From contig NZ_JACHGY010000001.1 in the NCBI RefSeq assembly GCF_014207595.1, positions 1,736,001-1,800,000 of the forward strand: 64,000 nucleotides of DNA, in the 5' to 3' direction. Below the pieces are notes generated by a model. It was given only the letters and a program-made list of their open reading frames with translations. It was not told the origin of the DNA and made no database searches. The position numbers and the translations under genes are program-made. Shown here piece by piece: positions 1 through 64,000 of this stretch. Source of the DNA: Algisphaera agarilytica (GTDB taxonomy: Bacteria; Planctomycetota; Phycisphaerae; Phycisphaerales; Phycisphaeraceae). Numbering within the stretch: the stretch's first letter is position 1; every line of letters begins with the position of its first letter.

Positions 1-1277
1 TTTTCGGCGGTGCCCGGACCGCGGCGGTCGGTGCCGTCCTGCCCGATGGCCGAGTCGCCCAGGGACTGGCGGACCTCGTCGGCAAAGGCGCGGAGTCGTT
101 TGACCACGTCAGGGTGCTGGTCGAGGAGGTCGTGCTGCTCGCCGGGGTCATCACGGAGATTGAAGAGTGCCGAGACGGCTTCATTTTCTTTGCGGAGGTG
201 CAGCTTCCAGTCGCCCATGCGGACCGCTTCGAGTTGGTAGAGCTTGAAGTAGGCCATCGTGTCGTTGGTGGGTTCGGTGCCGTCCCGGAAGAGCAGGCCC
301 GAGATATCAACGCCGTCGATCGGGTGGGTGTCGGGGTTGGGATGGTCTACGCCGACGAGGGCCGAGAGGGTCGGGTAGAGGTCGATGTGGCGGACGATGG
401 CGTCGCAGGTCGAGCCCGCTTCGATGCGTCCGGGCCAGCGCATGAGGCACGGCACGCGCTGGCCGCCTTCCCAGGTCTGTTGCTTGTGGCCGCGTAGCGG
501 GTCGTTGCTTCCGCCTTCGCCCCGGGCGCGGGAGCCGTTGTCGCTGGTGAAGATGACCAGGGTGTTGTCCTCCAAGCCAAGCCGTTTGAGCGTGTCGAGG
601 ATGAAGCCGGTGGACCAGTCGATGCACGCGACCGCCCCGCCGTAGCCGCCGTTGCGCGATTTATCGAGGAAGGGTTTGGGTACGAACAACGGCACGTGCA
701 CGTACATGTGCGCGAGGTACAGGAAGAACGGCTTGTCTTGGTTCGTCTCGATGAAGCGGGTGCACTCGGCGGTGTAGCGCTCGGTCAGATCGCGCTGGTT
801 GGGCTGTTGCTGTTCAACAGTCTCGTCACGCATCAGCGGCAGCGGCGGGCTGTCTTCCCGGCCGACCTGTCGGCCCATGTCGTTGCTGTACGGCAAGCCG
901 AAGTAGTGGTCGAAGCCGTGACGCGTGGGCAGGAACTCGGGCTGATCGCCGAGGTGCCATTTGCCGACGATCTGCGTGGCGTAGCCCGCGCGCTTGAGCT
1001 GCTTGGCGACGGTTTGTTCGGAGGTGTCCAAGCCGATGGGTTCGCCGGGAAACAAGACCCGTTCGACGCCGACGCGTGGCGGGTAGCATCCGGTCATCAG
1101 CCCCGCACGAGACGGCGAGCAGATCGGCGACACCGCGTAGCAGTCGGTGAACCGCATGCCGTCTTGGGCGAGCTGGTCGAGGTGGGGTGTGTCGTTGCGG
1201 GTCGAGCCGTAGGACCCGAGGTCGCCGTAGCCCAGGTCGTCGCAGTTGATGAGGATGATGTTGGGCTGTTCGGGCAA
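1..1277 (-). CDS. Sulfatase (formylglycine-dependent), 3' end cut by window edge
   Basis: Hydrolyses sulfate esters, in planctomycetes usually of algal polysaccharides; the substrate cannot be told here. The frame reads PNIILINCDDLGYGDLG at the N-terminus (first metal-binding Asp pair), then CSPSRAGLMTG, the C-x-P-S-R signature whose Cys becomes formylglycine, then GKWHLG and a C-terminal HIDLYPTL segment. I place the start at a TTG (1275-1277): the in-frame stop just upstream is the purU stop, and GGAGA lies 6 bases before the TTG. No signal peptide is visible with this start, which is odd for a sulfatase, so export is uncertain. It follows purU by 15 bases on the same strand, so the two are probably cotranscribed. 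The C-terminus lies outside the window. Confidence 0.88.
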   Translation of the reverse strand, partial: MPEQPNIILINCDDLGYGDLGSYGSTRNDTPHLDQLAQDGMRFTDCYAVSPICSPSRAGLMTGCYPPRVGVERVLFPGEPIGLDTSEQTVAKQLKRAGYATQIVGKWHLGDQPEFLPTRHGFDHYFGLPYSNDMGRQVGREDSPPLPLMRDETVEQQQPNQRDLTERYTAECTRFIETNQDKPFFLYLAHMYVHVPLFVPKPFLDKSRNGGYGGAVACIDWSTGFILDTLKRLGLEDNTLVIFTSDNGSRARGEGGSNDPLRGHKQQTWEGGQRVPCLMRWPGRIEAGSTCDAIVRHIDLYPTLSALVGVDHPNPDTHPIDGVDISGLLFRDGTEPTNDTMAYFKLYQLEAVRMGDWKLHLRKENEAVSALFNLRDDPGEQHDLLDQHPDVVKRLRAFADEVRQSLGDSAIGQDGTDRRGPGTAE

Positions 1278-1292
1278 AGCTCGTCTCCGGGT

Positions 1293-2159
1293 TTAGGCGA
1301 AGACGACGGTCTTGTTGCCGTAGCGCAGGACACGGTCTTCGAGGTGCATGCGCAGGCCGTGGGTGAGGACCAGGCGTTCGACGTCTTGTCCACGGCGGAC
1401 CATCTCGGCGGGGTCCTGGGCGTGGGTCACCCGGGCGACATCCTGCTCGATGATCGGGCCGGCGTCGAGGTCGGGGGTCACGTAGTGACAGGTTGCGCCG
1501 ATGAGTTTGACGCCGCGCTCAAACGCTTGGTGGTAAGGCTTGGCCCCGATGAAGGCGGGCAGGAAGCTGTGGTGGATGTTGATCATCCGTCCGTCGTACT
1601 TCTCACACAGGTGCGGCGGCATGATCTGCATATATCGGGCCAGGACGACCGTCTCGGCATCCATTTCTTCGCAGAGCGATTCCACGCGGGTGAACGCGGG
1701 GGTCTTGTTTTTCGGATCGACCGGGACGTGGTGATAGGGCGCGCCGTAGTACTCGGTGAGCGAGCGGAGGTCGTTGTGGTTGGAGATCACGCCGCAGAGG
1801 TGAAACTTCAGGTCGCCGGTGGACCAGCGGTGAAGCAGGTCGGTGATGCAGTGGTCCTGCTTGCTGCACATGAGCACCACGCGGTGCGGGACGTCGGGGT
1901 CACGGATCTTCCAGATCATGCCGAACTGTTCAGCGATTGGTGTGAAACGCTTGCGGAGTTCATTGATGCCGAACGGAACCGAGTCGACGTAGATCTCTTG
2001 CCGCATGAAGAAGAGCCCGGTCTCGCTGTCGGCGTGCTGGGCGGCTTCAACGATCCAGCCGTTGAACGACGCGGTGAAGGACGACACCGCAGCAACGATG
2101 CCGACCTGGTCGGGGCAGGAGAGTGTGAGCGTGTAGCGGGGGCGTTGAGCGGCAGTCAT
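1293..2159 (-). CDS. purU: Formyltetrahydrofolate deformylase
   Basis: Cleaves 10-formyl-THF to formate and THF, balancing the one-carbon pool and feeding formate to PurT-type purine synthesis. The 288-residue protein has the usual length. It has an N-terminal ACT-like domain (LTLSCPDQVGIVAAVSSF, residues about 10-90) and a C-terminal formyl-transferase fold with NIHHSFLPAFIGAKPYHQA and GATCHYVTPDLDAGPIIEQ, which carry the catalytic Asn/His/Asp positions of the PurN/PurU family. It lies between a GGDEF gene and the sulfatase on the same strand. No good Shine-Dalgarno is seen before the ATG. The identification is secure; the operon membership is inferred from spacing only. Confidence 0.93.
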   Translation of the reverse strand: MTAAQRPRYTLTLSCPDQVGIVAAVSSFTASFNGWIVEAAQHADSETGLFFMRQEIYVDSVPFGINELRKRFTPIAEQFGMIWKIRDPDVPHRVVLMCSKQDHCITDLLHRWSTGDLKFHLCGVISNHNDLRSLTEYYGAPYHHVPVDPKNKTPAFTRVESLCEEMDAETVVLARYMQIMPPHLCEKYDGRMINIHHSFLPAFIGAKPYHQAFERGVKLIGATCHYVTPDLDAGPIIEQDVARVTHAQDPAEMVRRGQDVERLVLTHGLRMHLEDRVLRYGNKTVVFA

Positions 2160-2222
2160 GAGATGGGGCCGAGACGGTACAAGATCGGTGGATGATTTTA
2201 CTGATATGTGGTGAGGCGTGGG

Positions 2223-3350
2223 TCAGGCCGCGGCTTGGCCGTGCATGGTCCAGGTGATGCCTTTGCCTGCTCGCTTGGCCTGGTAGAGGTGTTGGTCGGC
2301 CTGTTCCATCAGCTCTTCGCCGTCGCGGCAGCCCTCGTCCTGGAGCGAAGCAGCGCCGACCGACAGATCGATCTGGAAGCCCGGGCCCAGCAGGCTGGTG
2401 GCTTGTTGGCGGTAGAGCGTACGGATGTGTTGGGTCAGTTCGGCCGCCCGTTTGAGCGACGCCCCGGGGAGGAACAAGACGAACTCGTCCCCGCCGAGAC
2501 GGATGGCCAGGTCTTCGTGATGCCGGATCGACGAGCGGATCAGGTCGGCCAGCAGCACCAGCAACTCATCGCCCTTGTTGTGACCCAGGTTATCGTTGAC
2601 CTGCTTGAAGTTGTCCATGTCGATCATGACGCAGAGCAGGTCGGTGTCGGACTCGCGGGACGCCTCGATCAGCCCCGGGAGGTGGGCGTCGAGGAATCGG
2701 CGGTTGCCCAGCTCGGTCAGCGCATCACGCATCGCGAGCTTGCTAAGGGTGCTCACGGCTTTCTTGGTGGCGGTGGTGACGCGGTCGTCGAGGGTGCGAC
2801 GGAGTTGGCGGGCGTCGTAATAGTCGCGGATCCGGCTCACGGCGAGGGTGCGCACGGCGCGGGCCATCCGGCCAACCTCGTCGGCGCGGTCGGTGGGCAG
2901 TTCACGGATCTGGGTTTGGCGCTGGTCGAGGGTGAGTGAGTCGAGTTGGTCGGCCAGGCGTGTGATGGGCCGAGCGATGACCGACCACGCAAACCACAGC
3001 GCCAGGCTTCCCGCGATCAGCATGCCCAGAGCGACCGCCAGGGTGCTCAGGTCGTTGACGAATTGCAGTTGGCCCAGGCCGAAGCCCACGCCAAGGGTGA
3101 CCACGACCAACAGCGCGAGTCGGCTGTGCAACACGTTGCGGCGTCGGTGGGCTCGATCGAGCTTCGCTTCGGCGCGGGAGCCCTGGGGGTGCGGGTTGTC
3201 GGCGATGGTTTCGACCACACGCTCGTATCGGCGAGCGGCCGCGGTGTGTTTCGTCGGATTTCGGCGAGCTAAGGCCTGCTCCGACGAAGCCGTTGTGCGG
3301 CGAACGGTTGTGCGGGTTGGGGCGGGTCCGTTTGGGTTATCAGACGACAA
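2223..3350 (-). CDS. Membrane-bound GGDEF diguanylate cyclase with HAMP-like linker
   Basis: Predicted to make c-di-GMP from GTP at the inner membrane. The order is a basic N-terminus (residues 1-80), two hydrophobic helices (about 78-120, LALLVVVTLGVGFGL and ALGMLIAGSLALWFAWSVI), a HAMP-like segment (ARPITRLADQLDSL), a short coiled stretch, and a GGDEF domain (about 200-365) with RLGGDEFVLFLPG. The loop between the two helices is too short for a normal periplasmic sensor. The inhibitory I-site position five residues before GGDEF reads HHED rather than RxxD, so product inhibition may be lost. Translation seems to start at a TTG that lies inside the end of ymdB (11-base overlap), suggesting coupling. 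Confidence 0.85.
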   Translation of the reverse strand: MSSDNPNGPAPTRTTVRRTTASSEQALARRNPTKHTAAARRYERVVETIADNPHPQGSRAEAKLDRAHRRRNVLHSRLALLVVVTLGVGFGLGQLQFVNDLSTLAVALGMLIAGSLALWFAWSVIARPITRLADQLDSLTLDQRQTQIRELPTDRADEVGRMARAVRTLAVSRIRDYYDARQLRRTLDDRVTTATKKAVSTLSKLAMRDALTELGNRRFLDAHLPGLIEASRESDTDLLCVMIDMDNFKQVNDNLGHNKGDELLVLLADLIRSSIRHHEDLAIRLGGDEFVLFLPGASLKRAAELTQHIRTLYRQQATSLLGPGFQIDLSVGAASLQDEGCRDGEELMEQADQHLYQAKRAGKGITWTMHGQAAA

Positions 3351-4212
3351 ACGGTGGCTGATTCACATCCGCGGGCAGCGCGACGCGTTCGATGTGAGTC
3401 GCCAATCGGGAGACGGGGTCGATGTCGACGAGCACGCCTTGCACCTCGGGGTTGCCCTCGGCCACGTCGAAGGCGGCGGGCAGGCCGGTGGACATGTGGT
3501 GGACCACGCGGTCGACGCGTCGGCCGAGCACGGAGTCCTGCGGGCCGGTCATGCCCAGGTCGGTGACGTAAGCGGTGCCCTTGCCCAGGCCGGGGACGGG
3601 CGCGCCGGGGATCGACGGGTCGCTGCCGGGCGAGGGGAGGATGCGGTGGTCGGCGGTGGGCACGTGGGTGTGGGACCCCAGCACCGCGGCGACGCGGCCG
3701 TTGGCGTGCCAGCCGAAGGCGATTTTTTCGCTGGTGGCCTCGCCGTGGATCTCGGCGATGACGATCGCGGGCGGCTGGCTGCGTAGCGACTCGAGGAACC
3801 GATCCAGCGCTGCGAACGGGTCGTCGGCCTGCACCGAATTCATGAACAGCCGGCACATGATCATGACCACCACGACATCGGGCCCGCCTTCGATCGGCGA
3901 GGGCAGCCGCATGTAGCCCTTGCCCCAGGCCTGCCCGGGCAGGTTGATCGGGCGGATCAGGTTGTCGACCGTGTTGAGCGTGTTCTTGATCTGCTGCTTG
4001 CGGAAGGCGTGGTCGCCCAGGGTCATGCCGTCGACGCCCGCGGCGCTGAGCTTTTTGTGCTGCTCGGGGGTGATGCCCGAGCCGTTGGCGATGTTCTCGG
4101 CGTTGGCGATGACCAGGTCCGCCCCGTGCTGCTCACGCAGGGTTTTGACCTGTTGGGTCAGGGCCTGTCGACCCGACGTGCCGACGATGTCTCCGAGGTA
4201 GGCGATACGCAT
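3340..4212 (-). CDS. ymdB: YmdB-family metallophosphoesterase (TIGR00282 type)
   Basis: Calcineurin-like phosphoesterase; the Bacillus and Deinococcus members hydrolyse 2',3'-cyclic AMP and affect biofilm and motility decisions. The 290-residue protein begins MRIAYLGDIVGTSGRQAL (first metal Asp) and continues with IANAENIANGSGI (metal Glu/Asn), GDHAF, EIHGEATSEK and GSHTHVPTADHRILP, which are the family's metal ligands in order. It is the promoter-proximal gene of the minus-strand group ymdB-GGDEF-purU-sulfatase. Its start codon is next to one arm of a heptad-repeat pair, and no purine-rich ribosome binding site is visible. The neighbouring cyclase suggests, but does not show, a shared signalling role. 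Confidence 0.9.
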   Translation of the reverse strand: MRIAYLGDIVGTSGRQALTQQVKTLREQHGADLVIANAENIANGSGITPEQHKKLSAAGVDGMTLGDHAFRKQQIKNTLNTVDNLIRPINLPGQAWGKGYMRLPSPIEGGPDVVVVMIMCRLFMNSVQADDPFAALDRFLESLRSQPPAIVIAEIHGEATSEKIAFGWHANGRVAAVLGSHTHVPTADHRILPSPGSDPSIPGAPVPGLGKGTAYVTDLGMTGPQDSVLGRRVDRVVHHMSTGLPAAFDVAEGNPEVQGVLVDIDPVSRLATHIERVALPADVNQPPFVV

Positions 4213-4217
4213 GGGGG

Positions 4218-4358
4218 CTGATTTCTGATTGATGACTGATGAATTATGATTTTGTAGCCAGGGGTTGGCTTACCGCAAGATCAAACCCTAACAGATCGCC
4301 TCTGGCTTGCCTGATTGTCTTCAAATCATCAATCAAAAATCATCTATCATCAATCACT
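4218..4358. repeat. Inverted pair of degenerate heptad repeats between ymdB and nrdR
   Basis: Arm 1 (4218-4254) is built of seven-base steps such as GATTGAT, GACTGAT, GAATTAT. Arm 2 (4321-4358) is the same read on the other strand (GATTGAT, GATAGAT, GATTTTT, GATTGAT, GATTTGA). About 65 bases of ordinary sequence separate them. The arms run up to the start codons of the divergent genes ymdB and nrdR and leave no room for a normal ribosome binding site. Confidence 0.75.
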
Positions 4359-4853
4359 ATGCGCTGTCCCTTTTGCCAAGCCAACGACGACAAGGTCATC
4401 GACTCCCGCGAGGCGGAGCACGGGGCCTCGATCCGCCGTCGGCGGGAGTGCAAGCGTTGCGGCAAGCGGTTTACGACCTACGAGCACGTCGAAACCAACA
4501 CCCGGCTCACCGTGATCAAGCGCGACGGCAACCGGGTGCCCTTCGACCGCGAGAAGCTTATGGGCGGGCTACAGAAGTCGGCGTACAAACGCCCGATCAA
4601 GGCCGACCAGCTCACCACGGTGGTCGACGAGATCGAGACCGAGCTGTTCAAACGCGGCAAGAAAGAGGTCGAATCGACCGAGATCGGCCGGCTGTGCGTC
4701 GAAAAGCTCAAACGGCTGGACCACGTCGCCTACGTCCGCTTCGCCAGCGTCTACATGAAGATCGCCAACATCGACGACCTGCTCGAAGAGATGATGGAGG
4801 TCAAGGAAACCCAGCCCGAGCCCCCGGCTAAGGAACAGGGCAACCTTTTTTGA
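4359..4853 (+). CDS. nrdR: NrdR, ATP/dATP-responsive repressor of ribonucleotide reductase genes
   Basis: Zinc-finger and ATP-cone repressor that controls nrd operons. I start it at the ATG at 4359 because the family begins MRCPFC; the upstream in-frame extension is repeat-derived. The zinc ribbon uses CPFC (residues 3-6) and CKRCGKRF (about 31-38). The ATP-cone follows (VIKRDGNRVPFDREKLMGGL to about residue 140, with RFASVYMKI). The 164-residue length is normal, with a short Pro/Glu-rich tail. No Shine-Dalgarno is present: a heptad-repeat arm abuts the ATG. No ribonucleotide reductase gene is in the window. Confidence 0.95.
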   Translation: MRCPFCQANDDKVIDSREAEHGASIRRRRECKRCGKRFTTYEHVETNTRLTVIKRDGNRVPFDREKLMGGLQKSAYKRPIKADQLTTVVDEIETELFKRGKKEVESTEIGRLCVEKLKRLDHVAYVRFASVYMKIANIDDLLEEMMEVKETQPEPPAKEQGNLF

Positions 4854-4876
4854 TGCCTTCGCCTGTGCGGCGGGCG

Positions 4877-4895
4877 GCAGGGGTTCCACCCCTGC
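4877..4895 (+). terminator. Possible terminator hairpin after nrdR
   Basis: GCAGGGG, a five-base loop, then CCCCTGC gives a seven-pair GC-rich stem 23 bases after the nrdR stop. The T-tract is weak and displaced (gattttc), so termination efficiency is doubtful. Confidence 0.4.
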
Positions 4896-4909
4896 ACCCG
4901 TAAGATTTT

Positions 4910-5000
4910 CACTCCTCACTCCTCACTCCTCACTCCTCACTCCTCACTCCTCACTCCTCACTCCTCACTCCTCACTCCTCACTCCTCACTCCTCACTCCT
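4910..5000. repeat. Perfect 13-copy tandem heptanucleotide CACTCCT
   Basis: Ninety-one bases made of 13 exact copies of CACTCCT lie between the 3' end of nrdR and the 3' end of modB. On the other strand the unit reads GAGGAGT, the same GAGG-type heptad found degenerately inside clpB. The perfection of the copies implies recent expansion, so copy number may vary between isolates. It is a simple tandem repeat, not a CRISPR: there are no spacers. Confidence 0.97.
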
Positions 5001-5005
5001 CGCGC

Positions 5006-5674
5006 TCACCAACGCGTCGGCCCACCGCCCAACAGTTTCCGTAATCCCAGCGCCGCAAACGCCAAGCCCACCGCGATGACAGCCAACCCCGCCGCGGTCG
5101 CGTCGCCGCCGGGGCGCTGAAGTGACGCGTAGATCGCCAAGGGCAGCGTCCGGGTCTGCCCCTCGATATTCCCCGCCACGATGATCGTGGCTCCGAACTC
5201 GCCCAGCGCACGGGCGAACGCCAGCAAGCAACCCGCCGCCAACCCGTGCCAGCTCAACGGCAGGGTCACGCTCCAGAACGTCCGCCACCGCCCCGCCCCA
5301 AAGGTGTGGGCCGCCTTTTCCAGGTCCCGGTCCACCCCCGCAAAGGCCACCCGCAGCGTCAGCACCAGGAACGGAAACGCCACCACCGCCTGGGCGATCG
5401 CCGCCCCGACCCAGGTGAACACCACCCCGTCCCCGGGCAACACGCCTCCCAACGGCCCGGAGTTGCCCAGCAGCTTCAAGAGCACGTACCCCGTGACCAC
5501 CGGCGGCACGACCACCGGCAGCATCACCACCAACTCGACCAACCCCTTGCCGCGAAACGACCGCCGGGCCAGGACCAACGCCAGCGCGACGCCGGGGGCC
5601 AGGCACAACACCACCGCCGCCGAGGCGCAGAGCAGCGACAAGCCGACCGCCGAGATGATTGCTCCGACATCCAT
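5006..5674 (-). CDS. modB: Molybdate ABC transporter permease
   Basis: Membrane channel subunit of a ModABC-type molybdate/tungstate importer. The protein (about 222 residues from the ATG at 5674; two GTG codons lie just upstream) has five or six hydrophobic segments. It carries the cytoplasmic EAA-type loop (GAGRWRTFWSVTLPLSWHG) that docks on the ATPase, plus ARALGEFGATIIVAGNI, typical of ModB/CysT-like permeases. It follows modA by 18 bases on the same strand. Downstream there is only the heptanucleotide tandem array and the convergent nrdR, so no modC ATPase is encoded next to it. Molybdate rather than sulfate specificity is inferred from ModA-like features of the partner. Confidence 0.85.
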   Translation of the reverse strand: MDVGAIISAVGLSLLCASAAVVLCLAPGVALALVLARRSFRGKGLVELVVMLPVVVPPVVTGYVLLKLLGNSGPLGGVLPGDGVVFTWVGAAIAQAVVAFPFLVLTLRVAFAGVDRDLEKAAHTFGAGRWRTFWSVTLPLSWHGLAAGCLLAFARALGEFGATIIVAGNIEGQTRTLPLAIYASLQRPGGDATAAGLAVIAVGLAFAALGLRKLLGGGPTRW

Positions 5675-5692
5675 CACCACGACGATAGCAGG

Positions 5693-6571
5693 TCAGCGCG
5701 GCACCGAATCGAATCCCGCCTCGGCCATGCGTTGTTGGGCGGGTTCGCGGCGCAGCCATTCCAGAAGCCGCGTTCCGCCGGGCGAACCATCGACGACGCC
5801 CGCCGTGACGACGATCGGATCGTGGCCGGCCGGATCGACGAGGCACAGCACGCCGAAACCGTCGCCATCCTGAATACCCGTGAGGTCGCTGCGGTAGACC
5901 ACCGCCGCACCGACGTCTCCGGACAACGCGTAGCGAAGCGCCGCCCGGACGTCGGCTGTGGGGATCAGACGCGGTTCGACCTCGTCCCATACCCCGGCGT
6001 GGCGGATCGCCTGCTCCGCGTAACGCCCGGCCGGGACCGAGGCGGGGTCGCCGATCGCGATTCGGGCAAATCGCGGATCGCGGAGTTGAGCGAGTTCGAT
6101 GGGCTCACCCCGCCCGACGATCACCAGACGATTCCCCGCCACGTCTTCGATGTCGCTAGGCAAAACGCGTTGTGCCTCGATGAGCGGGTCCATCCATTGC
6201 GGGTGGGCGAGGATGACAAGATCTGCCGGAGCTCCTTCGAGCACCTGCCGGGTCAACGTCCCCGAGCCGGCCAGATTGAGCTGAAGTTCGACGCCGAGTT
6301 CGCCTTCGATCGAGAGACGAAGGGATTCGAGAACGGGCCCCAAACTCGCCGCCGCCGAGACCCACAGTACGTCAGATTTCCGCCGGTCTTCGCCGCATCC
6401 CGCCAATAAACTGCAGAGACACAGAGAGGTGCCTAGCAGCAAATACCTACAAAACAGGGGCTTACCGGCCAATTGTGGGGAGCGATATTTAGGCAAACGC
6501 GAGCCACACAAAACCATTGCGACAAAATGTCCGATAACGCCAAAGTGATTGTGACGAAAAAATCCTTGCAT
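5693..6571 (-). CDS. modA: Molybdate-type ABC transporter substrate-binding lipoprotein
   Basis: Periplasmic binding protein for molybdate or tungstate, probably lipid-anchored. A hydrophobic stretch ends in the lipobox LLAGC (Cys about residue 59), followed by the ModA fold: VSAAASLGPVLESL, LAGSGTLTRQV, ADLVILAHPQWMD, RLVIVGRG, RIAIGDPASVPAGRYAEQA and AAVVYRSDL. These match the family's Ser/Ser/Ala/Val/Tyr anion-binding positions. The ATG at 6571 has AGG 5-6 bases upstream but leaves an unusually long N-terminal region before the lipobox; a TTG at about 6442 would give a conventional signal peptide. It is the first gene of modA-modB. I saw no clear ModE box or Moco riboswitch in 6572-6730. 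Confidence 0.86.
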   Translation of the reverse strand: MQGFFRHNHFGVIGHFVAMVLCGSRLPKYRSPQLAGKPLFCRYLLLGTSLCLCSLLAGCGEDRRKSDVLWVSAAASLGPVLESLRLSIEGELGVELQLNLAGSGTLTRQVLEGAPADLVILAHPQWMDPLIEAQRVLPSDIEDVAGNRLVIVGRGEPIELAQLRDPRFARIAIGDPASVPAGRYAEQAIRHAGVWDEVEPRLIPTADVRAALRYALSGDVGAAVVYRSDLTGIQDGDGFGVLCLVDPAGHDPIVVTAGVVDGSPGGTRLLEWLRREPAQQRMAEAGFDSVPR

Positions 6572-6730
6572 TGAGACCTATGACAACCTTAACATGGGGA
6601 CGTTCGCCTGCTCATATCACCGCCGATTCTCGGCGTCAAAATTTAGTCTCACTTCTTGTTTCGTCTCTATTCATTTTCAGCTTTTCAGCGCAGATAAGTA
6701 AACACATCTTGCTTTCCGAAAGGTTTACAC

Positions 6731-7168
6731 ATGGCCAATGTGCAAACAATTGTTTCTCGTAAGGGCGCGGCGGTCCTTACCGTAGGGCCCGAGGCCAGCG
6801 CCCTGGACGCTTCCAAGCTCATGAATGAGCACAAGATCGGGGCCTTGGTGGTGTTGGAAAATGACCGCGTCAAGGGGATGTTCACCGAGCGTGACGTGCT
6901 GCGGCGCATCGTGGCGGACCAGCGTGACCCTGCGGTCACCCCGGTGGGCGATGTTATGACGGTCGATGTGGTGACCTGTTCGCCGGATATCGAGATCGAC
7001 TGCGCCCGCAACATCTTTATGGAAAAACGCATCCGTCACCTCCCGGTGCTGGATGCCCAGGAAAAACTCATCGGCCTGATCTCCATCGGCGACCTCAACG
7101 CCTGGGAACTCAACGGTCAGGAAATGAAAATCGCAGCATTGGAGGAATATCTCTACGGCACGATCTAG
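6731..7168 (+). CDS. Tandem CBS-domain protein
   Basis: A stand-alone pair of CBS domains (145 residues), the class that binds adenine nucleotides and acts as an energy sensor or regulatory subunit. CBS1 spans about residues 10-65 (EASALDASKLMNEHKIGALV, FTERDVLRRI). CBS2 spans about 75-130 (VGDVMTVDVVTCSPDIEI, KRIRHLPVLDAQEKLIGLIS, IGDL). It is transcribed away from modA. A purine-rich AAAGG lies about 8 bases before the ATG. No catalytic domain is attached, and the neighbours do not identify a partner. Confidence 0.9.
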   Translation: MANVQTIVSRKGAAVLTVGPEASALDASKLMNEHKIGALVVLENDRVKGMFTERDVLRRIVADQRDPAVTPVGDVMTVDVVTCSPDIEIDCARNIFMEKRIRHLPVLDAQEKLIGLISIGDLNAWELNGQEMKIAALEEYLYGTI

Positions 7169-7193
7169 CATCACGCCGACACAAGCATTCGCA

Positions 7194-7371
7194 ACCCCCG
7201 TTAACGCGGGGGTGGCGGGTGGGGCCCGGGGGTCCCGGCCAATGGGAGGAACCGGGATCTAGAACGCCTTTCGAGCGTTGAGCCAACTGGTCTTGCCGCC
7301 GCCTACGATGGTGGCGAGGCCGAAAGCGGTTTGGGGGACAAACCGCGGGCTCCGTTCGGAGGCGTTTTTTT
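7194..7371 (+). ncRNA. Candidate structured leader RNA / attenuator upstream of the glycosyltransferase
   Basis: Five hairpins lie in 180 bases with no gene. They are: 7194-7213 (seven pairs, ACCCCCG/CGGGGGT); 7233-7257 (TCCCGG/CCGGGA with a 13-base loop containing GGGAGGA); 7263-7279 (AACGC/GCGTT); 7289-7321 (twelve pairs including three G-U-type wobbles, loop 7301-7309); and 7326-7346 (GCGGTTT/AAACCGC, loop GGGGGAC). A short GC hairpin (7350-7361) and seven Ts (7365-7371) follow, and the next base is the A of the downstream ATG. This looks like a riboswitch-style leader with an intrinsic terminator, or a free-standing small RNA. I do not recognise a known class; SRP, 6S, RNase P and c-di-GMP motifs are absent. 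Confidence 0.5.
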
Positions 7372-8607
7372 ATGCTCGTCTGGCTCCCCATCCTGCTGTC
7401 CGGCGTCGCGGGACTGGCCGCACTGGTATGGGCGTACATCAACTACGGCGGCTTCGGCAAATCACTTCGCTATCAACTGCCCCAGCCGGGCGACCCGGAA
7501 AGCGAAGACACCCACCAACATGCCCAAGCCCTGCCGGGCGTCGCGTTGTTGTCGCCCGGCCGAGACGAAGCCGACCACCTGCCCACGGTCATCCCCGAGT
7601 GGTGCGAGCAGGAGTACCCCAACCTGCGTGTGGTCTTCATCGACGACGCCAGCACCGACGACACCCCCACCATCACCGCCGAGCTATCCGAGCGCTACCC
7701 CAAGCTGCTGGTGGTTCGTAACGAGCAAGAACCCCCACCCGGTTGGATGGGTAAGTGCTGGGCGGTGCATCGGGGCTACGAAGCGCTCCAATCCGAACTC
7801 CGGAATCAGCAATCCGATATCGAGTGGCTCTGCTTCACCGACGCCGACATCCATTGGCACCCTCGGCTCCTGCGTACCGCGATCGAGCACGCTCAGGAAC
7901 ACGACGCGGACCTGCTGGGCGTTACGCCGACCCTCCGTTTTGGCAGTGCCGGTGAAGCGATCGTGCAATTGCAACTGGTCCTTGCGTTGGGTTTGATGCT
8001 GCCGTTTGAGAAAGCGATGGACCCCGACTCGCCGGTAGCGCTGACGGGTGGCGCGTTCATCCTGGTGCGCAAGAAGTTCTACGACGACATCGGCGGGCAC
8101 ACCGCCGTCAAGGGTGAGATGGTGGAAGACCTGAAGATCGGGGCGGCACTCAAGGCCGCAGGGGCCAGACACCGTGTCGCCACGGCCGGGGAGTTGCAGT
8201 GGTGCCGGATGTACAACGGATGGGCCGACATGTGGGAGGGCTTGACGAAGAACGCCTACGCGGGGCTAGGCCACAAGTGGTGGGCCGCGGCCGGGGTGAT
8301 ACTCGCCACGCTGCTGCTTAACGTCGGCCCGGTGCTGTATGTGTTGGCCAGCGCGTTGTGGTTGGCGGTGGTGCCAGGATGGCTGCCGGGAGTGACGCTG
8401 GTGGTCTCGCTGCTGACGGTCGCGTGGCAGGCGCGGGCGCTCAACGCGGGTCGGAAGTTGATGAGTATGCCTTGGCCTTACGCCTGGACGCTACCGATCG
8501 GAAGCGCCATCTACGCCCTGATCATTGCCGCGAGCGTGTGGCAGTACCACACCAAGGGCAACGCCTGGAAGGGGCGGCGGTATTCCTCAGCTCATGCCGG
8601 GGCGTGA
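7372..8607 (+). CDS. Family 2 glycosyltransferase, membrane-anchored (HpnB/CrtQ-like)
   Basis: A processive-type GT2 enzyme, 411 residues. It has an N-terminal membrane helix (residues 3-23), a catalytic domain from about 55 (LSPGRDEADHLP), FIDDASTDDTP as the nucleotide-binding Asp region, PPGWMGKCWAVHRG, FTDADIHWHP as the DxD metal site, ALTGGAFILVRKKFY, and EMVEDLKIG with the catalytic Glu/Asp. Three C-terminal membrane helices follow (about 295-385). The closest family I can name is the hopene-associated HpnB-type or 4,4'-diaponeurosporenoate transferase group; the acceptor is unknown. The ATG follows a T-tract directly and has no ribosome binding site. No other in-frame start precedes the needed first helix, so initiation is leaderless-like or controlled by the upstream RNA. 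Confidence 0.82.
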   Translation: MLVWLPILLSGVAGLAALVWAYINYGGFGKSLRYQLPQPGDPESEDTHQHAQALPGVALLSPGRDEADHLPTVIPEWCEQEYPNLRVVFIDDASTDDTPTITAELSERYPKLLVVRNEQEPPPGWMGKCWAVHRGYEALQSELRNQQSDIEWLCFTDADIHWHPRLLRTAIEHAQEHDADLLGVTPTLRFGSAGEAIVQLQLVLALGLMLPFEKAMDPDSPVALTGGAFILVRKKFYDDIGGHTAVKGEMVEDLKIGAALKAAGARHRVATAGELQWCRMYNGWADMWEGLTKNAYAGLGHKWWAAAGVILATLLLNVGPVLYVLASALWLAVVPGWLPGVTLVVSLLTVAWQARALNAGRKLMSMPWPYAWTLPIGSAIYALIIAASVWQYHTKGNAWKGRRYSSAHAGA

Positions 8608-8626
8608 GTCCAAAGCCACCCCAATG

Positions 8627-9220
8627 TCATGAGGGTTGCGCCAAACTCCGGCCACAGTTGTCGCAGAATTTCGCGGAGAAGTCGTTGGCCGTTTGGCAAG
8701 ACGAGCACTTGATCTCGGTCGGCTGTTGGCGCGGGAGTTCGGTGCCGCACTGGTCACAGAACTTCGCGTCGGGCTCGTTCGGGTCGTTGCAGGCCGGGCA
8801 GTCAACGCTCTCCTGCGTTGTCGGTTTAGGGATGTCTTCGGTCAGGCCTTCCTTCAGCGCGGCGGCGGCGGTGGATACGACCGCGTGGACGCCGGGCTTG
8901 GTTTCCTCAGCCAGGTAGTTGAACGTGTCCTTGCCGACCGGTGCCATCTCGCTGGCCTGGTACCGAAGCAATGAAGACATGAACCCGGCACCGGTGATCA
9001 CCGTGCCAAAGAACATCAACGGCATCCCCACAAAGCAGCACCAGAAATACTTCGGGGGGCCGGACCCTCCAAACGCGGAAAAAAAACTAACCAACCCGAT
9101 AGCCATGAATGTCAAACCGGCGACCAAAACCATCGGCCCGACCACGCGCAGCACGTTGCGGATCGGCTTGTGCGTCTCGCGGATCAATCCCGGGTCTTGG
9201 GGTCGTCGGTCGTATCTCAT
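8627..9220 (-). CDS. Membrane protein with two C-terminal zinc ribbons
   Basis: About 197 residues from the ATG at 9220, chosen because the longer frame only adds an Arg/Pro-rich, non-conserved-looking extension. Two hydrophobic helices (VVGPMVLVAGLTFMAIGLVSF and FWCCFVGMPLMFFGTVITG) are followed by a soluble region and two zinc ribbons: CPAC...CDQCG and CSSC...CDNCG, each with a sequence such as DAKFCDQCG or SAKFCDNCG. Such double ribbons are generic; no function can be assigned. It converges on the glycosyltransferase gene (20 bases between stops) and is divergent from the NfeD-like gene. Confidence 0.75.
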   Translation of the reverse strand: MRYDRRPQDPGLIRETHKPIRNVLRVVGPMVLVAGLTFMAIGLVSFFSAFGGSGPPKYFWCCFVGMPLMFFGTVITGAGFMSSLLRYQASEMAPVGKDTFNYLAEETKPGVHAVVSTAAAALKEGLTEDIPKPTTQESVDCPACNDPNEPDAKFCDQCGTELPRQQPTEIKCSSCQTANDFSAKFCDNCGRSLAQPS

Positions 9221-9339
9221 CAAGTAACAAGATAACCGCCGAGTTGCGGCAGGCCGAGGAGTTCTTGCCTCGGAATTCGCATGCCTGCGAACCGGCGGGC
9301 TGGTATCCTTGGGTGTCTTAATTTTAGGGGACACCTCTC

Positions 9340-9939
9340 TTGATGAAATTTCTCGAACTGCTTCTGGACTGGCAAAACCTACGACTCGACTTCGGCGTTG
9401 ACGCGGTGATCTATGCCGCGCTCGCCCTGGCGGGCACCGCCCTGTTCGTTCTGCGCCTGGGCCTCTCGTTGCTCTTGGGTATCGGTGACGAGATGGACTT
9501 CGACACCGGCGAACTCGAGCACGGCGGCGGTTTTCCTTTGATCTCGCTGCTCTCGCTCACCGCGTTCTTTATGGGCGCGGGCTGGATGGGCCTGATCGCT
9601 CGGGTCGACTGGGACCTGTCCCCGACCCCCGCAGCCTTTGCGGCGGGTGGCTTCGGGTTCCTGCTCATGCTGCTCTCGGCGAGCCTGATGTTTGGCGCTA
9701 AACGGCTGACGCAGGACGTGACGTACGACGTAAAGACCGCCGTTGGGCGGACCGGCCAGTGCTATATGGCGATCCCCGCCAAGGGCGAAGGCAGCGGCCA
9801 GGTGCGTGTCAGCGTGTCGGGCCGATCGATGATTGTGAACGCGATCTCCAATGGCGCTGCGATCGAAGCGTTCAAGGACATCACCGTTGTTGATGCACGT
9901 GACGACGAAACCCTGATCGTGCAACAGGCCGGCGGTTAA
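9340..9939 (+). CDS. NfeD/YuaF-like membrane protein with OB-fold
   Basis: Partner-type protein of flotillins. The 199 residues contain a first helix (about 25-50, AALALAGTALFVLRLGLSLLL), the DEMDFDTGELEHGGGFPLIS acidic linker, two more helices (ISLLSLTAFFMGAGWMGLIA and AAFAAGGFGFLLMLLSASLM), and a C-terminal beta-rich OB-like domain (about 125-199, VGRTGQCYMAIPAKGEGSGQ). This topology matches B. subtilis YuaF. A TTG at 9340 and an ATG at 9343 are adjacent; AGGGG sits 9 and 12 bases upstream respectively. It precedes the flotillin gene by 114 bases, the conserved NfeD-flotillin arrangement. Confidence 0.82.
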   Translation: MMKFLELLLDWQNLRLDFGVDAVIYAALALAGTALFVLRLGLSLLLGIGDEMDFDTGELEHGGGFPLISLLSLTAFFMGAGWMGLIARVDWDLSPTPAAFAAGGFGFLLMLLSASLMFGAKRLTQDVTYDVKTAVGRTGQCYMAIPAKGEGSGQVRVSVSGRSMIVNAISNGAAIEAFKDITVVDARDDETLIVQQAGG

Positions 9940-10053
9940 CCCCGCCGCAGCAACGGGACTCCGTATTCAACATCCTTCAGCCCTGCGACGGCGATTGCCC
10001 ATAAGCTCAAGCATCTGAAAATCCAATCCACGTTTTAACCAGGGGTCTATTAC

Positions 10054-11709
10054 ATGACTGCATTAAATTTATTGACGCTAGCTCAGTTCGACGAGGTCAC
10101 CGAGGGCCTGCGTATCGGCCCACTTATTCTGATCGCGCTGATCGTACTCGTTGCGTTTGCCGCGTTCGCGTTCGTGGTGAAGCGCTACAAGCGCTGCCCT
10201 TCGAACCGCATCCTCGTGATCTACGGTAAGGTCGGTGGGCAACGCGCCGCCAAGGCGCTGCACGGCGGCGGTGCGTTCGTCTGGCCGGTGATCCAGGACT
10301 GGGCGTTCCTCAGCCTCGAACCGATGACCATCGATATTGAGCTGACCAGCGCCTTGTCGAAGAAGAACATCCGTGTGGGTGTGCCCTCGACGTTTACCGT
10401 GGGTATCAGCACCGAGCCGGACATCATGAACAACGCGGCCGAGCGTCTGCTGGGCCTGCGGGATCAGGAGATCGCCGCCCAGGCCCGCGACATCATCCTC
10501 GGCCAGATGCGTCTGGTCATCGCGACGTTGACGATTGAAGAGATCAACCAGGACCGTGAGAAGTTCCTGGACCTCGTGAACAAAAACGTGAACTTCGAAC
10601 TCAATAAAGTTGGTCTTTACATGATCAACGTGAACATCCGTGACATCACGGATGAGAGCGGCTACATCGAAGCACTCGGTAAGAAGGCCGCGGCTGAGGC
10701 GATCAACCAGGCGAAGATCGATACCGCCAACGCGGACCGCGAAGGCGCGATCGGCACCGCGAACGCCGACAAGGAACGTGAAGTCCAAGTCTCGGCGCAG
10801 GTCGCCGCGTCGAATATCGGCCAGAAGCAGGCCGAGCGTGACCAGCGGATCCGCACCGCGGCGCTCGAGGCCGAGGGCATCAGCGGTGAGGCGAACGCCC
10901 AGCGTGAACAAGAGATCGCGATCGCCGAGCAGAACGCCATCGCGATCCAGGGCAAGAAGCAGGCCGAGGCCGATCAGCGGATCCGCGTCGCGGCACTCGA
11001 AGCCACATCGGTCGAGGGCGAAAACAAGTCCAAGGCCGAGATGGCGGCCTACGAAGCGACGCTCGCCGAGGCCCGCGCGGAAGCCCGCCGCCGCGGTGAC
11101 GTGGCCCTGGCCAACGCGAGCAAAGACGTCCTGATTGCCGAGAAAGAAGAAGAACTCGCCCGGATGGAAAAAGAGGTCATCGCCCGTGAGATGATCGAAC
11201 GGCAACAGATCGAGATCAACGCCGAGGCCGAGGCCGAGCGTGTCCGACGCGTGGCCCGGGGTGAAGCCGACGCCGTGCTGGCCAAGTACAACGCCGAGGC
11301 CGAGGGTCTGCGGAAGGTGCTGGACGCCAAGGCCCAGGGCTACCACAACCTGATCGAGGCCTGCCAGTCCCGCCCGGACCTGGCCCCGAGCCTGCTGATC
11401 ATCGAGAAGCTGCCCGAGCTGGTGGCCGAGCAGGTCAAGGCGATCCAGAACCTCAAGATCGACAAGATCACGGTCTGGGACTCGGGTGCCCCTGGAAACG
11501 GCGACGGTTCCACGGGCTCGACCGGCAACTTCCTCAAAGGCCTCATCGGCTCGCTGCCCCCGATCCACGAACTGGCCGACCAGGCGGGCATCGACCTGCC
11601 CGAGGTGCTGGGTAAGGTCCAGGCCGAGCCGGCGAAAAAGACTCCATCGGAATCGGCAAAACCTAAAGCAGAGCAGGATACCGAGCCCGGGCCTTCCACC
11701 CAGGCGTAA
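10054..11709 (+). CDS. floT: Flotillin family (FloT/YuaG-like) membrane scaffold protein
   Basis: Organises detergent-resistant membrane microdomains. The 551-residue protein has one N-terminal helix (about 21-43), a SPFH/PHB domain (about 45-230; RCPSNRILVIYGKVGG, IDIELTSALSKKNIRV, FTVGISTEPDIMNNAAERLLGL) and a long Ala/Glu-rich coiled coil (about 230-430). The coiled coil holds internal repeats beginning QAERDQRIRTAALEAEG and QAEADQRIRVAALEATS. A C-terminal region (about 440-551) holds DPPLPPIH-type loops and a charged Pro/Lys tail. AGGGG precedes the ATG. With the upstream NfeD-like gene this is the usual two-gene cassette. The gene symbol is by family similarity. Confidence 0.9.
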   Translation: MTALNLLTLAQFDEVTEGLRIGPLILIALIVLVAFAAFAFVVKRYKRCPSNRILVIYGKVGGQRAAKALHGGGAFVWPVIQDWAFLSLEPMTIDIELTSALSKKNIRVGVPSTFTVGISTEPDIMNNAAERLLGLRDQEIAAQARDIILGQMRLVIATLTIEEINQDREKFLDLVNKNVNFELNKVGLYMINVNIRDITDESGYIEALGKKAAAEAINQAKIDTANADREGAIGTANADKEREVQVSAQVAASNIGQKQAERDQRIRTAALEAEGISGEANAQREQEIAIAEQNAIAIQGKKQAEADQRIRVAALEATSVEGENKSKAEMAAYEATLAEARAEARRRGDVALANASKDVLIAEKEEELARMEKEVIAREMIERQQIEINAEAEAERVRRVARGEADAVLAKYNAEAEGLRKVLDAKAQGYHNLIEACQSRPDLAPSLLIIEKLPELVAEQVKAIQNLKIDKITVWDSGAPGNGDGSTGSTGNFLKGLIGSLPPIHELADQAGIDLPEVLGKVQAEPAKKTPSESAKPKAEQDTEPGPSTQA

Positions 11710-11721
11710 ACGGAGTTTTAA

Positions 11722-12345
11722 ATGCCGGTCAGTGAATCGCTAATTCCACACCGGAAAAGAATCGAGTTTGATCCGGCGCAACTTCATATACAGGGAACCT
11801 CCGCCACGAATTTTATCTGGGCGGAGGTTTTTCATGACGGTTCTGATTGCTTGTTACAACCAAGCCGACGGATGGTTGTGTCTGCCATCGTGTCGTCTGC
11901 TGTAGTCGGTGCGATTTTCATCGCTGCGGGTTGGGCGGCGAATAAGTGGATGTCAGAGCCTGAAGAAATGTTGTTCTGGATAAAGCTGATGGGCGTTTTT
12001 ACGGTGTCAGTTATGTTGAGTATTTATGCGGGCACACACTATGTGTTGCGTCAGAGAGGCCCGTGGTTATCGGCGAACCTGAAGGATCAAACACTTCATA
12101 GCCGGATCGCGCGTAAGACATGGCCTTTGGATCAAGTCGATGGGCTCATCGTGCTCGAAGGTCAGCTTAGTATCAGCAACACGCGGCACGTGATGCAGGA
12201 AATCAAGGTAGTGGTCTCAGGTCAGGTGTTTCACGTCTACTCTCAGGCCAAAATGATGCGAATTAACGTCAAGCGGACTGCGCGCCGCTTTGCAGAAATC
12301 ACGGGGTTGCCTGTTGAATACGTCAACCTATCAAAGCGTGGATAG
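11722..12345 (+). CDS. Unknown two-helix membrane protein
   Basis: I do not recognise this 207-residue protein. Two hydrophobic helices (about 51-72, MVVSAIVSSAVVGAIFIAAGWA, and about 84-108, FWIKLMGVFTVSVMLSIYAGTHYV) form a hairpin. A C-terminal beta-rich domain follows (LDQVDGLIVLEG, VMQEIKVVVSGQVFHVYSQ), of the pleckstrin-like or bPH kind seen in many bacterial membrane proteins (inference). The start is 12 bases after the flotillin stop, so it is probably cotranscribed. Base composition is clearly less GC-rich than the flanking genes, which suggests weaker codon selection or more recent acquisition. Confidence 0.65.
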   Translation: MPVSESLIPHRKRIEFDPAQLHIQGTSATNFIWAEVFHDGSDCLLQPSRRMVVSAIVSSAVVGAIFIAAGWAANKWMSEPEEMLFWIKLMGVFTVSVMLSIYAGTHYVLRQRGPWLSANLKDQTLHSRIARKTWPLDQVDGLIVLEGQLSISNTRHVMQEIKVVVSGQVFHVYSQAKMMRINVKRTARRFAEITGLPVEYVNLSKRG

Positions 12346-12386
12346 CTTATTGATATTCAGAAACGCGAGTGAGTGAGTTTCATCAG

Positions 12387-12800
12387 ATGCACCAATCGAT
12401 CCTTTCCCTGACCACCCATGGCCAAGGCACGACCGAGATCACCCACCTGGTCCGCGACATCCTCCGCGACTCGGGCCTGAGCACGGGGACGGTTAACGTG
12501 TTTTGCCAGCACACGTCGTGTTCTTTGGTGTTGATGGAGAACGCCGACCCGTCGGCCCGCCAAGACCTGGAAGCTTACATGTCGAGGCTCGTGCCCGAAG
12601 ACGAGCCGTACTTCGTGCACACCGCCGAGGGCCCGGACGATATGCCGTCGCACATCAAGATGGCGTTGACCCGGACCAGCGAGACGATCCCGTTTGCGGA
12701 TGGACGGTTGCTGCTGGGAACGTGGCAGGGGTTGTTCTTGTGGGAGCACCGCGATGCTCGTCACACGCGCCGGTTGGTGGTGACGGTGACCGGGGAATGA
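12387..12800 (+). CDS. yjbQ: YjbQ/UPF0047 family protein
   Basis: Small beta-rich trimer-forming family with reported weak thiamine-phosphate synthase activity; its physiological role is unsettled. The conserved residues are visible: VFCQHTSCSLVLMENADPS (His and Glu-Asn), DEPYFVHTAEGPDDMPSHIK with the HT..GPDD.P.H core, and LLLGTWQGLFLWEHRDARHTR near the C-terminus. I chose the ATG at 12387 because homologues begin near this point; a GTG at 12369 is also in frame. Length from 12387 is 137 residues, which is usual. It lies between the unknown membrane gene and the MscS-like gene on the same strand. Confidence 0.9.
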   Translation: MHQSILSLTTHGQGTTEITHLVRDILRDSGLSTGTVNVFCQHTSCSLVLMENADPSARQDLEAYMSRLVPEDEPYFVHTAEGPDDMPSHIKMALTRTSETIPFADGRLLLGTWQGLFLWEHRDARHTRRLVVTVTGE

Positions 12801-12852
12801 CAACGTGTTACTTCGGTGTCGCCTTGTGATGCTTTACACTGAGGATTAGGCC

Positions 12853-13902
12853 ATGCTCGACCAACTGCTCCAATTGATCCCCAAGGCTCTCCCCTTCACC
12901 GCGGTGCTGTTGGCGATGGCGTTGACGGTCACGTTTGCCCATTGGGCCCTGCTGCGACGCGACCCGCTTCTGGGTTACGAAGCGAGGCGGTCGCGGCAGC
13001 TTGTCCTGCTTGCGGTGGTCGCGGTGTGCGTGGTGCTGACGATCATCGCGTTGCCGTTGCCCGTCTCGACCCGTGAACAGCTCCTGTCGCTGGTTGGCCT
13101 GGTGACCACAGCGGTCATCGGCCTGTCGTCGACCACATTCGTCGCCCACGCCATGGCGGGCTTCATGCTCCGGTCGACCAAAAGCTTTCACGTCGGCGAC
13201 TTCCTCAAGATCGGCGATCACTTCGGCCGGGTCACCGAGCGGGGGCTGATGCACACCGAGATCCAGACCGAAGACCGCGACCTCACCACCCTGCCCAACC
13301 TGCACCTCATCACCCACCCCTACACCGTGGTCCGTGCGTCGGGCACGATCGTCTCGGCGGAGGTCGGCCTGGGCTACGGCGTCCACCACGCCGTGGTCGA
13401 ACCGCTGCTGCTCTCGGCGGCGCGGCAGATCGGCCTGGGTGAGCCGTTCGTTCGGGTGATGGCTCTGAACGATTTCAGTGTGACCTATCGGGTCAGCGGC
13501 CTGCTCAAAGACCCGCAGCAGATGCTGACCACCCGCTCACGCCTGCACAACGCGGTGCTCGATACCCTGCACGGCAACGAGATCGAGATCATGTCCCCGA
13601 CCTTCATGGTCCAACGGCCCCAGCCCAACCACAGCTCCGAAATCCCCGAATCGGTGCGGAAAAAAGACCGGGTCACGCCCAAGGCCACCGCGGAAGACGT
13701 GGCGTTCGACAAGGCCGAAGCCGCGTCGGAGAAGGAAAAAGAAGTCCTGACGCTGGCCGAGAAAATCAAAAGACTTGAGGGCGAGCTCCGCGAGGCAGAC
13801 TCCGACCAGAAGCCGCAAATCTCTGAGAAGATCGAGCAGCTCAAGGAGCGGGCCGAGCAGGTGGAACGAGAGCGGAACGGGGATGAAGGCGATGCCAAAT
13901 AG
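12853..13902 (+). CDS. MscS-family mechanosensitive channel with C-terminal coiled coil
   Basis: Tension-gated channel relieving hypo-osmotic stress. The 349-residue protein has three hydrophobic helices (about 10-33, 48-70, 78-105). The pore-lining third helix continues into the beta domain (TKSFHVGDFLKIGDHFGRVTERGL, TEDRDLTTLPNLHLITHPY), the conserved MscS middle domain. The alpha/beta domain runs to about 255. The last 90 residues are highly charged and helical (EKEVLTLAEKIKRLEGELRE), a predicted coiled coil absent from E. coli MscS. A GAGGATTAGG stretch precedes the ATG. Confidence 0.9.
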   Translation: MLDQLLQLIPKALPFTAVLLAMALTVTFAHWALLRRDPLLGYEARRSRQLVLLAVVAVCVVLTIIALPLPVSTREQLLSLVGLVTTAVIGLSSTTFVAHAMAGFMLRSTKSFHVGDFLKIGDHFGRVTERGLMHTEIQTEDRDLTTLPNLHLITHPYTVVRASGTIVSAEVGLGYGVHHAVVEPLLLSAARQIGLGEPFVRVMALNDFSVTYRVSGLLKDPQQMLTTRSRLHNAVLDTLHGNEIEIMSPTFMVQRPQPNHSSEIPESVRKKDRVTPKATAEDVAFDKAEAASEKEKEVLTLAEKIKRLEGELREADSDQKPQISEKIEQLKERAEQVERERNGDEGDAK

Positions 13903-14071
13903 CCTAATTTTACCTTGGCGAGTGCCGAAACACACTTTTGGTGTTGAGGCTAGACGCCGCGGGTTTGCAACCCGATATGTGCTAAATTTCTGTTTTTCTA
14001 TCCCAAATCAGAAAAATGATGTAATTTAATGAAGTCTGTAGAGAGATAAACAACATCCGGGAAGGGTTCCG

Positions 14072-14971
14072 ATGGGCATGCGAAATACAGGATTGGAAAC
14101 GCCGTCAACACGGCCTGGCTTTACCTTGATTGAATTGCTGGTCGTCATCAGCCTGATTGCGTTGATGATGGGGCTGCTACTGCCAATCCTCGGCAAGAGC
14201 CGCCGTGCCGCGATGGCGGGGGCATGTCTCTCGAATCAGCGTCAACTGATGGTTGCCATCGAAACCTACACGATCGAGAACAAGGGGAACTACCCCAGCC
14301 GACTCCCGACCACGGCGGCAGGAGCGGTCTACGCGCAATCAGAGCCGACTATTACCTACACCCAAAACGGAGAAGAGCTCCAGGGGATCGAGTTGCCCCC
14401 GCTCAAGCCGGCCCGGCCCAAGTCGTGGGTGGCAGCTGCGAATAGCAAGCTTCACACCATCAGCATGAGCATGACGGTCTACAAACAAGACTACAAGCGT
14501 TTCTATCCGCGCGTGGATGCCCCTGAATTTGTCTGCCCGGCGGATGAAGACCCGGTTGGTCCGACCTACGGCGGATGGATGCCCGACGAAGCGATCGACC
14601 GGAGCTACGTGTTCAACGGGTTCAACGACTACAAGGCCAATTCACGGAACTGGGTTAATCAGCGTGACCGCTGGTCACTGCCCCAAGACCTATTGACTGA
14701 ACCGTCGGCGACCGCCACGCTCAGTGAGAAGAAGTCCGGGCTTTCACTTGCTCATCATTTCCACGTCGACATTTTCGACGAATTTGATCCGGTCTCGATT
14801 CTCGTTCAGGACCGCCACGACAGCGGAGCCACCCACACCTTCGCCGACGGCAGCGCCAAACTCCTGGAGCCTTACGCCTCCTCTTGGCCCGTCAATCTTT
14901 GGGGGATCACTAAGGCCGTGCGTCTCGAGTTCAATTATCAGCCTGACGATCTGGGTTACAACTTGCAGTAA
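14072..14971 (+). CDS. Pseudopilin-like protein with type IV prepilin N-terminus (DUF1559-like)
   Basis: The N-terminus reads [27 protein letters not shown]: a prepilin peptidase site (Gly-Phe) with Glu at +5 and a hydrophobic stalk helix. The conserved ACLSNQRQL segment follows. The rest (about residues 60-299) is a secreted globular domain with CPADEDP and a C-terminal RHDSGATHTFADGSAKLLE, the H-x...FADG element typical of the large planctomycete pseudopilin families. Assembly by a type II secretion or type IV pilus machine is inferred; the only related machine gene here is the ATPase gene at 30548-31930. GGGAAGGG precedes the ATG. Confidence 0.85.
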   Translation: MGMRNTGLETPSTRPGFTLIELLVVISLIALMMGLLLPILGKSRRAAMAGACLSNQRQLMVAIETYTIENKGNYPSRLPTTAAGAVYAQSEPTITYTQNGEELQGIELPPLKPARPKSWVAAANSKLHTISMSMTVYKQDYKRFYPRVDAPEFVCPADEDPVGPTYGGWMPDEAIDRSYVFNGFNDYKANSRNWVNQRDRWSLPQDLLTEPSATATLSEKKSGLSLAHHFHVDIFDEFDPVSILVQDRHDSGATHTFADGSAKLLEPYASSWPVNLWGITKAVRLEFNYQPDDLGYNLQ

Positions 14972-15096
14972 GGCTGGGGCCGAGTTCATCGGCTCTTACA
15001 GGTTCCATAAATTTTGCTCGACCCCGGGAACTCCAGCGTTACCGGTGCGTCTGACATCGGGTTGACACTGTCTATTCCAAGCACAGGAGCCCGGTT

Positions 15097-16350
15097 ATGA
15101 AATTCTCACGTCGTCGATCGTATGGGTTGGTTTCGGGATGTTTGCTGGGTGCCTGCCTCGGACTCACACCGCTGGTAGGCGCAGACGATGTCACCATCAT
15201 CATTGAGAAGCCGGTCCACCCCATCGTCCCTGCACCCCCCGAGGCCGTGCCGCAGACGCCGCCTTTCGCGGGTGTCCGCCCCGCAGTGGATCTGGCGATC
15301 CTGCTGGATACCTCGAACTCCATGGACGGCCTGATCGATCAGGCCCGCAGCCAACTCTGGTCGATCGTCAGCCAGTTCGCCGCCGCCAAGAAAGCCGGGC
15401 AGACCCCGCACCTGCGCGTGGCGCTGTTCGAATACGGCAACACCAGCCTGCCCGCCACCGAGGGCTACCTCCGCCAGGTCGTCCCGTTCACCGACGATCT
15501 GGATGCCGTCTCCGAAGCGCTCTTTGCGCTGACGACCAACGGCGGCGACGAGTACTGCGGCCAGGTCATCGACGAAGCAATCACCCGCCTCGATTGGTCG
15601 CAGGAACCCAACGCCTACCGCACGATCTTCATCGCGGGCAACGAGCCGTTCACCCAGGGCAGCGTCGACCCGGCCGAGGCGTGCAAGCGCGCGATCGAAA
15701 ACGGCGTCATCGTTAACACGATCCACTGCGGCTCCTACGACGCGGGTCTGCAGGGGCAATGGAACATGGGTGCCCGCGTGGCTGAGGGCGAGTACCTCAA
15801 CATCGACCAGGACCGCGTGGTGATCGATATCGAGTCCCCCCACGATCACATCATCATCAAACTCAACGCGGAGCTGAACGAGACCTACCTGTGGTACGGG
15901 GAAGAGGCGGATATGTATAGCGCCAACCAGGTCGCCCAAGACAGCAACGCCTCGTCGGTGGGCCAGAGTATCGCGTTGGAGCGGGCGAAGGCCAAGGCGT
16001 CGGATGCCTACAGCAACGTTGGCCGTGACCTGGTCGACAGTTTCGGCGGCGGCTTTGGCGGCCGGGTCTATGCGGACGGTTTTGCCGAGCTGGAAGAAGA
16101 GGCCTTGCCCGAAGCGATGAAAGACATGGATGCGGACGAGCGGTGGGCGTTTGTGCAGGAAAACGCGGAGAAGCGAGCCGAGCTCCAGAAGCAGATCGCC
16201 GAGGCAACCTCGAAGCGTGAAGCTTTTGTCGCCGAGGAACGCAAACGGCGAAGCGAATCAGCGGGTGAAGCGACATTGGGCGACGCGGTGTTACAGGCGA
16301 TCCAGAAACAACTCGCCGAGGCGGGCTACGATATCGAGCCGACACGGTGA
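15097..16350 (+). CDS. Secreted von Willebrand factor A domain protein
   Basis: A 417-residue exported protein. It has a signal peptide (RRRSYGLVSGCLLGACLGLTPLVGA, cleavage about residue 29), then a VWA domain (about 65-260) whose metal site DTSNSMDG is of the DxSxS type, with GGDEYCGQVIDEAI and TIFIAGNEPFTQG as later metal-site loops. The C-terminal third is charged and helical (about 300-417; EKRAELQKQIAEATSKREAFVAEERKRR). No anchor is seen. AGGAG lies 7 bases before the ATG. Ligand or partner is unknown; such proteins often serve as periplasmic adhesion or scaffolding factors. Confidence 0.82.
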   Translation: MKFSRRRSYGLVSGCLLGACLGLTPLVGADDVTIIIEKPVHPIVPAPPEAVPQTPPFAGVRPAVDLAILLDTSNSMDGLIDQARSQLWSIVSQFAAAKKAGQTPHLRVALFEYGNTSLPATEGYLRQVVPFTDDLDAVSEALFALTTNGGDEYCGQVIDEAITRLDWSQEPNAYRTIFIAGNEPFTQGSVDPAEACKRAIENGVIVNTIHCGSYDAGLQGQWNMGARVAEGEYLNIDQDRVVIDIESPHDHIIIKLNAELNETYLWYGEEADMYSANQVAQDSNASSVGQSIALERAKAKASDAYSNVGRDLVDSFGGGFGGRVYADGFAELEEEALPEAMKDMDADERWAFVQENAEKRAELQKQIAEATSKREAFVAEERKRRSESAGEATLGDAVLQAIQKQLAEAGYDIEPTR

Positions 16351-16440
16351 AATAGGCCTAATGACAGAGAGTACGGCTGGCCGCAACTCTTCTCTGAAGG
16401 TGGTTTCCACCGCCGCTCGATTAGTGATAGGCGAAACGAA

Positions 16441-16477
16441 AAAACCCGCAGGTGTCTGTTTGGCACCTGCGGGTTTT
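16441..16477. terminator. Bidirectional intrinsic terminator
   Basis: A perfect 14-pair stem (AAAACCCGCAGGTG / CACCTGCGGGTTTT) with a nine-base loop lies between the convergent VWA and leuB-type genes. A-tract and T-tract flank it, so it can work on both strands. Confidence 0.92.
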
Positions 16478-16496
16478 GTATTTGACGGAAGTTTGA

Positions 16497-17594
16497 TTAC
16501 AGCACGTCGATGACCATCTGCCCAATTTCAGTGGTCGAGTAACCCGAGCGGTCCAGCGATTTGCCGGCGAAGTTGGGGGTGACGGTTTGGACGGCGGCGC
16601 CGATCTTATCGCCGGCCTTGACCGCGGCGTCGTTGCCCTTGATCCGGCCGACTTCGCGGAGAAGCAGGCCCATCGAGTCGATCGCGGCGATCGGGTTGGC
16701 GATGTTTTGGCCGGCGATGTCGGGGGCGCTGCCGTGGACGGGTTCGAACATCGAGGGGCCGGTGCCGTCGGGGTTGAGGTTGCCCGAGCTGGCGATGCCC
16801 ATGCCGCCGGCGATGGCGGCGCCGAGGTCGGTGATGATGTCGCCGAACATGTTGGGCACGACCACGACGTCGTACACCTCGGGCTTGGCGACCATGAACA
16901 TGCAGCACGCGTCGACGTGGTGGTAGCCGGTCTCGATCTCGGGGTACTGCTCGGCGACCTCGTTGAAGGTGCGCAGCCAGGTTTCGCCGGCGAAGTTCAG
17001 GACGTTGGTCTTGTGCACCAGCGTCAGGTGGCCGCGGTAGCCGGCAGCCTTGCGGGCCTTGGCGGTCTCGAAGGCGTAGCGGACGCAGCGCTCGACGCCG
17101 TGGCGGGTCGCGACCATGGTCTGGTTGGCGACTTCGTGGGGCGTGCCCTTACGCATGATGCCGCCGAGGCCGCAGTAGAGGTCTTCGGTGTTCTCGCGGA
17201 CGCAGACGAAGTCGATCTCTTTGGAGGTCTTGTCCTTCAGCGGCGTGTCGATGCCGGGGTAGAGCTTGACCGGACGCAGGTTGATGTACTGATCCATGTC
17301 GAAGCGGAGCTTGAGCAGGATGCCCTTCTCGATCACGCCGCCGGCGAGGCGGGGGTCGTTGGGCTGGCCGCCGACGGCGCCGAGCATGATGGCGTCGTAG
17401 CCGCGGAGCGTGGCGATGTCTTCGTCGGTCAGCACGTGGCCGGTGTCGAGGAAGTGGGCCGCGGAGAAGGGGAAGTCCGTCCGGGCGTAGTCGAGGCCGA
17501 CGGCCGGGGCCACGGCGTCGAGAACAGCGAACGACTGGTCCACCACTTCGGGTCCGATGCCGTCGCCGGCGAGGTTGGCGATTTGAAGGGTCAT
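16497..17594 (-). CDS. leuB: Isopropylmalate dehydrogenase-type beta-decarboxylating dehydrogenase
   Basis: Oxidatively decarboxylates a 2-hydroxy-3-carboxy acid, most likely 3-isopropylmalate in leucine synthesis. The 365-residue protein starts with AGDGIGPEVV and has GAVGGQPNDPR, KLRFDMDQYINLRPVKLYPG (substrate Arg residues), RENTEDLYCGLGG, VHKTNVLNFA (catalytic Lys), and NMFGDIITDLGAAIAGGMG with the metal Asp pair. EPVHGSAPDIAGQNIANP is the NAD-binding region; the Asp in this region and no NADP-type pattern suggest NAD use. The short-spaced form resembles actinobacterial LeuB. Other members of the family (tartrate or homoisocitrate dehydrogenase) cannot be excluded, since no leuA, leuC or leuD is nearby. 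Confidence 0.8.
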   Translation of the reverse strand: MTLQIANLAGDGIGPEVVDQSFAVLDAVAPAVGLDYARTDFPFSAAHFLDTGHVLTDEDIATLRGYDAIMLGAVGGQPNDPRLAGGVIEKGILLKLRFDMDQYINLRPVKLYPGIDTPLKDKTSKEIDFVCVRENTEDLYCGLGGIMRKGTPHEVANQTMVATRHGVERCVRYAFETAKARKAAGYRGHLTLVHKTNVLNFAGETWLRTFNEVAEQYPEIETGYHHVDACCMFMVAKPEVYDVVVVPNMFGDIITDLGAAIAGGMGIASSGNLNPDGTGPSMFEPVHGSAPDIAGQNIANPIAAIDSMGLLLREVGRIKGNDAAVKAGDKIGAAVQTVTPNFAGKSLDRSGYSTTEIGQMVIDVL

Positions 17595-17650
17595 AGCGTT
17601 TTCTCTCGGGGATTCTGGGCCGAACAGTGTACGAGATTCAGCGGGAAACG

Positions 17651-17680
17651 AAAAAGCCCTCGATCGAGGCGACCGAGGGC
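17651..17680 (-). terminator. Intrinsic terminator for the PhyH gene
   Basis: Read on the minus strand, GCCCTCG, an 11-base loop, CGAGGGC and then five Ts. It lies 28 bases after the dioxygenase stop and upstream of the leuB-type gene, separating the two transcripts. Confidence 0.8.
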
Positions 17681-17708
17681 TTGGAGGAGCAGTGGGTTTT
17701 GAGCCGGA

Positions 17709-18629
17709 TCAACCCGGCAGCGGCGTGTAGCCCTGGCCCGGTGTGTTGCCGGTGCGGGTCCAGTACATGTTGAGGTCGAACGTGGGGTCGCCGGTGATCT
17801 CGCGCCAGAGCTTGACGCGGTTCATCATCTCGATGCGGTTTTCCACGCCCATCCACGGCTGGGACCGGCGGAGGATCGGGACGACCTGTTTCATCGTCTC
17901 GGGGTCGGCCAGGTCATCGGTGTTCCACAGCTTGAGCTGGCGGACCATGGGGTTGAGGCGGAGCTTGAACATGTAGCGTTTGCTGTCGGTGCGGTTGGCC
18001 CGGCCGGCGTGCCAGAGGTCGGTGTGCCAGAACACGATGGTGCCGGCCTTGCAGACGGTCTGGACCTGGCCAAGCACGTTTTGGTATCGGCCGATGGTCG
18101 AGACGTGCACCTTGCGGAAGTGTGAGCCGGGGACGAAGAGCGTCCCGCCCATGTCAGGGCCGATGTCGTGGGGGAACAGCGAGATCTGGATATCGAAGCC
18201 CGACGAGCGTGGGTCGATCTCGGCGTCCTGGTGCAGGCCCTGGTGGCCGTTGTCCGGGCCCTTGCGCATGTGGGGGCAGTGGTGGTCGTAGCGCGGGTGC
18301 GGGCCGACGAGGCTTTCGATGATGCCGCGCACCGCGGGCAGGCGGAAAATCTTGCCGGCAGCCAAAGGCTCGGGCCAGATCTCGTCCCACTGTGCACCTT
18401 CGGTTTCGTAGGGGCCGTACAGGCCGGCGTTGAGCTCTTCCATGAGCTGTTCGCATAGGTCCTTGGGGATGAGCTCATCGAAACGCAGGAAGCCATCCGA
18501 AACGAAGTCGGCCATCTGCAACGAGTTGAGCAGGTGCTCCTTGCCCAGCGACCGCTGGGTCATGGGGAGTTGGCGCATCGCTTCGTGCTCGGCGTTGGTG
18601 TCGGCGGCGGGGGTCAGAGTTGGTTTCAC
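17709..18629 (-). CDS. Phytanoyl-CoA dioxygenase (PhyH) family protein
   Basis: Fe(II)/2-oxoglutarate-dependent oxygenase of unknown substrate. The 306-residue protein carries the HxD iron motif in GLHQDAEID (about residue 135), FVPGSHFRKVHV, and the distal His in FWHTDLWHAGRANRT, followed by an Arg (KRYMFKLRLNP) suited to 2-oxoglutarate binding. The GTG start overlaps the TGA of the small gene upstream, so translation is probably coupled. The pair is divergent from an AraC regulator, an arrangement common in Planctomycetes and Lentisphaerae, which suggests control by a sugar or osmolyte signal (inference). Confidence 0.85.
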   Translation of the reverse strand: MKPTLTPAADTNAEHEAMRQLPMTQRSLGKEHLLNSLQMADFVSDGFLRFDELIPKDLCEQLMEELNAGLYGPYETEGAQWDEIWPEPLAAGKIFRLPAVRGIIESLVGPHPRYDHHCPHMRKGPDNGHQGLHQDAEIDPRSSGFDIQISLFPHDIGPDMGGTLFVPGSHFRKVHVSTIGRYQNVLGQVQTVCKAGTIVFWHTDLWHAGRANRTDSKRYMFKLRLNPMVRQLKLWNTDDLADPETMKQVVPILRRSQPWMGVENRIEMMNRVKLWREITGDPTFDLNMYWTRTGNTPGQGYTPLPG

Positions 18630-18940
18630 AGGGACACCTCTTCCAATTTCTCGAGGATGACTTCGAATTTCAGATAGTCCAGGTCGAACTCCCTGCCGGT
18701 GGGCGGCGCGGTGAGCGGCGAAACCTGGAGGACACGCCAGCCGTCACGCATCGCGGCGAGGGCCGAGGTGTACGGCGGTTCGGGGTCGTCCATCTCCGGC
18801 GGATCGGTGGTGGTGCCGTCGTAGTTGCTCCACGCGACGACCGCGCTGCTGAGGCTGGAGTTGGCCAGGTAGAGGAACAGCAGGTTCTGCCGGAGCCCGG
18901 TGGTCGGGCCCGCCGGAGCGGGAGTAGGGGTTGTGATCAT
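18626..18940 (-). CDS. Small unknown protein upstream of and overlapping the PhyH gene
   Basis: About 104 residues from the ATG at 18940; an in-frame GTG at 18982 would add 14. I do not recognise the family. The C-terminal half (AAMRDGWRVLQVSPL and FDLDYLKFEVILEKLEE) resembles the small DUF4177-like beta-alpha-beta layout, but this is a weak impression. The N-terminus is Pro/Thr-rich. The stop overlaps the dioxygenase start by four bases, so it belongs to the same transcript and likely works with it. Confidence 0.6.
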   Translation of the reverse strand: MITTPTPAPAGPTTGLRQNLLFLYLANSSLSSAVVAWSNYDGTTTDPPEMDDPEPPYTSALAAMRDGWRVLQVSPLTAPPTGREFDLDYLKFEVILEKLEEVSL

Positions 18941-19088
18941 GGGGTGCTCGTCAGAGGAAAGTGAAACCTTCGGGACATACACAAAAGATACCCCGATACA
19001 CCGATTTGGCTATGCCTCGAAGGGAGAACCTTGTATCTTTTTCCGTGTTGGATGTTTTGGATGGGGGCATGTATCCGAAAGTCATGAC

Positions 19089-19910
19089 ATGGACCCATTT
19101 GAGATATTGAATCACTGCCGGCTGATCTTACGCTGGCAGAACCACGTCCAGATCGGCACGCGTTGGCGGTATCAGGGGATGCGCAGCACCTATTGGCGGC
19201 TGTACATCCACAGCGCCGACGGCGCAGCGGCGGATGTCGAGGGCGACCGGTATCCGCTCGGGCCCGGGTATGTGCACTTCCTCCCGGCGTGGATGACGTT
19301 TGATTACCACGCGAGCCGGGAGCTGATGCAGTTTGTCTGCCACTTTGAGCTGGCCCGCTGGACCCCCCGAGTGACCAATCGCTTGGCGCCTCGGCCGGTC
19401 TCGCTGGAGCTCGACTCGGCGATGCAGTCCAGTTGGGATGCGATCCTGGATGGCTACGAGCAGGGTGCGGGCAAATCCCCCGCGACGTGGATGCGAAGCC
19501 ACGCGCTGATCAACGCGGCGCTGGCCTCGTGGATGGACCAGTTGGGTGAGCAGGAGGTGGCCGAGGGGCTGCACGCCGTGGCGGGGCAGCATGTGGTGGA
19601 GCCGGCGTTGTCTTACATCGAGGCGAACCTCGGCGAGCCGATCGGCAACGACGAGCTGGCCGAGCTCTGCCACTACAGCACCGACCACTTCGCCAAGGTG
19701 TTCCGCCAGGTCGTCGGGCAGACGCCGGGCCGTTACATCGCCGAACGTCGCATCGCCGCCGCGGCGCAGGACCTGACGTTCACCGATCGTACGATCGACG
19801 ACATCGCCGAGTCGTTCGGCTTTGCAAACCGCTTCTATTTTTCCCGTGCCTTCAAACGCCAGGTCGGCGTTCCGCCTGCGGCGTATCGCGCGAACCAGCG
19901 GTGGTGGTAA
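19089..19910 (+). CDS. AraC-family transcriptional regulator
   Basis: Start placed at the ATG at 19089 (MDPFEIL), because the longer in-frame extension runs through the divergent promoter region. The 273-residue protein has an N-terminal cupin-like sensor (about 1-150; LGPGYVHFLPAWMTFDYHA). The C-terminal double helix-turn-helix (about 170-270) reads ALSYIEANLGEPIGNDELAE, HYSTDHFAKVFRQVVGQTPGRYI and IDDIAESFGFANRFYFSRAFKR. It probably controls the divergent small-gene/PhyH pair. The spacer 18941-19088 is where operators should lie, but I see no convincing repeat there. Confidence 0.9.
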   Translation: MDPFEILNHCRLILRWQNHVQIGTRWRYQGMRSTYWRLYIHSADGAAADVEGDRYPLGPGYVHFLPAWMTFDYHASRELMQFVCHFELARWTPRVTNRLAPRPVSLELDSAMQSSWDAILDGYEQGAGKSPATWMRSHALINAALASWMDQLGEQEVAEGLHAVAGQHVVEPALSYIEANLGEPIGNDELAELCHYSTDHFAKVFRQVVGQTPGRYIAERRIAAAAQDLTFTDRTIDDIAESFGFANRFYFSRAFKRQVGVPPAAYRANQRWW

Positions 19911-19952
19911 CGCTATTGACCCTTCGTAACAACAAGGGAGAGCCGGAAGCCC

Positions 19953-20492
19953 ATGTTTGATGAGCAGGACATCCCGGGGAAAGACCAGGTCGTACGAAGC
20001 CCTGATAAATCGTACCCGTGCCCTGGCTGTGGGTACGACATGCGGGCCACGATTCGTCAGCGAGGCGGCTTTACTTGTCCGGAGTGTGGTGGCCACTGGA
20101 ATGACAAGCAGCTTGAGGAGCACGCCAATAAACGACATTTAACCATAGTAGTTTTACTGGCTTGGATACTTGGTATGCCATTTCTTTACGGGTTTTGTCT
20201 TGCATTCAGCTGTCTTTGCATCATCCCATTAAGCGATATAAAGCCAGAGCCTATTGTCTGGTTAGTATTCTCGATCCAACTTGTAGTGACGTTGCTTTTA
20301 GTCGGTTTGATGAACTGTGACATGGCGGGCAGATGGGCCTGCCGAATGCAAAACAATCCGGTTTATGGCGGAGTACGTTCCGGAGGGTGGTTTTGGTCGA
20401 CGTTGATTGGGCTGACAATAATTCAGACGAGTTTTACGTATATCTATCCGTTAATTGGTTTGAGAGCCGCCCAAATAGTGGTCGGTAATTGA
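19953..20492 (+). CDS. Unknown membrane protein with N-terminal zinc ribbon
   Basis: The 179 residues hold an N-terminal zinc ribbon (CPGCGYDMRATIRQRGGFTCPECGG, two CPxCG knuckles, residues about 23-47). Three or four membrane helices follow (about 63-85, 98-117, 140-165). The CPGCGYDMR...CPECG pattern is common in planctomycete membrane proteins of unknown role. Its base composition is lower in GC than that of its neighbours. It follows the AraC gene by 42 bases on the same strand. Function cannot be assigned. Confidence 0.72.
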   Translation: MFDEQDIPGKDQVVRSPDKSYPCPGCGYDMRATIRQRGGFTCPECGGHWNDKQLEEHANKRHLTIVVLLAWILGMPFLYGFCLAFSCLCIIPLSDIKPEPIVWLVFSIQLVVTLLLVGLMNCDMAGRWACRMQNNPVYGGVRSGGWFWSTLIGLTIIQTSFTYIYPLIGLRAAQIVVGN

Positions 20493-20537
20493 CTATGGGA
20501 ACTCGTATATGAAGTTGCAGATTAGTGTTTTGGCTAT

Positions 20538-20918
20538 TCACCACCCTTTATCGTCATCCGGGTTGTCGTCATCATCCCCCGGTTCCCAGTCCTTGCCGTA
20601 GAGCTCGTCTTCGTCGAGGTCGTCGGTGTCCTGGTAGTCATCGCGGGGCGAGGGTTCGACTTCCACGCGGTCGCCGGCCTCTTGCCAGAGATCGGTGTGG
20701 GGGCCGGCTTGCTCTCGACGCGCGTCGCGTTCGGCTTCGAGTTGAGCGATGCGTTTGTGGAAGTTGCGCCACGCCGCGAGCATCGCGACGATAAGGAGGA
20801 TGCCCACGATCCCGATACCCACGATCAGGATCAGGCCGAAGCGGTACGCCTGCATGCGCTCTTCGGGGGTGGGTTCGTTGGGGTCAGCGACGGCGGCGAG
20901 GAGAGTGAGGAAATGCAC
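20538..20918 (-). CDS. Small single-pass membrane protein with acidic tail
   Basis: About 126 residues from a GTG at 20918 (MHFLTLLAAVADP); the ATG at 20855 just before the helix is an alternative. One helix (FGLILIVGIGIVGILLIVAMLAAW, about 27-50), a short coiled coil (RIAQLEAERDARREQ), and a strongly acidic C-terminal tail of Asp/Glu blocks (DDDDNPDDDKGW end). The longer open frame upstream is a shadow of the queD-like gene. No family is recognised. Confidence 0.6.
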   Translation of the reverse strand: MHFLTLLAAVADPNEPTPEERMQAYRFGLILIVGIGIVGILLIVAMLAAWRNFHKRIAQLEAERDARREQAGPHTDLWQEAGDRVEVEPSPRDDYQDTDDLDEDELYGKDWEPGDDDDNPDDDKGW

Positions 20919-20962
20919 GCCATCAGTGTAACCCGATGCACCGAAATACGGAGGTGTTTCGG

Positions 20963-21775
20963 TTACCTCTCGGGGCCGCGGTAGGTGCACACCGTCTTGC
21001 CGGTTTCCCAGACGCTGACTTCGTCGAGCTTCGCCCCATCGGGCAGTTCGGCGAGGCCTGGCGTGAGGTAGTCCCACACCACCCGCACGATGTTTTCGAC
21101 CGAGGGGTTTTGCTCGGCAAACTCGGGCACGTCCACGTTCAGGTGTTTGTGGTCCAGCCTCTCGATCACGTGCTGATCGACCACCGCGTCGAGCGCCGCG
21201 GGAGAGACGGTCTGTCCGTGGGCATCGATGGGCGCCCCGACCACGACCTCGACACGGTAGTTGTGGCCGTGCCCGGCGGGGTTGTTGCACTTGCCGAAGG
21301 TCTGGCGGTTCTGTTCGTCATCGAACTCGGGGACGTGCAAACGGTGGGCGGCGGAGAACTCGTACTGCTGCTTGATGAGGATGGTGTCCATGGCTTGGTT
21401 CTCGATGACTAGGGCGAGCGTCGGGGTGAGCTGCAGGGCGAAGTGGTGGACCGTGTGGTTCAGGGCGGGGGCGAGGGCGGTGAACAGGTCACGCATCAGG
21501 CTGCCCATCGCGACGTTCATCGCGGCCTGTTCGTCGGCTATGGCACGGCGCATCCGGGGCAACACGTGGTCACGCACCGCCGTGTCGATTTCTTTGATGT
21601 TGATGAAGTAGCCCGTCTGCGGGTCGGCCAGGCCGCGGCAGACGACCTGCACCTCGTAGTACCGCCCCAGCCCACGCATCGCCGGCCACGACGCGAAGGT
21701 GTTGTCGCGTGGCGAGTCGTCGTCGCCGGGGTCGGGCGACAGGCAGAAACGGACGGTGCGGGAGAGTTCGAGCAT
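20963..21775 (-). CDS. Two-domain 6-pyruvoyltetrahydropterin synthase / QueD-like protein with degenerate N-terminal copy
   Basis: The C-terminal domain (about residues 130-270) is a canonical 6-PTPS/QueD fold: FSAAHRLHVPEFD (first zinc His), FGKCNNPAGHGHNYRVEV (catalytic Cys and the HGH zinc pair), DHKHLN, PSVENIV and WET. This suggests 6-carboxytetrahydropterin synthase activity in queuosine-type deazapurine synthesis, or a pterin role. The N-terminal domain (about 1-125) keeps the fold pattern (YYEVQVVCRGLADPQTGYFINIKEID), but the HGHNY zinc site reads LGRYY and the SAAH His is missing, so it cannot bind zinc. The start at the ATG at 21775 (MLELSRTVRF) is preferred. No other que genes are near. 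Confidence 0.83.
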   Translation of the reverse strand: MLELSRTVRFCLSPDPGDDDSPRDNTFASWPAMRGLGRYYEVQVVCRGLADPQTGYFINIKEIDTAVRDHVLPRMRRAIADEQAAMNVAMGSLMRDLFTALAPALNHTVHHFALQLTPTLALVIENQAMDTILIKQQYEFSAAHRLHVPEFDDEQNRQTFGKCNNPAGHGHNYRVEVVVGAPIDAHGQTVSPAALDAVVDQHVIERLDHKHLNVDVPEFAEQNPSVENIVRVVWDYLTPGLAELPDGAKLDEVSVWETGKTVCTYRGPER

Positions 21776-21826
21776 TGGTGCGAGTATAGGACGGGAAATG
21801 ACGCCTGGTTGTCTGAGACGAACGAT

Positions 21827-21897
21827 CCGAGCATGAAGCGTCAGCAGGTGCAACCCCGCTCGTGAACGCGATGCACTCGCTTACGCGTCGTGCTCGG
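21827..21897. repeat. Palindromic REP-like element (CCGAGC...GCTCGG type), copy 1
   Basis: Arms of 25 bases (starting CCGAGCATGAAGCGT; ending GCGTCGTGCTCGG) match in 20 of 25 positions and can form a long hairpin. The same element recurs at 24449-24520. It lies just upstream of the TPR gene. Confidence 0.75.
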
Positions 21898-21911
21898 TTA
21901 GCCTATGCGTT

Positions 21912-22955
21912 ATGAAACGAAATCTGCTGATTCTCGCGGCTGCGGCGGCGTTGCTGCTGCTGATGTTTGGGATATACCGCTCGACCCTGCCGACCTCCGC
22001 CCTGTTGTCGCCGGAAGAGGCCCAGACCCAGCTCGAAGACCTCGCGGCGCGGTTCAGCGCCGCCATCGAGAACGAGCGGGATGTTCAGCCGCTGCTCGAG
22101 CCGGTCGACAAGATCGTGGCCCAGCAGCCGGGCCTGCGTGACGGCCAGAAACTGCTCGGCCAGATCCACGCCCAACTCGGGGATATCCAGCCGGCCTACG
22201 ACGCGTTCGCCGCGGCCCTCATGATCGACCCGAATGAAGCCCACCTGCAAAACCTCGCGGGCACCGCGGCGATGATGCTCGACGACGTGACCGCCGCCGA
22301 GACCCACCACCGGTTGGCAGCTCAGCAATCCCCGGACGATCCGGTGCTGCTGGTTCCTTTGGCCGATGTGCTGCTCAAGACGCAGCGCTGGGATGAGGCC
22401 CGCAACATCCTGCTGCGCGTGCTGGAGCTGGACTCGACGCTGCACCAGCCACATGCCGCGCTGTCGGACGTGTACGCCGGGCGTGGGGAAGAAGGGGACG
22501 ATGTCCGTGCGATCGATCAGATGGAAAAGGCGCTGTCGAAGCTGCCGTTGACCGCGGAGTGGGCGGAGCAGCGTGTGGTGTATGCCCGGAAGCTGGCCCG
22601 CCTGTTTTCCGAGCGGGACGAGCCGATGGAAGCGATCGCGGTGTTGGACTCGCTGTCGCCCGAAGCGCGGTTCTCGCCCGATGTGTTGCGGGAGACCGCG
22701 GAGTATCTCGAGGCGAACGGGCAAGTGGTCTTGGCGGGACTCCAGTACGAGATGGCGCTGAAGGCCCGGCCGACCGAAGCCGACTACGCCGCCGAATCGG
22801 CGCTGTGGTATCTCAAGGGCGGGGACCGAGGCGCAGCCCAGAGCATGATGGAGCGTTTGGAATCGATCGATCCACGCCACATGACCCTCGAGGTGCTCCG
22901 GACAAGATTCAATGTCGAGTCGGTTGCACCGGGGCCGGGGACAGACGCGGAGTGA
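21912..22955 (+). CDS. Membrane-anchored TPR protein
   Basis: The 347-residue protein has an uncleaved N-terminal helix (LLILAAAAALLLLMFGIY, residues 5-22) followed by tandem TPR-like helical pairs (about 60-330; GQIHAQLGDIQPAYDAFAAAL, DVLLKTQRWDEARNILLRVLEL). This type of protein acts as a periplasmic or cytoplasmic protein-interaction scaffold. Its stop abuts the stop of the convergent hldE with no spacer. No specific partner can be named. Confidence 0.8.
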   Translation: MKRNLLILAAAAALLLLMFGIYRSTLPTSALLSPEEAQTQLEDLAARFSAAIENERDVQPLLEPVDKIVAQQPGLRDGQKLLGQIHAQLGDIQPAYDAFAAALMIDPNEAHLQNLAGTAAMMLDDVTAAETHHRLAAQQSPDDPVLLVPLADVLLKTQRWDEARNILLRVLELDSTLHQPHAALSDVYAGRGEEGDDVRAIDQMEKALSKLPLTAEWAEQRVVYARKLARLFSERDEPMEAIAVLDSLSPEARFSPDVLRETAEYLEANGQVVLAGLQYEMALKARPTEADYAAESALWYLKGGDRGAAQSMMERLESIDPRHMTLEVLRTRFNVESVAPGPGTDAE

Positions 22956-24425
22956 TTAATCTTCCGCGGGGGAGATCTTGCGGATGATGTTGGTCGTGCT
23001 TCGGCCTTCGACCAGGTCGATAAGTTCGACCCGGCCGCCGTGGGCTTCGACGACCTCGTAGCCGACGACGGTTTCGCGGGTGTAGTCCGCTCCCTTGGCG
23101 AGCACGTCCGGCTTGATCGCTTCGATGAGGTTGATCGGCGTGTCTTCGCCGAACACGACGATGTAGTCGATGCTCTGCAGCTCGCTGAGCACCATGACGC
23201 GGTCGGCCTCGTGGTTGACCGGGCGGTCTTCGCCTTTGAGGCGCTTGATCGATTCGTCGGAGTTCAGGCCGACCACGAGCAAATCACCATGGGCTGCCGC
23301 GGCGCGGAGGTAAGCGACATGTCCCGCGTGGAGGATGTCGAAGCAGCCGTTGGTGAAGACGATGGACTTGCCTTGCTCGCGGTACGCCTCGAGCTCGCGG
23401 TAGAGCGCTTCGGGTGGGCGGACTTTGCCGAGCTTGTCGTGGTGCAGCGTAAGCAAGGCAAGAAGCACCTCGTCGATCGGGATCGGCACGACGCCCGACT
23501 TCTCAACCTCAAGCCCGGCCGCGACGTTGGCCAGCGCGACCGAATCGACCCAGGGCACATCGTTCGCTCGCGCCGCGGCAAGCATGGCCAGGACCATGTC
23601 ACCTGCGCCGGTCACGTCGTACACCGAGCGTGCGACCGTGGGCACCGTGTGGGTCTTGTCCTGATCGTCGAGCAACAAGGCGCCGGACTTGTCGAGGGTC
23701 AGCACGACGTGGGTGAGCTCGAGTTCGGCCTTGAGTTTCTCGGCCATCGCGTGCGGGTCTTCGACGCCGGTGGCGAGCTGAGCCTCAGTGCGGTTGGGGG
23801 TGATACACGTCGCACCGCGATACTTGCGGTAGTCATTGATCGCCGCGGGGTCGACGAAGACAGGGATGTCTTTCTTTTGGGCGATGGCGATCAGCCCCTG
23901 ACACAACGGCTCGGTCAGCACACCCTTGTTGTAGTCCTCGAGGCAGAGCACATCCGCGCCCTCGAGCAGCAGCTCGGCCTGTTCGAACAGCGCGGTGGTC
24001 TGCTCGGCGGTGATGGGGGCTTTGTCCTCGGTATCGAGGCGAAACATTTTTTGCGGGTGGCGGTGTTGGGCCAGGCCGACGATGTTGTGCTTGACCGTGG
24101 TGGGGCGCTCGCCGGAGGCGACGAGGCCCGAGGTGTCGATGCCGGCGTTTTGCAGGGCCATCGACAGGGTTTCGCCGGGCTCGTCGTCACCGATCAGACC
24201 CAGGCAGGCGACATCGCATTGCAGCGCCGCGAGGTCGAGGCAGACGTTGGCCGCCCCGCCGGGCATGGACTCGGTGCGTTGCACGGCGAGTACGGGGACC
24301 GGGGCGTCGGGCGCGAGCCGGTCGGCGTTTCCGTAGGCGTAGCGGTCGAGCATGAAGTCGCCGGCGACGACGACACGCTTGGTGGCCCAGCGGTCCAGGT
24401 GGTTGATGAGGTCGGCGTGAGACAT
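22956..24425 (-). CDS. hldE: Bifunctional heptose 7-phosphate kinase / heptose 1-phosphate adenylyltransferase
   Basis: Makes ADP-heptose for the LPS inner core: kinase at C1, then adenylyltransfer. The 489-residue length is typical of the fused enzyme. The PfkB-type kinase domain (about 1-320) shows GGAANVCLDLAAL and DVTGAGDMVLAMLAAA (catalytic Asp). The nucleotidyltransferase (about 345-489) shows FTNGCFDILHAGHVAYL, with the HxGH-type motif, and NSDESIKRLKG. Expression with lpxK and maf upstream supports an LPS role and an outer membrane carrying heptose-containing LPS. The 78-base gap to lpxK is filled by a REP-like palindrome. Confidence 0.95.
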   Translation of the reverse strand: MSHADLINHLDRWATKRVVVAGDFMLDRYAYGNADRLAPDAPVPVLAVQRTESMPGGAANVCLDLAALQCDVACLGLIGDDEPGETLSMALQNAGIDTSGLVASGERPTTVKHNIVGLAQHRHPQKMFRLDTEDKAPITAEQTTALFEQAELLLEGADVLCLEDYNKGVLTEPLCQGLIAIAQKKDIPVFVDPAAINDYRKYRGATCITPNRTEAQLATGVEDPHAMAEKLKAELELTHVVLTLDKSGALLLDDQDKTHTVPTVARSVYDVTGAGDMVLAMLAAARANDVPWVDSVALANVAAGLEVEKSGVVPIPIDEVLLALLTLHHDKLGKVRPPEALYRELEAYREQGKSIVFTNGCFDILHAGHVAYLRAAAAHGDLLVVGLNSDESIKRLKGEDRPVNHEADRVMVLSELQSIDYIVVFGEDTPINLIEAIKPDVLAKGADYTRETVVGYEVVEAHGGRVELIDLVEGRSTTNIIRKISPAED

Positions 24426-24448
24426 GGGTGTATGTTACGGCTTCCGAT

Positions 24449-24520
24449 CCGAGCACGAAGCGTGAGCCAGTGCATCGAGCCGGATACCGTCGAAGTCACG
24501 CGCTTACGTTTCGCGCTCGG
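24449..24520. repeat. Palindromic REP-like element (CCGAGC...GCTCGG type), copy 2
   Basis: Same element as at 21827-21897, with arms starting CCGAGCACGAAGCGTGAGC and ending ACGTTTCGCGCTCGG. The right arm overlaps the end of lpxK and supplies its last four codons and stop (ERET then TAA). The element thus sets the lpxK C-terminus. Confidence 0.75.
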
Positions 24521-25637
24521 TGGGTTGTGGTTCGGGCGAGCCCGCCGCTTCGGCGATCGCGTGATCGACCGCCTCGCCGCCGTCGATGAACTGCATCTGC
24601 ACCACGGGCCGGAAGATCGGGAGCGTGGACTTCACGCCGCCGGCTTTCTTGCGCCATTTCACCCAGTCTTTCTCGGTGATGATCACGGCGTCGGCGCCGC
24701 GTTCTTCGGCCGTGTGGAAGACGCCGGAGATATCGGTGCGGTTGTAGTTGCGGTGGTCCTCGAAAACGATGTGCCCGACGCACTTCCCCGCAACCTCGCG
24801 CATGGACTTCTCGAAATCGCTCGGGTTGCCCACGCCGGAGCAGCCCAACACGGTTTTGTTGGCCAGGTATTCGACCGGGAGGTCTTTGTAACCCTGCCGC
24901 ATGTTGGCCCAGTGGTGCCGGGCGTGGGCCAGCGGAGGCCGGCCGGTGAGGCGCTCGATGCGCTGGTCCAATTCGGCCAACTCGTCGGGGTCCACGCGGT
25001 CGGCCCGGGTGACGATCACCTGGTCGGCCCGCTTGAGGTTGCCGATCGGTTCACGCAGCAGGCCACGAGGCAACACCCGCCCGAAACCGAACGGCACGCT
25101 CGCATCGACCAACACCAGATTCAGGTCGCGGTGGGCCCTGCGGTGTTGGAACCCGTCGTCGAGCACGAACACCGAGACTTCGGGACGATCGGCCAAGACG
25201 TCGCGCGCGCCATCGATTCGGGAAGGGTTGGCCATGACCGGGACATCGCCGCCCAGCGAGCCGCGGAGGACTGCGGCTTCGTCGCTGCCCTTTTTGCTTT
25301 CGAGGCCCGCGGGTTCATAGCCGCGCATCAGGACCGCGGGTTGGTGACCCATCGCCTGAAGCCGACGTACCAATTCGATAACCATCGGCGTCTTGCCCGT
25401 GCCGCCGGCGGTGATGTTGCCAACACTGATGGTTGGTCGGCCGAGCGGTTTCGATGGCATGACGCCGAGGTTGTACAGCGTGTTTCGGACGCCGGTGGCG
25501 AGACGGTACGGAGGCGTGCCCAGGTTGGTGACCAGCCGCAGCCCGATGGCGAGGGGGTCACGGGCCTGCCCGGACATGATGCCGTGGAGACGATCGGACT
25601 TGGGGATTCGTGGGAGGAGGCGTCGGCGGCTGCGCAT
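24504..25637 (-). CDS. lpxK: Tetraacyldisaccharide 4'-kinase
   Basis: Phosphorylates the 4' position of the lipid A disaccharide at the inner membrane. The 377-residue protein has an N-terminal membrane-associated region, the P-loop VGNITAGGTGKTPMV (about residues 72-86), RGYEP, VFVLDDGFQHRRAHRDLNLVLVDA (the DDGFQH signature with catalytic Asp), PRGLLREP and ADQVIVTRAD. Its C-terminal codons come from a REP-like arm. The start is 4 bases after the maf stop, so the two genes are likely cotranscribed, with hldE following. Confidence 0.94.
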   Translation of the reverse strand: MRSRRRLLPRIPKSDRLHGIMSGQARDPLAIGLRLVTNLGTPPYRLATGVRNTLYNLGVMPSKPLGRPTISVGNITAGGTGKTPMVIELVRRLQAMGHQPAVLMRGYEPAGLESKKGSDEAAVLRGSLGGDVPVMANPSRIDGARDVLADRPEVSVFVLDDGFQHRRAHRDLNLVLVDASVPFGFGRVLPRGLLREPIGNLKRADQVIVTRADRVDPDELAELDQRIERLTGRPPLAHARHHWANMRQGYKDLPVEYLANKTVLGCSGVGNPSDFEKSMREVAGKCVGHIVFEDHRNYNRTDISGVFHTAEERGADAVIITEKDWVKWRKKAGGVKSTLPIFRPVVQMQFIDGGEAVDHAIAEAAGSPEPQPTERET

Positions 25638-25641
25638 GAGA

Positions 25642-26304
25642 TCAGTCGGTTGCGGTTGGATGCGGTTCGCGTGGGATGCCCAAAGCGGTCAGAAGCGGAG
25701 TGAGTCGATTCATGGGCAACCCCATGACGGTGCCGGGGTCACCCTCGACCGTGATGGGCCAGCCCGCGTCTTGCCGTTCCTGGAGGTTGTACCCCCCCGC
25801 CTTGCCGACCCACTGGTCGGTGCCGACATAGCGTAGCAACTCGTCCTCGGGGACCTGACCCAGGTTCACGCTGGCGGTGTCGACGAAAGACTCGATGGTG
25901 CCGTCGGGCAGGCGGAGGCAGACGCCGGTGGCGATGGTGTGACGACGCCCCACCAGGCTTTGGAGCATGGCCAGGGCCTGGTCTGGGGTCTCGGGCGTAC
26001 CGATGAGCTTGCCGTTTGGAGCCACGCCCACGGTATCGGAAGTGAGGATGACGCTGTTCGGAAACTGCGAGATCAGGCTGTCGGGCAGTTGGGCCGCTTT
26101 ATGCTCGGCCAAATACAGCGCGGCCTCGGGGCCTTCGGGGACCTGATCGAACGCCTGATTGGGGTCGGCGGGGTCCTGAAAGTCCGGGGTGATTTGATGC
26201 GGTTTAAATCCTTTTTCACGCAACAATTGCGCTCGCCGGGGGGATCGGCTGGCCAAGAGTAAACGCGGTTCATTGGTCGGGGATGCGTCGGACAAGGCGG
26301 GCAT
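25642..26304 (-). CDS. maf: Maf-family nucleoside triphosphate pyrophosphatase
   Basis: House-cleaning enzyme that hydrolyses dTTP/UTP or modified nucleotides; family members also affect septation. I start it at the ATG at 26304 (MPALSDASP); the GTG at 26352 adds an unconserved-looking leader. Motifs are LLLASRSPRRAQLLREKGF (the SxSPRR nucleotide-binding motif), VILTSDTVGV (catalytic Asp), LVGRRHTIATGVCL, and the WVGKAGGYNLQERQDAGW C-terminal core. It is first in maf-lpxK-hldE and divergent from the ParA-CBM gene. Confidence 0.93.
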   Translation of the reverse strand: MPALSDASPTNEPRLLLASRSPRRAQLLREKGFKPHQITPDFQDPADPNQAFDQVPEGPEAALYLAEHKAAQLPDSLISQFPNSVILTSDTVGVAPNGKLIGTPETPDQALAMLQSLVGRRHTIATGVCLRLPDGTIESFVDTASVNLGQVPEDELLRYVGTDQWVGKAGGYNLQERQDAGWPITVEGDPGTVMGLPMNRLTPLLTALGIPREPHPTATD

Positions 26305-26411
26305 TGTAGGGTCGGGGCTCCTAAACCCAAAAAACCTCAAGGTTTCCCCCACTTAACCCCGATAAATCCGAGGGTGGGTGGCTCCCTTTCACGGACGGAA
26401 GGCTATCAGAC

Positions 26412-28007
26412 GTGCGCACGATCGCGATTATCAACCAAAAAGGCGGGTGTGGGAAAACCACCACGTCGATCAATCTCGCCGCTGTTCTCGCGTTGAAAGG
26501 CCACCGAACGCTCCTCGTGGATATGGACCCCCAGTCGCATTGCGCGCTGGGCCTTGCGGTTCCCGACACCCAGATCGAACGCAGCACCGCCGACCTGCTC
26601 CGCCACGGGCTGGACGGCTCGATGTCCGTCGGTGACATCACCTGGCAGATCAGCCGTGGGCTGGACCTCGCTCCCTCGTCCATGGACCTGGCCGCGATGG
26701 AGCAGCAGCTCGCCGCCGCCCCCGACAAAGACCGCCGGCTGGTGCAGGTGCTTTCGACGGTCCAGGACAAATACGACTTCTGCATCATCGACTGCCCGCC
26801 CAGCATCGGCCTGCTGACGTTCAACGCGTTGCGGGCCGCCGACGAGGTGCTCATCCCCGTGGAGACCGGCTACTTCGCGATGCAGGGTTCGGTTCGACAA
26901 GAACAAACCATCGACATGCTCGTCCGCCGCGTCGGCCACAAGGTGCGCTTCCGCGTGCTGCCGACGATGTACGACGTGCGGACCAAGCTGGCCCGCGAGA
27001 TTCTTGGGGAACTCAAGAAGCATTTCGCCGAGCGCGTGCTCCCGCTGGTGATCAACTTCAACAGCAAGCTCAAGGAAGCCGCGAGCTTCGGCCAGCCCAT
27101 CACCGAATACGACGCCGCGTCGCGTGGTATGCAGGACTTCGAGGCCCTCGCCGAGTGGTTGCTCACCAACCCCCCCGCCGCCCCGGTGTCGTTCGCCCCG
27201 CAGGAAGACGCGACCATCGAAAACGGCGAGTTGGCTCAGGCTCAGATGCCCACACCCGAAACCACCCGCACCCTCAGCAGCCAGGCCCCGGTCCCCGCGC
27301 CGGCCAGCCGCAGCAGCAACCCCGCCTTGAGCCGTGCCGCCGAGCTGGTCGAACGGGCCCGCGCCTTGTCCGCCCGCACCGCGAGCCTCGCCGAGCGATT
27401 CAAAGAAGACCCCGACCAGGACGCCTTCGCTCAGCCGATCGCGCCGCCCCCGCAAACACCTACTCCGCAGGCTGATCCGCTGGCCCCAGTGGAGATTCAA
27501 CCCGCCGCCCAGGTGCCCACGCCCACGGTTCGCCCCGATCTGCTGCCGCGTTCGACCCCCGCCCCGGCGGTTGCCACGACCCCGGCCTCGCCCGAGCTGA
27601 GCCCCGCAGCCGCCGCATCAGCGCCGAGCTCCAACGGTGCCGCGACCCTCGCGCCGCAGGCACCCGCGCAGACTCAGGCCGTGGAATCGCTCGAAGAAAA
27701 ACTCGCCAAGCTCTACGGCGTCCGCAACACCACCCGCGGAATCCTCTTTGTTCAACCCGCCGACACCGAACTGCCCAACGAAGGCAACCTCGCGATCGCC
27801 GGCGACTTCAACAACTGGAACCCCTCCCAGACCCCGATGACCAAGGACGAAAACCTTGGCGTCTGGCGGGCCTGCGTCAACGTCCCCCCCGGGCGTTACC
27901 GCTACCGCCTGGTGAAGAACGGCCAATGGGTCCAGGACCCGTTCAACCGCACCGTGGAATCCAACCCCTTCGGCGAGTTGAACAACATCATCGAGATCAA
28001 AGCCTAA
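26412..28007 (+). CDS. ParA/MinD-type ATPase fused to C-terminal AMPK-beta-type glycogen-binding domain (CBM48)
   Basis: A 531-residue fusion. Residues 1-255 are a ParA ATPase: INQKGGCGKTTTSINLA (deviant Walker A with signature Lys 10), LLVDMDPQSHCALGL, and FCIIDCPPSIGLLTFNAL (Walker B). Residues about 260-440 are a Pro/Ala-rich linker with one helical piece (ELVERARALSARTASLAERF). Residues about 443-531 match AMPK1-CBM: LAIAGDFNNWNPS, GVWRACVNVPPGRYRYRLV, NGQWVQDP and LNNIIEI. They keep the two Trp residues and the Asn that stack on glucans in AMPK beta (family knowledge). The start is a GTG with GGAAGG upstream. The inferred role is positioning or regulation of a polysaccharide-linked cargo; the function is unproven. 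The next gene is likely its partner. Confidence 0.85.
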   Translation: MRTIAIINQKGGCGKTTTSINLAAVLALKGHRTLLVDMDPQSHCALGLAVPDTQIERSTADLLRHGLDGSMSVGDITWQISRGLDLAPSSMDLAAMEQQLAAAPDKDRRLVQVLSTVQDKYDFCIIDCPPSIGLLTFNALRAADEVLIPVETGYFAMQGSVRQEQTIDMLVRRVGHKVRFRVLPTMYDVRTKLAREILGELKKHFAERVLPLVINFNSKLKEAASFGQPITEYDAASRGMQDFEALAEWLLTNPPAAPVSFAPQEDATIENGELAQAQMPTPETTRTLSSQAPVPAPASRSSNPALSRAAELVERARALSARTASLAERFKEDPDQDAFAQPIAPPPQTPTPQADPLAPVEIQPAAQVPTPTVRPDLLPRSTPAPAVATTPASPELSPAAAASAPSSNGAATLAPQAPAQTQAVESLEEKLAKLYGVRNTTRGILFVQPADTELPNEGNLAIAGDFNNWNPSQTPMTKDENLGVWRACVNVPPGRYRYRLVKNGQWVQDPFNRTVESNPFGELNNIIEIKA

Positions 28008-28013
28008 AACAGA

Positions 28014-28093
28014 AGTGATGAGTGACGAGTAAACACCGATGAGTACATCCCGATCGAATCGCACTCATCACGGTTCACTGTTGACTCATCACT
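28014..28093. repeat. Inverted pair of heptad-repeat arms after the ParA-CBM gene
   Basis: AGTGATGAGT (28014-28023) and its exact reverse complement ACTCATCACT (28084-28093) bracket an 80-base element with further heptad steps (GATGAGT, GACGAGT; internal ACTCATCAC). The right arm lies 8 bases before the ATG of the next gene. Confidence 0.75.
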
Positions 28094-28101
28094 AAAACCT
28101 C

Positions 28102-29799
28102 ATGGACGAGAAAACCAACAACACACTCGATGCCTTGGCCGAACTGTTCCTCACCGAGGACCAGCCGGGCGGCGACGCGTTGTCCGGCCCCGCCCCGATC
28201 AAGATGCGCCCCAAGGCCGCTCAGGTCGCCCGGCCGTCGTCCATGAACGAGCCACCCGATCCCACCCTCGGCGAACTCGACGAGCTCACCCAGGAACTGC
28301 TCGGGGATGCCGCCGCGCTGTTGGCGAGCTACCAGGACACCGATCACACCGCGAGCGATTACCAGCAGCCCCCAGCCGACACCCCGGCTCACGATGAAGA
28401 CGGGCCGAAGCTGCGGCTGGCGGGCGGAGAAGATGATTCGGAATCGAGCGACCGGTCGAGCGGGAGGCCGCAACCGATTATCGGTGTGGCCGAGGCCGTG
28501 GTGCTGGGCAACCTCCCCGGCATGGCCGGTCCCTGGCTGACGCAGTACGGCCAACTGCTGGCCCAGCAAGACGGCGCGGTTGCGATCCTGCACGTGGATA
28601 CCGACAGCATCGATCTCGAAGTGATCGAACCTACTCAACACGATGCCTCGAACGACCCGGCCGCGGCGGCGTTCCGAGGCCCGAGCCTCCGGGTACCGCC
28701 GGGCGGTTTTGCGGGGCGTGACATGATCGCGGTGTTGGAGCAGCTGTGCCGATCCCGCGTCTTGCCGGTGCGGACGATCCTGTTGCACATGGACCCGACG
28801 CCCGAGGCGTTGCCCCGTCTGTTGGACCTGGACTACTGGACCCTGCTTAGTGGCGCGGACGACGCGGCGATCGTAGCGGGCTACCGGTTGCTCAAATCGC
28901 TGATCGAATCCGATGACGAAGCCGCTCGTGCCCATGTCGGCCTGATGGTGGTGGGTTCGGATAAAGACGCGGGGCAGAAAGCAGCAAAGAAGCTGCGATC
29001 TGCCGTGGCGAACTTCCTGCATACGCCTGTCGAACTCATCGGCTACCAGCAGAAGATGATTCCTGCACGCTGCCGCACGCTCGGCACGTTTACCGAACTC
29101 CAAACCCTGTGGCCGCGCTTGATCGATTGGCTGTCGAAGCTCGAAGCCCCGACCGTCGATCCCGCTACCGACGTTCAACCCGAACGCGCGCCCGTGGTTT
29201 CGGCCATCGATACGTTTGAGTCCGCAGAGGATGTCTCCGCCGCTTCAGAAGCGACGCACGCCACGCTGCCGCCGCTCGACGAGCCGGTCGAGGTGCAAGC
29301 CACCCCCGAACCCAAGCCGTCTTCGGATACGCCCGCCTGGGAACTCACGCCCGAGCCCACCGACGCCCAAGAAATCGATCTGTTCAGCCTGATCGATTCG
29401 GACGCCCGTGCCGCGGCCTCGATCCCCGGCGGCCTGGCCCTCGAAGCCCGCTGCCCCAGCCAGCCGCACACCCAGCTCGCTCTGGATTCCATCGGCCGGC
29501 TGCATCTGTTGCACCGTCACGATTCGGCCGAAGGCGACCCGCCCACGCCGAAGGAAGCGATCGTGGAACTCGTTGCGGTTCGTGACTGGGCTCGCCAGCA
29601 CCGCCAGCTGCTGCAACTCACGGAGCGCGGCCGCCGCTTCGACCCGGATGCCGACCCCGTGCTGCACCTGTTCACCGACCGGGCCGACCTCTCGGTCAAC
29701 CTCGTTGCCCGCCTGGGCGATCTGCTGAAGCTGCACCTGTTGCGTGATGTGGCGGTCGGCGACGAGCGGACCTTCTTCTGCACGCCGCTCTCGGCGTAA
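28102..29799 (+). CDS. Unknown 565-residue protein, probable partner of the ParA-CBM fusion
   Basis: Not recognised. Residues 1-125 are acidic and low in complexity. A central alpha/beta domain (about 130-345) has the strand-helix rhythm of MinD/FleN-type SIMIBI proteins: VVLGNLPGMAGPWLTQYGQLLAQ where a P-loop would be, AILHVDTDSIDLEVI, and YWTLLSGADDAAIVAGYRLLK followed by HVGLMVVGSDKDAGQKAAKK. There is no GKT/S, so nucleotide binding seems lost (inference). A Pro/Glu linker (about 350-440) precedes a C-terminal domain (about 445-565). It lies 94 bases after the ParA-CBM gene on the same strand. No Shine-Dalgarno precedes the ATG. Confidence 0.7.
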   Translation: MDEKTNNTLDALAELFLTEDQPGGDALSGPAPIKMRPKAAQVARPSSMNEPPDPTLGELDELTQELLGDAAALLASYQDTDHTASDYQQPPADTPAHDEDGPKLRLAGGEDDSESSDRSSGRPQPIIGVAEAVVLGNLPGMAGPWLTQYGQLLAQQDGAVAILHVDTDSIDLEVIEPTQHDASNDPAAAAFRGPSLRVPPGGFAGRDMIAVLEQLCRSRVLPVRTILLHMDPTPEALPRLLDLDYWTLLSGADDAAIVAGYRLLKSLIESDDEAARAHVGLMVVGSDKDAGQKAAKKLRSAVANFLHTPVELIGYQQKMIPARCRTLGTFTELQTLWPRLIDWLSKLEAPTVDPATDVQPERAPVVSAIDTFESAEDVSAASEATHATLPPLDEPVEVQATPEPKPSSDTPAWELTPEPTDAQEIDLFSLIDSDARAAASIPGGLALEARCPSQPHTQLALDSIGRLHLLHRHDSAEGDPPTPKEAIVELVAVRDWARQHRQLLQLTERGRRFDPDADPVLHLFTDRADLSVNLVARLGDLLKLHLLRDVAVGDERTFFCTPLSA

Positions 29800-29846
29800 G
29801 CCCCGGCGCTATTCCAAAACTCATCTGAAGTGGTTACTCTGCCGCC

Positions 29847-30521
29847 ATGCGCATCTTTGCGATTGGCGATATCCACGGCTGCTCGTCTGCACTTCGGGCC
29901 TTGGTGAAACTGGTGGGGATCGGTGAGGAAGACCTGCTGATCACGCTCGGGGATTACGTGGACAAGGGCCCGGACACGCCTGGGGTGTTGGACTGGCTGT
30001 GTGCACGCCAACGCCACAACCCCGAATCGCTGATCGCACTGCGGGGCAACCACGACCAGATGATGCTCGACGCCCGCCACAACCACGCCGCGTTCAAGGA
30101 TTGGTGGTACAGCAACGGCGACAAGACGCTCGACGCCTACCCCCCGTCCCGCGATGGGGACCCGCTCAGCTCGGTCCCGCAGCGCCACTGGGACTTCCTC
30201 GAAGACACACGGCTCTACTACGACACACCCACCCACTTCTACGTCCACGGCAACGTGAATCACGAACTGCCGCTCAGCAAGCAGTCCACGGACTCTCTGC
30301 TGTGGGACAAGTTTTACGACCCCGACCCGCACGTGTCGGGCAAGACCATGGTCGCGGGGCACACCTCGCAGAAGTCCGGCGAAGTATTAGACCTCGGCCA
30401 CGCGGTATGCATCGACACCTGGGCCTGCGGTCAGGGCTGGCTGACTTGCCTCGAACCCGAGACCGGCCGGATCTGGCAGGCGAATCAAACGGGCAAGACC
30501 CGCATCACCGAGCGGGTTTGA
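29847..30521 (+). CDS. PPP-family metallophosphatase (serine/threonine phosphatase or ApaH-like)
   Basis: A 224-residue calcineurin-like enzyme with every PPP metal motif: AIGDIHGCSSAL (GDxHG), TLGDYVDKGPDTPG (GDxxDRG class), LRGNHDQMML (GNHD), FYVHGNVNHE and VAGHTSQKSG. The size and motif set fit bacterial PrpA/PrpB-like protein phosphatases or diadenosine tetraphosphatases; the substrate cannot be decided. It lies 47 bases after the 565-residue gene, on the same strand. Confidence 0.88.
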   Translation: MRIFAIGDIHGCSSALRALVKLVGIGEEDLLITLGDYVDKGPDTPGVLDWLCARQRHNPESLIALRGNHDQMMLDARHNHAAFKDWWYSNGDKTLDAYPPSRDGDPLSSVPQRHWDFLEDTRLYYDTPTHFYVHGNVNHELPLSKQSTDSLLWDKFYDPDPHVSGKTMVAGHTSQKSGEVLDLGHAVCIDTWACGQGWLTCLEPETGRIWQANQTGKTRITERV

Positions 30522-30547
30522 TCCCAACCCAATTTCCGGAGAATGGT

Positions 30548-31930
30548 TTACGCGTCGTTGGACGCGATGAGGCCGATGTCTTCGGCGTCGTCATCGCTGG
30601 ATTGCACGTGTCCGACACCAATGGCTTGACGTAGATCGCCCAGGCTGATGAGCCCGACTTCGACCTTGGCCAGGCCATCATCGATCAGCGAGGTGTGGCC
30701 GCGCAGGTTGAGTTGATCGCGGATCTCGCGTTCGCTGGCATCGGCGAGGATGAGCTCGACGTCTTGCTCGGTGAGTTGGAGGACTTCGTAGACGCCGATG
30801 CGACCTTCGCCGGTGATCGCCTGGCGGCCGGCGTGGGCGGGCGTGTCGTAGCAGGTCTTGGGCACGCTTTTGCCTACGGCCTTGAGCCAGTGCAGGTCGG
30901 CCTCATCGGGCTCGACTTCGACCCGGGCCACGGGGTCGAGCCGGCGGACCAGGCGTTGGGCCACGACCATCCGCAGGCTGGCGGCGATCTGGTGGTTGCT
31001 CACCCCGCGGTTGCGCAGCGCGGTGATCGCGCCCGCCGCGTCGCGGCAGTGCAGGGTGCTCATCACGACCCGCCCGGTGATCGCGGCTTCGGCGGCGGCG
31101 TCGGCCGAGGCGTCGTCTCGCATCTCGCCAACCATCACGATGTTGGGGTCCAGCCGCAGCATCGATCGGATCGCGACGGGGAACGTCAGGCCTTGTCGCT
31201 CATTGACCTGGATCTGGGTCAGGCCTTCGAGGCGGTACTCGACGGGGTCTTCGATGGTGACCACGCTGCGGGCGCTGTTGCGGAAGCGCTGCAGGAGGGT
31301 GTAGAGCGTGGTGGTCTTGCCGCTGCCGGTGGGGCCGACGGTCAGGAACAGGCCGTCGGGGTTCTCGGCCCAGCGTTCGATGGTTTGGAATTGCGCTCCA
31401 CTGAGGCCGATGCCGTCGAGCTGCTGGTTGGCCCGTTGCGGGTCGAGCAAGCGGATCGCGATCTTGTCGCCGGCCACCGAGGGGATGGTGGTGACGCGGA
31501 GGTCGACGTGGTGGCCGTTGATCTCTTGACGCCAGCGGCCCTCTTGCGGGGTGAAGCTGCGCATGGGGTCGATCTCGGCTGCGCCCTTGACCTGGTTGAT
31601 CAGCCGCTGCGTGCTGTCGCCGAGGAACTCCGCCGTGTCGTAGAGCACGCCGTTGACCCGGAAGCGGACGATGCAACCGTCGTTGGCGGGGTCGATGTGA
31701 ATGTCGGATGCGCCTTGCTGAGTCGCATCAAGCACAAGGGTTGACGCGAGGTTGGCTGCGGCACTTTCGTCGCTGCGTAACGCTTCGTGGGTGGCCGGCA
31801 CCATGTCCGGGTGCAGCTGGCGAAGCGGTTCCTCGCGGACTTCTTCGTTCAGGTCCAAGGGGGCGTCCTCGGCCGAGGCGCGATACAAACGGAAGGAACG
31901 TACGGGCGCGGGCGAGGTCTTTTCGGCCAT
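30548..31930 (-). CDS. GspE/PilB-type secretion/pilus ATPase, short form
   Basis: Hexameric ATPase that powers pilus or pseudopilus assembly. The 460-residue protein lacks the N-terminal MshEN-type domain of full-length PilB. It has the N2 region (ASDIHIDPANDGCIVRFRVNG), FTPQEGRWRQEI, Walker A LTVGPTGSGKTTTLYTLL, the Asp box, Walker B IVMVGEMRDDASADAAAEAA and the His box STLHCRDAAGA. The usual two CxxC pairs of the GspE zinc subdomain are absent; only one Cys (KTCYDT) lies there. It may serve the pseudopilins encoded at 14072 and 38389; no other machine component is in the window. Confidence 0.88.
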   Translation of the reverse strand: MAEKTSPAPVRSFRLYRASAEDAPLDLNEEVREEPLRQLHPDMVPATHEALRSDESAAANLASTLVLDATQQGASDIHIDPANDGCIVRFRVNGVLYDTAEFLGDSTQRLINQVKGAAEIDPMRSFTPQEGRWRQEINGHHVDLRVTTIPSVAGDKIAIRLLDPQRANQQLDGIGLSGAQFQTIERWAENPDGLFLTVGPTGSGKTTTLYTLLQRFRNSARSVVTIEDPVEYRLEGLTQIQVNERQGLTFPVAIRSMLRLDPNIVMVGEMRDDASADAAAEAAITGRVVMSTLHCRDAAGAITALRNRGVSNHQIAASLRMVVAQRLVRRLDPVARVEVEPDEADLHWLKAVGKSVPKTCYDTPAHAGRQAITGEGRIGVYEVLQLTEQDVELILADASEREIRDQLNLRGHTSLIDDGLAKVEVGLISLGDLRQAIGVGHVQSSDDDAEDIGLIASNDA

Positions 31931-32248
31931 GGTCTTGGATCTCTCGAATAGAGTTGAACTGAAACGTCTGACGGGCCGTGAAGACAGAAGCCCGATCGAA
32001 TTACCATCCCATCGGCCGAATCATTCCCTCAATACGGTGACTCACGATTCCTGCCAGAAAATTTGCGGGGCCACGGCTCAACTCGGACGCTGACCATCGG
32101 CGTCGTGGCCAGCGGAGTGATGCGGCCCAAAAAACTGCCAAATCGGCATGTTTTGACGAAAAATGTCAGGCAAAACAATGAAAAATAGGGGTTTACGACG
32201 TTTGGCGTGGCAAGCAGATTGCTTTTTGTTCAGCGAGAGAATGAATCC

Positions 32249-33139
32249 ATGGCTGTGAAGTTTGAAGACTACTACCAAGTTCTCGGCGTGGCCCGCGACG
32301 CGTCGGCCGATGAGATCAAGCGCGCTTATCGGAAGCTCGCCCAGAAGCTGCATCCCGACCGCAACGATGCCCCGGATGCGGCGGAGAAGTTCAGCAAAGT
32401 CAGCGAGGCGTACGAAGTCCTCAAAGACCCCGAGAAGCGTAAGCGCTACGACCAGTTTGGCGCGAATTACAAAGCGGGTCAGGACTTCCGTCCGCCCCCG
32501 GGATTCGAAGGCTTCGGCGGCGACTCGCGGGGCTTTCACTTCGAAGGGCAGGACTTCTCCGACTTCTTCCGCCAAATGTTCGGCGGCCAAGGCGGAGCAC
32601 AAGGCAACCCGTTCGGGGGTGATCCCTTCGGCGGCGCGGCCCAGGCCCCGCGTGAGCAAGAAGCGGAGATCACCGTCCCGCTCTACGAGGCGTACCACGG
32701 CGGCACCCGACAGCTCACCCTCAGCGGCGGCGCGATGGGGGCGGGCAAGAAGGTCGACGTCAAGATCCCGCCCCGACTCAAGCCCGGCAGCAAGATACGC
32801 CTGCGTGGCGAAAACCTGATCCTCAAGGTCAACGTGGCGCTCGACCCGCGCTTCGGCGTCGACGGCGTGAACCTCACGGCCGACCTGAAGATCAGCCCCG
32901 CGCTCGCGGCGCTGGGCGGCAAGGCCGACGTCGAAACGCTCGACGGCACGGTCAGCATGACCATCCCCCCCGGCATCACCTCGGGCAGCAAGCTGCGCGT
33001 CCGCGGGAAGGGCCTGGGGCCGGAAGCCAAGCGGGGCGATTTGCTGGTGCGTGTTCTCGTGAACGTGCCCAAGGAATTGACCGACGAGCAGCGCAAGCTC
33101 TACGAACAACTACGCGATCTCGAATTGGATGGCCCCTGA
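32249..33139 (+). CDS. cbpA: DnaJ-like co-chaperone without zinc finger (CbpA type)
   Basis: J-domain protein stimulating DnaK. Start at the ATG at 32249 ([14 protein letters not shown]) with GAGAGA upstream. Order: J domain (about 1-70; [25 protein letters not shown]), Gly/Phe linker (about 80-140), then the C-terminal client-binding beta domains (about 145-285; [49 protein letters not shown]). No CxxCxGxG zinc repeats, so it is the CbpA/DnaJ type II class. It precedes clpB on the same strand, forming a protein-disaggregation pair; a large inverted repeat lies between them. Confidence 0.92.
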
Positions 33140-33152
33140 TCTAATCAAGTCG

Positions 33153-33217
33153 GTTTAGCGGTCGATCGTAGATCGACCCGGAGGCGGGCCAAGGCGATCT
33201 ACGATCGCCCGCTAAAC
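33153..33217. repeat. Long imperfect palindrome between cbpA and clpB
   Basis: Arms 33153-33175 and 33195-33217 (23 bases each, starting GTTTAGCGG and ending CGCTAAAC) pair with a single mismatch around a 19-base GC-rich spacer. No T-tract follows, so it is more like a REP/MITE-type hairpin than a terminator. It lies 13 bases after the cbpA stop. Confidence 0.85.
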
Positions 33218-33242
33218 AATCCGAATGAAGAAAGGTGTCGAT

Positions 33243-35933
<2,691 letters not shown>

Positions 35934-36622
35934 CTCGATCCCGGCAGCCTGATTCCCGAGGTCTGGCGACACCAGCCCGGCGTGCTCTGTCGGCGCTGGT
36001 GGCGACGGTCGGCTTGCGCGTTTGGAGTGGGCCACAGACATCGTGCTTGACACTCAAAACCCCTTGGAACAAAGTGTTTCAGGCGAGAGATTGGCTGCAT
36101 GAAAACTGTGCAATGGGGTGGAAATCCCCTTGTTTTGCATAGCGTTTAATCAGTTTAATTAGAACTCGGTTAGTAAATGATCAAAATAACGGAAAACCCG
36201 CAAATCAGCCTAGACAGGGGGTTGTGTCCGGCTATATTCGAGGTGTTGCCGAGTGCTTTGAAGCACGCCTTTTCGGCATGATGGAAGGGACTTGGGTGGA
36301 GGCGAAAGCCGAGGGCCATGTCCCCCAAACCAGAAGCAATCCACGCCCTGTGGGTTGGACCGACGGCAGCGGTCGAAAAATGCTGCACCTAACCCTCCGG
36401 GGAAACACCCGATCGCCGTCAATACCTCGTATTGCCACGGCTTGATCGCTTGTGTGTGTTTTGAGCGGTGCAGTCATTAACTCAGAACACATTGTGGATT
36501 GACTTGTTTCTCACTCGGGCGACCCTGTGAGTGAGCTTAGACTTGTGCGTGTGTTTGCCCGGCCGCAGTGGCTGGGCTGGAGTAGAGAACTAGATTTGTA
36601 TTGGAATTGGAGGCTTGAAGCT
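35934..36622. other. 689-base gene-free interval after clpB
   Basis: No credible protein gene; the short open frames here lack coding character. The first 250 bases (to about 36190) show nothing clear except AT-rich stretches. The part from 36241 to about 36445 has nested hairpins and is annotated separately as a possible RNA. The final 140 bases are the leader of the PEP-CTERM gene at 36623, with GGAGG at 36609-36613. Confidence 0.7.
36241..36445 (+). ncRNA. Candidate structured RNA upstream of the PEP-CTERM cluster
   Basis: Several hairpins occur in order. GCCGA (36248-36252) pairs with TCGGC (36274-36278) around an inner GTGC/GCAC stem. GGGAC pairs with GTCCC (36287-36323) around GGC-GAAA-GCC, a GNRA tetraloop (36300-36309). 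GACCG pairs with CGGTC (36358-36374). An eleven-pair stem (GCCGTCAATAC with GTATTG..ACGGC, 36415-36441, two-base bulge) closes the region. The strand is assigned only by the direction of the downstream gene. No known RNA family was recognised; RNase P, tmRNA, 6S and common riboswitch motifs are absent. Confidence 0.4.
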
Positions 36623-37339
36623 ATGAAACGTGCATTGTTTGGTATTGCTGCTGCTGCTTGTTTTGCGCAGGGTGGCTCTGCCGCGGCTGAGGTTTTGTTT
36701 TCGGAAACATTCGAGGCTGATCAGAGCCAGTTCTCCCTCTCGTCGGATTTCATCGATAGCACGAACGACTACTTCGCGGTGGTCGGTACCGGCGACATTT
36801 CGACCGTGAACGATTACACCGGCTTCGGTGGTTCGTCTTTCTTCGCTGCGGAAGACACCGACGACAATGGGGGTAACGGCAACGATATCCAAACCCTGAC
36901 CTTCACCGTCGACATCACCGGTGCGACCGACCTGAGTTTTTCGGGTCTCTTTGCTGAGTCTGGCGGAGCAAACTACGACGCCCTCGACTCTATCGTTATC
37001 ACTGGTTCGATCGACGCGGGTGCATCCTTCAACATCCTGGCTTTTGAAACGGTCCAAGATGGCGATGCGTTTAACTCCGCGGTGCTCTCGCAAGACACTG
37101 ACTTTGATGGTGAAGGTGATGGTACGGCTCTCTCCGAAGAGTTCTCTACCTTTACCGGCAGCATCACCGGCACCGGTTCGAGCCTGACCGTTGAAATCGC
37201 GGTCTTTATGGACTCGGCGAGCGAAGAAATCGCTTTTGATAACCTGGTTATCGAGGGTGTTATCCCCGAACCCGCCAGCCTCGCGCTGGTCGGCCTGGGT
37301 GGCCTGGCCATGCTCGGCCGCGGGCGTCGTCGCGCATAA
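36623..37339 (+). CDS. PEP-CTERM sorted exported protein
   Basis: Exported protein of unknown function, 238 residues from the ATG at 36623 (MKRALFGIAAAACF), which has GGAGG 9 bases upstream. Signal peptide to about residue 24, a beta-rich body with many Asp/Ser/Thr residues (ATDLSFSGLFAESGGANYDAL), and the PEP-CTERM tail VIPEPASLALVGLGGLAML followed by an Arg cluster. The tail should be cleaved by an exosortase, but no exosortase gene is in the window. The body resembles 'choice-of-anchor' style beta-sandwiches. DNA encoding its tail is nearly identical to that of the next gene. Confidence 0.85.
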   Translation: MKRALFGIAAAACFAQGGSAAAEVLFSETFEADQSQFSLSSDFIDSTNDYFAVVGTGDISTVNDYTGFGGSSFFAAEDTDDNGGNGNDIQTLTFTVDITGATDLSFSGLFAESGGANYDALDSIVITGSIDAGASFNILAFETVQDGDAFNSAVLSQDTDFDGEGDGTALSEEFSTFTGSITGTGSSLTVEIAVFMDSASEEIAFDNLVIEGVIPEPASLALVGLGGLAMLGRGRRRA

Positions 37340-37355
37340 GTCTTGAAATATATCG

Positions 37356-37389
37356 CTCCCAGCCTTCTAATAAGGGTTGGGAGTTTTTT
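37356..37389 (+). terminator. Intrinsic terminator
   Basis: CTCCCAGCC, a ten-base loop, GGTTGGGAG (one wobble) and six Ts, 16 bases after the stop of the first PEP-CTERM gene. Confidence 0.9.
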
Positions 37390-37480
37390 GGTCATTTGTG
37401 AGATATGTACAGATTGATAAGTCTCCCGCTGTGCGTCGCAGCGGCTCAAATTGGATCATGATCTTTAATGGAGGGCTCAA

Positions 37481-38140
37481 ATGAGCATGAAGAAACTGTT
37501 TGGAAGTTTGACGGCGGCAGGTTTGGCGTTTGGCTTGGCTGGTCAAGCCAATGCGGACCTGTTCATCAACGAAGTGATCGGCAGCACCACCGGTGCGGAC
37601 GCCGAGTTTATTGAGATCTACAACAGCGGGCCCACCGCGGTGGATCTCTCGGGCTATCAGATCCTCGAGATCGAAAGCGATTCCGGTGCCTCGCAAGGTA
37701 CCGTCGATGACACCTTTGAAATCGCCAGCGGCACCATCGCGGCCGGTGGGTACTTCTTGATCGGCAACGCGACTTTCACGGCGGGCTACGGCATCACGCC
37801 GGACCTCGAGCTGAACATCTCGATTGAAAACAGCTCGTACACCCTCCTGTTGCAAGACGACTCCGCGACGACGCTGTACTCGGCATTCGTCACGGATGGC
37901 GGCGCCGGCGATGCGGCTCAAGGCGGTGTGGCTCCGGATATCTCCGTCGGCCCCGACGGCACCTTCCTCCCCGCCGGCTTCGGCTTGTCGGGTGATGGCG
38001 GTTCGACGGCTTACCTCCTCGAATTTTCTCCGGTCCCCGCGCCTTCGGCGACCCCGGGTGCCGCGAACATCCCCGAACCCGCCAGCCTCGCGCTGGTCGG
38101 TCTGGGCGGCCTGGCCATGCTCAGCCGCCGCCGCAAGTAA
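37481..38140 (+). CDS. PEP-CTERM protein with lamin-tail domain
   Basis: The 219-residue exported protein has a signal peptide (LFGSLTAAGLAFGLAGQANA, to about residue 25). A lamin-tail (LTD) domain follows: LFINEVIGSTTGADAEFIEI, YNSGPTAVDLSGYQIL and a GGYFLIGN segment (about 27-170). The sorting tail is NIPEPASLALVGLGGLAML plus SRRRK. LTD domains occur on secreted nucleases and surface proteins and are thought to bind or tether; two PEP-CTERM nucleases lie 4-6 kb downstream. It has its own AATGGAGGG ribosome site. Confidence 0.9.
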   Translation: MSMKKLFGSLTAAGLAFGLAGQANADLFINEVIGSTTGADAEFIEIYNSGPTAVDLSGYQILEIESDSGASQGTVDDTFEIASGTIAAGGYFLIGNATFTAGYGITPDLELNISIENSSYTLLLQDDSATTLYSAFVTDGGAGDAAQGGVAPDISVGPDGTFLPAGFGLSGDGGSTAYLLEFSPVPAPSATPGAANIPEPASLALVGLGGLAMLSRRRK

Positions 38141-38235
38141 GCCCCGGCTAACGCCATGGGCTGCGGAATGCAGTGAAAAAATCGGGCCGGCTTGTCGAAA
38201 AGCAAGCCCGCCCCTTGAATCAAAAGACTCAGTCA

Positions 38236-38299
38236 GCCCTTGGAAGAAGGGCAACCCCCGCCTCCGGCCGTCAGCAGTGCTGTGCCGGGCAGGGCGGGG
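38236..38299 (+). other. Two strong hairpins in the leader of the second pseudopilin gene
   Basis: GCCCTT/AAGGGC (38236-38252, five-base loop) is followed by a nested hairpin 38256-38299. The latter stacks CCCCGCC/GGCGGGG, CCGGC/GCCGG and CAGC/GCTG. No T-tract follows. They lie 90-150 bases before the ATG at 38389; a regulatory leader or a dispersed palindrome are both possible. Confidence 0.45.
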
Positions 38300-38388
38300 A
38301 CGGGTAAGCAGGGGTTTGGAAGACAAAGGCGACGACGCCGGCGTATCCCGTGTGAACCTGGATAGGAAAAACCAAGGACGAAACGAAC

Positions 38389-39201
38389 ATGCGACGAAAA
38401 CCCCAAACCCAAGCTTTTACCCTGATCGAACTGCTGGTCGTGATTTCTATCATCGCCCTGCTCATCGGCATCCTGCTCCCCGCGCTGGGCGCGGCCCGGG
38501 GCACGGCTCGGAGTATCGCCTGCTTGAGCAACCTCAAGCAGTGGGGCATCGCCACGAATATCTACATGGTTGAGAATCGTGACTGGTTGCCCGCGATCGG
38601 TGCCAACTTCGTCGACCCCAAGCTGGAAAACGACCCGGCTTTCTGGTTTAACGCCCTTCCCAACCTCGTTGAGTCGACCACTCCCTACGAGGCGACCCAA
38701 GAGGGTTTGACGATGAATGAATACCGAGATGGGGCGGGCGGTATCTGGTTCTGCCCAGAGATTCAGGAAAACGGAGATAATGAATTCCACTACGGCATGA
38801 ACCTGACGCTTGGCGGCAAAAACAATGTTCGCCCACTGGTTCTTCCAAAGCGTGATCACATCAACGCTTTGGATATCCCCCGTGCCTCTCGTACCGTGGT
38901 TTTCGGCGAGCAGGGGAATGACGAAGAGAACATCGGCCTGATCTCCGTTGCGTCGGACCAAGGCAACACGATCCCTTCGCCGGGCTTTGTGGGCCCCAAC
39001 GACGGTTCCTCACGCATCGCGGCGGACCGGCACCAAGGTGACTCCAGCAATATCCTGTTTGTGGATGGACACGGCTCATCCTTTGATGAGGAAAGTCTTC
39101 TTACCTACAGCCAGGCGATGACCGTAGCGGACGTCTTTACGGGCAACTATCAACCCAACGTCACCGCAGATGGTGCGGCTGAGTGGGGGCCGTTTGAGTA
39201 A
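38389..39201 (+). CDS. Pseudopilin-like protein with type IV prepilin N-terminus
   Basis: The 270-residue protein starts [20 protein letters not shown], a prepilin peptidase site (Ala-Phe rather than the usual Gly-Phe) with Glu at +5 and a hydrophobic stalk. [14 protein letters not shown] follows. The C-terminal region has [21 protein letters not shown], the RHxG...FVDGH element of the planctomycete pseudopilin families. It lies inside the PEP-CTERM gene cluster, but has no sorting tail itself. Ala in place of Gly at -1 could slow processing. Confidence 0.88.
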
Positions 39202-39286
39202 CCCGCACCGATTGATTTGAACAGGGCTGTGTTATGCCTTTAAACGTGATCCACGATAAATTTGTTTACTAAATGGAGGATTCAGA

Positions 39287-40543
39287 ATGTCTCGTAATTT
39301 GAAATTCAGCACCATGGCGCTGTTGGCGGCAGTCGCCTCGCCGGCCTTTGGTCAGACCACGATTGGCTCGGACACCTTCGACGGCGGTGCAGGTGAGATT
39401 TACACCTCCCGCGTCTTCACGCCCGACAACAGTGCGAACAACGGCAACTTTGGCGGATCGATTTTCGACAACTTCGGCATTATCGATCCGACCGGTGGCG
39501 GTGTGCCGTTCGACTTCTTGGACGACTCGACGACTTTCATTGCTGACCGTTTCGGTATTTTCCAGTCGGGCGACCGTGACCGGTTTGTCGGCATGCAGGA
39601 CACGGTGAACGGCAGCAACCCCGGCGGTACGGTCCAGATTGACTGGACGTTCGATATCTCGGGCTATGAGAACATCCAGGTCTCGGTCGATATGGCTGCC
39701 GTTGGCGACTTCGAGGGTGATGACACCTTTGATTTCTTCGCCCAGATCGACGGTGGATCTCTGCAAAACCCCATTACCGCGACCGCTCAAAGCGGCACGT
39801 TCTATGACGTGACGGTTGAAAACGGCAGCACCTACGAAAGCTATGCCACGCCGTTCTTCGACGACGTTGAATGGGATGACCTGATCGCCAACGGCCCCGG
39901 CGTCTCGACCACCGGCGACACGGTCGACTTCCACCCGCTGGATAACGGTCTCGACGGCGACACCACCGCGATGGACGGGTTCATCCCCGAAGAACTGCTG
40001 AGCAGCACCACCAACGAAGAGCGTGCCTACAACGTCACGAACAGCTTCGGCAACTTCGATCAGATTGAATTCGAAGCGTTCAAGGATCCCGTGGTGGTCA
40101 CCACCGCGTCGGGCACCACTCAGCTCGACAACACCCTGCAAACCATCACTGCCGATATCTCGGGAACCGGCGACACCCTGACCCTCAGCTTCTTCGCCAG
40201 CTCCAACAGCAGCCCCGAGGTGTTCGCGTTCGACGACCTGCTCATCACCGGTGACCTGATCGATACCGGCACCATCCTCGCAGGTGACTACAACGGCAAC
40301 GGCGTCGTGGACGCCGCCGACTACACCGTCTGGCAAGACAGCTTCGGCGACACCGTGGTTGCGGGCACCGGCGCGGACGGAAATGAAAACGGCGTGATCG
40401 ACGCCGCGGACTACACCGTCTGGCAGGACAACTTCGGCAACACGGCCTCCGGATCCGGTGCGACCGTCATTCCTGAGCCCAGCGCTGGCCTGATCCTCGC
40501 GGGTCTGGGTGCCCTGGCGGCCCGTCGCCGCCGTAAGGCCTGA
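39287..40543 (+). CDS. PEP-CTERM protein with two dockerin-like EF-hand repeats
   Basis: Exported 418-residue protein: signal peptide (LKFSTMALLAAVASPAFG, to about residue 22) and a long beta-rich body (about 25-325). Two calcium-binding dockerin-type repeats follow, DYNGNGVVDAADYTVWQDSF and ENGVIDAADYTVWQDNFG (about 335-385). The sorting tail is VIPEPSAGLILAGLGAL with an Arg/Lys cluster. Ca2+ loops use the D-x-N-x-N-G-x-x-D pattern. The enzymatic role, if any, is unknown. GGAGG precedes the ATG, and a TTTAAACGTGA box lies 38 bases upstream. Confidence 0.88.
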   Translation: MSRNLKFSTMALLAAVASPAFGQTTIGSDTFDGGAGEIYTSRVFTPDNSANNGNFGGSIFDNFGIIDPTGGGVPFDFLDDSTTFIADRFGIFQSGDRDRFVGMQDTVNGSNPGGTVQIDWTFDISGYENIQVSVDMAAVGDFEGDDTFDFFAQIDGGSLQNPITATAQSGTFYDVTVENGSTYESYATPFFDDVEWDDLIANGPGVSTTGDTVDFHPLDNGLDGDTTAMDGFIPEELLSSTTNEERAYNVTNSFGNFDQIEFEAFKDPVVVTTASGTTQLDNTLQTITADISGTGDTLTLSFFASSNSSPEVFAFDDLLITGDLIDTGTILAGDYNGNGVVDAADYTVWQDSFGDTVVAGTGADGNENGVIDAADYTVWQDNFGNTASGSGATVIPEPSAGLILAGLGALAARRRRKA

Positions 40544-40650
40544 TTCAGGCGTCCCAAAGCGGCCTGTTTTTCGAATTTTTACTGGAATTTTTACCGTTTT
40601 CCGCTAACCTTAAACGTGAATTTGTATAAGTATTTGGAGGATTTTTACCT

Positions 40651-41253
40651 ATGAAAGCTATGACTAAGATGATTTCGTCCGCCGCTGTGGCGGTTCTTGC
40701 GGCCAGCCCCGCTCTGGCCCAGCCCACGCTCAACGCGGTCTACGAAGGCGAAACTGCTGGCGGTAACAACGCGTTCCTGTTCGAGATCATCTCCGATGAC
40801 CTGACCGGTTCGTACGCCATCGAGCTCGGCTTCGAAGCTGCGATCAACGATTCGCTGTTCAATAGTGCCGTGGCGGTTGATCAAGAATCGCAAACCGCGG
40901 GTTTCGATGGCCTGCTGGGATACACCGCTGAAGAGGACACCTACTACTTCGACGGTAACTTCGGCACCTCCAACCCCGGCAACAACCCGTTCACCGGTAC
41001 CGAGACCAATGGTTTCATCCAAACCCCTACGACCCTGTTCATGAGCTTCGGCTCTTCGACCGATCAAGGCAGCCCGGTTTCGGTTGTCCGGATCGTGACC
41101 CCTGATGAATCGATCACCTACTCGGGCATCATTGCCCAGGGTGGCGAGAACTTCCAGGTCAGCGGCACCGCGAACGTGCCCGAACCCACCACCGCCGCTC
41201 TGTTGGCCGCGGGTGGTCTGGCGATTCTCCGTCGCCGTCGCCAGCAAGCCTGA
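40651..41253 (+). CDS. Small PEP-CTERM protein
   Basis: The 200-residue exported protein has a signal peptide (MISSAAVAVLAASPALA, to about residue 23), a beta-rich body with FLFEIISDDLTGSYAIELGF, and the tail NVPEPTTAALLAAGGLAIL plus RRRRQ. No known domain is seen. TTGGAGG lies before the ATG, and a CTTAAACGTGA box lies 32 bases upstream, like that of the preceding gene. A terminator follows at 41285-41322. Confidence 0.85.
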   Translation: MKAMTKMISSAAVAVLAASPALAQPTLNAVYEGETAGGNNAFLFEIISDDLTGSYAIELGFEAAINDSLFNSAVAVDQESQTAGFDGLLGYTAEEDTYYFDGNFGTSNPGNNPFTGTETNGFIQTPTTLFMSFGSSTDQGSPVSVVRIVTPDESITYSGIIAQGGENFQVSGTANVPEPTTAALLAAGGLAILRRRRQQA

Positions 41254-41284
41254 TCGTTTGATCGGCTAAATCAGAGATTACAGC

Positions 41285-41322
41285 AGCAGGGGTACCTTAC
41301 CGGGTATCCCTGCTCTTTTTTT
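41285..41322 (+). terminator. Intrinsic terminator
   Basis: AGCAGGGGTACC, a six-base loop, GGTATCCCTGCT (one G-T wobble), then C and a run of seven Ts. It separates the small PEP-CTERM gene from the nuclease genes. Confidence 0.92.
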
Positions 41323-41368
41323 CGAAATGGTTCGAAACCACTTCGAGCATCGCCAACGCCGCGAGGGT

Positions 41369-43360
41369 ATGAAGTTGAAAAAACTGCGATTGTTCTCATT
41401 GCCCGTCATGATGTGTTTGGCCGGTGCCTTGCACGCTCCCGCCGAAGCACAGCTCCGCATCGTGACCTACAACACGCTGGACAAGCCTGTCAGCTTGTCT
41501 GACGACTCGCAATTCCAGACGATTTTCGGTGCAATTGCTACCGAACCGGTAAACGGTATCGTTCGTCCGGTGGATGTTCTGGCGCTGCAGGAGCAAACCC
41601 TTAGCGGGTCGGTGAATACCGCTACGGACATCGCTAACCTGCTCAATGCTCTACACAACACCACCTCTTACAGTGCGATTACGACGGGTAACGGCGTGGA
41701 CCGCTTGGCGATCGTTTACAACAGCAGCACGGTCGACCTGTTGGGTTCGACATCTATCGGTGTTGGAATTCGGCCGGGTGTTCGGGGGCATTTCCGGCCC
41801 GTCGGATATACCGACGCGGGGTCGGATTTTTATGTCTACTCGGCTCACCTAAAAGCGGGCAGTTCTTCCAGCGATTTCACCACCCGCGCCTCGGAAGTGA
41901 ACAACCTGCGTAACAATGCCGATGCTCTCGGGGCGGATGCGAATGTGATTTTTGCGGGTGACTTTAACCTGCAGTCGTCATTTGACGACGCGTATCAGAA
42001 TTTCTTTGCCAGTGGCAATGCGCAGGCGGTGGATCCATCGGGACTCAGCTTTTGGGGTTCATCCACTCCTGAATTGATGACTCAATCCACGCGCACCACC
42101 ACCCTTTCAGATGGCGGTGTACCCGGCGGCCTCGACGACCGCTTCGATTTCCAATTAGTTTCTGAAGAAGTCGCTAATGGCAGTGGGTTTGCCATCATCA
42201 CTCCGGAGAGTACCGGGTCTGCAGCCACGTCTTATCGTGCGTTCGGGAACGACGGGACCAGTTACAACCAGGCCATCAACGCGACCACCACGGGGCGTTC
42301 GCAACCCGCATCGGTGCTTAACGCGCTACATGACTTCAGCGATCACCTGCCCGTGGTCGCGGATTACCAGCTCCCCGCATTACTGGATCTGGATGTGAGT
42401 ATCACGGCGACGGATGTCTTCGCAGGCACCGGGGTGGCCGTCTTAGCGAATGTCGATAACGTCGCTCCCGTGGCTACCGACAACGCAGCGGATAGCCTCA
42501 GCTACTCGATGACCGCGACCGGCGATGTAAGTTCGAATACGGTGTTTACCGGTGATCTCAGCGTATCGGATACACCCAACTCTCACGCATGGCTCGTCGA
42601 TACCTCCGCTGCCGGCCAGAAGGACAGCACGGTGAGCTACACCAGCGCGTCTGACGGCGTGGCCGACCGGGACATCGATGTGACGGTCAATGTTTTCGAT
42701 CACGCAACCGCGAGCTTTGCTTCCGACAGCGTGACCAAGAGCCTGGAGATCGATTTCGGCACGGTGGAACTCGGCTTCAGCGAGGGGCAAACCGAAGACC
42801 TGGTGACGCTGTTCAACCTGGAATCGACGGTTGATTTCACCTCCGCACTCGCGATCGATTCGGACTGGATGGCGGTGTCGGGTGACACGTCCACGTTGGG
42901 CTTCCTGGGAACGTTCCCCGTGGAGGGGGATCTGGATGCGGGGGAAAGCCGATTTCAGGTTGTGACGCTGGATACGACGACGGCGGGCACGTTCAGCGCG
43001 ACGTACGAGCTCGAAGTGGGCGACGCGTTGGAAGCGGCGGGCGCGTTGACCGAGACGCTGACTCTGACGCTGCTCGCGGAAGTGGTTTCTTCGTTGCTTG
43101 CGGGCGACTACAACGGCAACGGTGTGGTGGACGCGGCGGACTACACGGTGTGGCAGGACAGCTTCGGCTCGACGGTTGATCTTGCGGCGGACGGCAACGG
43201 CAACGGTGTGGTGGACGCGGCGGACTACACGGTATGGCAGGACAACTTCGGCTCGACGTCGGGCGGCGGTTCGTCGGTGGTGATCCCCGAACCCGGTACC
43301 GTAACGCTGGTGGGCCTTGGCCTTTTGGGGCTGAGCCGCCGCGGACGACGTGCCGGGTAA
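41369..43360 (+). CDS. Exported endonuclease/exonuclease/phosphatase-fold protein with dockerin repeats and PEP-CTERM tail
   Basis: 663 residues from the ATG at 41369 (GAGGG close upstream). A signal peptide ends about APAEA. The EEP domain (about 28-330) shows RIVTYNTLDKPV (Asn of the active site), VLALQEQTL (metal Glu), AHLKAGSS, VIFAGDFNLQSSF (GDFN, catalytic Asp/Asn), GGLDDRFDFQLV and DFSDHLPVVADY (SDH, catalytic Asp-His). All catalytic positions are present, so it should be an active nuclease or phosphodiesterase. A beta region (about 335-580), two dockerin-like EF-hands and VIPEPGTVTLVGLGLL complete it. The first half is less GC-rich than the tail. Probably a surface or extracellular DNase (inference). 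Confidence 0.9.
   Translation: MKLKKLRLFSLPVMMCLAGALHAPAEAQLRIVTYNTLDKPVSLSDDSQFQTIFGAIATEPVNGIVRPVDVLALQEQTLSGSVNTATDIANLLNALHNTTSYSAITTGNGVDRLAIVYNSSTVDLLGSTSIGVGIRPGVRGHFRPVGYTDAGSDFYVYSAHLKAGSSSSDFTTRASEVNNLRNNADALGADANVIFAGDFNLQSSFDDAYQNFFASGNAQAVDPSGLSFWGSSTPELMTQSTRTTTLSDGGVPGGLDDRFDFQLVSEEVANGSGFAIITPESTGSAATSYRAFGNDGTSYNQAINATTTGRSQPASVLNALHDFSDHLPVVADYQLPALLDLDVSITATDVFAGTGVAVLANVDNVAPVATDNAADSLSYSMTATGDVSSNTVFTGDLSVSDTPNSHAWLVDTSAAGQKDSTVSYTSASDGVADRDIDVTVNVFDHATASFASDSVTKSLEIDFGTVELGFSEGQTEDLVTLFNLESTVDFTSALAIDSDWMAVSGDTSTLGFLGTFPVEGDLDAGESRFQVVTLDTTTAGTFSATYELEVGDALEAAGALTETLTLTLLAEVVSSLLAGDYNGNGVVDAADYTVWQDSFGSTVDLAADGNGNGVVDAADYTVWQDNFGSTSGGGSSVVIPEPGTVTLVGLGLLGLSRRGRRAG
42992..43312 (+). 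repeat. Direct repeat A: dockerin/sorting-tail module, copy 1
   Basis: A 321-base stretch nearly identical in DNA to 44923-45243. It encodes FSATYELEVGDALEAAGAL through both EF-hand repeats to the PEP motif. The low silent divergence implies recent duplication or gene conversion. Confidence 0.9.
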
Positions 43361-43449
43361 GGCATTTGTCGTCTGGTTCCATGAATTACTTAGATGGAGT
43401 TTGAGCCATTGTTAGGCCCGACTCCCCGGATTACAGAAAGCGTTTCATC

Positions 43450-45294
43450 TTGTTCAAAACAGTTTTTTCTCCTGCGGTTGTTTCCGGAGTCCTATTTGCT
43501 GTAACCCCCGCCGCCATGGCGGGCCCCTATGACGCCCCCGCAACGTACTACGACACCGCGACCGGAACCGGCTCTACGCTCAAGAGCCAACTCCACAACA
43601 TCATCGATGGCCATACCGTCTTCAGCTACGGCGACGCCCGGACGATCCTGCAGATCACGGATCAGGACCCCAACGATTCCGACCGCATGCTGTTGGTCTA
43701 CGACCGGACCTCGCTGGATGTCTCGGCGATCAATCCCAACGGAAGCATCCCGGGCTGGGACAGCGGGGTTTCGTGGAACCGCGAACACACCTGGCCTCGC
43801 TCGCGTGGCGTGAACTCGTCAGGCCCCGACAACAGCGACCTCCATCAATTGCGTCCTTCCGACAACGGAATCAACAGCGACCGCGGCAGCCTGAACTTCG
43901 GCGGAGCTTTCGGCTCCAACGGCGGCTCGTATGGGACCGTCAGCGACGGCGGGACCTTCTGGTATCCCGGTGATGCCGACGCAGGCATGATCGCCCGCCA
44001 GCAGTTCTACATGGCGGTGCGCTACGACGGTTCGGACAGCGACACCCAGGACTTGGAACTGTCTTCGGGCAACCCCGGCTCGGGCCTGGGCAACCTCGAC
44101 CGTCTGATCGAGTGGCACTTCGCCGCCCCGGCGGACGACTTTGAGCTCCGGCGAAACGATGTCATCTACGACAACTATCAGGGCAACCGCAACCCGTTTG
44201 TTGATCGCCCCGAGTTTGTGTGGTCGGTCTTTGTCGATCAGCAAAACGACAGCCGGCTTTCGCTGGGCGGCACCACGGTCAACAGCGATGGATCGTCGAC
44301 CCTCGACCTCGACTTGGGGCAGGTCTTCGTCGGCGGCGCTGCACCGACTTCAGACACCGTGGCCCTCAACAAAACGGGCAACGACGGCACCTACTACAGC
44401 GTGACCACCACCGGCAGCGTAACCAGCAACATCACCGGCAGGCTCAACGCCTTCCAAACCGGGACGACGGGTAGCGAGACTCTGCAGATCGGCGTGAACG
44501 CCGACGCCAGCTCGGCCGGGGCCTTCGGCGGAACCGTGACCATCGACAACCTCGACGTCACCACCGCCGGTGGAACAGGTCGAGGCGATAACGACGGCGA
44601 CGATGTGATCAACGTGACCTACTCGGTCTTCGACCACGCGACCGCGAGTTTCGCCTCGGACAGCGTCACCAAGAGCCTGCAGATCGATTTCGGCACCGTG
44701 GATGTTGGATTTAACAGTGGACAGGTGGCGGAGGTCTTCTCGTTGTTCAACCAGGAGTCGACGGTCGATTTCACCTCTGCCTTGTCGGTGGGCAGTTGGT
44801 CCGAAGTCGCAGGTGATGGCTCGGCGTTTGACTTCCTCGCAGCGTTCCCGATTGAAGGTGATCTGAATGCCGGCGACAGCCGACTCCAGGCAGCACTTCT
44901 GGATACGACGTCAGCGGGCGTATTCAGCGCGACGTACGAGCTTGAGGTGGGCGACGCGTTGGAAGCGGCGGGGGCGTTGACCGAGACGCTGACGCTGACG
45001 CTGCTGGCGGAGGTGGTTTCTTCGGTGCTTGCGGGCGACTACAACGGCAACGGCGTGGTGGACGCGGCGGACTACACGGTGTGGCAGGACAGCTTCGGCT
45101 CGACGGTTGATCTTGCGGCGGACGGCAACGGCAACGGCGTGGTGGATGCTGCGGACTACACGGTGTGGCAGGACAACTTCGGCTCGACGTCGGGCGGCGG
45201 TTCGTCGGTGGTGATCCCCGAACCCGGGACCGTGACGCTGGTGTTGGTCAGCCTGATGGGGATGGCCGGCCGGCGACAGCGTCGGCAGCGATAA
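43450..45294 (+). CDS. Exported endonuclease I (EndA/NucM) family protein with dockerin repeats and PEP-CTERM tail
   Basis: 614 residues from a TTG start (MFKTVFSPAVVSGVLFAVTP). A signal peptide ends about AAMA. The nuclease domain (about 25-260) has the endonuclease I signature WNREHTWPRSRG with its catalytic His, DLHQLRPSDNGINSDRG and FWYPGDADAGMIARQQFYMA, followed by NRNPFVDRPEFVW. A beta region, two dockerin-like repeats and VIPEPGTVTLVLVSLMG complete it. The last 120 residues are almost identical to those of the preceding nuclease. Both genes face the same way and are 89 bases apart, suggesting one extracellular DNA-degrading locus. Confidence 0.92.
   Translation: MFKTVFSPAVVSGVLFAVTPAAMAGPYDAPATYYDTATGTGSTLKSQLHNIIDGHTVFSYGDARTILQITDQDPNDSDRMLLVYDRTSLDVSAINPNGSIPGWDSGVSWNREHTWPRSRGVNSSGPDNSDLHQLRPSDNGINSDRGSLNFGGAFGSNGGSYGTVSDGGTFWYPGDADAGMIARQQFYMAVRYDGSDSDTQDLELSSGNPGSGLGNLDRLIEWHFAAPADDFELRRNDVIYDNYQGNRNPFVDRPEFVWSVFVDQQNDSRLSLGGTTVNSDGSSTLDLDLGQVFVGGAAPTSDTVALNKTGNDGTYYSVTTTGSVTSNITGRLNAFQTGTTGSETLQIGVNADASSAGAFGGTVTIDNLDVTTAGGTGRGDNDGDDVINVTYSVFDHATASFASDSVTKSLQIDFGTVDVGFNSGQVAEVFSLFNQESTVDFTSALSVGSWSEVAGDGSAFDFLAAFPIEGDLNAGDSRLQAALLDTTSAGVFSATYELEVGDALEAAGALTETLTLTLLAEVVSSVLAGDYNGNGVVDAADYTVWQDSFGSTVDLAADGNGNGVVDAADYTVWQDNFGSTSGGGSSVVIPEPGTVTLVLVSLMGMAGRRQRRQR
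44923..45243 (+). repeat. Direct repeat A: dockerin/sorting-tail module, copy 2
   Basis: Second copy of the 321-base module at 42992-43312, of identical length and with only scattered substitutions. Confidence 0.9.
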
Positions 45295-45299
45295 GCGTT

Positions 45300-46349
45300 T
45301 TACAGGAAGCGCCAGTCCTGCCAGAGGACGGTGTAGCCCCAGAGCAGGGCGTTGGTGATGCCGTGGGACCACGCGACAGGGCCCAGGCCCAGCCGGCCAG
45401 CGCCGTTGACGAAACCGGAGTCGGGGGCGTCTTCGCTCAGTCCGTTGACCGATTTCCAGGTCTCGCCCTTGGCTTTGCGTGGCTTGTTGGTGATCCAGAC
45501 CAGCCAGCACCAAACGACTCCACACGCAAAACAGCCTGGCCAATCGCGCGGCTGGTGGCTGGCGGTGAATACGATCGTCGAGGCGATGACCGCAAATAAG
45601 GTCACGGCCCCCACAGGCGTCTCGACCAGTTGCTTGGTGAATGCGGGGGGCTGTTCATTGGCGTTCTTGCCCGCCTTGGTTTTGCTGATCCAGTCGCCGA
45701 TGACGGGCAGGTCGCTGGCGAACTGGAGCAGGCCGGTGACGGTCGACCCGGGGCGTTGCAGCCCGCGGAGCATGGCCGAGCGGATGAACATCTCTTCGAA
45801 CAAGGGCACGATCAACGACATGCCCAGCAAGCGCAGCCCGAGCGCCAGGTATCCCAACGCCGGGGTATCGGTGATCTGTTGATCGATGGGGTGGGGGACG
45901 GTTTGGCCCTCCGCGTCGAGGTCAGGCCCGAAGCGGTTGGGTTCACGGCCGAGTTCTTCGTAAGGAAAGACGCCGAAGGCCTTGGACCATTCACCGGCCA
46001 TCGCTTGTTCCCATCGCCAGCCCAGTTCGCCACCCATGGCGTAGCCCAGGACGACCCAGGCCACCAGCAGCCCGACCCCGGTGGGGATCGCCAGCCAGTG
46101 GAACTTGAGGTTGAGCTCGGGGGTGAGCTTGCGGTAGTGCCAGAGCAGCCAGATGGTGGCGACACACTGGGCGATGTAGATGAACGGCTTGGCGGGGGTG
46201 AGGCTTTCGGGCAGGAACTGCGTGACCGTCATGAAGACGATCCAGCAGAAGAACGGCACGATACGTGGGTGCCAGGGATTTGAGCGGATCCATCCGTCCA
46301 GGCCGGTGGCGGCTTGGGGGGGAGTCGGGGATGGGGAGGTCTCTGGCAT
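45300..46349 (-). CDS. CPBP (CAAX-type) intramembrane protease, possibly the PEP-CTERM-associated class
   Basis: A 349-residue multi-pass protein of about eight helices. The CPBP motifs are present: PLFEEMFIRSAMLRG (Glu-Glu plus Arg), FTASHQPRDW (FxxxH) and WSHGITNALLWG (second His). These form the metalloprotease site. The layout resembles the 'CAAX prenyl protease-related' family associated with exosortase/PEP-CTERM systems (TIGR03008, from memory). It lies 5 bases from the stop of the last PEP-CTERM gene, convergent. A role in processing those proteins is an inference from position. Its start codon is near one arm of a heptad-repeat pair. Confidence 0.82.
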   Translation of the reverse strand: MPETSPSPTPPQAATGLDGWIRSNPWHPRIVPFFCWIVFMTVTQFLPESLTPAKPFIYIAQCVATIWLLWHYRKLTPELNLKFHWLAIPTGVGLLVAWVVLGYAMGGELGWRWEQAMAGEWSKAFGVFPYEELGREPNRFGPDLDAEGQTVPHPIDQQITDTPALGYLALGLRLLGMSLIVPLFEEMFIRSAMLRGLQRPGSTVTGLLQFASDLPVIGDWISKTKAGKNANEQPPAFTKQLVETPVGAVTLFAVIASTIVFTASHQPRDWPGCFACGVVWCWLVWITNKPRKAKGETWKSVNGLSEDAPDSGFVNGAGRLGLGPVAWSHGITNALLWGYTVLWQDWRFL

Positions 46350-46360
46350 TCGCGTGGCTC

Positions 46361-46508
46361 GGGGACAGGGAGTAGGGCGCTAGGGAGTTGGGATTAGGAT
46401 AATGATGTTTGTTGGCGGAACACTAAGATCGGAGAGCCAAAGGCAGGCAATGAGTTTACATCTTCGTTTCTGCCCCTACGCTCCAGCTCCCTACTTCGCA
46501 TCTCCCTC
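46361..46508. repeat. Inverted pair of heptad-repeat arms between CPBP and RF-like genes
   Basis: Arm 1 (46361-46403) runs GGGAGTA, GGGCGCTA, GGGAGTT, GGGATTA. Arm 2 (46471-46508) read on the minus strand runs GGGAGAT, GCGAAGTA, GGGAGCT, GGAGCGTA. Arm 2 ends at the start codon of the RF-like gene, and arm 1 faces the CPBP start. Confidence 0.7.
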
Positions 46509-47018
46509 ATGACCCACCCCGCCCGACTGCCTATCGACGAACTGCTCAAGTCGTGTGAGGCCCAGCGTTTTCGGGCCTCCGGGCCCGGGGGCCAGCACCG
46601 CAACAAGGTCGAGACCGCGGTCCGCTTGCTCCACCGCCCCACCGGCGTCGTGGCTCAGGCCAGCGAACGCCGCAGCCAGGCCCAAAACCACGAGGTGGCC
46701 GTGTTCCGGCTGCGGGTCAGCCTTGCTTTATCGGTCCGCTCCCCGGTTGCCGAGGGCTCAGAACCCTTGCCCAGCGACCTATGGCGTTCTCGCTCCAAGG
46801 GGGGGAAATTGGCGATCAACCCGTCACACGACGATTTCCCCTGCCTGTTAGCCGAGGCATTGGATGGCTTGGCGAGCCATAGCTTTGAGGTGCCTGCGGT
46901 GGCGGGAGCGTTAGGGGTCAGTAACTCACAGCTGCTGAAACTACTGCGTCACGAGCCGCGAGCGATGGAGTGGCTCAACGCCCAACGTGCCGAGGCCGGT
47001 CTGCCCGGCTTACGGTGA
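46509..47018 (+). CDS. Peptide chain release factor-like protein (RF-1 domain, GGQ)
   Basis: A 169-residue protein with ASGPGGQHRNKVETAVRLLH, the GGQ loop that triggers peptidyl-tRNA hydrolysis on the ribosome, followed by GVVAQASERRSQAQN. It has no codon-recognition domain, so it resembles ribosome-rescue factors such as ArfB, but the basic ArfB tail is missing. Instead it has a helical C-terminus (FEVPAVAGALGVSNSQLLKLL) found in the planctomycete RF-like family. The start codon directly follows a pyrimidine-rich repeat arm, and no Shine-Dalgarno is present. Confidence 0.88.
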   Translation: MTHPARLPIDELLKSCEAQRFRASGPGGQHRNKVETAVRLLHRPTGVVAQASERRSQAQNHEVAVFRLRVSLALSVRSPVAEGSEPLPSDLWRSRSKGGKLAINPSHDDFPCLLAEALDGLASHSFEVPAVAGALGVSNSQLLKLLRHEPRAMEWLNAQRAEAGLPGLR

Positions 47019-47073
47019 GGGCCCGGTGGCGGATTGGTTGATCCCGGCCCGCTTATCGGGGGGCTGGGGCGAC

Positions 47074-47101
47074 TAAAAGCGGTTTCGGCGGGTTCCGATA
47101 A
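47074..47101 (+). promoter_or_regulatory. Possible sigma-28 (FliA-type) promoter for the HD-GYP gene
   Basis: TAAA, 16 bases, then TCCGATAA, compared with the sigma-28 consensus TAAA-N15-GCCGATAA. One mismatch and one extra spacer base. The expected transcript start is near 47107, about 100 bases before the GTG at 47211. Confidence 0.4.
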
Positions 47102-47210
47102 GAAAAACAGAGTTAAGCCCTCCGATATGCCGGTCGAGTAAGTGGAGGAGATGTATTGCGTTATTGGCGTTGTACGCGCTGAAACGGAATGTCGTCTTGG
47201 AGCAGAACAC

Positions 47211-48398
47211 GTGTTACGAGTAGATGTCAGACAAGCCAAGCCGGGGATGAAACTGGCGCTGCCGGTGAAGAATCCGCAGGCGATGGCTCGCACACTGCTC
47301 AAAGCCGGATACGAACTCACCGAGGAGGCGATCTCACGCGTCGATGAGATGGGGGTACGGACGCTGTGGGTGGATTACCCCAGCCTCGCCGCGGTTGAAA
47401 AATACCTGAGCATGGATGCCCTGAAGGTCCAGGAAGATGTCGCGGCCAAGATCGCGGACACCTTCGATCAGACCCAGGGCCAATCCGCAGCCAAACTGGA
47501 CTACGAGACCTATTCGAACTCGGTGCAGTCGATGGTCGACCACGTGACGACCAACCCGAAGACCGCGGTGTTCATCGGCGAGATCTCCGACTCCGCCGAC
47601 GACATGATGCGCCACGCCTCGACCGTGACATACCTGTCCGTGTTGATGGGGATGAAGCTCGAGGCCTATCTGGTCAAGCAACGCAAACACGTCAACCCCG
47701 CCCGGGCCAAGGAGATCACCAACCTGGGCGTCGGTGCGATGCTGCACGACTTCGGGATGACGCTCTTGCCCGAAGAGGTGCGTGAGCGGTTCTATCTTGA
47801 GAACGACGATAGCGACCCTGAATATCAGGAGCACACCGCGCTGGGCTTTCGGGCGGTCCGCGGTCAGATCGATCCGTCGGCGGCGACGGTGCTGCTGCAC
47901 CACCACCAGCGATTCGATGGCTCGGGTTTCGCGGGGGCCGACTTCCCCGTGCAGTCGGGTGAGAGCATCCATGTGTACGCCCGTATCGCCGCGGTGGCGG
48001 ACCAGTTCGACCGGATGCGTAAGCCCATGAATCTCCCGGAGCAGCCGACGGTGGCGGTGCTCAACGCGATGATGAGCGGCGCGATGCGTCAGAAGTTCGA
48101 CCCCCATGTGCTCAAGGCGTTGATCGAGGTGGTGCCGCCCTATGCGCCGGGCAGCCAGCTGAGATTGAGCGACGGCCGGATGGCGGTGTGTGTGGATCAC
48201 AACGTCAACGAGCCCTGCCGCCCGGTCGTCCAGACCATCCCCGAGCTGTCCCAAAACGATGCCAAAGACGGGGCGGACGCTGAAGGCGAAACGGTCGATC
48301 TGGCCGAGAGCCCGCCAACGCTGTTTGTGATCGAATGCGACGGCCTGCCCGTGGCAGAATTCAATTTCTCGCTCCAATCCTTCAACGAAGCGGCCTAA
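47211..48398 (+). CDS. HD-GYP-like protein with altered GYP motif
   Basis: 395 residues from a GTG at 47211, preferred because GGAG lies 8 bases upstream and the family starts LRVxVxxAxPGM. N-terminal about 80 residues: VRQAKPGMKLALPV and LKAGYELTEEAISRVDEMGV, the usual HD-GYP leader. The HD-GYP domain (about 120-330) has MLHDFGMTLLPEEVR (HD present), EHTALGF (His) and HHHQRFDGSGFAGADFP. The consensus HHExxDGxGYP is changed: Glu to His and GYP to GFA. IHVYARIAAVADQFDRM follows. Most metal ligands remain, but GYP, which contacts c-di-GMP partners, does not. It may be a weak phosphodiesterase or a signal-binding protein. Confidence 0.85.
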   Translation: MLRVDVRQAKPGMKLALPVKNPQAMARTLLKAGYELTEEAISRVDEMGVRTLWVDYPSLAAVEKYLSMDALKVQEDVAAKIADTFDQTQGQSAAKLDYETYSNSVQSMVDHVTTNPKTAVFIGEISDSADDMMRHASTVTYLSVLMGMKLEAYLVKQRKHVNPARAKEITNLGVGAMLHDFGMTLLPEEVRERFYLENDDSDPEYQEHTALGFRAVRGQIDPSAATVLLHHHQRFDGSGFAGADFPVQSGESIHVYARIAAVADQFDRMRKPMNLPEQPTVAVLNAMMSGAMRQKFDPHVLKALIEVVPPYAPGSQLRLSDGRMAVCVDHNVNEPCRPVVQTIPELSQNDAKDGADAEGETVDLAESPPTLFVIECDGLPVAEFNFSLQSFNEAA

Positions 48399-48504
48399 GG
48401 CCCGAGTTGGAAAATTGGGCTAGGTATCGATTTTGAGGCTGATATAATTAAGTTCTCGGGTCAGTTTTCCATCCACTCTTTATTCAATCTGAGGTTTTCC
48501 AAGC

Positions 48505-50112
48505 ATGCGGCAACGATGTGATTTGGCTCGGTGTTGTAAGTCGATGACATGGTTTGTCTTGGTCGGTGGTTTCCTGCTGGCGGGCGTAATACCCGCGCAG
48601 GCCGCGCGCCCCGAGAAAGACCTCGGCCCTGAACTGACCGAACGGGAGCAGGCGTTCCACGTGCTGAACCGTCTGGCGTTCGGACCTCGCCCCGGCGATG
48701 TGGATCGCGTCATGGAGATGGGCTGGGAAAAATGGGTCCGCGAGCAGCTGGACCCCAAGGGCATCGACAACGACGCCCTCAACGAGCAACTCAAGAAGAA
48801 GTACCCCTCGGTCACGCTGCCGCTGGACCAGGTGCTCAAACAGTACAAGCTGCCCTATAAGAAAAACGCCACCGCGGAAGAGCAGAAGAAACGCAACCAG
48901 CTGCGCTCGAAGGCTCGGGACGAGCTGCGCGACGCCGCGCTCTACCGCGCGGTCAACTCGCCCCGACAGTTCGAAGAAGTCATCGTGGAGTTCTGGCGCA
49001 ACCACTTCAACATCGACAACAACAAAGACGATGTCGCCTGGACCGCGTCTGACTTCGAGAACACCGTTATCCGCCGGCACGCCTTTGGCAAGTTTGAACA
49101 CATGCTGCTCGCCTCGTCGCAGCACCCGGCGATGCTTGTCTACCTCGACAACGCCGTGAGTCAGAAACCCCTGACCGAGCGCGAGCTCAAGCTGATGGAG
49201 CGGTACGAGAACCGCGACTTTGTGCCACGCAGCGTCGCCGCCCTCGGGCGGGAGCGCGGGCTGAACGAGAACTACGCCCGGGAGATCATGGAGCTACACA
49301 GCCTCGGCGTCGACCGCCACTACAAGCAGCGCGACGTCACCGAGCTCGCCCGTGTCCTCACCGGCTGGTCGGTCGGCTACAACGAAGACGGCGAGTACGG
49401 CTTCGATTTCAAGACCAACTACCACGACGACGACAACAAGGTGATCTTCGGCAGCACCCTCCGCGGCGGCGGCATGAAGCAGGGCGTGGGCGTGATCCGC
49501 GAACTGGCAGACCACAAGTACACCGCGGAGTTCATCGCCTTCAAGCTCTGCCGCTACCTCGTCCGTGACGAACCGAGCGAAGCCCTGGTTGATCGCGTGG
49601 CCACGGTGTTCAAGCGAACCAACGGCGACCTGCCCAAGGTGTACGAAGCGATTATCTTCTCCAACGATTTCATGTACCGGCAGAACCACCGCGTGAAATT
49701 CAAGACGCCGTTTGAGTACACCGTCTCGGCGCTCCGCACGACCGGTGCCCAGATCAATTCAGCCGGCCCCACCCACAACATGCTCAAGCAGATGGGCCAG
49801 CCCACTTACCGCTGTGTCGATCCCACGGGATACTACGACCAGGCCGAGGCATGGCTGGATCCGGGCGTGCTGCTCTTCCGTTGGCAGTTCGCGATGTCGC
49901 TGGCCAACAACAACCTGAAGGGCGTCCGTGTGCCCGATCACCTCCAGGCCAACCTCAGCGCCGAGTCGCTCGACAAACGGCTCATCCAACGGCTGGTCCC
50001 CGGCGACGTCGATCCGCAGACCCTTAGAGAAGCCCAGGAAGCGCTGGCTAAGGGCGGGGCGTCCTCCGCCTGGGGCGTCATGCTCGGCTCACCCGAGTTC
50101 CAGCAGCAGTAA
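48505..50112 (+). CDS. DUF1800 family exported protein
   Basis: A 535-residue protein with a signal sequence (MTWFVLVGGFLLAGVIPAQA; the ATG at 48544 is an alternative start). DUF1800 hallmarks are AFHVLNRLAFGPRPGDVDRV at the N-terminus, VEFWRNHFNID, NENYAREIMELHSLGVD and YTAEFIAFKLCRYLV. It is found in planctomycetes and many other bacteria next to DUF1501 proteins, as here (78 bases). The biochemical function is not known; the pair is suspected to act on extracellular polymers. Confidence 0.92.
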   Translation: MRQRCDLARCCKSMTWFVLVGGFLLAGVIPAQAARPEKDLGPELTEREQAFHVLNRLAFGPRPGDVDRVMEMGWEKWVREQLDPKGIDNDALNEQLKKKYPSVTLPLDQVLKQYKLPYKKNATAEEQKKRNQLRSKARDELRDAALYRAVNSPRQFEEVIVEFWRNHFNIDNNKDDVAWTASDFENTVIRRHAFGKFEHMLLASSQHPAMLVYLDNAVSQKPLTERELKLMERYENRDFVPRSVAALGRERGLNENYAREIMELHSLGVDRHYKQRDVTELARVLTGWSVGYNEDGEYGFDFKTNYHDDDNKVIFGSTLRGGGMKQGVGVIRELADHKYTAEFIAFKLCRYLVRDEPSEALVDRVATVFKRTNGDLPKVYEAIIFSNDFMYRQNHRVKFKTPFEYTVSALRTTGAQINSAGPTHNMLKQMGQPTYRCVDPTGYYDQAEAWLDPGVLLFRWQFAMSLANNNLKGVRVPDHLQANLSAESLDKRLIQRLVPGDVDPQTLREAQEALAKGGASSAWGVMLGSPEFQQQ

Positions 50113-50190
50113 CCCCGATCGGCCTAGACTCTTACCGGCCGAACCACACCTTCAAGACCACCCACCGCATCGCAAGCAGGAGTTCCCACG

Positions 50191-51516
50191 ATGTCCCCCA
50201 CCCGCCGCGACTTCTTGAAACAATCCGGCCTGGTCCTCGGGGCCGGCGGCCTGTCGGGCCTTACGCCCAGCCTCACCTACGGCGCTCCCAACGTGGACGG
50301 CAGCCAACCGCCCACGCTCGTGGTGGTCTACCTCCGCGGCGGCCAGGACCCGATCAACTCGATCATCCCCTACGCCGACCCGCTCTACGCCAAGCTCCGC
50401 CCAACCATCAAGGTCAACCCGCCCGGCGGCGGAGGCGGTGTACTCAAGATCAACAAGTACTTCGGCTTCCACCCCGCGATGAAGGAAATCGCCGAGCTGT
50501 ACAACCAGGGCATGATGTGCCCGATCCTCAACTGCGGCTCAACCCACCCGACCCGCTCCCACTTCGACGCGCAGGACTTCATGGAACGCGCTGCACCGGG
50601 CATCAAGTCGGTCACCGAGGGTTGGCTCAACCGCTTCCTCTACGCCACACAGACCAGCGAAGATGCTGATCTCCGGGCGCTGTCGCTGCAATCGACGCTG
50701 CCTCGCTCGATGCGTGGGCAGTACGGCACGCTGGCCGTGCCCGGCTACGGCGCCGACCAGGTGATGAACACCTTTGAAGACCTGTACGACTGCGACTCGA
50801 ACAAAGAAGCCCGCAAGAAGAACGCCGCCGAGGGCGAGATGACCGCCGGCGGCGAGTCGGCAGAGCCCGCAGCCGACCTGCTGCCCGAAGAAGCGATGCG
50901 CCAGCGGATCGCCGAGACCGGTGACGAGAGCATCCGCAAGCTCCGCCAGATCAACAAACTCGTGGGCAAGGGTGGCCAGGGCAACTACCCCAAGACCACG
51001 CTCGGCCGGCAGTTCCGCGATGTGGCCAAGCTCATCAAAGCCGGCGAGGGCCTCGAAGTCGCCGCGATCGACTACAACGGCTGGGACCACCACGCCTACC
51101 AGGGCGGCAACCAGGGCACCATGTCCAACATGCTCGGCAACCTGTCCAAGTCGATCGGCGCCTTTGTCAAAGACATGGGCCCGCGCATGGACCGCACGCT
51201 GGTGCTGACCATGAGCGAGTTCGGCCGAACCGTCCGCGAGAACGGTAACAACGGTACCGACCACGGCCGGGCCGGCTGCATGATGGCGATCGGCGGGATG
51301 GTCAAAGGTGGCCAGGTCTACGGCAAGTGGACCGGCATGGAACGCCGCAACCTCGTCGACGGCCGCGACCTCAAGGTCCACACCGACTTCCGCCGCGTCT
51401 TCGCCGAAACGTTGGCGAGCCTCTACGGCTTCGAGGCCGACAAGGAAGACTTCTTCCCCGAGTACAAGAGCCGCGAGAAGCCCGTGGGCTTCCTCAAGCG
51501 GATCGCCGAAGCGTAA
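50191..51516 (+). CDS. DUF1501 family protein with Tat signal
   Basis: A 441-residue protein whose N-terminus SPTRRDFLKQSGLVLGAGGL is a twin-arginine (RRDFLK) signal, so it is exported folded and probably binds a cofactor or metals. The DUF1501 body belongs to the alkaline phosphatase/sulfatase-like superfamily: VVYLRGGQDPINSIIPY, THPTRSHFDAQDFMER, DYNGWDHHAYQGG and VLTMSEFGRTVRENG, with NGTDHGRAGCMM providing the late His. Cotranscription with DUF1800 is likely. The substrate is unknown. Confidence 0.93.
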   Translation: MSPTRRDFLKQSGLVLGAGGLSGLTPSLTYGAPNVDGSQPPTLVVVYLRGGQDPINSIIPYADPLYAKLRPTIKVNPPGGGGGVLKINKYFGFHPAMKEIAELYNQGMMCPILNCGSTHPTRSHFDAQDFMERAAPGIKSVTEGWLNRFLYATQTSEDADLRALSLQSTLPRSMRGQYGTLAVPGYGADQVMNTFEDLYDCDSNKEARKKNAAEGEMTAGGESAEPAADLLPEEAMRQRIAETGDESIRKLRQINKLVGKGGQGNYPKTTLGRQFRDVAKLIKAGEGLEVAAIDYNGWDHHAYQGGNQGTMSNMLGNLSKSIGAFVKDMGPRMDRTLVLTMSEFGRTVRENGNNGTDHGRAGCMMAIGGMVKGGQVYGKWTGMERRNLVDGRDLKVHTDFRRVFAETLASLYGFEADKEDFFPEYKSREKPVGFLKRIAEA

Positions 51517-51688
51517 AGCACGGTTCTGCGGGCGTACCGCCGCGCAACAGTAAAGATTGCGTAAACCCGACGGTTTTAGCTTGCGTCGCATGCTGTACAG
51601 CGTTCACAATAAGTGCCTTCTGTATTTCCGTCGGGGCTATTGCTGCGCGGTTCTTATCTTGTTTCGCTATTGATCTGGGAGTCTTGAT

Positions 51689-52819
51689 ATGTCCGAAACG
51701 CCCTCCGCCCCCGAAACCGCCTCGGCCGAGTCCTCGTCGGCTGCGACGCCTCCCGCCAAAAGGTTGTTCTCCCCCGCACTGGTTCTCGCCTGTGTCGCGG
51801 TGGGAGCCGTGGTGTTTGCGATTGCCTGGTCGCAGATCAACTCGCCAGCGGTTGCGGGACGTGGGGTGGATTTTGACCGGACGCTGAACAGCCTGGGCCT
51901 GGGCTCGCCGGTGAGTAACAAACTTGGCGATGCTTTTACGGACAGCGATCAAGACCTCGTGGTCGACACCCCGAGCGACGCCGCGGCGCTTCGCGACCCC
52001 GATACGCTGAAGTTCTGCTTCCTCAGCGAGAATGCGGGCAACGTCGACCCCGCCATGTGGCAGCCGCTGATGGATGCGATCTCCCAAGCAACGGGCAAGC
52101 CCGTTGAATACGCCAGCTTCGCCACGGCCGACGATCAGATGCTGGCGCTCCGTGACGGCGGCCTCGACATCACCCTGTTCAACACCGGCAACGTGCCCCG
52201 CGCGGTCAATGCGGCAGGTTTCGTGCCGGTGGCCAGCCCTTCGGTGCAGAGCGAGCCGGCGTCCTACAACATGCTGATCCTCACCAAGGCGGACAGCGAC
52301 ATCAAAGCGGTCGAAGACCTCCGAGGTCACCGTCTCGCGCTGACGCGTTACGGATCGAACTCCGGATACAAAGCCCCGCTGGTCTTGCTCAAAGAGTTGG
52401 GCCTCGAGCCCGAGCGTGACTACGACTTCGCCTTCAGCGGCAGCCACGACAACTCAATCAAAGGCCTTGCCGACGGTTCGGTCAAGGCCGATGCCGTGGC
52501 GGTGGCGAGCGACCTATTCGCCGCCGCGATCGAGCGCGGTGAGGTCAAGGAAGACGCCTTCACGGTGGTCTACGAATCCGAAGCCTTCCCCCGTGCCGCC
52601 TTCGGCATGGCCCACAGTCTCAAGCCCGAGCTCGCTCAGAGCATTCAGGACACCGTACTGAGCTTCCAATTCGCCGGCACCTCGCTGCAAGCCCAGTTCC
52701 CCGATAGCGACGGCTTCAGCCCGCTGGCCTACAAGGACAGCTTCGCGCTGATCCGCCGTATCGACGATGCCGTGGGTTTCAAGCACGAGATCAAAACCGA
52801 GGTGCCGACCGCTCAGTGA
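51689..52819 (+). CDS. PhnD-like phosphate/phosphonate-type substrate-binding protein, membrane-anchored
   Basis: 376 residues. A Pro/Ser/Ala-rich cytoplasmic head (1-28), one helix (LVLACVAVGAVVFAIAWSQI, about 30-50), then a periplasmic PhnD-type binding domain (about 100-370). Visible motifs are LKFCFLSENAGNVDPAMWQP, YASFATADDQMLALRDGGLD, FNTGNVPRAV, LRGHRLALTRYGSNSGYKAP, DAVAVASDLF and ESEAFPRAAFGMAH. No permease or ATPase gene adjoins, so it may serve a transporter encoded elsewhere or be a sensor. It stands alone between DUF1501 and the convergent mtfA. Confidence 0.85.
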   Translation: MSETPSAPETASAESSSAATPPAKRLFSPALVLACVAVGAVVFAIAWSQINSPAVAGRGVDFDRTLNSLGLGSPVSNKLGDAFTDSDQDLVVDTPSDAAALRDPDTLKFCFLSENAGNVDPAMWQPLMDAISQATGKPVEYASFATADDQMLALRDGGLDITLFNTGNVPRAVNAAGFVPVASPSVQSEPASYNMLILTKADSDIKAVEDLRGHRLALTRYGSNSGYKAPLVLLKELGLEPERDYDFAFSGSHDNSIKGLADGSVKADAVAVASDLFAAAIERGEVKEDAFTVVYESEAFPRAAFGMAHSLKPELAQSIQDTVLSFQFAGTSLQAQFPDSDGFSPLAYKDSFALIRRIDDAVGFKHEIKTEVPTAQ

Positions 52820-52836
52820 TGAGTGCTCAGGGCGTA

Positions 52837-53592
52837 TTACCGGGAAGCGGGGTCTTGGCCGTAATACGCGGACAAAACTTCGTATAGGTCGGCATGCCGC
52901 TTCTGGAGTTGGTGTGCTTTTTCGAAGAAGCATTCCGTGGCGACGGCGAAGAACTCCGCGGAGTTTGTGGTGCCGTACTGATCCAGCAGACTGGCTCGGC
53001 CTTCGTGTGAATCTTGGCAGAGTTGTTCGTACTCCGCGGTCATGACGTCGACCCAGGTTTTGAGGTCATCACGGCCGCGCAGGATTGGGGTGCCGTCGGC
53101 TAGGCCGTCATCGAAGTCGAGCATGTGGGCAAACTCGTGGTAGACGAGATTGCGTCCATCGCGTGGGTCGCGTCCGCCGTGACGGGTACTGTCCCATGCG
53201 AGGTACACCAGGCCGTCCATCGCCGCCTGACCCAGAAACTGCGGCCTCGTGTTTTCACGCTCGCGCCCGATTGCCAGGCTGTAAGCGGATTCAAGCACCA
53301 CGATCTGACGCACGTTGTGGAATCGGTCGAGGCTATCATCAAAGCCCAACACCATGAGGCAGGCCTGCGCGGCGATGGTGAGCTTCACCTCATCGGTGAT
53401 TTCTACACCGTTGCCGCCGTCCCAGCTTTTGGTGGCGGCAAACACACGGCTGTCATCCTCAAGTTTCCGCTGCTCCCAGCGGTTGAGCTTGTCGTAGTGC
53501 CTGACGTTTTCACGGATGATCCGCCTCCACGCCTCGGGCATCGGTTCACGCAGGATTCGTCGGCGTCGCCGTTCCCGGAACCACCCGAGCAT
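52837..53592 (-). CDS. mtfA: MtfA-like M90 zinc peptidase
   Basis: In E. coli MtfA binds the glucose repressor Mlc and has aminopeptidase activity. The protein (about 251 residues from the ATG at 53592) has LVYHEFAHMLDFDDG with the HExxH-type zinc site (HEFAH) and a downstream Glu ligand in SAEFFAVATECFFEK. The N-terminus [22 protein letters not shown] is typical. The ATG overlaps the gcvP stop (TGATG), implying coupled translation. No sugar phosphotransferase genes are near. Confidence 0.92.
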   Translation of the reverse strand: MLGWFRERRRRRILREPMPEAWRRIIRENVRHYDKLNRWEQRKLEDDSRVFAATKSWDGGNGVEITDEVKLTIAAQACLMVLGFDDSLDRFHNVRQIVVLESAYSLAIGRERENTRPQFLGQAAMDGLVYLAWDSTRHGGRDPRDGRNLVYHEFAHMLDFDDGLADGTPILRGRDDLKTWVDVMTAEYEQLCQDSHEGRASLLDQYGTTNSAEFFAVATECFFEKAHQLQKRHADLYEVLSAYYGQDPASR

Positions 53593-56537
53593 CAGGAGGG
53601 CTCTCCGTAACTCTCCATCGGTGCACACGTGCAGACGAGGTTGCGGTCGCCATACGGGTTGTCGATGCGGCCCACGGCCGGCCAGAACTTGGCGCCCAGT
53701 TCGCGTTGCCGCGGGTCGGGGTACGCCGCGGTTTGGCGGGGGTAGGCGTGAGGCCAGTCGTCGGAGGTGACGTGGTCCGCGGTGTGAGGGGCGCCCTTGA
53801 GCGGGTTGTCTTCACGCGGCCACTCGCCGGCCTCGACGCTGGCGATCTCTTCTTTGATCGAGATCATCGCGTCGCAGAAACGGTCGAGCTCGGCCTTGGA
53901 TTCGCTCTCGGTCGGCTCGATCATGAGCGTGCCCGCGACGGGCCAGGACATCGTCGGGGCGTGGAAGCCGTAGTCCATGAGGCGTTTGGCGAAGTCGTCC
54001 ACGGTGATGCCGGCCGACTTCTCGAACGGGCGGACGTCGACGATGAACTCGTGGGCGACGGTGCCGGACGGGCCGGTGTAGAGGATGTCGTAGTGGCCGC
54101 GGAGGCGTGCGGCCATGTAGTTGGCGTTGAGGATGGCTTGCTCGGTCGCCTCCTTAAGGCCGGCCGGCCCCATCATCGCGATGTACATCCAGGAGATGGG
54201 CAGGATCATCGGGCTGCCGTAGGGTGCCGCGCTGATCGCATAGCCATTGCCTTCGGCGGGGTTGCCCGGCAGGTGCCCGGCGAGATGCGCGACGACGCCG
54301 ATCGGTCCCATGCCCGGGCCGCCGCCGCCGTGGGGGATGCAGAAGGTTTTGTGTAGGTTGAGGTGGCAGACGTCGGCCCCGATCTTGCCGGGAGACGTGA
54401 GGCCGACTTGGGCGTTCATGTTGGCGCCGTCCATGTAGACCTGGCCGCCGTGTTGGTGGATCAGGTCGCAGGCCTGGCGGATGGTGTCCTCGAACACGCC
54501 GTGGGTCGAGGGGTAGGTGATCATCAGGCAGGACAACTCGTCGGCGTGTTGCTCGGCCTTGGCGGCGAGGTCGTCCATGTCGATGTCGCCGTTGTCCCGG
54601 CAGGCGACGGGCACAACGGTCATGCCCGCGATCACCGCCGAGGCGGGGTTGGTGCCGTGGGCGCTGGTGGGGATGAGGCACTTGGTGCGCTGCGTGTCGC
54701 CGTTGGCGTGGTGGTACGACCGGATCGCCATCAGCCCGGCGTACTCGCCCTGCGATCCGGCGTTGGGCTGGAGCGACACGCCGGCGAAGCCGGTGATCTC
54801 GGCGAGCCAGCTTTCGAGGTCTTCAAACAGCTTGGCGTATCCCTGGGCTTGATCCGTCGGGCAGTAGGGGTGAAGGTCCGCGAAGCCCGGCCAGGTCACA
54901 GGGATCATCTCGGCGGCGGCGTTGAGCTTCATGGTGCACGACCCGAGCGGGATCATGCCGTGGCAGAGCCCGTAGTCACGGGTAACGAGGCGCTGCAGGT
55001 AGCGCATCATCTCGTGTTCGGTGTGGTAGCGGTTGAAGACGGGGTGGGTGAGGTAGTCGGATTTGCGGCTGGTAAAGTCATCCAAGCCGCCCGAATCAGC
55101 TAGGTTGCTCCAGTCGTACTCTGCTTTTTCGTCGCCATAGCAGATGTGTATCGCTTCCCAGACGTCGTCTAGGGTATGCGTTTCGTCGAACGAAAAGATC
55201 AGCGTATCCGTATCGGCAAGACGAACGTTATACCCATGGTTTACGGCATGCTGCGCGGTTACCGAAAGGTCGGCTCCATCTCCCAGAGAGCTTGGGTCAC
55301 GCCATGTCACACTGACTGTGTCGAAAAAGCTTGTGGAAGCAATAAGGAAGTTATTGCCATGCCGGTCGCCTTGATTAATCGCTGACGCGAATGATTTGGC
55401 AAGAGCATGGGTCCGCTCCGCAATGGCTTTCAACCCCTCCGGCCCGTGGTAGACCGCGTAGAACCCGGCGATATTGGCGAGCAAGGCTTGCGCGGTGCAG
55501 ATGTTGCTGGTCGCCTTATCCCGCTTGATGTGTTGTTCGCGGGTCTGGATGGCCATACGCAGGGCGAGGTTGCCGTGGACGTCTTTGGAGACGCCGATGA
55601 GTCGACCGGGCATCTTGCGGGCGTATTTTTCCTGGGTGGCGAGGAACGCGGCGTGCGGGCCGCCGTAGCCCATGGGGACGCCGAAGCGTTGGGCGCTGCC
55701 CACGGCGATGTCGGCCCCCCACTCGCCGGGCGGCGTGATCAGGCAGCAGGCCAGCAGGTCGGTCGCGGCGACAACCAGGGCCCCGTGTTCGTGAGCGTGT
55801 TCGGCAACGGACGAGTAATCGGAGATGTCGCCATCAGTCGCCGGGTATTGCAGGAGAATGCCCGAGTATTCTTTACTTTCCAGATCGGCGTCGCCCGCGG
55901 CACCGACCTCCACCTCAATCCCCAAGCCTTCGGCCCGGGTCTTCACCACCGCGATCGTCTGCGGGTGGCAGTCCTCGGCCACAAAGAATTTTTTCTTTTT
56001 CTGCCGGGCGATGTTGAAACACATCGCCATCGCCTCGGCCGCCGCGGTCCCTTCGTCGAGCAGCGACGCCCCCGCCAACGGCAGGCCGACGAGGTCGCTA
56101 ACCATCGTCTGGAAGTTGAGCAGCGCTTCGAGTCGGCCCTGCGAGATCTCGGCCTGGTACGGCGTGTAGGGCGTGTACCACAACGGGTTCTCGAGCACGT
56201 TACGCAGGATCACCGGCGGCGTGATCGTGCCGTGGTAACCCATGCCGATCATCGAGGTCATCGGCTGGTTTTCGTCGGCATAAGCTTGCAGTTTCGCCAA
56301 CGCCGCGGACTCACCCAGCGGCTGCGCATCATCCAGCCCATCGAGCTTCAGAGGCCCGTCCAAGCGGATGTCCCGCGGCACGGTCTGCTCGATCAACGCG
56401 TCCATCGAGCCCACACCCACGGTGTCGAGCATGGTTTGCAGGTCGGCCTCGGAAAAGCCCATGTGCCGACGCGGGAAGGTGTCCAGCGGGGCGAAGGCGG
56501 TGGCAGGGGTTGAGTTCGAGGCAGCGGTCGGGGGCAT
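53592..56537 (-). CDS. gcvP: Glycine dehydrogenase (decarboxylating), P-protein of the glycine cleavage system
   Basis: PLP enzyme that decarboxylates glycine and passes the aminomethyl group to GcvH. The 981-residue single-chain form is normal. The PLP Lys lies in [19 protein letters not shown] (about residue 730), preceded by [15 protein letters not shown] and [17 protein letters not shown]. The N-terminal half has [41 protein letters not shown] and [12 protein letters not shown]. No gcvT, gcvH or glycine riboswitch is adjacent. A patch at about 55080-55400 (residues about 380-486) is distinctly less GC-rich than the rest. Confidence 0.97.
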
Positions 56538-56647
56538 CGGAGGGGTTCCAGGGCGGGAGCGGGCAGGGCTGAGTTTAGTCTACGCCAGTGTGGCGACGCC
56601 CGGCTGTACAAGGGATGAAAACTCCGGGGCAGCACGCCCGTGAGCGT

Positions 56648-57565
56648 TCACGATGCATCGGGCGTGGCCGGGGCGGTCAGGTCGATCAATTGCACATCGC
56701 CGAGCACCGCATCAAGCTGCTTCAGTTGCAGGTTCGTGGTGTGGTGGACGCGGAGTCGCCAACCGGTGGCTTCCTCATCGGGGCCAGGTACGAGGGTGGG
56801 CTGGCTGAAGCGCCACTGGGTGGCCATTGTGTCGTCGAGGGTGATGGTGCCCCGGCGATAGCCGGTGGACAGCACGTTGCCCTCGGCGTCGATCAGCTCC
56901 AGACGCAGCGGCCAAACGCCCGGCTCGGGGTTCACAGCGTGCAGCTGCAGCTCCTGCCGGTCTTCGGTGGGTTGCACCGTCAGAACCCACGCCCCGGCGA
57001 CATCGGCCGAGCCGCCGACCGCGGGCAGGTCGAGGTCGAGCGTTTGCTCGTCGTCCGCCAGGATCGCGTAGCTGCGGATGGCCAGGCGCTCGAAGCGCGG
57101 CGTGAGGTAATCCAGGTCGCGCAGCAACACGTTGAAGGTCAGCCGCTGCGAATTGACCCGGACCATCGTTGGGCCGAGGCGGCGGTAGAGCTCATCGACG
57201 GGTTCGTTGAGCAGGGCGTCGGGCGTGGGGTAGCCGTCGGTGTTGTAGCGCATGGGTTGGTCGTCGGCGTCGTGGGCGGCGGTGACGCACCAGGCGAGCG
57301 GGCCGTAGGCGTGGTCGAGGCCGTCGGGCCGGGCGAGGGTGCCGCGGACAGCGATGGAGTAGAACGCCTTGGGGTTGTTGTGGTTGCGGCTGGCTTTAAT
57401 GTCTAGCTGCTCGATGATCGGGGCCTGGGGGTCGACCTCGGGCATGGCCTCGACCTGGATGTCCAGCAGCGTGGGCTTTTCCGGCTCGGCCAAAGTCGGC
57501 ACTGCGAATCCGTTAAACAGGGCCAGAGCGAGAACAGACGCAGTCCAAGAGCGGTGATGTGGCAT
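56648..57565 (-). CDS. Unknown exported protein
   Basis: A 305-residue protein with a signal peptide (WTASVLALALFNGFAVPTLA, to about residue 26) and a predicted all-beta body, with no family recognised. Features are IEQLDIKASRNHNNPKAF, AWCVTAAHDADDQPMRYNTDG, and a C-terminal half rich in alternating strands (WPLRLELIDAEGNVLSTGYR). It sits between gcvP (same strand, 110 bases) and the divergent polX. Confidence 0.7.
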   Translation of the reverse strand: MPHHRSWTASVLALALFNGFAVPTLAEPEKPTLLDIQVEAMPEVDPQAPIIEQLDIKASRNHNNPKAFYSIAVRGTLARPDGLDHAYGPLAWCVTAAHDADDQPMRYNTDGYPTPDALLNEPVDELYRRLGPTMVRVNSQRLTFNVLLRDLDYLTPRFERLAIRSYAILADDEQTLDLDLPAVGGSADVAGAWVLTVQPTEDRQELQLHAVNPEPGVWPLRLELIDAEGNVLSTGYRRGTITLDDTMATQWRFSQPTLVPGPDEEATGWRLRVHHTTNLQLKQLDAVLGDVQLIDLTAPATPDAS

Positions 57566-57646
57566 AAGATGATCCCTTCGGGGCCGCTCCGGCTTACGTC
57601 CGATAGCGGCCGATGACCCTCAATCATACCGCCCCGCCGAGACCCG

Positions 57647-59395
57647 ATGCCGACCACCAACGCCCAACTCGCCGCGATTTTTCATCAGATGGCCGACCTG
57701 ACCGAGATCACCGGCGGGAACCGGTTCAAGGTCAACGCCTTCGCCAAGTCCGGGCGGGTCCTCGAAGACATGACCAAGCAGGTCTCGGAGATCGATCCCG
57801 CCCTTTTGCCCAAGGTTGAGGGCATCGGCAAGGGCACGGCCGAGCGGATCGCCGAGTTCCTCGAGACCGGGCAGATCGCCGACCACCAGAAGCTGCTTGC
57901 TCAGGTGCCGAGCGGCCTGCTCAAAGTCATGGACGTGCCCGGGCTCGGGCCCAAGACCGTGGCGCTGCTGTGGAACGAGGTGGGCATCGAGTCGATCGAC
58001 GACCTGAAAGCGAAAATCGAGACCGGCGAGCTCGAAGCTCTGAAAGGTTTCGGCAAGAAGAAGATCGAGAACATCCTGAAGAACCTAAAGTTCGCTGAGT
58101 CGGCCGGGGATCGGCAGCGGATCGGCTTAGCGTATGCGTTGGCGATCATGCTGATCGAAGACCTCAAGGACCTGCCCTCAATCGAGAAGATCGAGTACGC
58201 CGGGAGCTTGCGCCGGGGCAAGGAAACCATCGGAGACGTCGATATTCTCGTCGCGTCGTCTGGCACCGACGAACAGAAGAAGGCCATCTTCGACGCCTTC
58301 GTCAACCACGTCGCGGTGGCGGATGTGATCGCTCATGGCGACACCAAGGCGTCGGTCCGCACCCACGAAGAATCCAAGGGCATGCAGGTCGACCTCCGCG
58401 TCGTCGCCCCCGAGAACTTCGGCGCGGCCCTCATGTACTTCACCGGCAGCAAAGAACACAACGTGAAGATGCGCGAGCGGGCCATCGCCCAAGGCATGTC
58501 GCTCAACGAGTATTCGCTGTCGAAGGATGGTGAACCCATCGCGGGTGCGACCGAAGAAGACGTCTTCGCAGCGATGAACCTCGCGTGGGTCGCGCCCGAG
58601 CTGCGTGAAGACCGCGGCGAACTCGCGTTGGCGGAATCGGATGAACTTCCAAAACTCTTGGAGCTCGCCGACATCAAAGCCGAGTTGCACAGCCACACCA
58701 CCGCGTCGGATGGCCGATGGAGCATCGAAGAAAACGCCCTCGGCGCAGCTGGCCGCGGTTTCCACACCGTCGCCATCACCGACCACTCCAAGGGCCAGGC
58801 CCAGGCCAATGGCCTGAGCGAAAAACGCCTGGTCCAACACATCGAGGCCGTGCGCAAAGTCGCCAAGAAACTCGAAGGCACGATCACCGTTCTGGCCGGC
58901 AGCGAAGTCGACATCCTCGCCGACGGCTCGCTCGACTACGACGACGACTTGCTCGCCGAGCTCGACATCGTCGTTGCCTCTCCCCACGCGGCGCTCACCC
59001 AAGACCCCGCCAAGGCCACCAAGCGCCTACTCAAAGCGATCGAGAACCCCTACGTCACCATCGTCGGCCACCCCACCGGCCGGATCGTCAACCGCCGCGA
59101 AGGCCTGTCGCCCGACATGGAAGCGATCTTCAAAGCCGCCAAGGACCGCGGCATCGCCCTGGAGATCAACGCCAGCCCCTACCGCCTCGACCTCCGCGAC
59201 ACCCACGCCCGCACCTGGGTCCAGGAGTACGGCGGCAAACTCGCCATCAACACTGACGCCCACAGCGAAGACCACCTCAACAACCTCCGCTTCGGCGTTG
59301 TTACTGCCCGACGGGCTGGGGCGACCACGGACGACGTGGTGAATACGATGTCGAAATCGACGCTGGCGAAGTGGATCAAGTCCACACGGCCATAG
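57647..59395 (+). CDS. polX: DNA polymerase/3'-5' exonuclease PolX
   Basis: Family X repair polymerase for base excision and short gaps. The 582 residues contain an N-terminal 8-kDa-like helical domain and HhH motifs (VEGIGKGTAERIAEFL, VPGLGPKTVALL). The polymerase core (about 150-310) has GSLRRGKETIGDVDILVAS, where the DxD pair binds metals, and MQVDLRVVAPENFG with the third Asp. A C-terminal PHP exonuclease (about 340-575) has AELHSHTTASDGRWS, ITDHSKGQ, VGHPTGRI and INTDAHSEDHL. The full metal set implies both activities. Confidence 0.96.
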   Translation: MPTTNAQLAAIFHQMADLTEITGGNRFKVNAFAKSGRVLEDMTKQVSEIDPALLPKVEGIGKGTAERIAEFLETGQIADHQKLLAQVPSGLLKVMDVPGLGPKTVALLWNEVGIESIDDLKAKIETGELEALKGFGKKKIENILKNLKFAESAGDRQRIGLAYALAIMLIEDLKDLPSIEKIEYAGSLRRGKETIGDVDILVASSGTDEQKKAIFDAFVNHVAVADVIAHGDTKASVRTHEESKGMQVDLRVVAPENFGAALMYFTGSKEHNVKMRERAIAQGMSLNEYSLSKDGEPIAGATEEDVFAAMNLAWVAPELREDRGELALAESDELPKLLELADIKAELHSHTTASDGRWSIEENALGAAGRGFHTVAITDHSKGQAQANGLSEKRLVQHIEAVRKVAKKLEGTITVLAGSEVDILADGSLDYDDDLLAELDIVVASPHAALTQDPAKATKRLLKAIENPYVTIVGHPTGRIVNRREGLSPDMEAIFKAAKDRGIALEINASPYRLDLRDTHARTWVQEYGGKLAINTDAHSEDHLNNLRFGVVTARRAGATTDDVVNTMSKSTLAKWIKSTRP

Positions 59396-59398
59396 GCC

Positions 59399-61021
59399 CT
59401 ATTTAAATTTGTCCTTCAGCAGGTACTCGCTGGGTTGCAGTTCTTCATCGAAGCTGCGCATCGGCACGCCGATCATGGTGTCGCCCTTCTGGTGGTCTTT
59501 GATGACGTTGACCGGGCGGTCGATGACCTGCTTGGGGTTTTCGTGGTCGGCGACGAAGAGGCGGACCTGGAGTCGGGAGCGGTCGCTGAAGTACCAGGTG
59601 CCGTTGCTGTAGGTCCATTTGGTTTCGCGAGACCAGGCTTCGCTGGGGATGCGGATGTCGAGGATCTCGGCGTCGGGTTGTTGCACGGCCCAGCCGGACT
59701 TGGCGATCTCGATCGCGGCATCACGATCAGCGCCGGCGAAGTTGTCGGCGGGCGGCTGGTTCTCGCGGATGATCAGTTCCTTGAGCGAGTCGGCCCGCTG
59801 GTTCAGGCTGGCCTGCAGCGCGTCGTATTCCTTCTGCACCGCGGGGCCGTTCTCGGGATCGATCACTACCAGTAGGGCGAGCTTGTCTTCCGCCCAACCC
59901 ATCCGCTGCGGGATCCCGCCTTGGAACCACATGGGCTTCTGGTTCTCAACCGCCTCGGTCGCGTATTTGTCGGCCTCGGCCATGTCTTCACGGATCGAAG
60001 CGGGGAGCAGTTTTTTCTGCTCTTCGATCTTCGCGTCGAATTCCTGGAAGCTCTTGAGAGCCCCGTTGCCCACCGATTCGATGGTCTTGCCCATCTCGGT
60101 CTGCTGCTGCATCTGTCGTTGGTAGGCCTTGGCGATGCGGATGAGTTCTTCCTGGGCGGCGGGGCGTTGGGTGAACAGCTCGGCGGCGCGGGCTCGGTTG
60201 TCGGTAAACACCCAGTCCTGGCGGTAGTCGCCGCTCAGGCCCGACAGGCGCTTACGGTCGGCGTCGAAGTTGGGGAACTTCGCCGGGTCGATCATCGCCA
60301 TGAGTTGTTCGTGCAGCGGGGCAAAGTAGTCTTCGCTGCCCTGGATCTGTTCGAGCGACTTGGCGAGGGCGTCTTTGGCGCCGGCGACGCCCTGCCCGTT
60401 GGCGGGGAGCTTGGCGAGGCCTTCTTCGACGAAGCCCGCTTGGCGTCGCGCCTCGGCGATGGTGGCCAGCGCCTGAGCGGTGACGCGGTGGTTGATCAGC
60501 ATCTGATCTTCGACGGGAAGCAGTTCGGCGTGGAGCTTGGTGAGGCCGTTGGCGGGGGCGACGACCTTGTTCTTGTAGGTGAACTGGGTGTTTTTGAAGT
60601 TGTCGGCGTGGGGGTAGCCGAGCTTAACCTCGCCGTCTTTGGGGCCGGCGTCGGCGGGTGCCTGGCCGCCATTCATGATCGCGGCGAGCTTCTGGTAGAG
60701 GGTGACGTTGGTGTTGTATCGCTCGGTCGCCTCGGCGACGCCCGCTTCGCCAGCGGGCAGCCCGGCGACGAGTTTGCCCGCGGGTTCGAGGTCGCCGTAG
60801 GCCTGCTTGAGGCGTTGGGCGAGCAGTTTGCCGGCCGAGCCCTTGGGCGGCGTGGTGCGGCCGGCGAGGTTTTGCTCAACGGATTGGAGGTTGCTCTCGG
60901 CGCGGCGGAGCAGGCCGTTGATCTTGTCGACGTCGGCTTGGGTGTCGGCCAGCGCGGGCGCGGCGAAAGCAAAGAGCAACGCGAACAGCGCGGCGAATCC
61001 GGTGCAACGGGACATGGACAT
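59399..61021 (-). CDS. Unknown exported protein, helical
   Basis: A 540-residue protein with a signal peptide (CTGFAALFALLFAFAAPALA, to about residue 25). The N-terminal half is mostly helical and Ala/Gln/Glu-rich (VDKINGLLRRAESNLQSVEQ), with further helical stretches in the middle. A beta-rich C-terminal domain follows (AWSRETKWTYSNGTWYFSDR, LQVRLFVADHENPKQVIDRP). I do not recognise it. It converges on polX with 3 bases between stops and lies downstream of the esterase-ParA fusion, 105 bases away on the same strand. Confidence 0.75.
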   Translation of the reverse strand: MSMSRCTGFAALFALLFAFAAPALADTQADVDKINGLLRRAESNLQSVEQNLAGRTTPPKGSAGKLLAQRLKQAYGDLEPAGKLVAGLPAGEAGVAEATERYNTNVTLYQKLAAIMNGGQAPADAGPKDGEVKLGYPHADNFKNTQFTYKNKVVAPANGLTKLHAELLPVEDQMLINHRVTAQALATIAEARRQAGFVEEGLAKLPANGQGVAGAKDALAKSLEQIQGSEDYFAPLHEQLMAMIDPAKFPNFDADRKRLSGLSGDYRQDWVFTDNRARAAELFTQRPAAQEELIRIAKAYQRQMQQQTEMGKTIESVGNGALKSFQEFDAKIEEQKKLLPASIREDMAEADKYATEAVENQKPMWFQGGIPQRMGWAEDKLALLVVIDPENGPAVQKEYDALQASLNQRADSLKELIIRENQPPADNFAGADRDAAIEIAKSGWAVQQPDAEILDIRIPSEAWSRETKWTYSNGTWYFSDRSRLQVRLFVADHENPKQVIDRPVNVIKDHQKGDTMIGVPMRSFDEELQPSEYLLKDKFK

Positions 61022-61126
61022 GGTTGAACCCTCCCTCAGGGTGTTTGAAGTGGCTTGGTAATCACTTCAGCTTACCCGGAGTGGGGCGCGGCGCTAAGGA
61101 GAATGATGGCGGGTTTTAGGGGTGGA

Positions 61127-63013
61127 TCATCCGCCGGCGATCGACCGGGCCAGGGCGAGGTAGTCCTTGGCGCCGTTGGAGTCGGGGGCGTAGGCGTGGA
61201 CCGACTGGCCGAAGCTGGGGGCCTCGGCGAGCTTGATGTTGCGGCGGACCGGCGGCTGGAAGACCTGGCCCTCGGCCCACGGCTGGGTGGTGCCGCGGGC
61301 CGCCTCGAAGAAGCCTTCGAGTTCACCGATGACTTCGCTGGCCAGCAGCGTGTTGCCTTCGTGCATGCAGAGGACGACGCCAGCGACGGTGAGGTTGGGG
61401 TTGATGCCCTGGCGGACCATGCCGATCGTCTCGAAGAGCTTGGTCATACCTTGCAGCGCGAGGAAGTGGGCCTGCATCGGCACGACGATCTGCGAAGCGA
61501 GAGTCAGCGCGTTGATCGTGAGCAGGCCCAGGCTCGGCGGGCAGTCGATGAGCACGTAGTCGAACTGCTGGATCAGGTCTTTGCACTTGTTGCGGAGGAT
61601 GGTTTGGGCCAGGCCCGTGGCGATCATGTCCGACAGTTCGGATTCGACGCCGGCGAGGTTCGTCTCGGCGGGGAGCACCGCTAGGCGTTTGTCGTCCCGC
61701 GCGGTGTAACGCACGACCTCCATCGCCGTGGTCTCGGGATCGGTGAACAAGTCGTAGTTGGACTTCTCGATCTCGTCCGGCTCGATGCCCAGCGAGAGCG
61801 TGAGGTGGGCCTGCGGGTCGAGGTCGATGCAAAGGACGTTGAGCCCGAGGTTGGCCAGTGCCGCACCGACGTTCACGGCGGTGGTGGTCTTGCCGACGCC
61901 GCCCTTCTGGTTCATGAGAGCCAGGACGCGGGTGGCGTCGGGCTTGGGCAGGGGCTCGAGGGATTTCGGACTTGCGATTTCGGATTTCGGGGTTTCGGGC
62001 TCCGAAGCCGCGGGTTCATCTTCAATCGAGTCCGTGTCTTGAGATGCTGCGGGCTCGGTTCCCCCTTCTGCCGGGATAGGGCTGGGGTGAGGGGGCTCGG
62101 GGGTTGGCTCAGATGCCGTGGGCGCATCAGTTTCGGCCGACACCGCGGCGGCTGGTTCCACTTGATCAGGCACGGAAGGCTCAACTGCGACTTGCGTGCC
62201 CTCGTCCGACCCGCTTTGCGGGCCACCTTCGCCCGGCGGGAGAAGGGTTAGCAATGCCTCTGCAGCGCGGTCGCCCAGAGTGAGCAGGGATTGACCGTTG
62301 ACGTGCCAGGCATCGCCTTCGATTTGATGTAGATCGTCAGTGTTGATCCACGTCGCCATCGGGTCGGCCTGGGCGACCTGCACCTGGAGTTGGCGGATGA
62401 CGTGATCGTTGCTGTGATTGGGTTCAGTGGCAGGCCGTATGCGGACGATGGTTTTTGGCGCGGGTTGGCCGTCGTTCAACTCATCGCTGATGAGTTCGAA
62501 GATCGTTTGCAGCTGTTGGCTATAGGCGTGGGGGTCGGGGTTATTGAGGCTGGTGTCGGATTCGCCCTGATACCAGATGATCCCCGCGAGACGGGGGTTG
62601 AGTCCTTCTTCAAGCAGGGATTCCCAGGCCTCGGCCGACGCAGCGAGCATGAGGTTGGTCAGCGTGGACGGGTCGTCGTGGTCTTCGGGCCGCCAGTCGG
62701 CGTAGAGCGAGGTGCCTCCGCGATCGGATTTAATGAGGGCGACGGGTGTGTTGCTGCGGGCCGCGAGGGTGTGTCCCAGCGAGAGTTCGAGGCCGAACCC
62801 GCCGGGGTGTTCGCCGCTGTTGGGCGCGAGCGCCGACCATTGGCGGACGTGCGGCCGATCGAGGCGTTCGTTGCCGGGCGAGTTGAGCGGCGCAAAGTAG
62901 ATGCGAGCCGAGGCGTGCGGGGCCTTGAGCACATCGGGCAGTTCGTGGCTTTGGCCGCTGCCGGACATATTGGATTGGCCGGCCAGGAGGTAGACGTCGA
63001 TCGGATCGGGCAT
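61127..63013 (-). CDS. SASA/CE6-type carbohydrate esterase fused to ParA ATPase
   Basis: One 628-residue frame from the ATG at 63013. Residues 1-258 are an SGNH-type sialate-O-acetylesterase/acetylxylan esterase-like domain: VYLLAGQSNMSGSGQSH (nucleophile Ser 14), IIWYQGESDTS (block with Gly/Glu), and DAWHVNGQSLLTLGDRAAEA (Asp 234, His 237). Residues 259-360 are a Pro/Glu/Ser-rich linker. Residues 362-628 are ParA: LMNQKGGVGKTTTAVNVG, LCIDLDPQAHLTLSLG and YVLIDCPPSLGLLTINAL. No ATG, GTG or TTG lies just before the ParA part that would restore its first strand, so a fused product is likely. There is no signal peptide, so the esterase would be cytoplasmic. It follows PadR by 46 bases. Confidence 0.85.
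   Translation of the reverse strand: MPDPIDVYLLAGQSNMSGSGQSHELPDVLKAPHASARIYFAPLNSPGNERLDRPHVRQWSALAPNSGEHPGGFGLELSLGHTLAARSNTPVALIKSDRGGTSLYADWRPEDHDDPSTLTNLMLAASAEAWESLLEEGLNPRLAGIIWYQGESDTSLNNPDPHAYSQQLQTIFELISDELNDGQPAPKTIVRIRPATEPNHSNDHVIRQLQVQVAQADPMATWINTDDLHQIEGDAWHVNGQSLLTLGDRAAEALLTLLPPGEGGPQSGSDEGTQVAVEPSVPDQVEPAAAVSAETDAPTASEPTPEPPHPSPIPAEGGTEPAASQDTDSIEDEPAASEPETPKSEIASPKSLEPLPKPDATRVLALMNQKGGVGKTTTAVNVGAALANLGLNVLCIDLDPQAHLTLSLGIEPDEIEKSNYDLFTDPETTAMEVVRYTARDDKRLAVLPAETNLAGVESELSDMIATGLAQTILRNKCKDLIQQFDYVLIDCPPSLGLLTINALTLASQIVVPMQAHFLALQGMTKLFETIGMVRQGINPNLTVAGVVLCMHEGNTLLASEVIGELEGFFEAARGTTQPWAEGQVFQPPVRRNIKLAEAPSFGQSVHAYAPDSNGAKDYLALARSIAGG
61961..62249. repeat. Dispersed-repeat sequences translated as the esterase-ParA linker
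   Basis: Three repeat-like pieces lie in the linker-coding region. 61961-62007 holds heptad steps such as TCCGAAA, TCGCAAG, TCCGAAA (minus strand). 62061-62096 (CCCCCTTCTGCCGGGAT...GGGTGAGGGGG) and 62198-62249 (CCCTCGTCCGACCCGC...GGGAGAAGGG) resemble halves of the widespread CCCTCACCC/GGGAGAAGGG palindromes seen between genes in many bacteria. Confidence 0.6.
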
Positions 63014-63059
63014 GCTGGGGGCATTGTAAAGAGTGCGCGCACTTCCGCTTTTGGCGGGA

Positions 63060-63437
63060 TCAGACCGGCAGCGTCGGTCGGGCGATACGGCGGAGCGATG
63101 GCAGGACGACCGACTGCATCTGGGCGAGCATCGCTTGCCAATCCGCGGCGTAGGCCCGGTACTGCTCACGGCCCACGTCGGTGACGCGGTATCGCTTGCG
63201 GGCGCGGCCGCCGACGGTTGCGGCCTCGGCATGGATCAGGCCCTGCTCGGCAAGGCGGTGGAGCAGCGGGTAGAGGGTGCCGTAGGGCAGGGGCTGCCCG
63301 GTAGTCAGTTGGAGCTGTTTCTGGATCGCGTACCCGTGGGCCGGCCGGTCGGCCAAGACCGAAAGCACCAGCACCTCGAGGCTGGCTCGAAACAGGTCGC
63401 GGCGGTATCGGGGGGCGGTTTCGGGCATGGGCATCAC
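63060..63437 (-). CDS. PadR-family transcriptional regulator
   Basis: A 125-residue winged-helix repressor: LEVLVLSVLADRPAHGYAIQKQL, GTLYPLLHRLAEQGLIHAE (recognition helix and wing) and RKRYRVTDVGREQYRAY, followed by a C-terminal dimerisation helix. The family typically senses small molecules or toxic compounds. GTG, ATG and ATG codons lie at 63437, 63434 and 63428. A perfect palindrome abuts them and is the likely autoregulatory operator. It is first in a PadR/esterase-ParA unit and divergent from atpD. Confidence 0.92.
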   Translation of the reverse strand: MMPMPETAPRYRRDLFRASLEVLVLSVLADRPAHGYAIQKQLQLTTGQPLPYGTLYPLLHRLAEQGLIHAEAATVGGRARKRYRVTDVGREQYRAYAADWQAMLAQMQSVVLPSLRRIARPTLPV

Positions 63438-63438
63438 A

Positions 63439-63459
63439 ATATATCGAATTTCGATATAT
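63439..63459. promoter_or_regulatory. Probable PadR operator and overlapping -10 element
   Basis: ATATATCGA, ATT, TCGATATAT: a perfect 9-base inverted repeat with a 3-base centre. It ends 1 base before the most upstream PadR start codon. On the minus strand TATATT then sits just before the GTG/ATG cluster, where a -10 box of a leaderless transcript would be. Confidence 0.7.
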
Positions 63460-63538
63460 CTGGTTTGTGGTGGCTCCGGGCTCGCGTTATCTTCTCCGCT
63501 CGCACGATTAGTGAACCCGTATCCCCGAAAGGTTTTTC

Positions 63539-64000
63539 ATGGCCAGCACCGGCACCGTCACCCAAGTCATCGGCTCGACCTTTGACGCCCAGTTCCCCGA
63601 ATCGGACCTGCCCGAGATCTACAACGCGATCAAGATCACCGGCAGCCACAACGGCATCGACATCAACCTCACCGGCGAAGTGCAGCAGCACCTCGGCGGC
63701 GGCGAAGTCCGTGCGGTCGCCCTCGGCTCGACCGACGGCGTGATGCGTGGCATGGAATGCGTTGACCAGGGCGAGCCCGTCGCGGTGCCCGTCGGCGAAG
63801 GCGTGCTCGGCCGGGTGTTCAACCTGCTGGGTGAGCCCATCGACGAACGCGGCCCGGTCAACACCGGCAAGACCTCGCCCATCCATCGCAAGCCGCCGGC
63901 CTTCACCGCCCTGAACCCCCGCACCGAGATCCTCGAGACCGGCATCAAGGTCGTCGACCTGCTCTGCCCGTTCGTCCGCGGCGGCAAGATCGGCCTGTTC
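63539..64000 (+). CDS. atpD: F-type ATP synthase beta subunit, 3' end cut by window edge
   Basis: Catalytic subunit of F1. The first 154 residues are seen: ASTGTVTQVIGSTFDAQFPE (N-terminal barrel), GEVQQHLGGGEVRAVALGST, GMECVDQGEPVAVPVGEGVL, GRVFNLLGEPIDERGPV, HRKPPAFTAL, ETGIKVVDLLCPFVRGGKIGLF, running up to the P-loop, which lies beyond the edge. GAAAGG precedes the ATG. Upstream is the divergent PadR gene, so atpD is not preceded by atpA/atpG here. It may begin a separate atpDC unit. Confidence 0.97.
   Translation, partial: MASTGTVTQVIGSTFDAQFPESDLPEIYNAIKITGSHNGIDINLTGEVQQHLGGGEVRAVALGSTDGVMRGMECVDQGEPVAVPVGEGVLGRVFNLLGEPIDERGPVNTGKTSPIHRKPPAFTALNPRTEILETGIKVVDLLCPFVRGGKIGLF

Follow-up and report, generated by a model that had tools for sequence, protein, structure and literature searches.

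We tentatively read ParA-CBM, a ParA-type ATPase of Algisphaera agarilytica that ends in an AMPK-beta-type CBM48 domain, and the partner protein encoded beside it as an ancient spatial system of the ParA type with a link to alpha-glucan, a reading that is quite possible, if a little short of probable. The anatomy of the protein, its conservation, its adjacency to the partner gene and its place in a single clade are demonstrated at the level of sequence, and a role in glycogen is plausible. Such a system may tie the sugar store of the cell to its internal layout. Among the readings of ParA-CBM we rank the positioning or tethering of glycogen first, a glucan-sensing switch second and a ligand other than glycogen third. 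The gene lies within a stretch of 64,000 nucleotides that was analysed as a whole (the window), and its features are as follows.

26397 to 26402, forward strand: GGAAGG, the likely ribosome-binding site of the ParA-CBM gene, read directly 9 nt upstream
26412 to 28007, forward strand: ParA-CBM protein, 531 aa, from a GTG start, with Pfam matches and kept across the class
26412 to 27176, forward strand: Soj-type ParA ATPase domain, residues 1-255, Walker A KGGCGKTT, called from AAA_31, the Soj-matching model and invariant catalytic residues
27177 to 27689, forward strand: Pro/Ala-rich linker, of low model confidence except for one helix at residues 304-332
27690 to 27788, forward strand: conserved lead-in to the CBM (EKLAKLYGVR...), common to the class, with invariant residues in alignments A1 and A7
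27789 to 28001, forward strand: AMPK-beta-type CBM48, residues 460-530 (AMPK1_CBM 7e-11; 1z0n 1.9e-10)
27816 to 27818, forward strand: W469, aligned with W100 of AMPK beta-1, invariant in A1 and A6
27927 to 27929, forward strand: W506, aligned with W133 of AMPK beta-1, invariant in A1 and A6
27981 to 27983, forward strand: N524, aligned with N150 of AMPK beta-1, its residue states read across the orthologs

The first-pass annotation had described one frame holding a complete ParA ATPase, a Pro/Ala linker and a C-terminal CBM, and its limits, 26412-28007, are exact. Pfam finds the domains in that frame, including AAA_31 at residues 1-174 (6.8e-48) and a match to CbiA (4.8e-20). ATPases with the deviant Walker A of the ParA/MinD group feature a signature lysine, a Walker A lysine, a Walker A' aspartate and a Walker B aspartate; ParA-CBM has the full set in K10, K15, D39 and D127, each invariant in 20 aligned family rows that bear several phylum labels. 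The structural model of ParA-CBM, made with 20 rows (mean pLDDT 77.9), matches Soj chain 9a6n over 250 residues (Z 39.3, rmsd 1.4) and also 6iub (Z 37.7, rmsd 1.5), which is a Soj-like fold, and falls below pLDDT 50 in most segments of the linker between residues 266 and 422 outside the helix at 304-332. The matches listed by the structure searches were to the ParA and MinD-like domains, with no fold match among them for the CBM or for the C-terminus of the partner. ParA-CBM resembles the Soj/ParA of ParABS in fold and catalytic residues, but differs from it in carrying a C-terminal CBM48, in belonging to a separate clade and in its Walker A KGGCGKT and DPQxH signatures (20 rows). Within these two signatures, Cys13 and His43 do not vary among 20 aligned rows of the family, and the aligned solved Soj chains have V and N at these positions.

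The closeness of the ATPase domain to Soj (Z 39.3) would also suit a ParA that partitions chromosomes in the usual way and whose tail is decorative. Given that the same genome holds a separate Soj-type ParA (61127-63232, reverse strand), that the ParA-CBM family forms a separate clade, and that the partner lacks a ParB Pfam domain, we regard this explanation, which was already disfavoured, as highly improbable. On account of the separate Soj-type ParA, we rejected the view that ParA-CBM is the chromosomal Soj itself.

The tree on which the clade rests comprised 92 ParA domains, namely all 80 named loci, 10 class orthologs and the window's two ParAs. All 26 rows with a CBM and 5 CBM-less relatives fell into one clade (support 100/100), with 61 ordinary ParAs, this genome's own Soj-type ParA included, outside it; the simplest history of the family is one fusion and several losses. 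KGGCGK occurs in 31/31 family rows versus 0/61 of the other ParAs of the tree, a contrast that is partly selected because NQKGGCGK served as a search pattern in the scan of named genomes, from which the best 80 matches were taken. One locus outside the tree, L262, combines a CBM with KGGVGK. Among the best 80 matches of that scan, relatives matching over the full span are labelled Omnitrophota, Auribacterota, Myxococcota/Deltaproteobacteria, Rokubacteria and Gammaproteobacteria, and a CBM-less relative is labelled Nitrospirae; these labels may err, since the genomes are mostly MAGs.

The second ParA of the window has a domain architecture of its own. A SASA carbohydrate-esterase domain (residues 78-328, 4.7e-28) is joined in frame, via a Pro-rich linker, to the Soj-type ParA (1e-50). 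The ParA part was matched in 40/40 other genomes of the order searched, and no match across both domains was among those listed for these 40 genomes; the SASA-ParA protein may be peculiar to this genome.

Pfam scores the C-terminus of ParA-CBM as AMPK1_CBM over residues 460-530, at 42.6 bits against a curated cut-off of 26.8, in the same protein as AAA_31, and also as CBM_48 (3.4e-07, above its cut-off). The nearest solved CBMs are those of AMPK beta-1 and beta-2, and the alignment with them pairs FNNW with FNNW, GQW with GQW and NNII with NNII, which bears out the earlier call of an AMPK1-CBM/CBM48 module keeping the NNW, GQW and NNII positions. Passages of PMC4032982 name W100, K126, W133 and N150 of AMPK beta-1 as critical for carbohydrate contact, and the equivalents in ParA-CBM are W469, R499, W506 and N524, with arginine in place of lysine. 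W469 and W506 are invariant in 20 family rows labelled as several phyla, and the N524 position is N in 15/20 and D in 5/20 of them (counted by eye). The lead-in is conserved as well: G436 is invariant in alignment A1, which holds 38/41 ParA rows (L063, L065 and L066, where the CBM is absent or decayed, were left out), and Y12 and G13 are invariant in alignment A7. The tail of ParA-CBM is therefore like the CBM48 of AMPK beta in sequence and pocket residues, and unlike it in sitting on a bacterial ParA ATPase and not in a kinase complex. Since AMPK-type CBM48s serve enzymes and regulation as well, the presence of the domain does not imply positioning.

Orthologs were taken as the matches of a search of the class (198 genomes) with E <1e-60, plus the copy in G039 (1.4e-57), which gives 124 with the window's own copy included. 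By the CBM model, the CBM is in frame in 116/124, one of the other 8 (G109) having it in another frame, and the pocket reads W/W/N-or-D in 106/124. A chance or artefactual origin of the fusion is ruled out by this conserved frame and pocket across the class. Six genomes (G102, G155, G177, G185, G189 and G197) keep ParA and partner with the CBM absent; the CBM is thus dispensable there, which we count against the positioning of glycogen. When the phylum sample (392 genomes) was searched, the family-type CBM gave 25 rows of at least 88 bits, 24 of them within the class, and the sole row outside it, in G252, is likewise a ParA-CBM (397 aa). We found no description of a ParA joined to an AMPK-beta-type CBM in the openly licensed literature, which agrees with the first-pass annotation, whose author knew of no characterised protein with this architecture; presumably domain databases list it automatically.

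Directly downstream of ParA-CBM lies the partner gene, with the following features.

28102 to 29799, forward strand: adjacent partner gene, 565 aa, of a family found directly downstream in 71/124 orthologs
28135 to 28155, forward strand: N-terminal motif LAELFLT of the partner, a candidate ParA-binding peptide, from the motif profile of 69/71 partners
28474 to 29148, forward strand: MinD/FlhG-fold domain of the partner lacking a P-loop (GNLPGMAGPWL instead), from the model and 23 aligned rows
29470 to 29787, forward strand: C-terminal alpha/beta domain of the partner, matching a separate third gene in other-phyla loci

The 71 partners lie on the same strand directly 3' of ParA at a median gap of 19 bp; 13/71 overlap ParA and 45/71 start within 100 bp (58/71 together). 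An adjacent partner is absent in 53/124 orthologs, which also counts against the positioning reading. In a class-wide search that used the partner alignment and scored up to 7 candidates per genome, 65/66 of the strong partner rows listed (>79 bits) shared a contig with a ParA ortholog (counted by eye), with G115:C303 as the sole exception. None of the listed rows above 79 bits came from the 53 without an adjacent partner, so no strong partner copy was seen elsewhere in them. The earlier interpretation, sound in its domain call, had said nothing of the partner gene, of how far the family extends or of the lineages that have lost the CBM.

The middle domain of the partner is modelled with a fold like that of FlhG 4rz3 (Z 13.4, rmsd 3.8, 205 residues), in a model of low overall confidence (mean pLDDT 53.2), although pLDDT rises to some 70-84 in places within the domain. 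A P-loop (G-x(0-4)-GK[ST]) is present in 0/23 rows of alignment A2, which holds 23/28 candidate downstream genes (L038, L040, L046, L058 and L061 were left out). Thus the predicted fold is shared with the MinD ATPases FlhG and FleN, whereas the missing P-loop (23/23 rows) and the extra N- and C-terminal parts set the partner apart from them. The protein at 28102-29799 matched no Pfam family at E values up to 1, ParB domains included; it is not the adjacent ParB with DNA-binding domains by which ParABS is recognised. Equivalents of the partner in other phyla are shorter, and 2/8 aligned rows of A3 (L079 and L080) have a P-loop, these two also scoring MinD/ParA Pfam families over cut-off. Profile comparison relates the class partners to the shorter other-phyla partners (98.7%, E 2e-16), those other-phyla partners in turn to the family of ParA-CBM (96.7%, E 3.2e-10), and the C-terminus of the class partners to the third gene of other-phyla loci (95.1%, E 3e-8; hhalign, A2 against A4), with a control comparison with the CBM at 0.1%. 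To the eye only, the third protein of those loci gives the impression of a PD-(D/E)xK-like fold.

At the N-terminus, a profile of 69/71 partners (two with starts more than 450 bp away were left out) gives the consensus [LI][AS]x[LV]FL[STG], with frequencies, pseudocounts included, of 0.84 for L at the sixth position and 0.72 for F at the fifth; the profile forces a motif window in every row, and this looks spurious in a few (G009, G019). Outside the class, 4/10 partners (L079, L082, L089 and L262) begin with LG[RK][GS][LI], a further likeness to ParABS in that the neighbour has an LGRGL-like N-terminal peptide. Of the 59 loci of ordinary ParAs in which a frame lies downstream, 49 have one or more downstream frames with this beginning, and we take these frames to be ParB. 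Passages of PMC10241942 and PMC12204374 describe partners of such ATPases that bind via a charged, disordered N-terminus. From the N-terminal motif and this published binding mode, we infer that the partner is a candidate cognate activator of ParA-CBM.

In the mechanism that we propose, the ATP-bound ParA-CBM dimer would bind nucleoid DNA, as Soj does, and its pair of flexibly linked CBMs would hold glycogen or glycogen-bound enzymes. The N-terminal peptide of the partner would dock on the ATP dimer like that of ParB and would trigger hydrolysis and release. Through cycles of binding and release, glycogen would then be distributed along the nucleoid or fixed in place on it, and would be divided between the daughter cells. 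Since the glucan-binding module sits, unusually, on the ATPase and not on the partner, two cargo links are expected in the chain, the CBM holding glucan and the partner holding some target. The proposal recalls McdAB, in which, according to passages of PMC12204374, a ParA-type ATPase positions a metabolic body and the partner binds by its N-terminus; the likeness lies in the proposed way of working. In contrast to McdAB, where it is the partner that binds the carboxysome, the ParA-CBM ATPase would itself bear the sugar-binding module.

Several features lead us to favour the positioning of glycogen: the kept pocket, the single clade, the adjacent partner, the ParB-like motif and the FlhG-like fold. 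The glycogen genes supply others. A GT3 glycogen synthase (8.0e-218) is encoded 36 kb away from ParA-CBM in this genome, which also has a phosphorylase (7.9e-29) but yielded no GlgA or GlgB over cut-off. GT3 synthases of PVC bacteria are discussed in passages of PMC11046441, and a GT3 synthase is present in 9/9 sampled genomes of the host's family and, at E <1e-100, in 90/198 class genomes. GlgA over cut-off was found in 1/198 class genomes and GlgB in 21/198; on these counts, with neither gene in this genome, we rejected the classical glycogen pathway as context. Within the order only, the pocket is intact in 16/18 orthologs from genomes with GT3 or GlgA over cut-off versus 4/16 from those without (Fisher p 0.0003, relatives counted as independent). 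For the whole class the figures are 47/51 with a synthase versus 59/73 without (p 0.12, not significant), which we count against the positioning reading. In family f4, GT3 is absent in 10/10 genomes and the pocket is lost or decayed in 8/10; the intact pockets are those of G125, which has the sole over-cut-off GlgA of the class sample, and of G167, which has neither GT3 nor GlgA. In G063, a genome with no ortholog at threshold, a stand-alone 98-aa AMPK-type CBM heads a gene row (L264:1784-8311, reverse strand) that continues with an 857-aa probable glucan phosphorylase (by eye), a GlgA-like gene (279 bits) and a GlgB-like gene (220 bits), the last two below their curated cut-offs. Two Omnitrophota loci (L087 and L088) have GH57 genes two upstream of ParA. 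The GT3 synthase and phosphorylase, the tracking of the pocket within the order, the G063 row and the GH57 genes all argue for the positioning of glycogen. The role first suggested for this gene, in a system that would position or regulate glycogen granules or glycogen enzymes on the nucleoid, is partly supported, by the indirect evidence of the conserved pocket, GT3 in 9/9 of the family, decay of the pocket in those genomes of the order that lack the synthases (a comparison confined to the order), the G063 row and the GH57 genes.

The 59/73 intact pockets in orthologs from genomes lacking GT3 or GlgA over cut-off would also suit a CBM kept as an adaptor or dimer module, the ligand being a protein or another sugar polymer instead of glycogen. 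Four Omnitrophota loci with upstream proteins that look lectin-like by eye point the same way, as they make other sugars possible. We nevertheless think this rather improbable, because the equivalents of the tryptophans that passages of PMC4032982 place in carbohydrate contact are invariant, with N or D at the N150 position, in 20/20 rows, and because the class-wide synthase counts cover two types of synthase, GT3 and GlgA. In the same four Omnitrophota loci (L086, L087, L088 and L090), the gene that precedes ParA-CBM encodes a small protein with LAxxYL or LAKTYF in its N-terminal part and, by eye, a single membrane helix and an outer domain that resembles a lectin; the adaptor may thus differ among phyla.

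When the genes of 41 Planctomycetota neighbourhoods were clustered by similarity, no group of glycogen genes was conspicuous, and the window neighbours scanned include LpxK, Maf, a PfkB/cytidylyltransferase, DnaJ and ClpB; we count both observations against positioning. In five other-phyla loci a MerR gene lies just upstream (L081, L082, L091 and L124 by Pfam, L084 by eye), one of the five, L082, being CBM-less. These MerR genes would suit a glucan-sensing switch, in which glycogen on the CBM sets the state of the ATPase, and ParA and partner act on transcription or the cell cycle, much as FleN acts on FleQ and the AMPK-beta CBM acts on its kinase. A switch would also be consistent with the top solved-structure match of the ParA-CBM model, which is a Soj-NrdR model, with the fold of the partner, nearest to FlhG/FleN chains of which some were solved with FleQ, and with the conserved pocket, which it shares with the positioning reading. 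However, no MerR was found among the window genes scanned around ParA-CBM, and the ParB-like peptide, though compatible with a switch, points to cycling on a surface, so we consider the switch unlikely.

Returning to the positioning of glycogen, we think it possible, if doubtful, that the pair represents a general bacterial system for positioning and sharing glycogen, in which an ATPase that grips its cargo by a CBM48 would cycle on the nucleoid under the action of a ParB-like peptide borne by a dead MinD-like partner. The ParA/MinD ATPases are responsible for placing chromosomes, plasmids, flagella, chemosensors and carboxysomes. An ATPase, and not an adaptor, that grips the cargo would to our knowledge be the first among ParA systems, and we know of no other such system with a polysaccharide as cargo. 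In passages of PMC10241942, many ParA/MinD ATPases "are called orphans", their partner not being identified. Here an orphan ParA subfamily gains candidates for its ligand (alpha-glucan) and its partner together, and small proteins would suffice to test both. If the proposal is true, it would reveal how bacteria place and inherit, or sense, an energy store, by a route parallel to the eukaryotic AMPK-beta glycogen sensor.

One of the 24 class rows found with the family-type CBM is a stand-alone protein of 191 aa in G039 (L263:1073-1648), with an intact-looking CBM and a similar lead-in motif. Among the sampled members of family f1, G039 is the only one in which the pocket of ParA-CBM has decayed, as if the CBM had moved off ParA.
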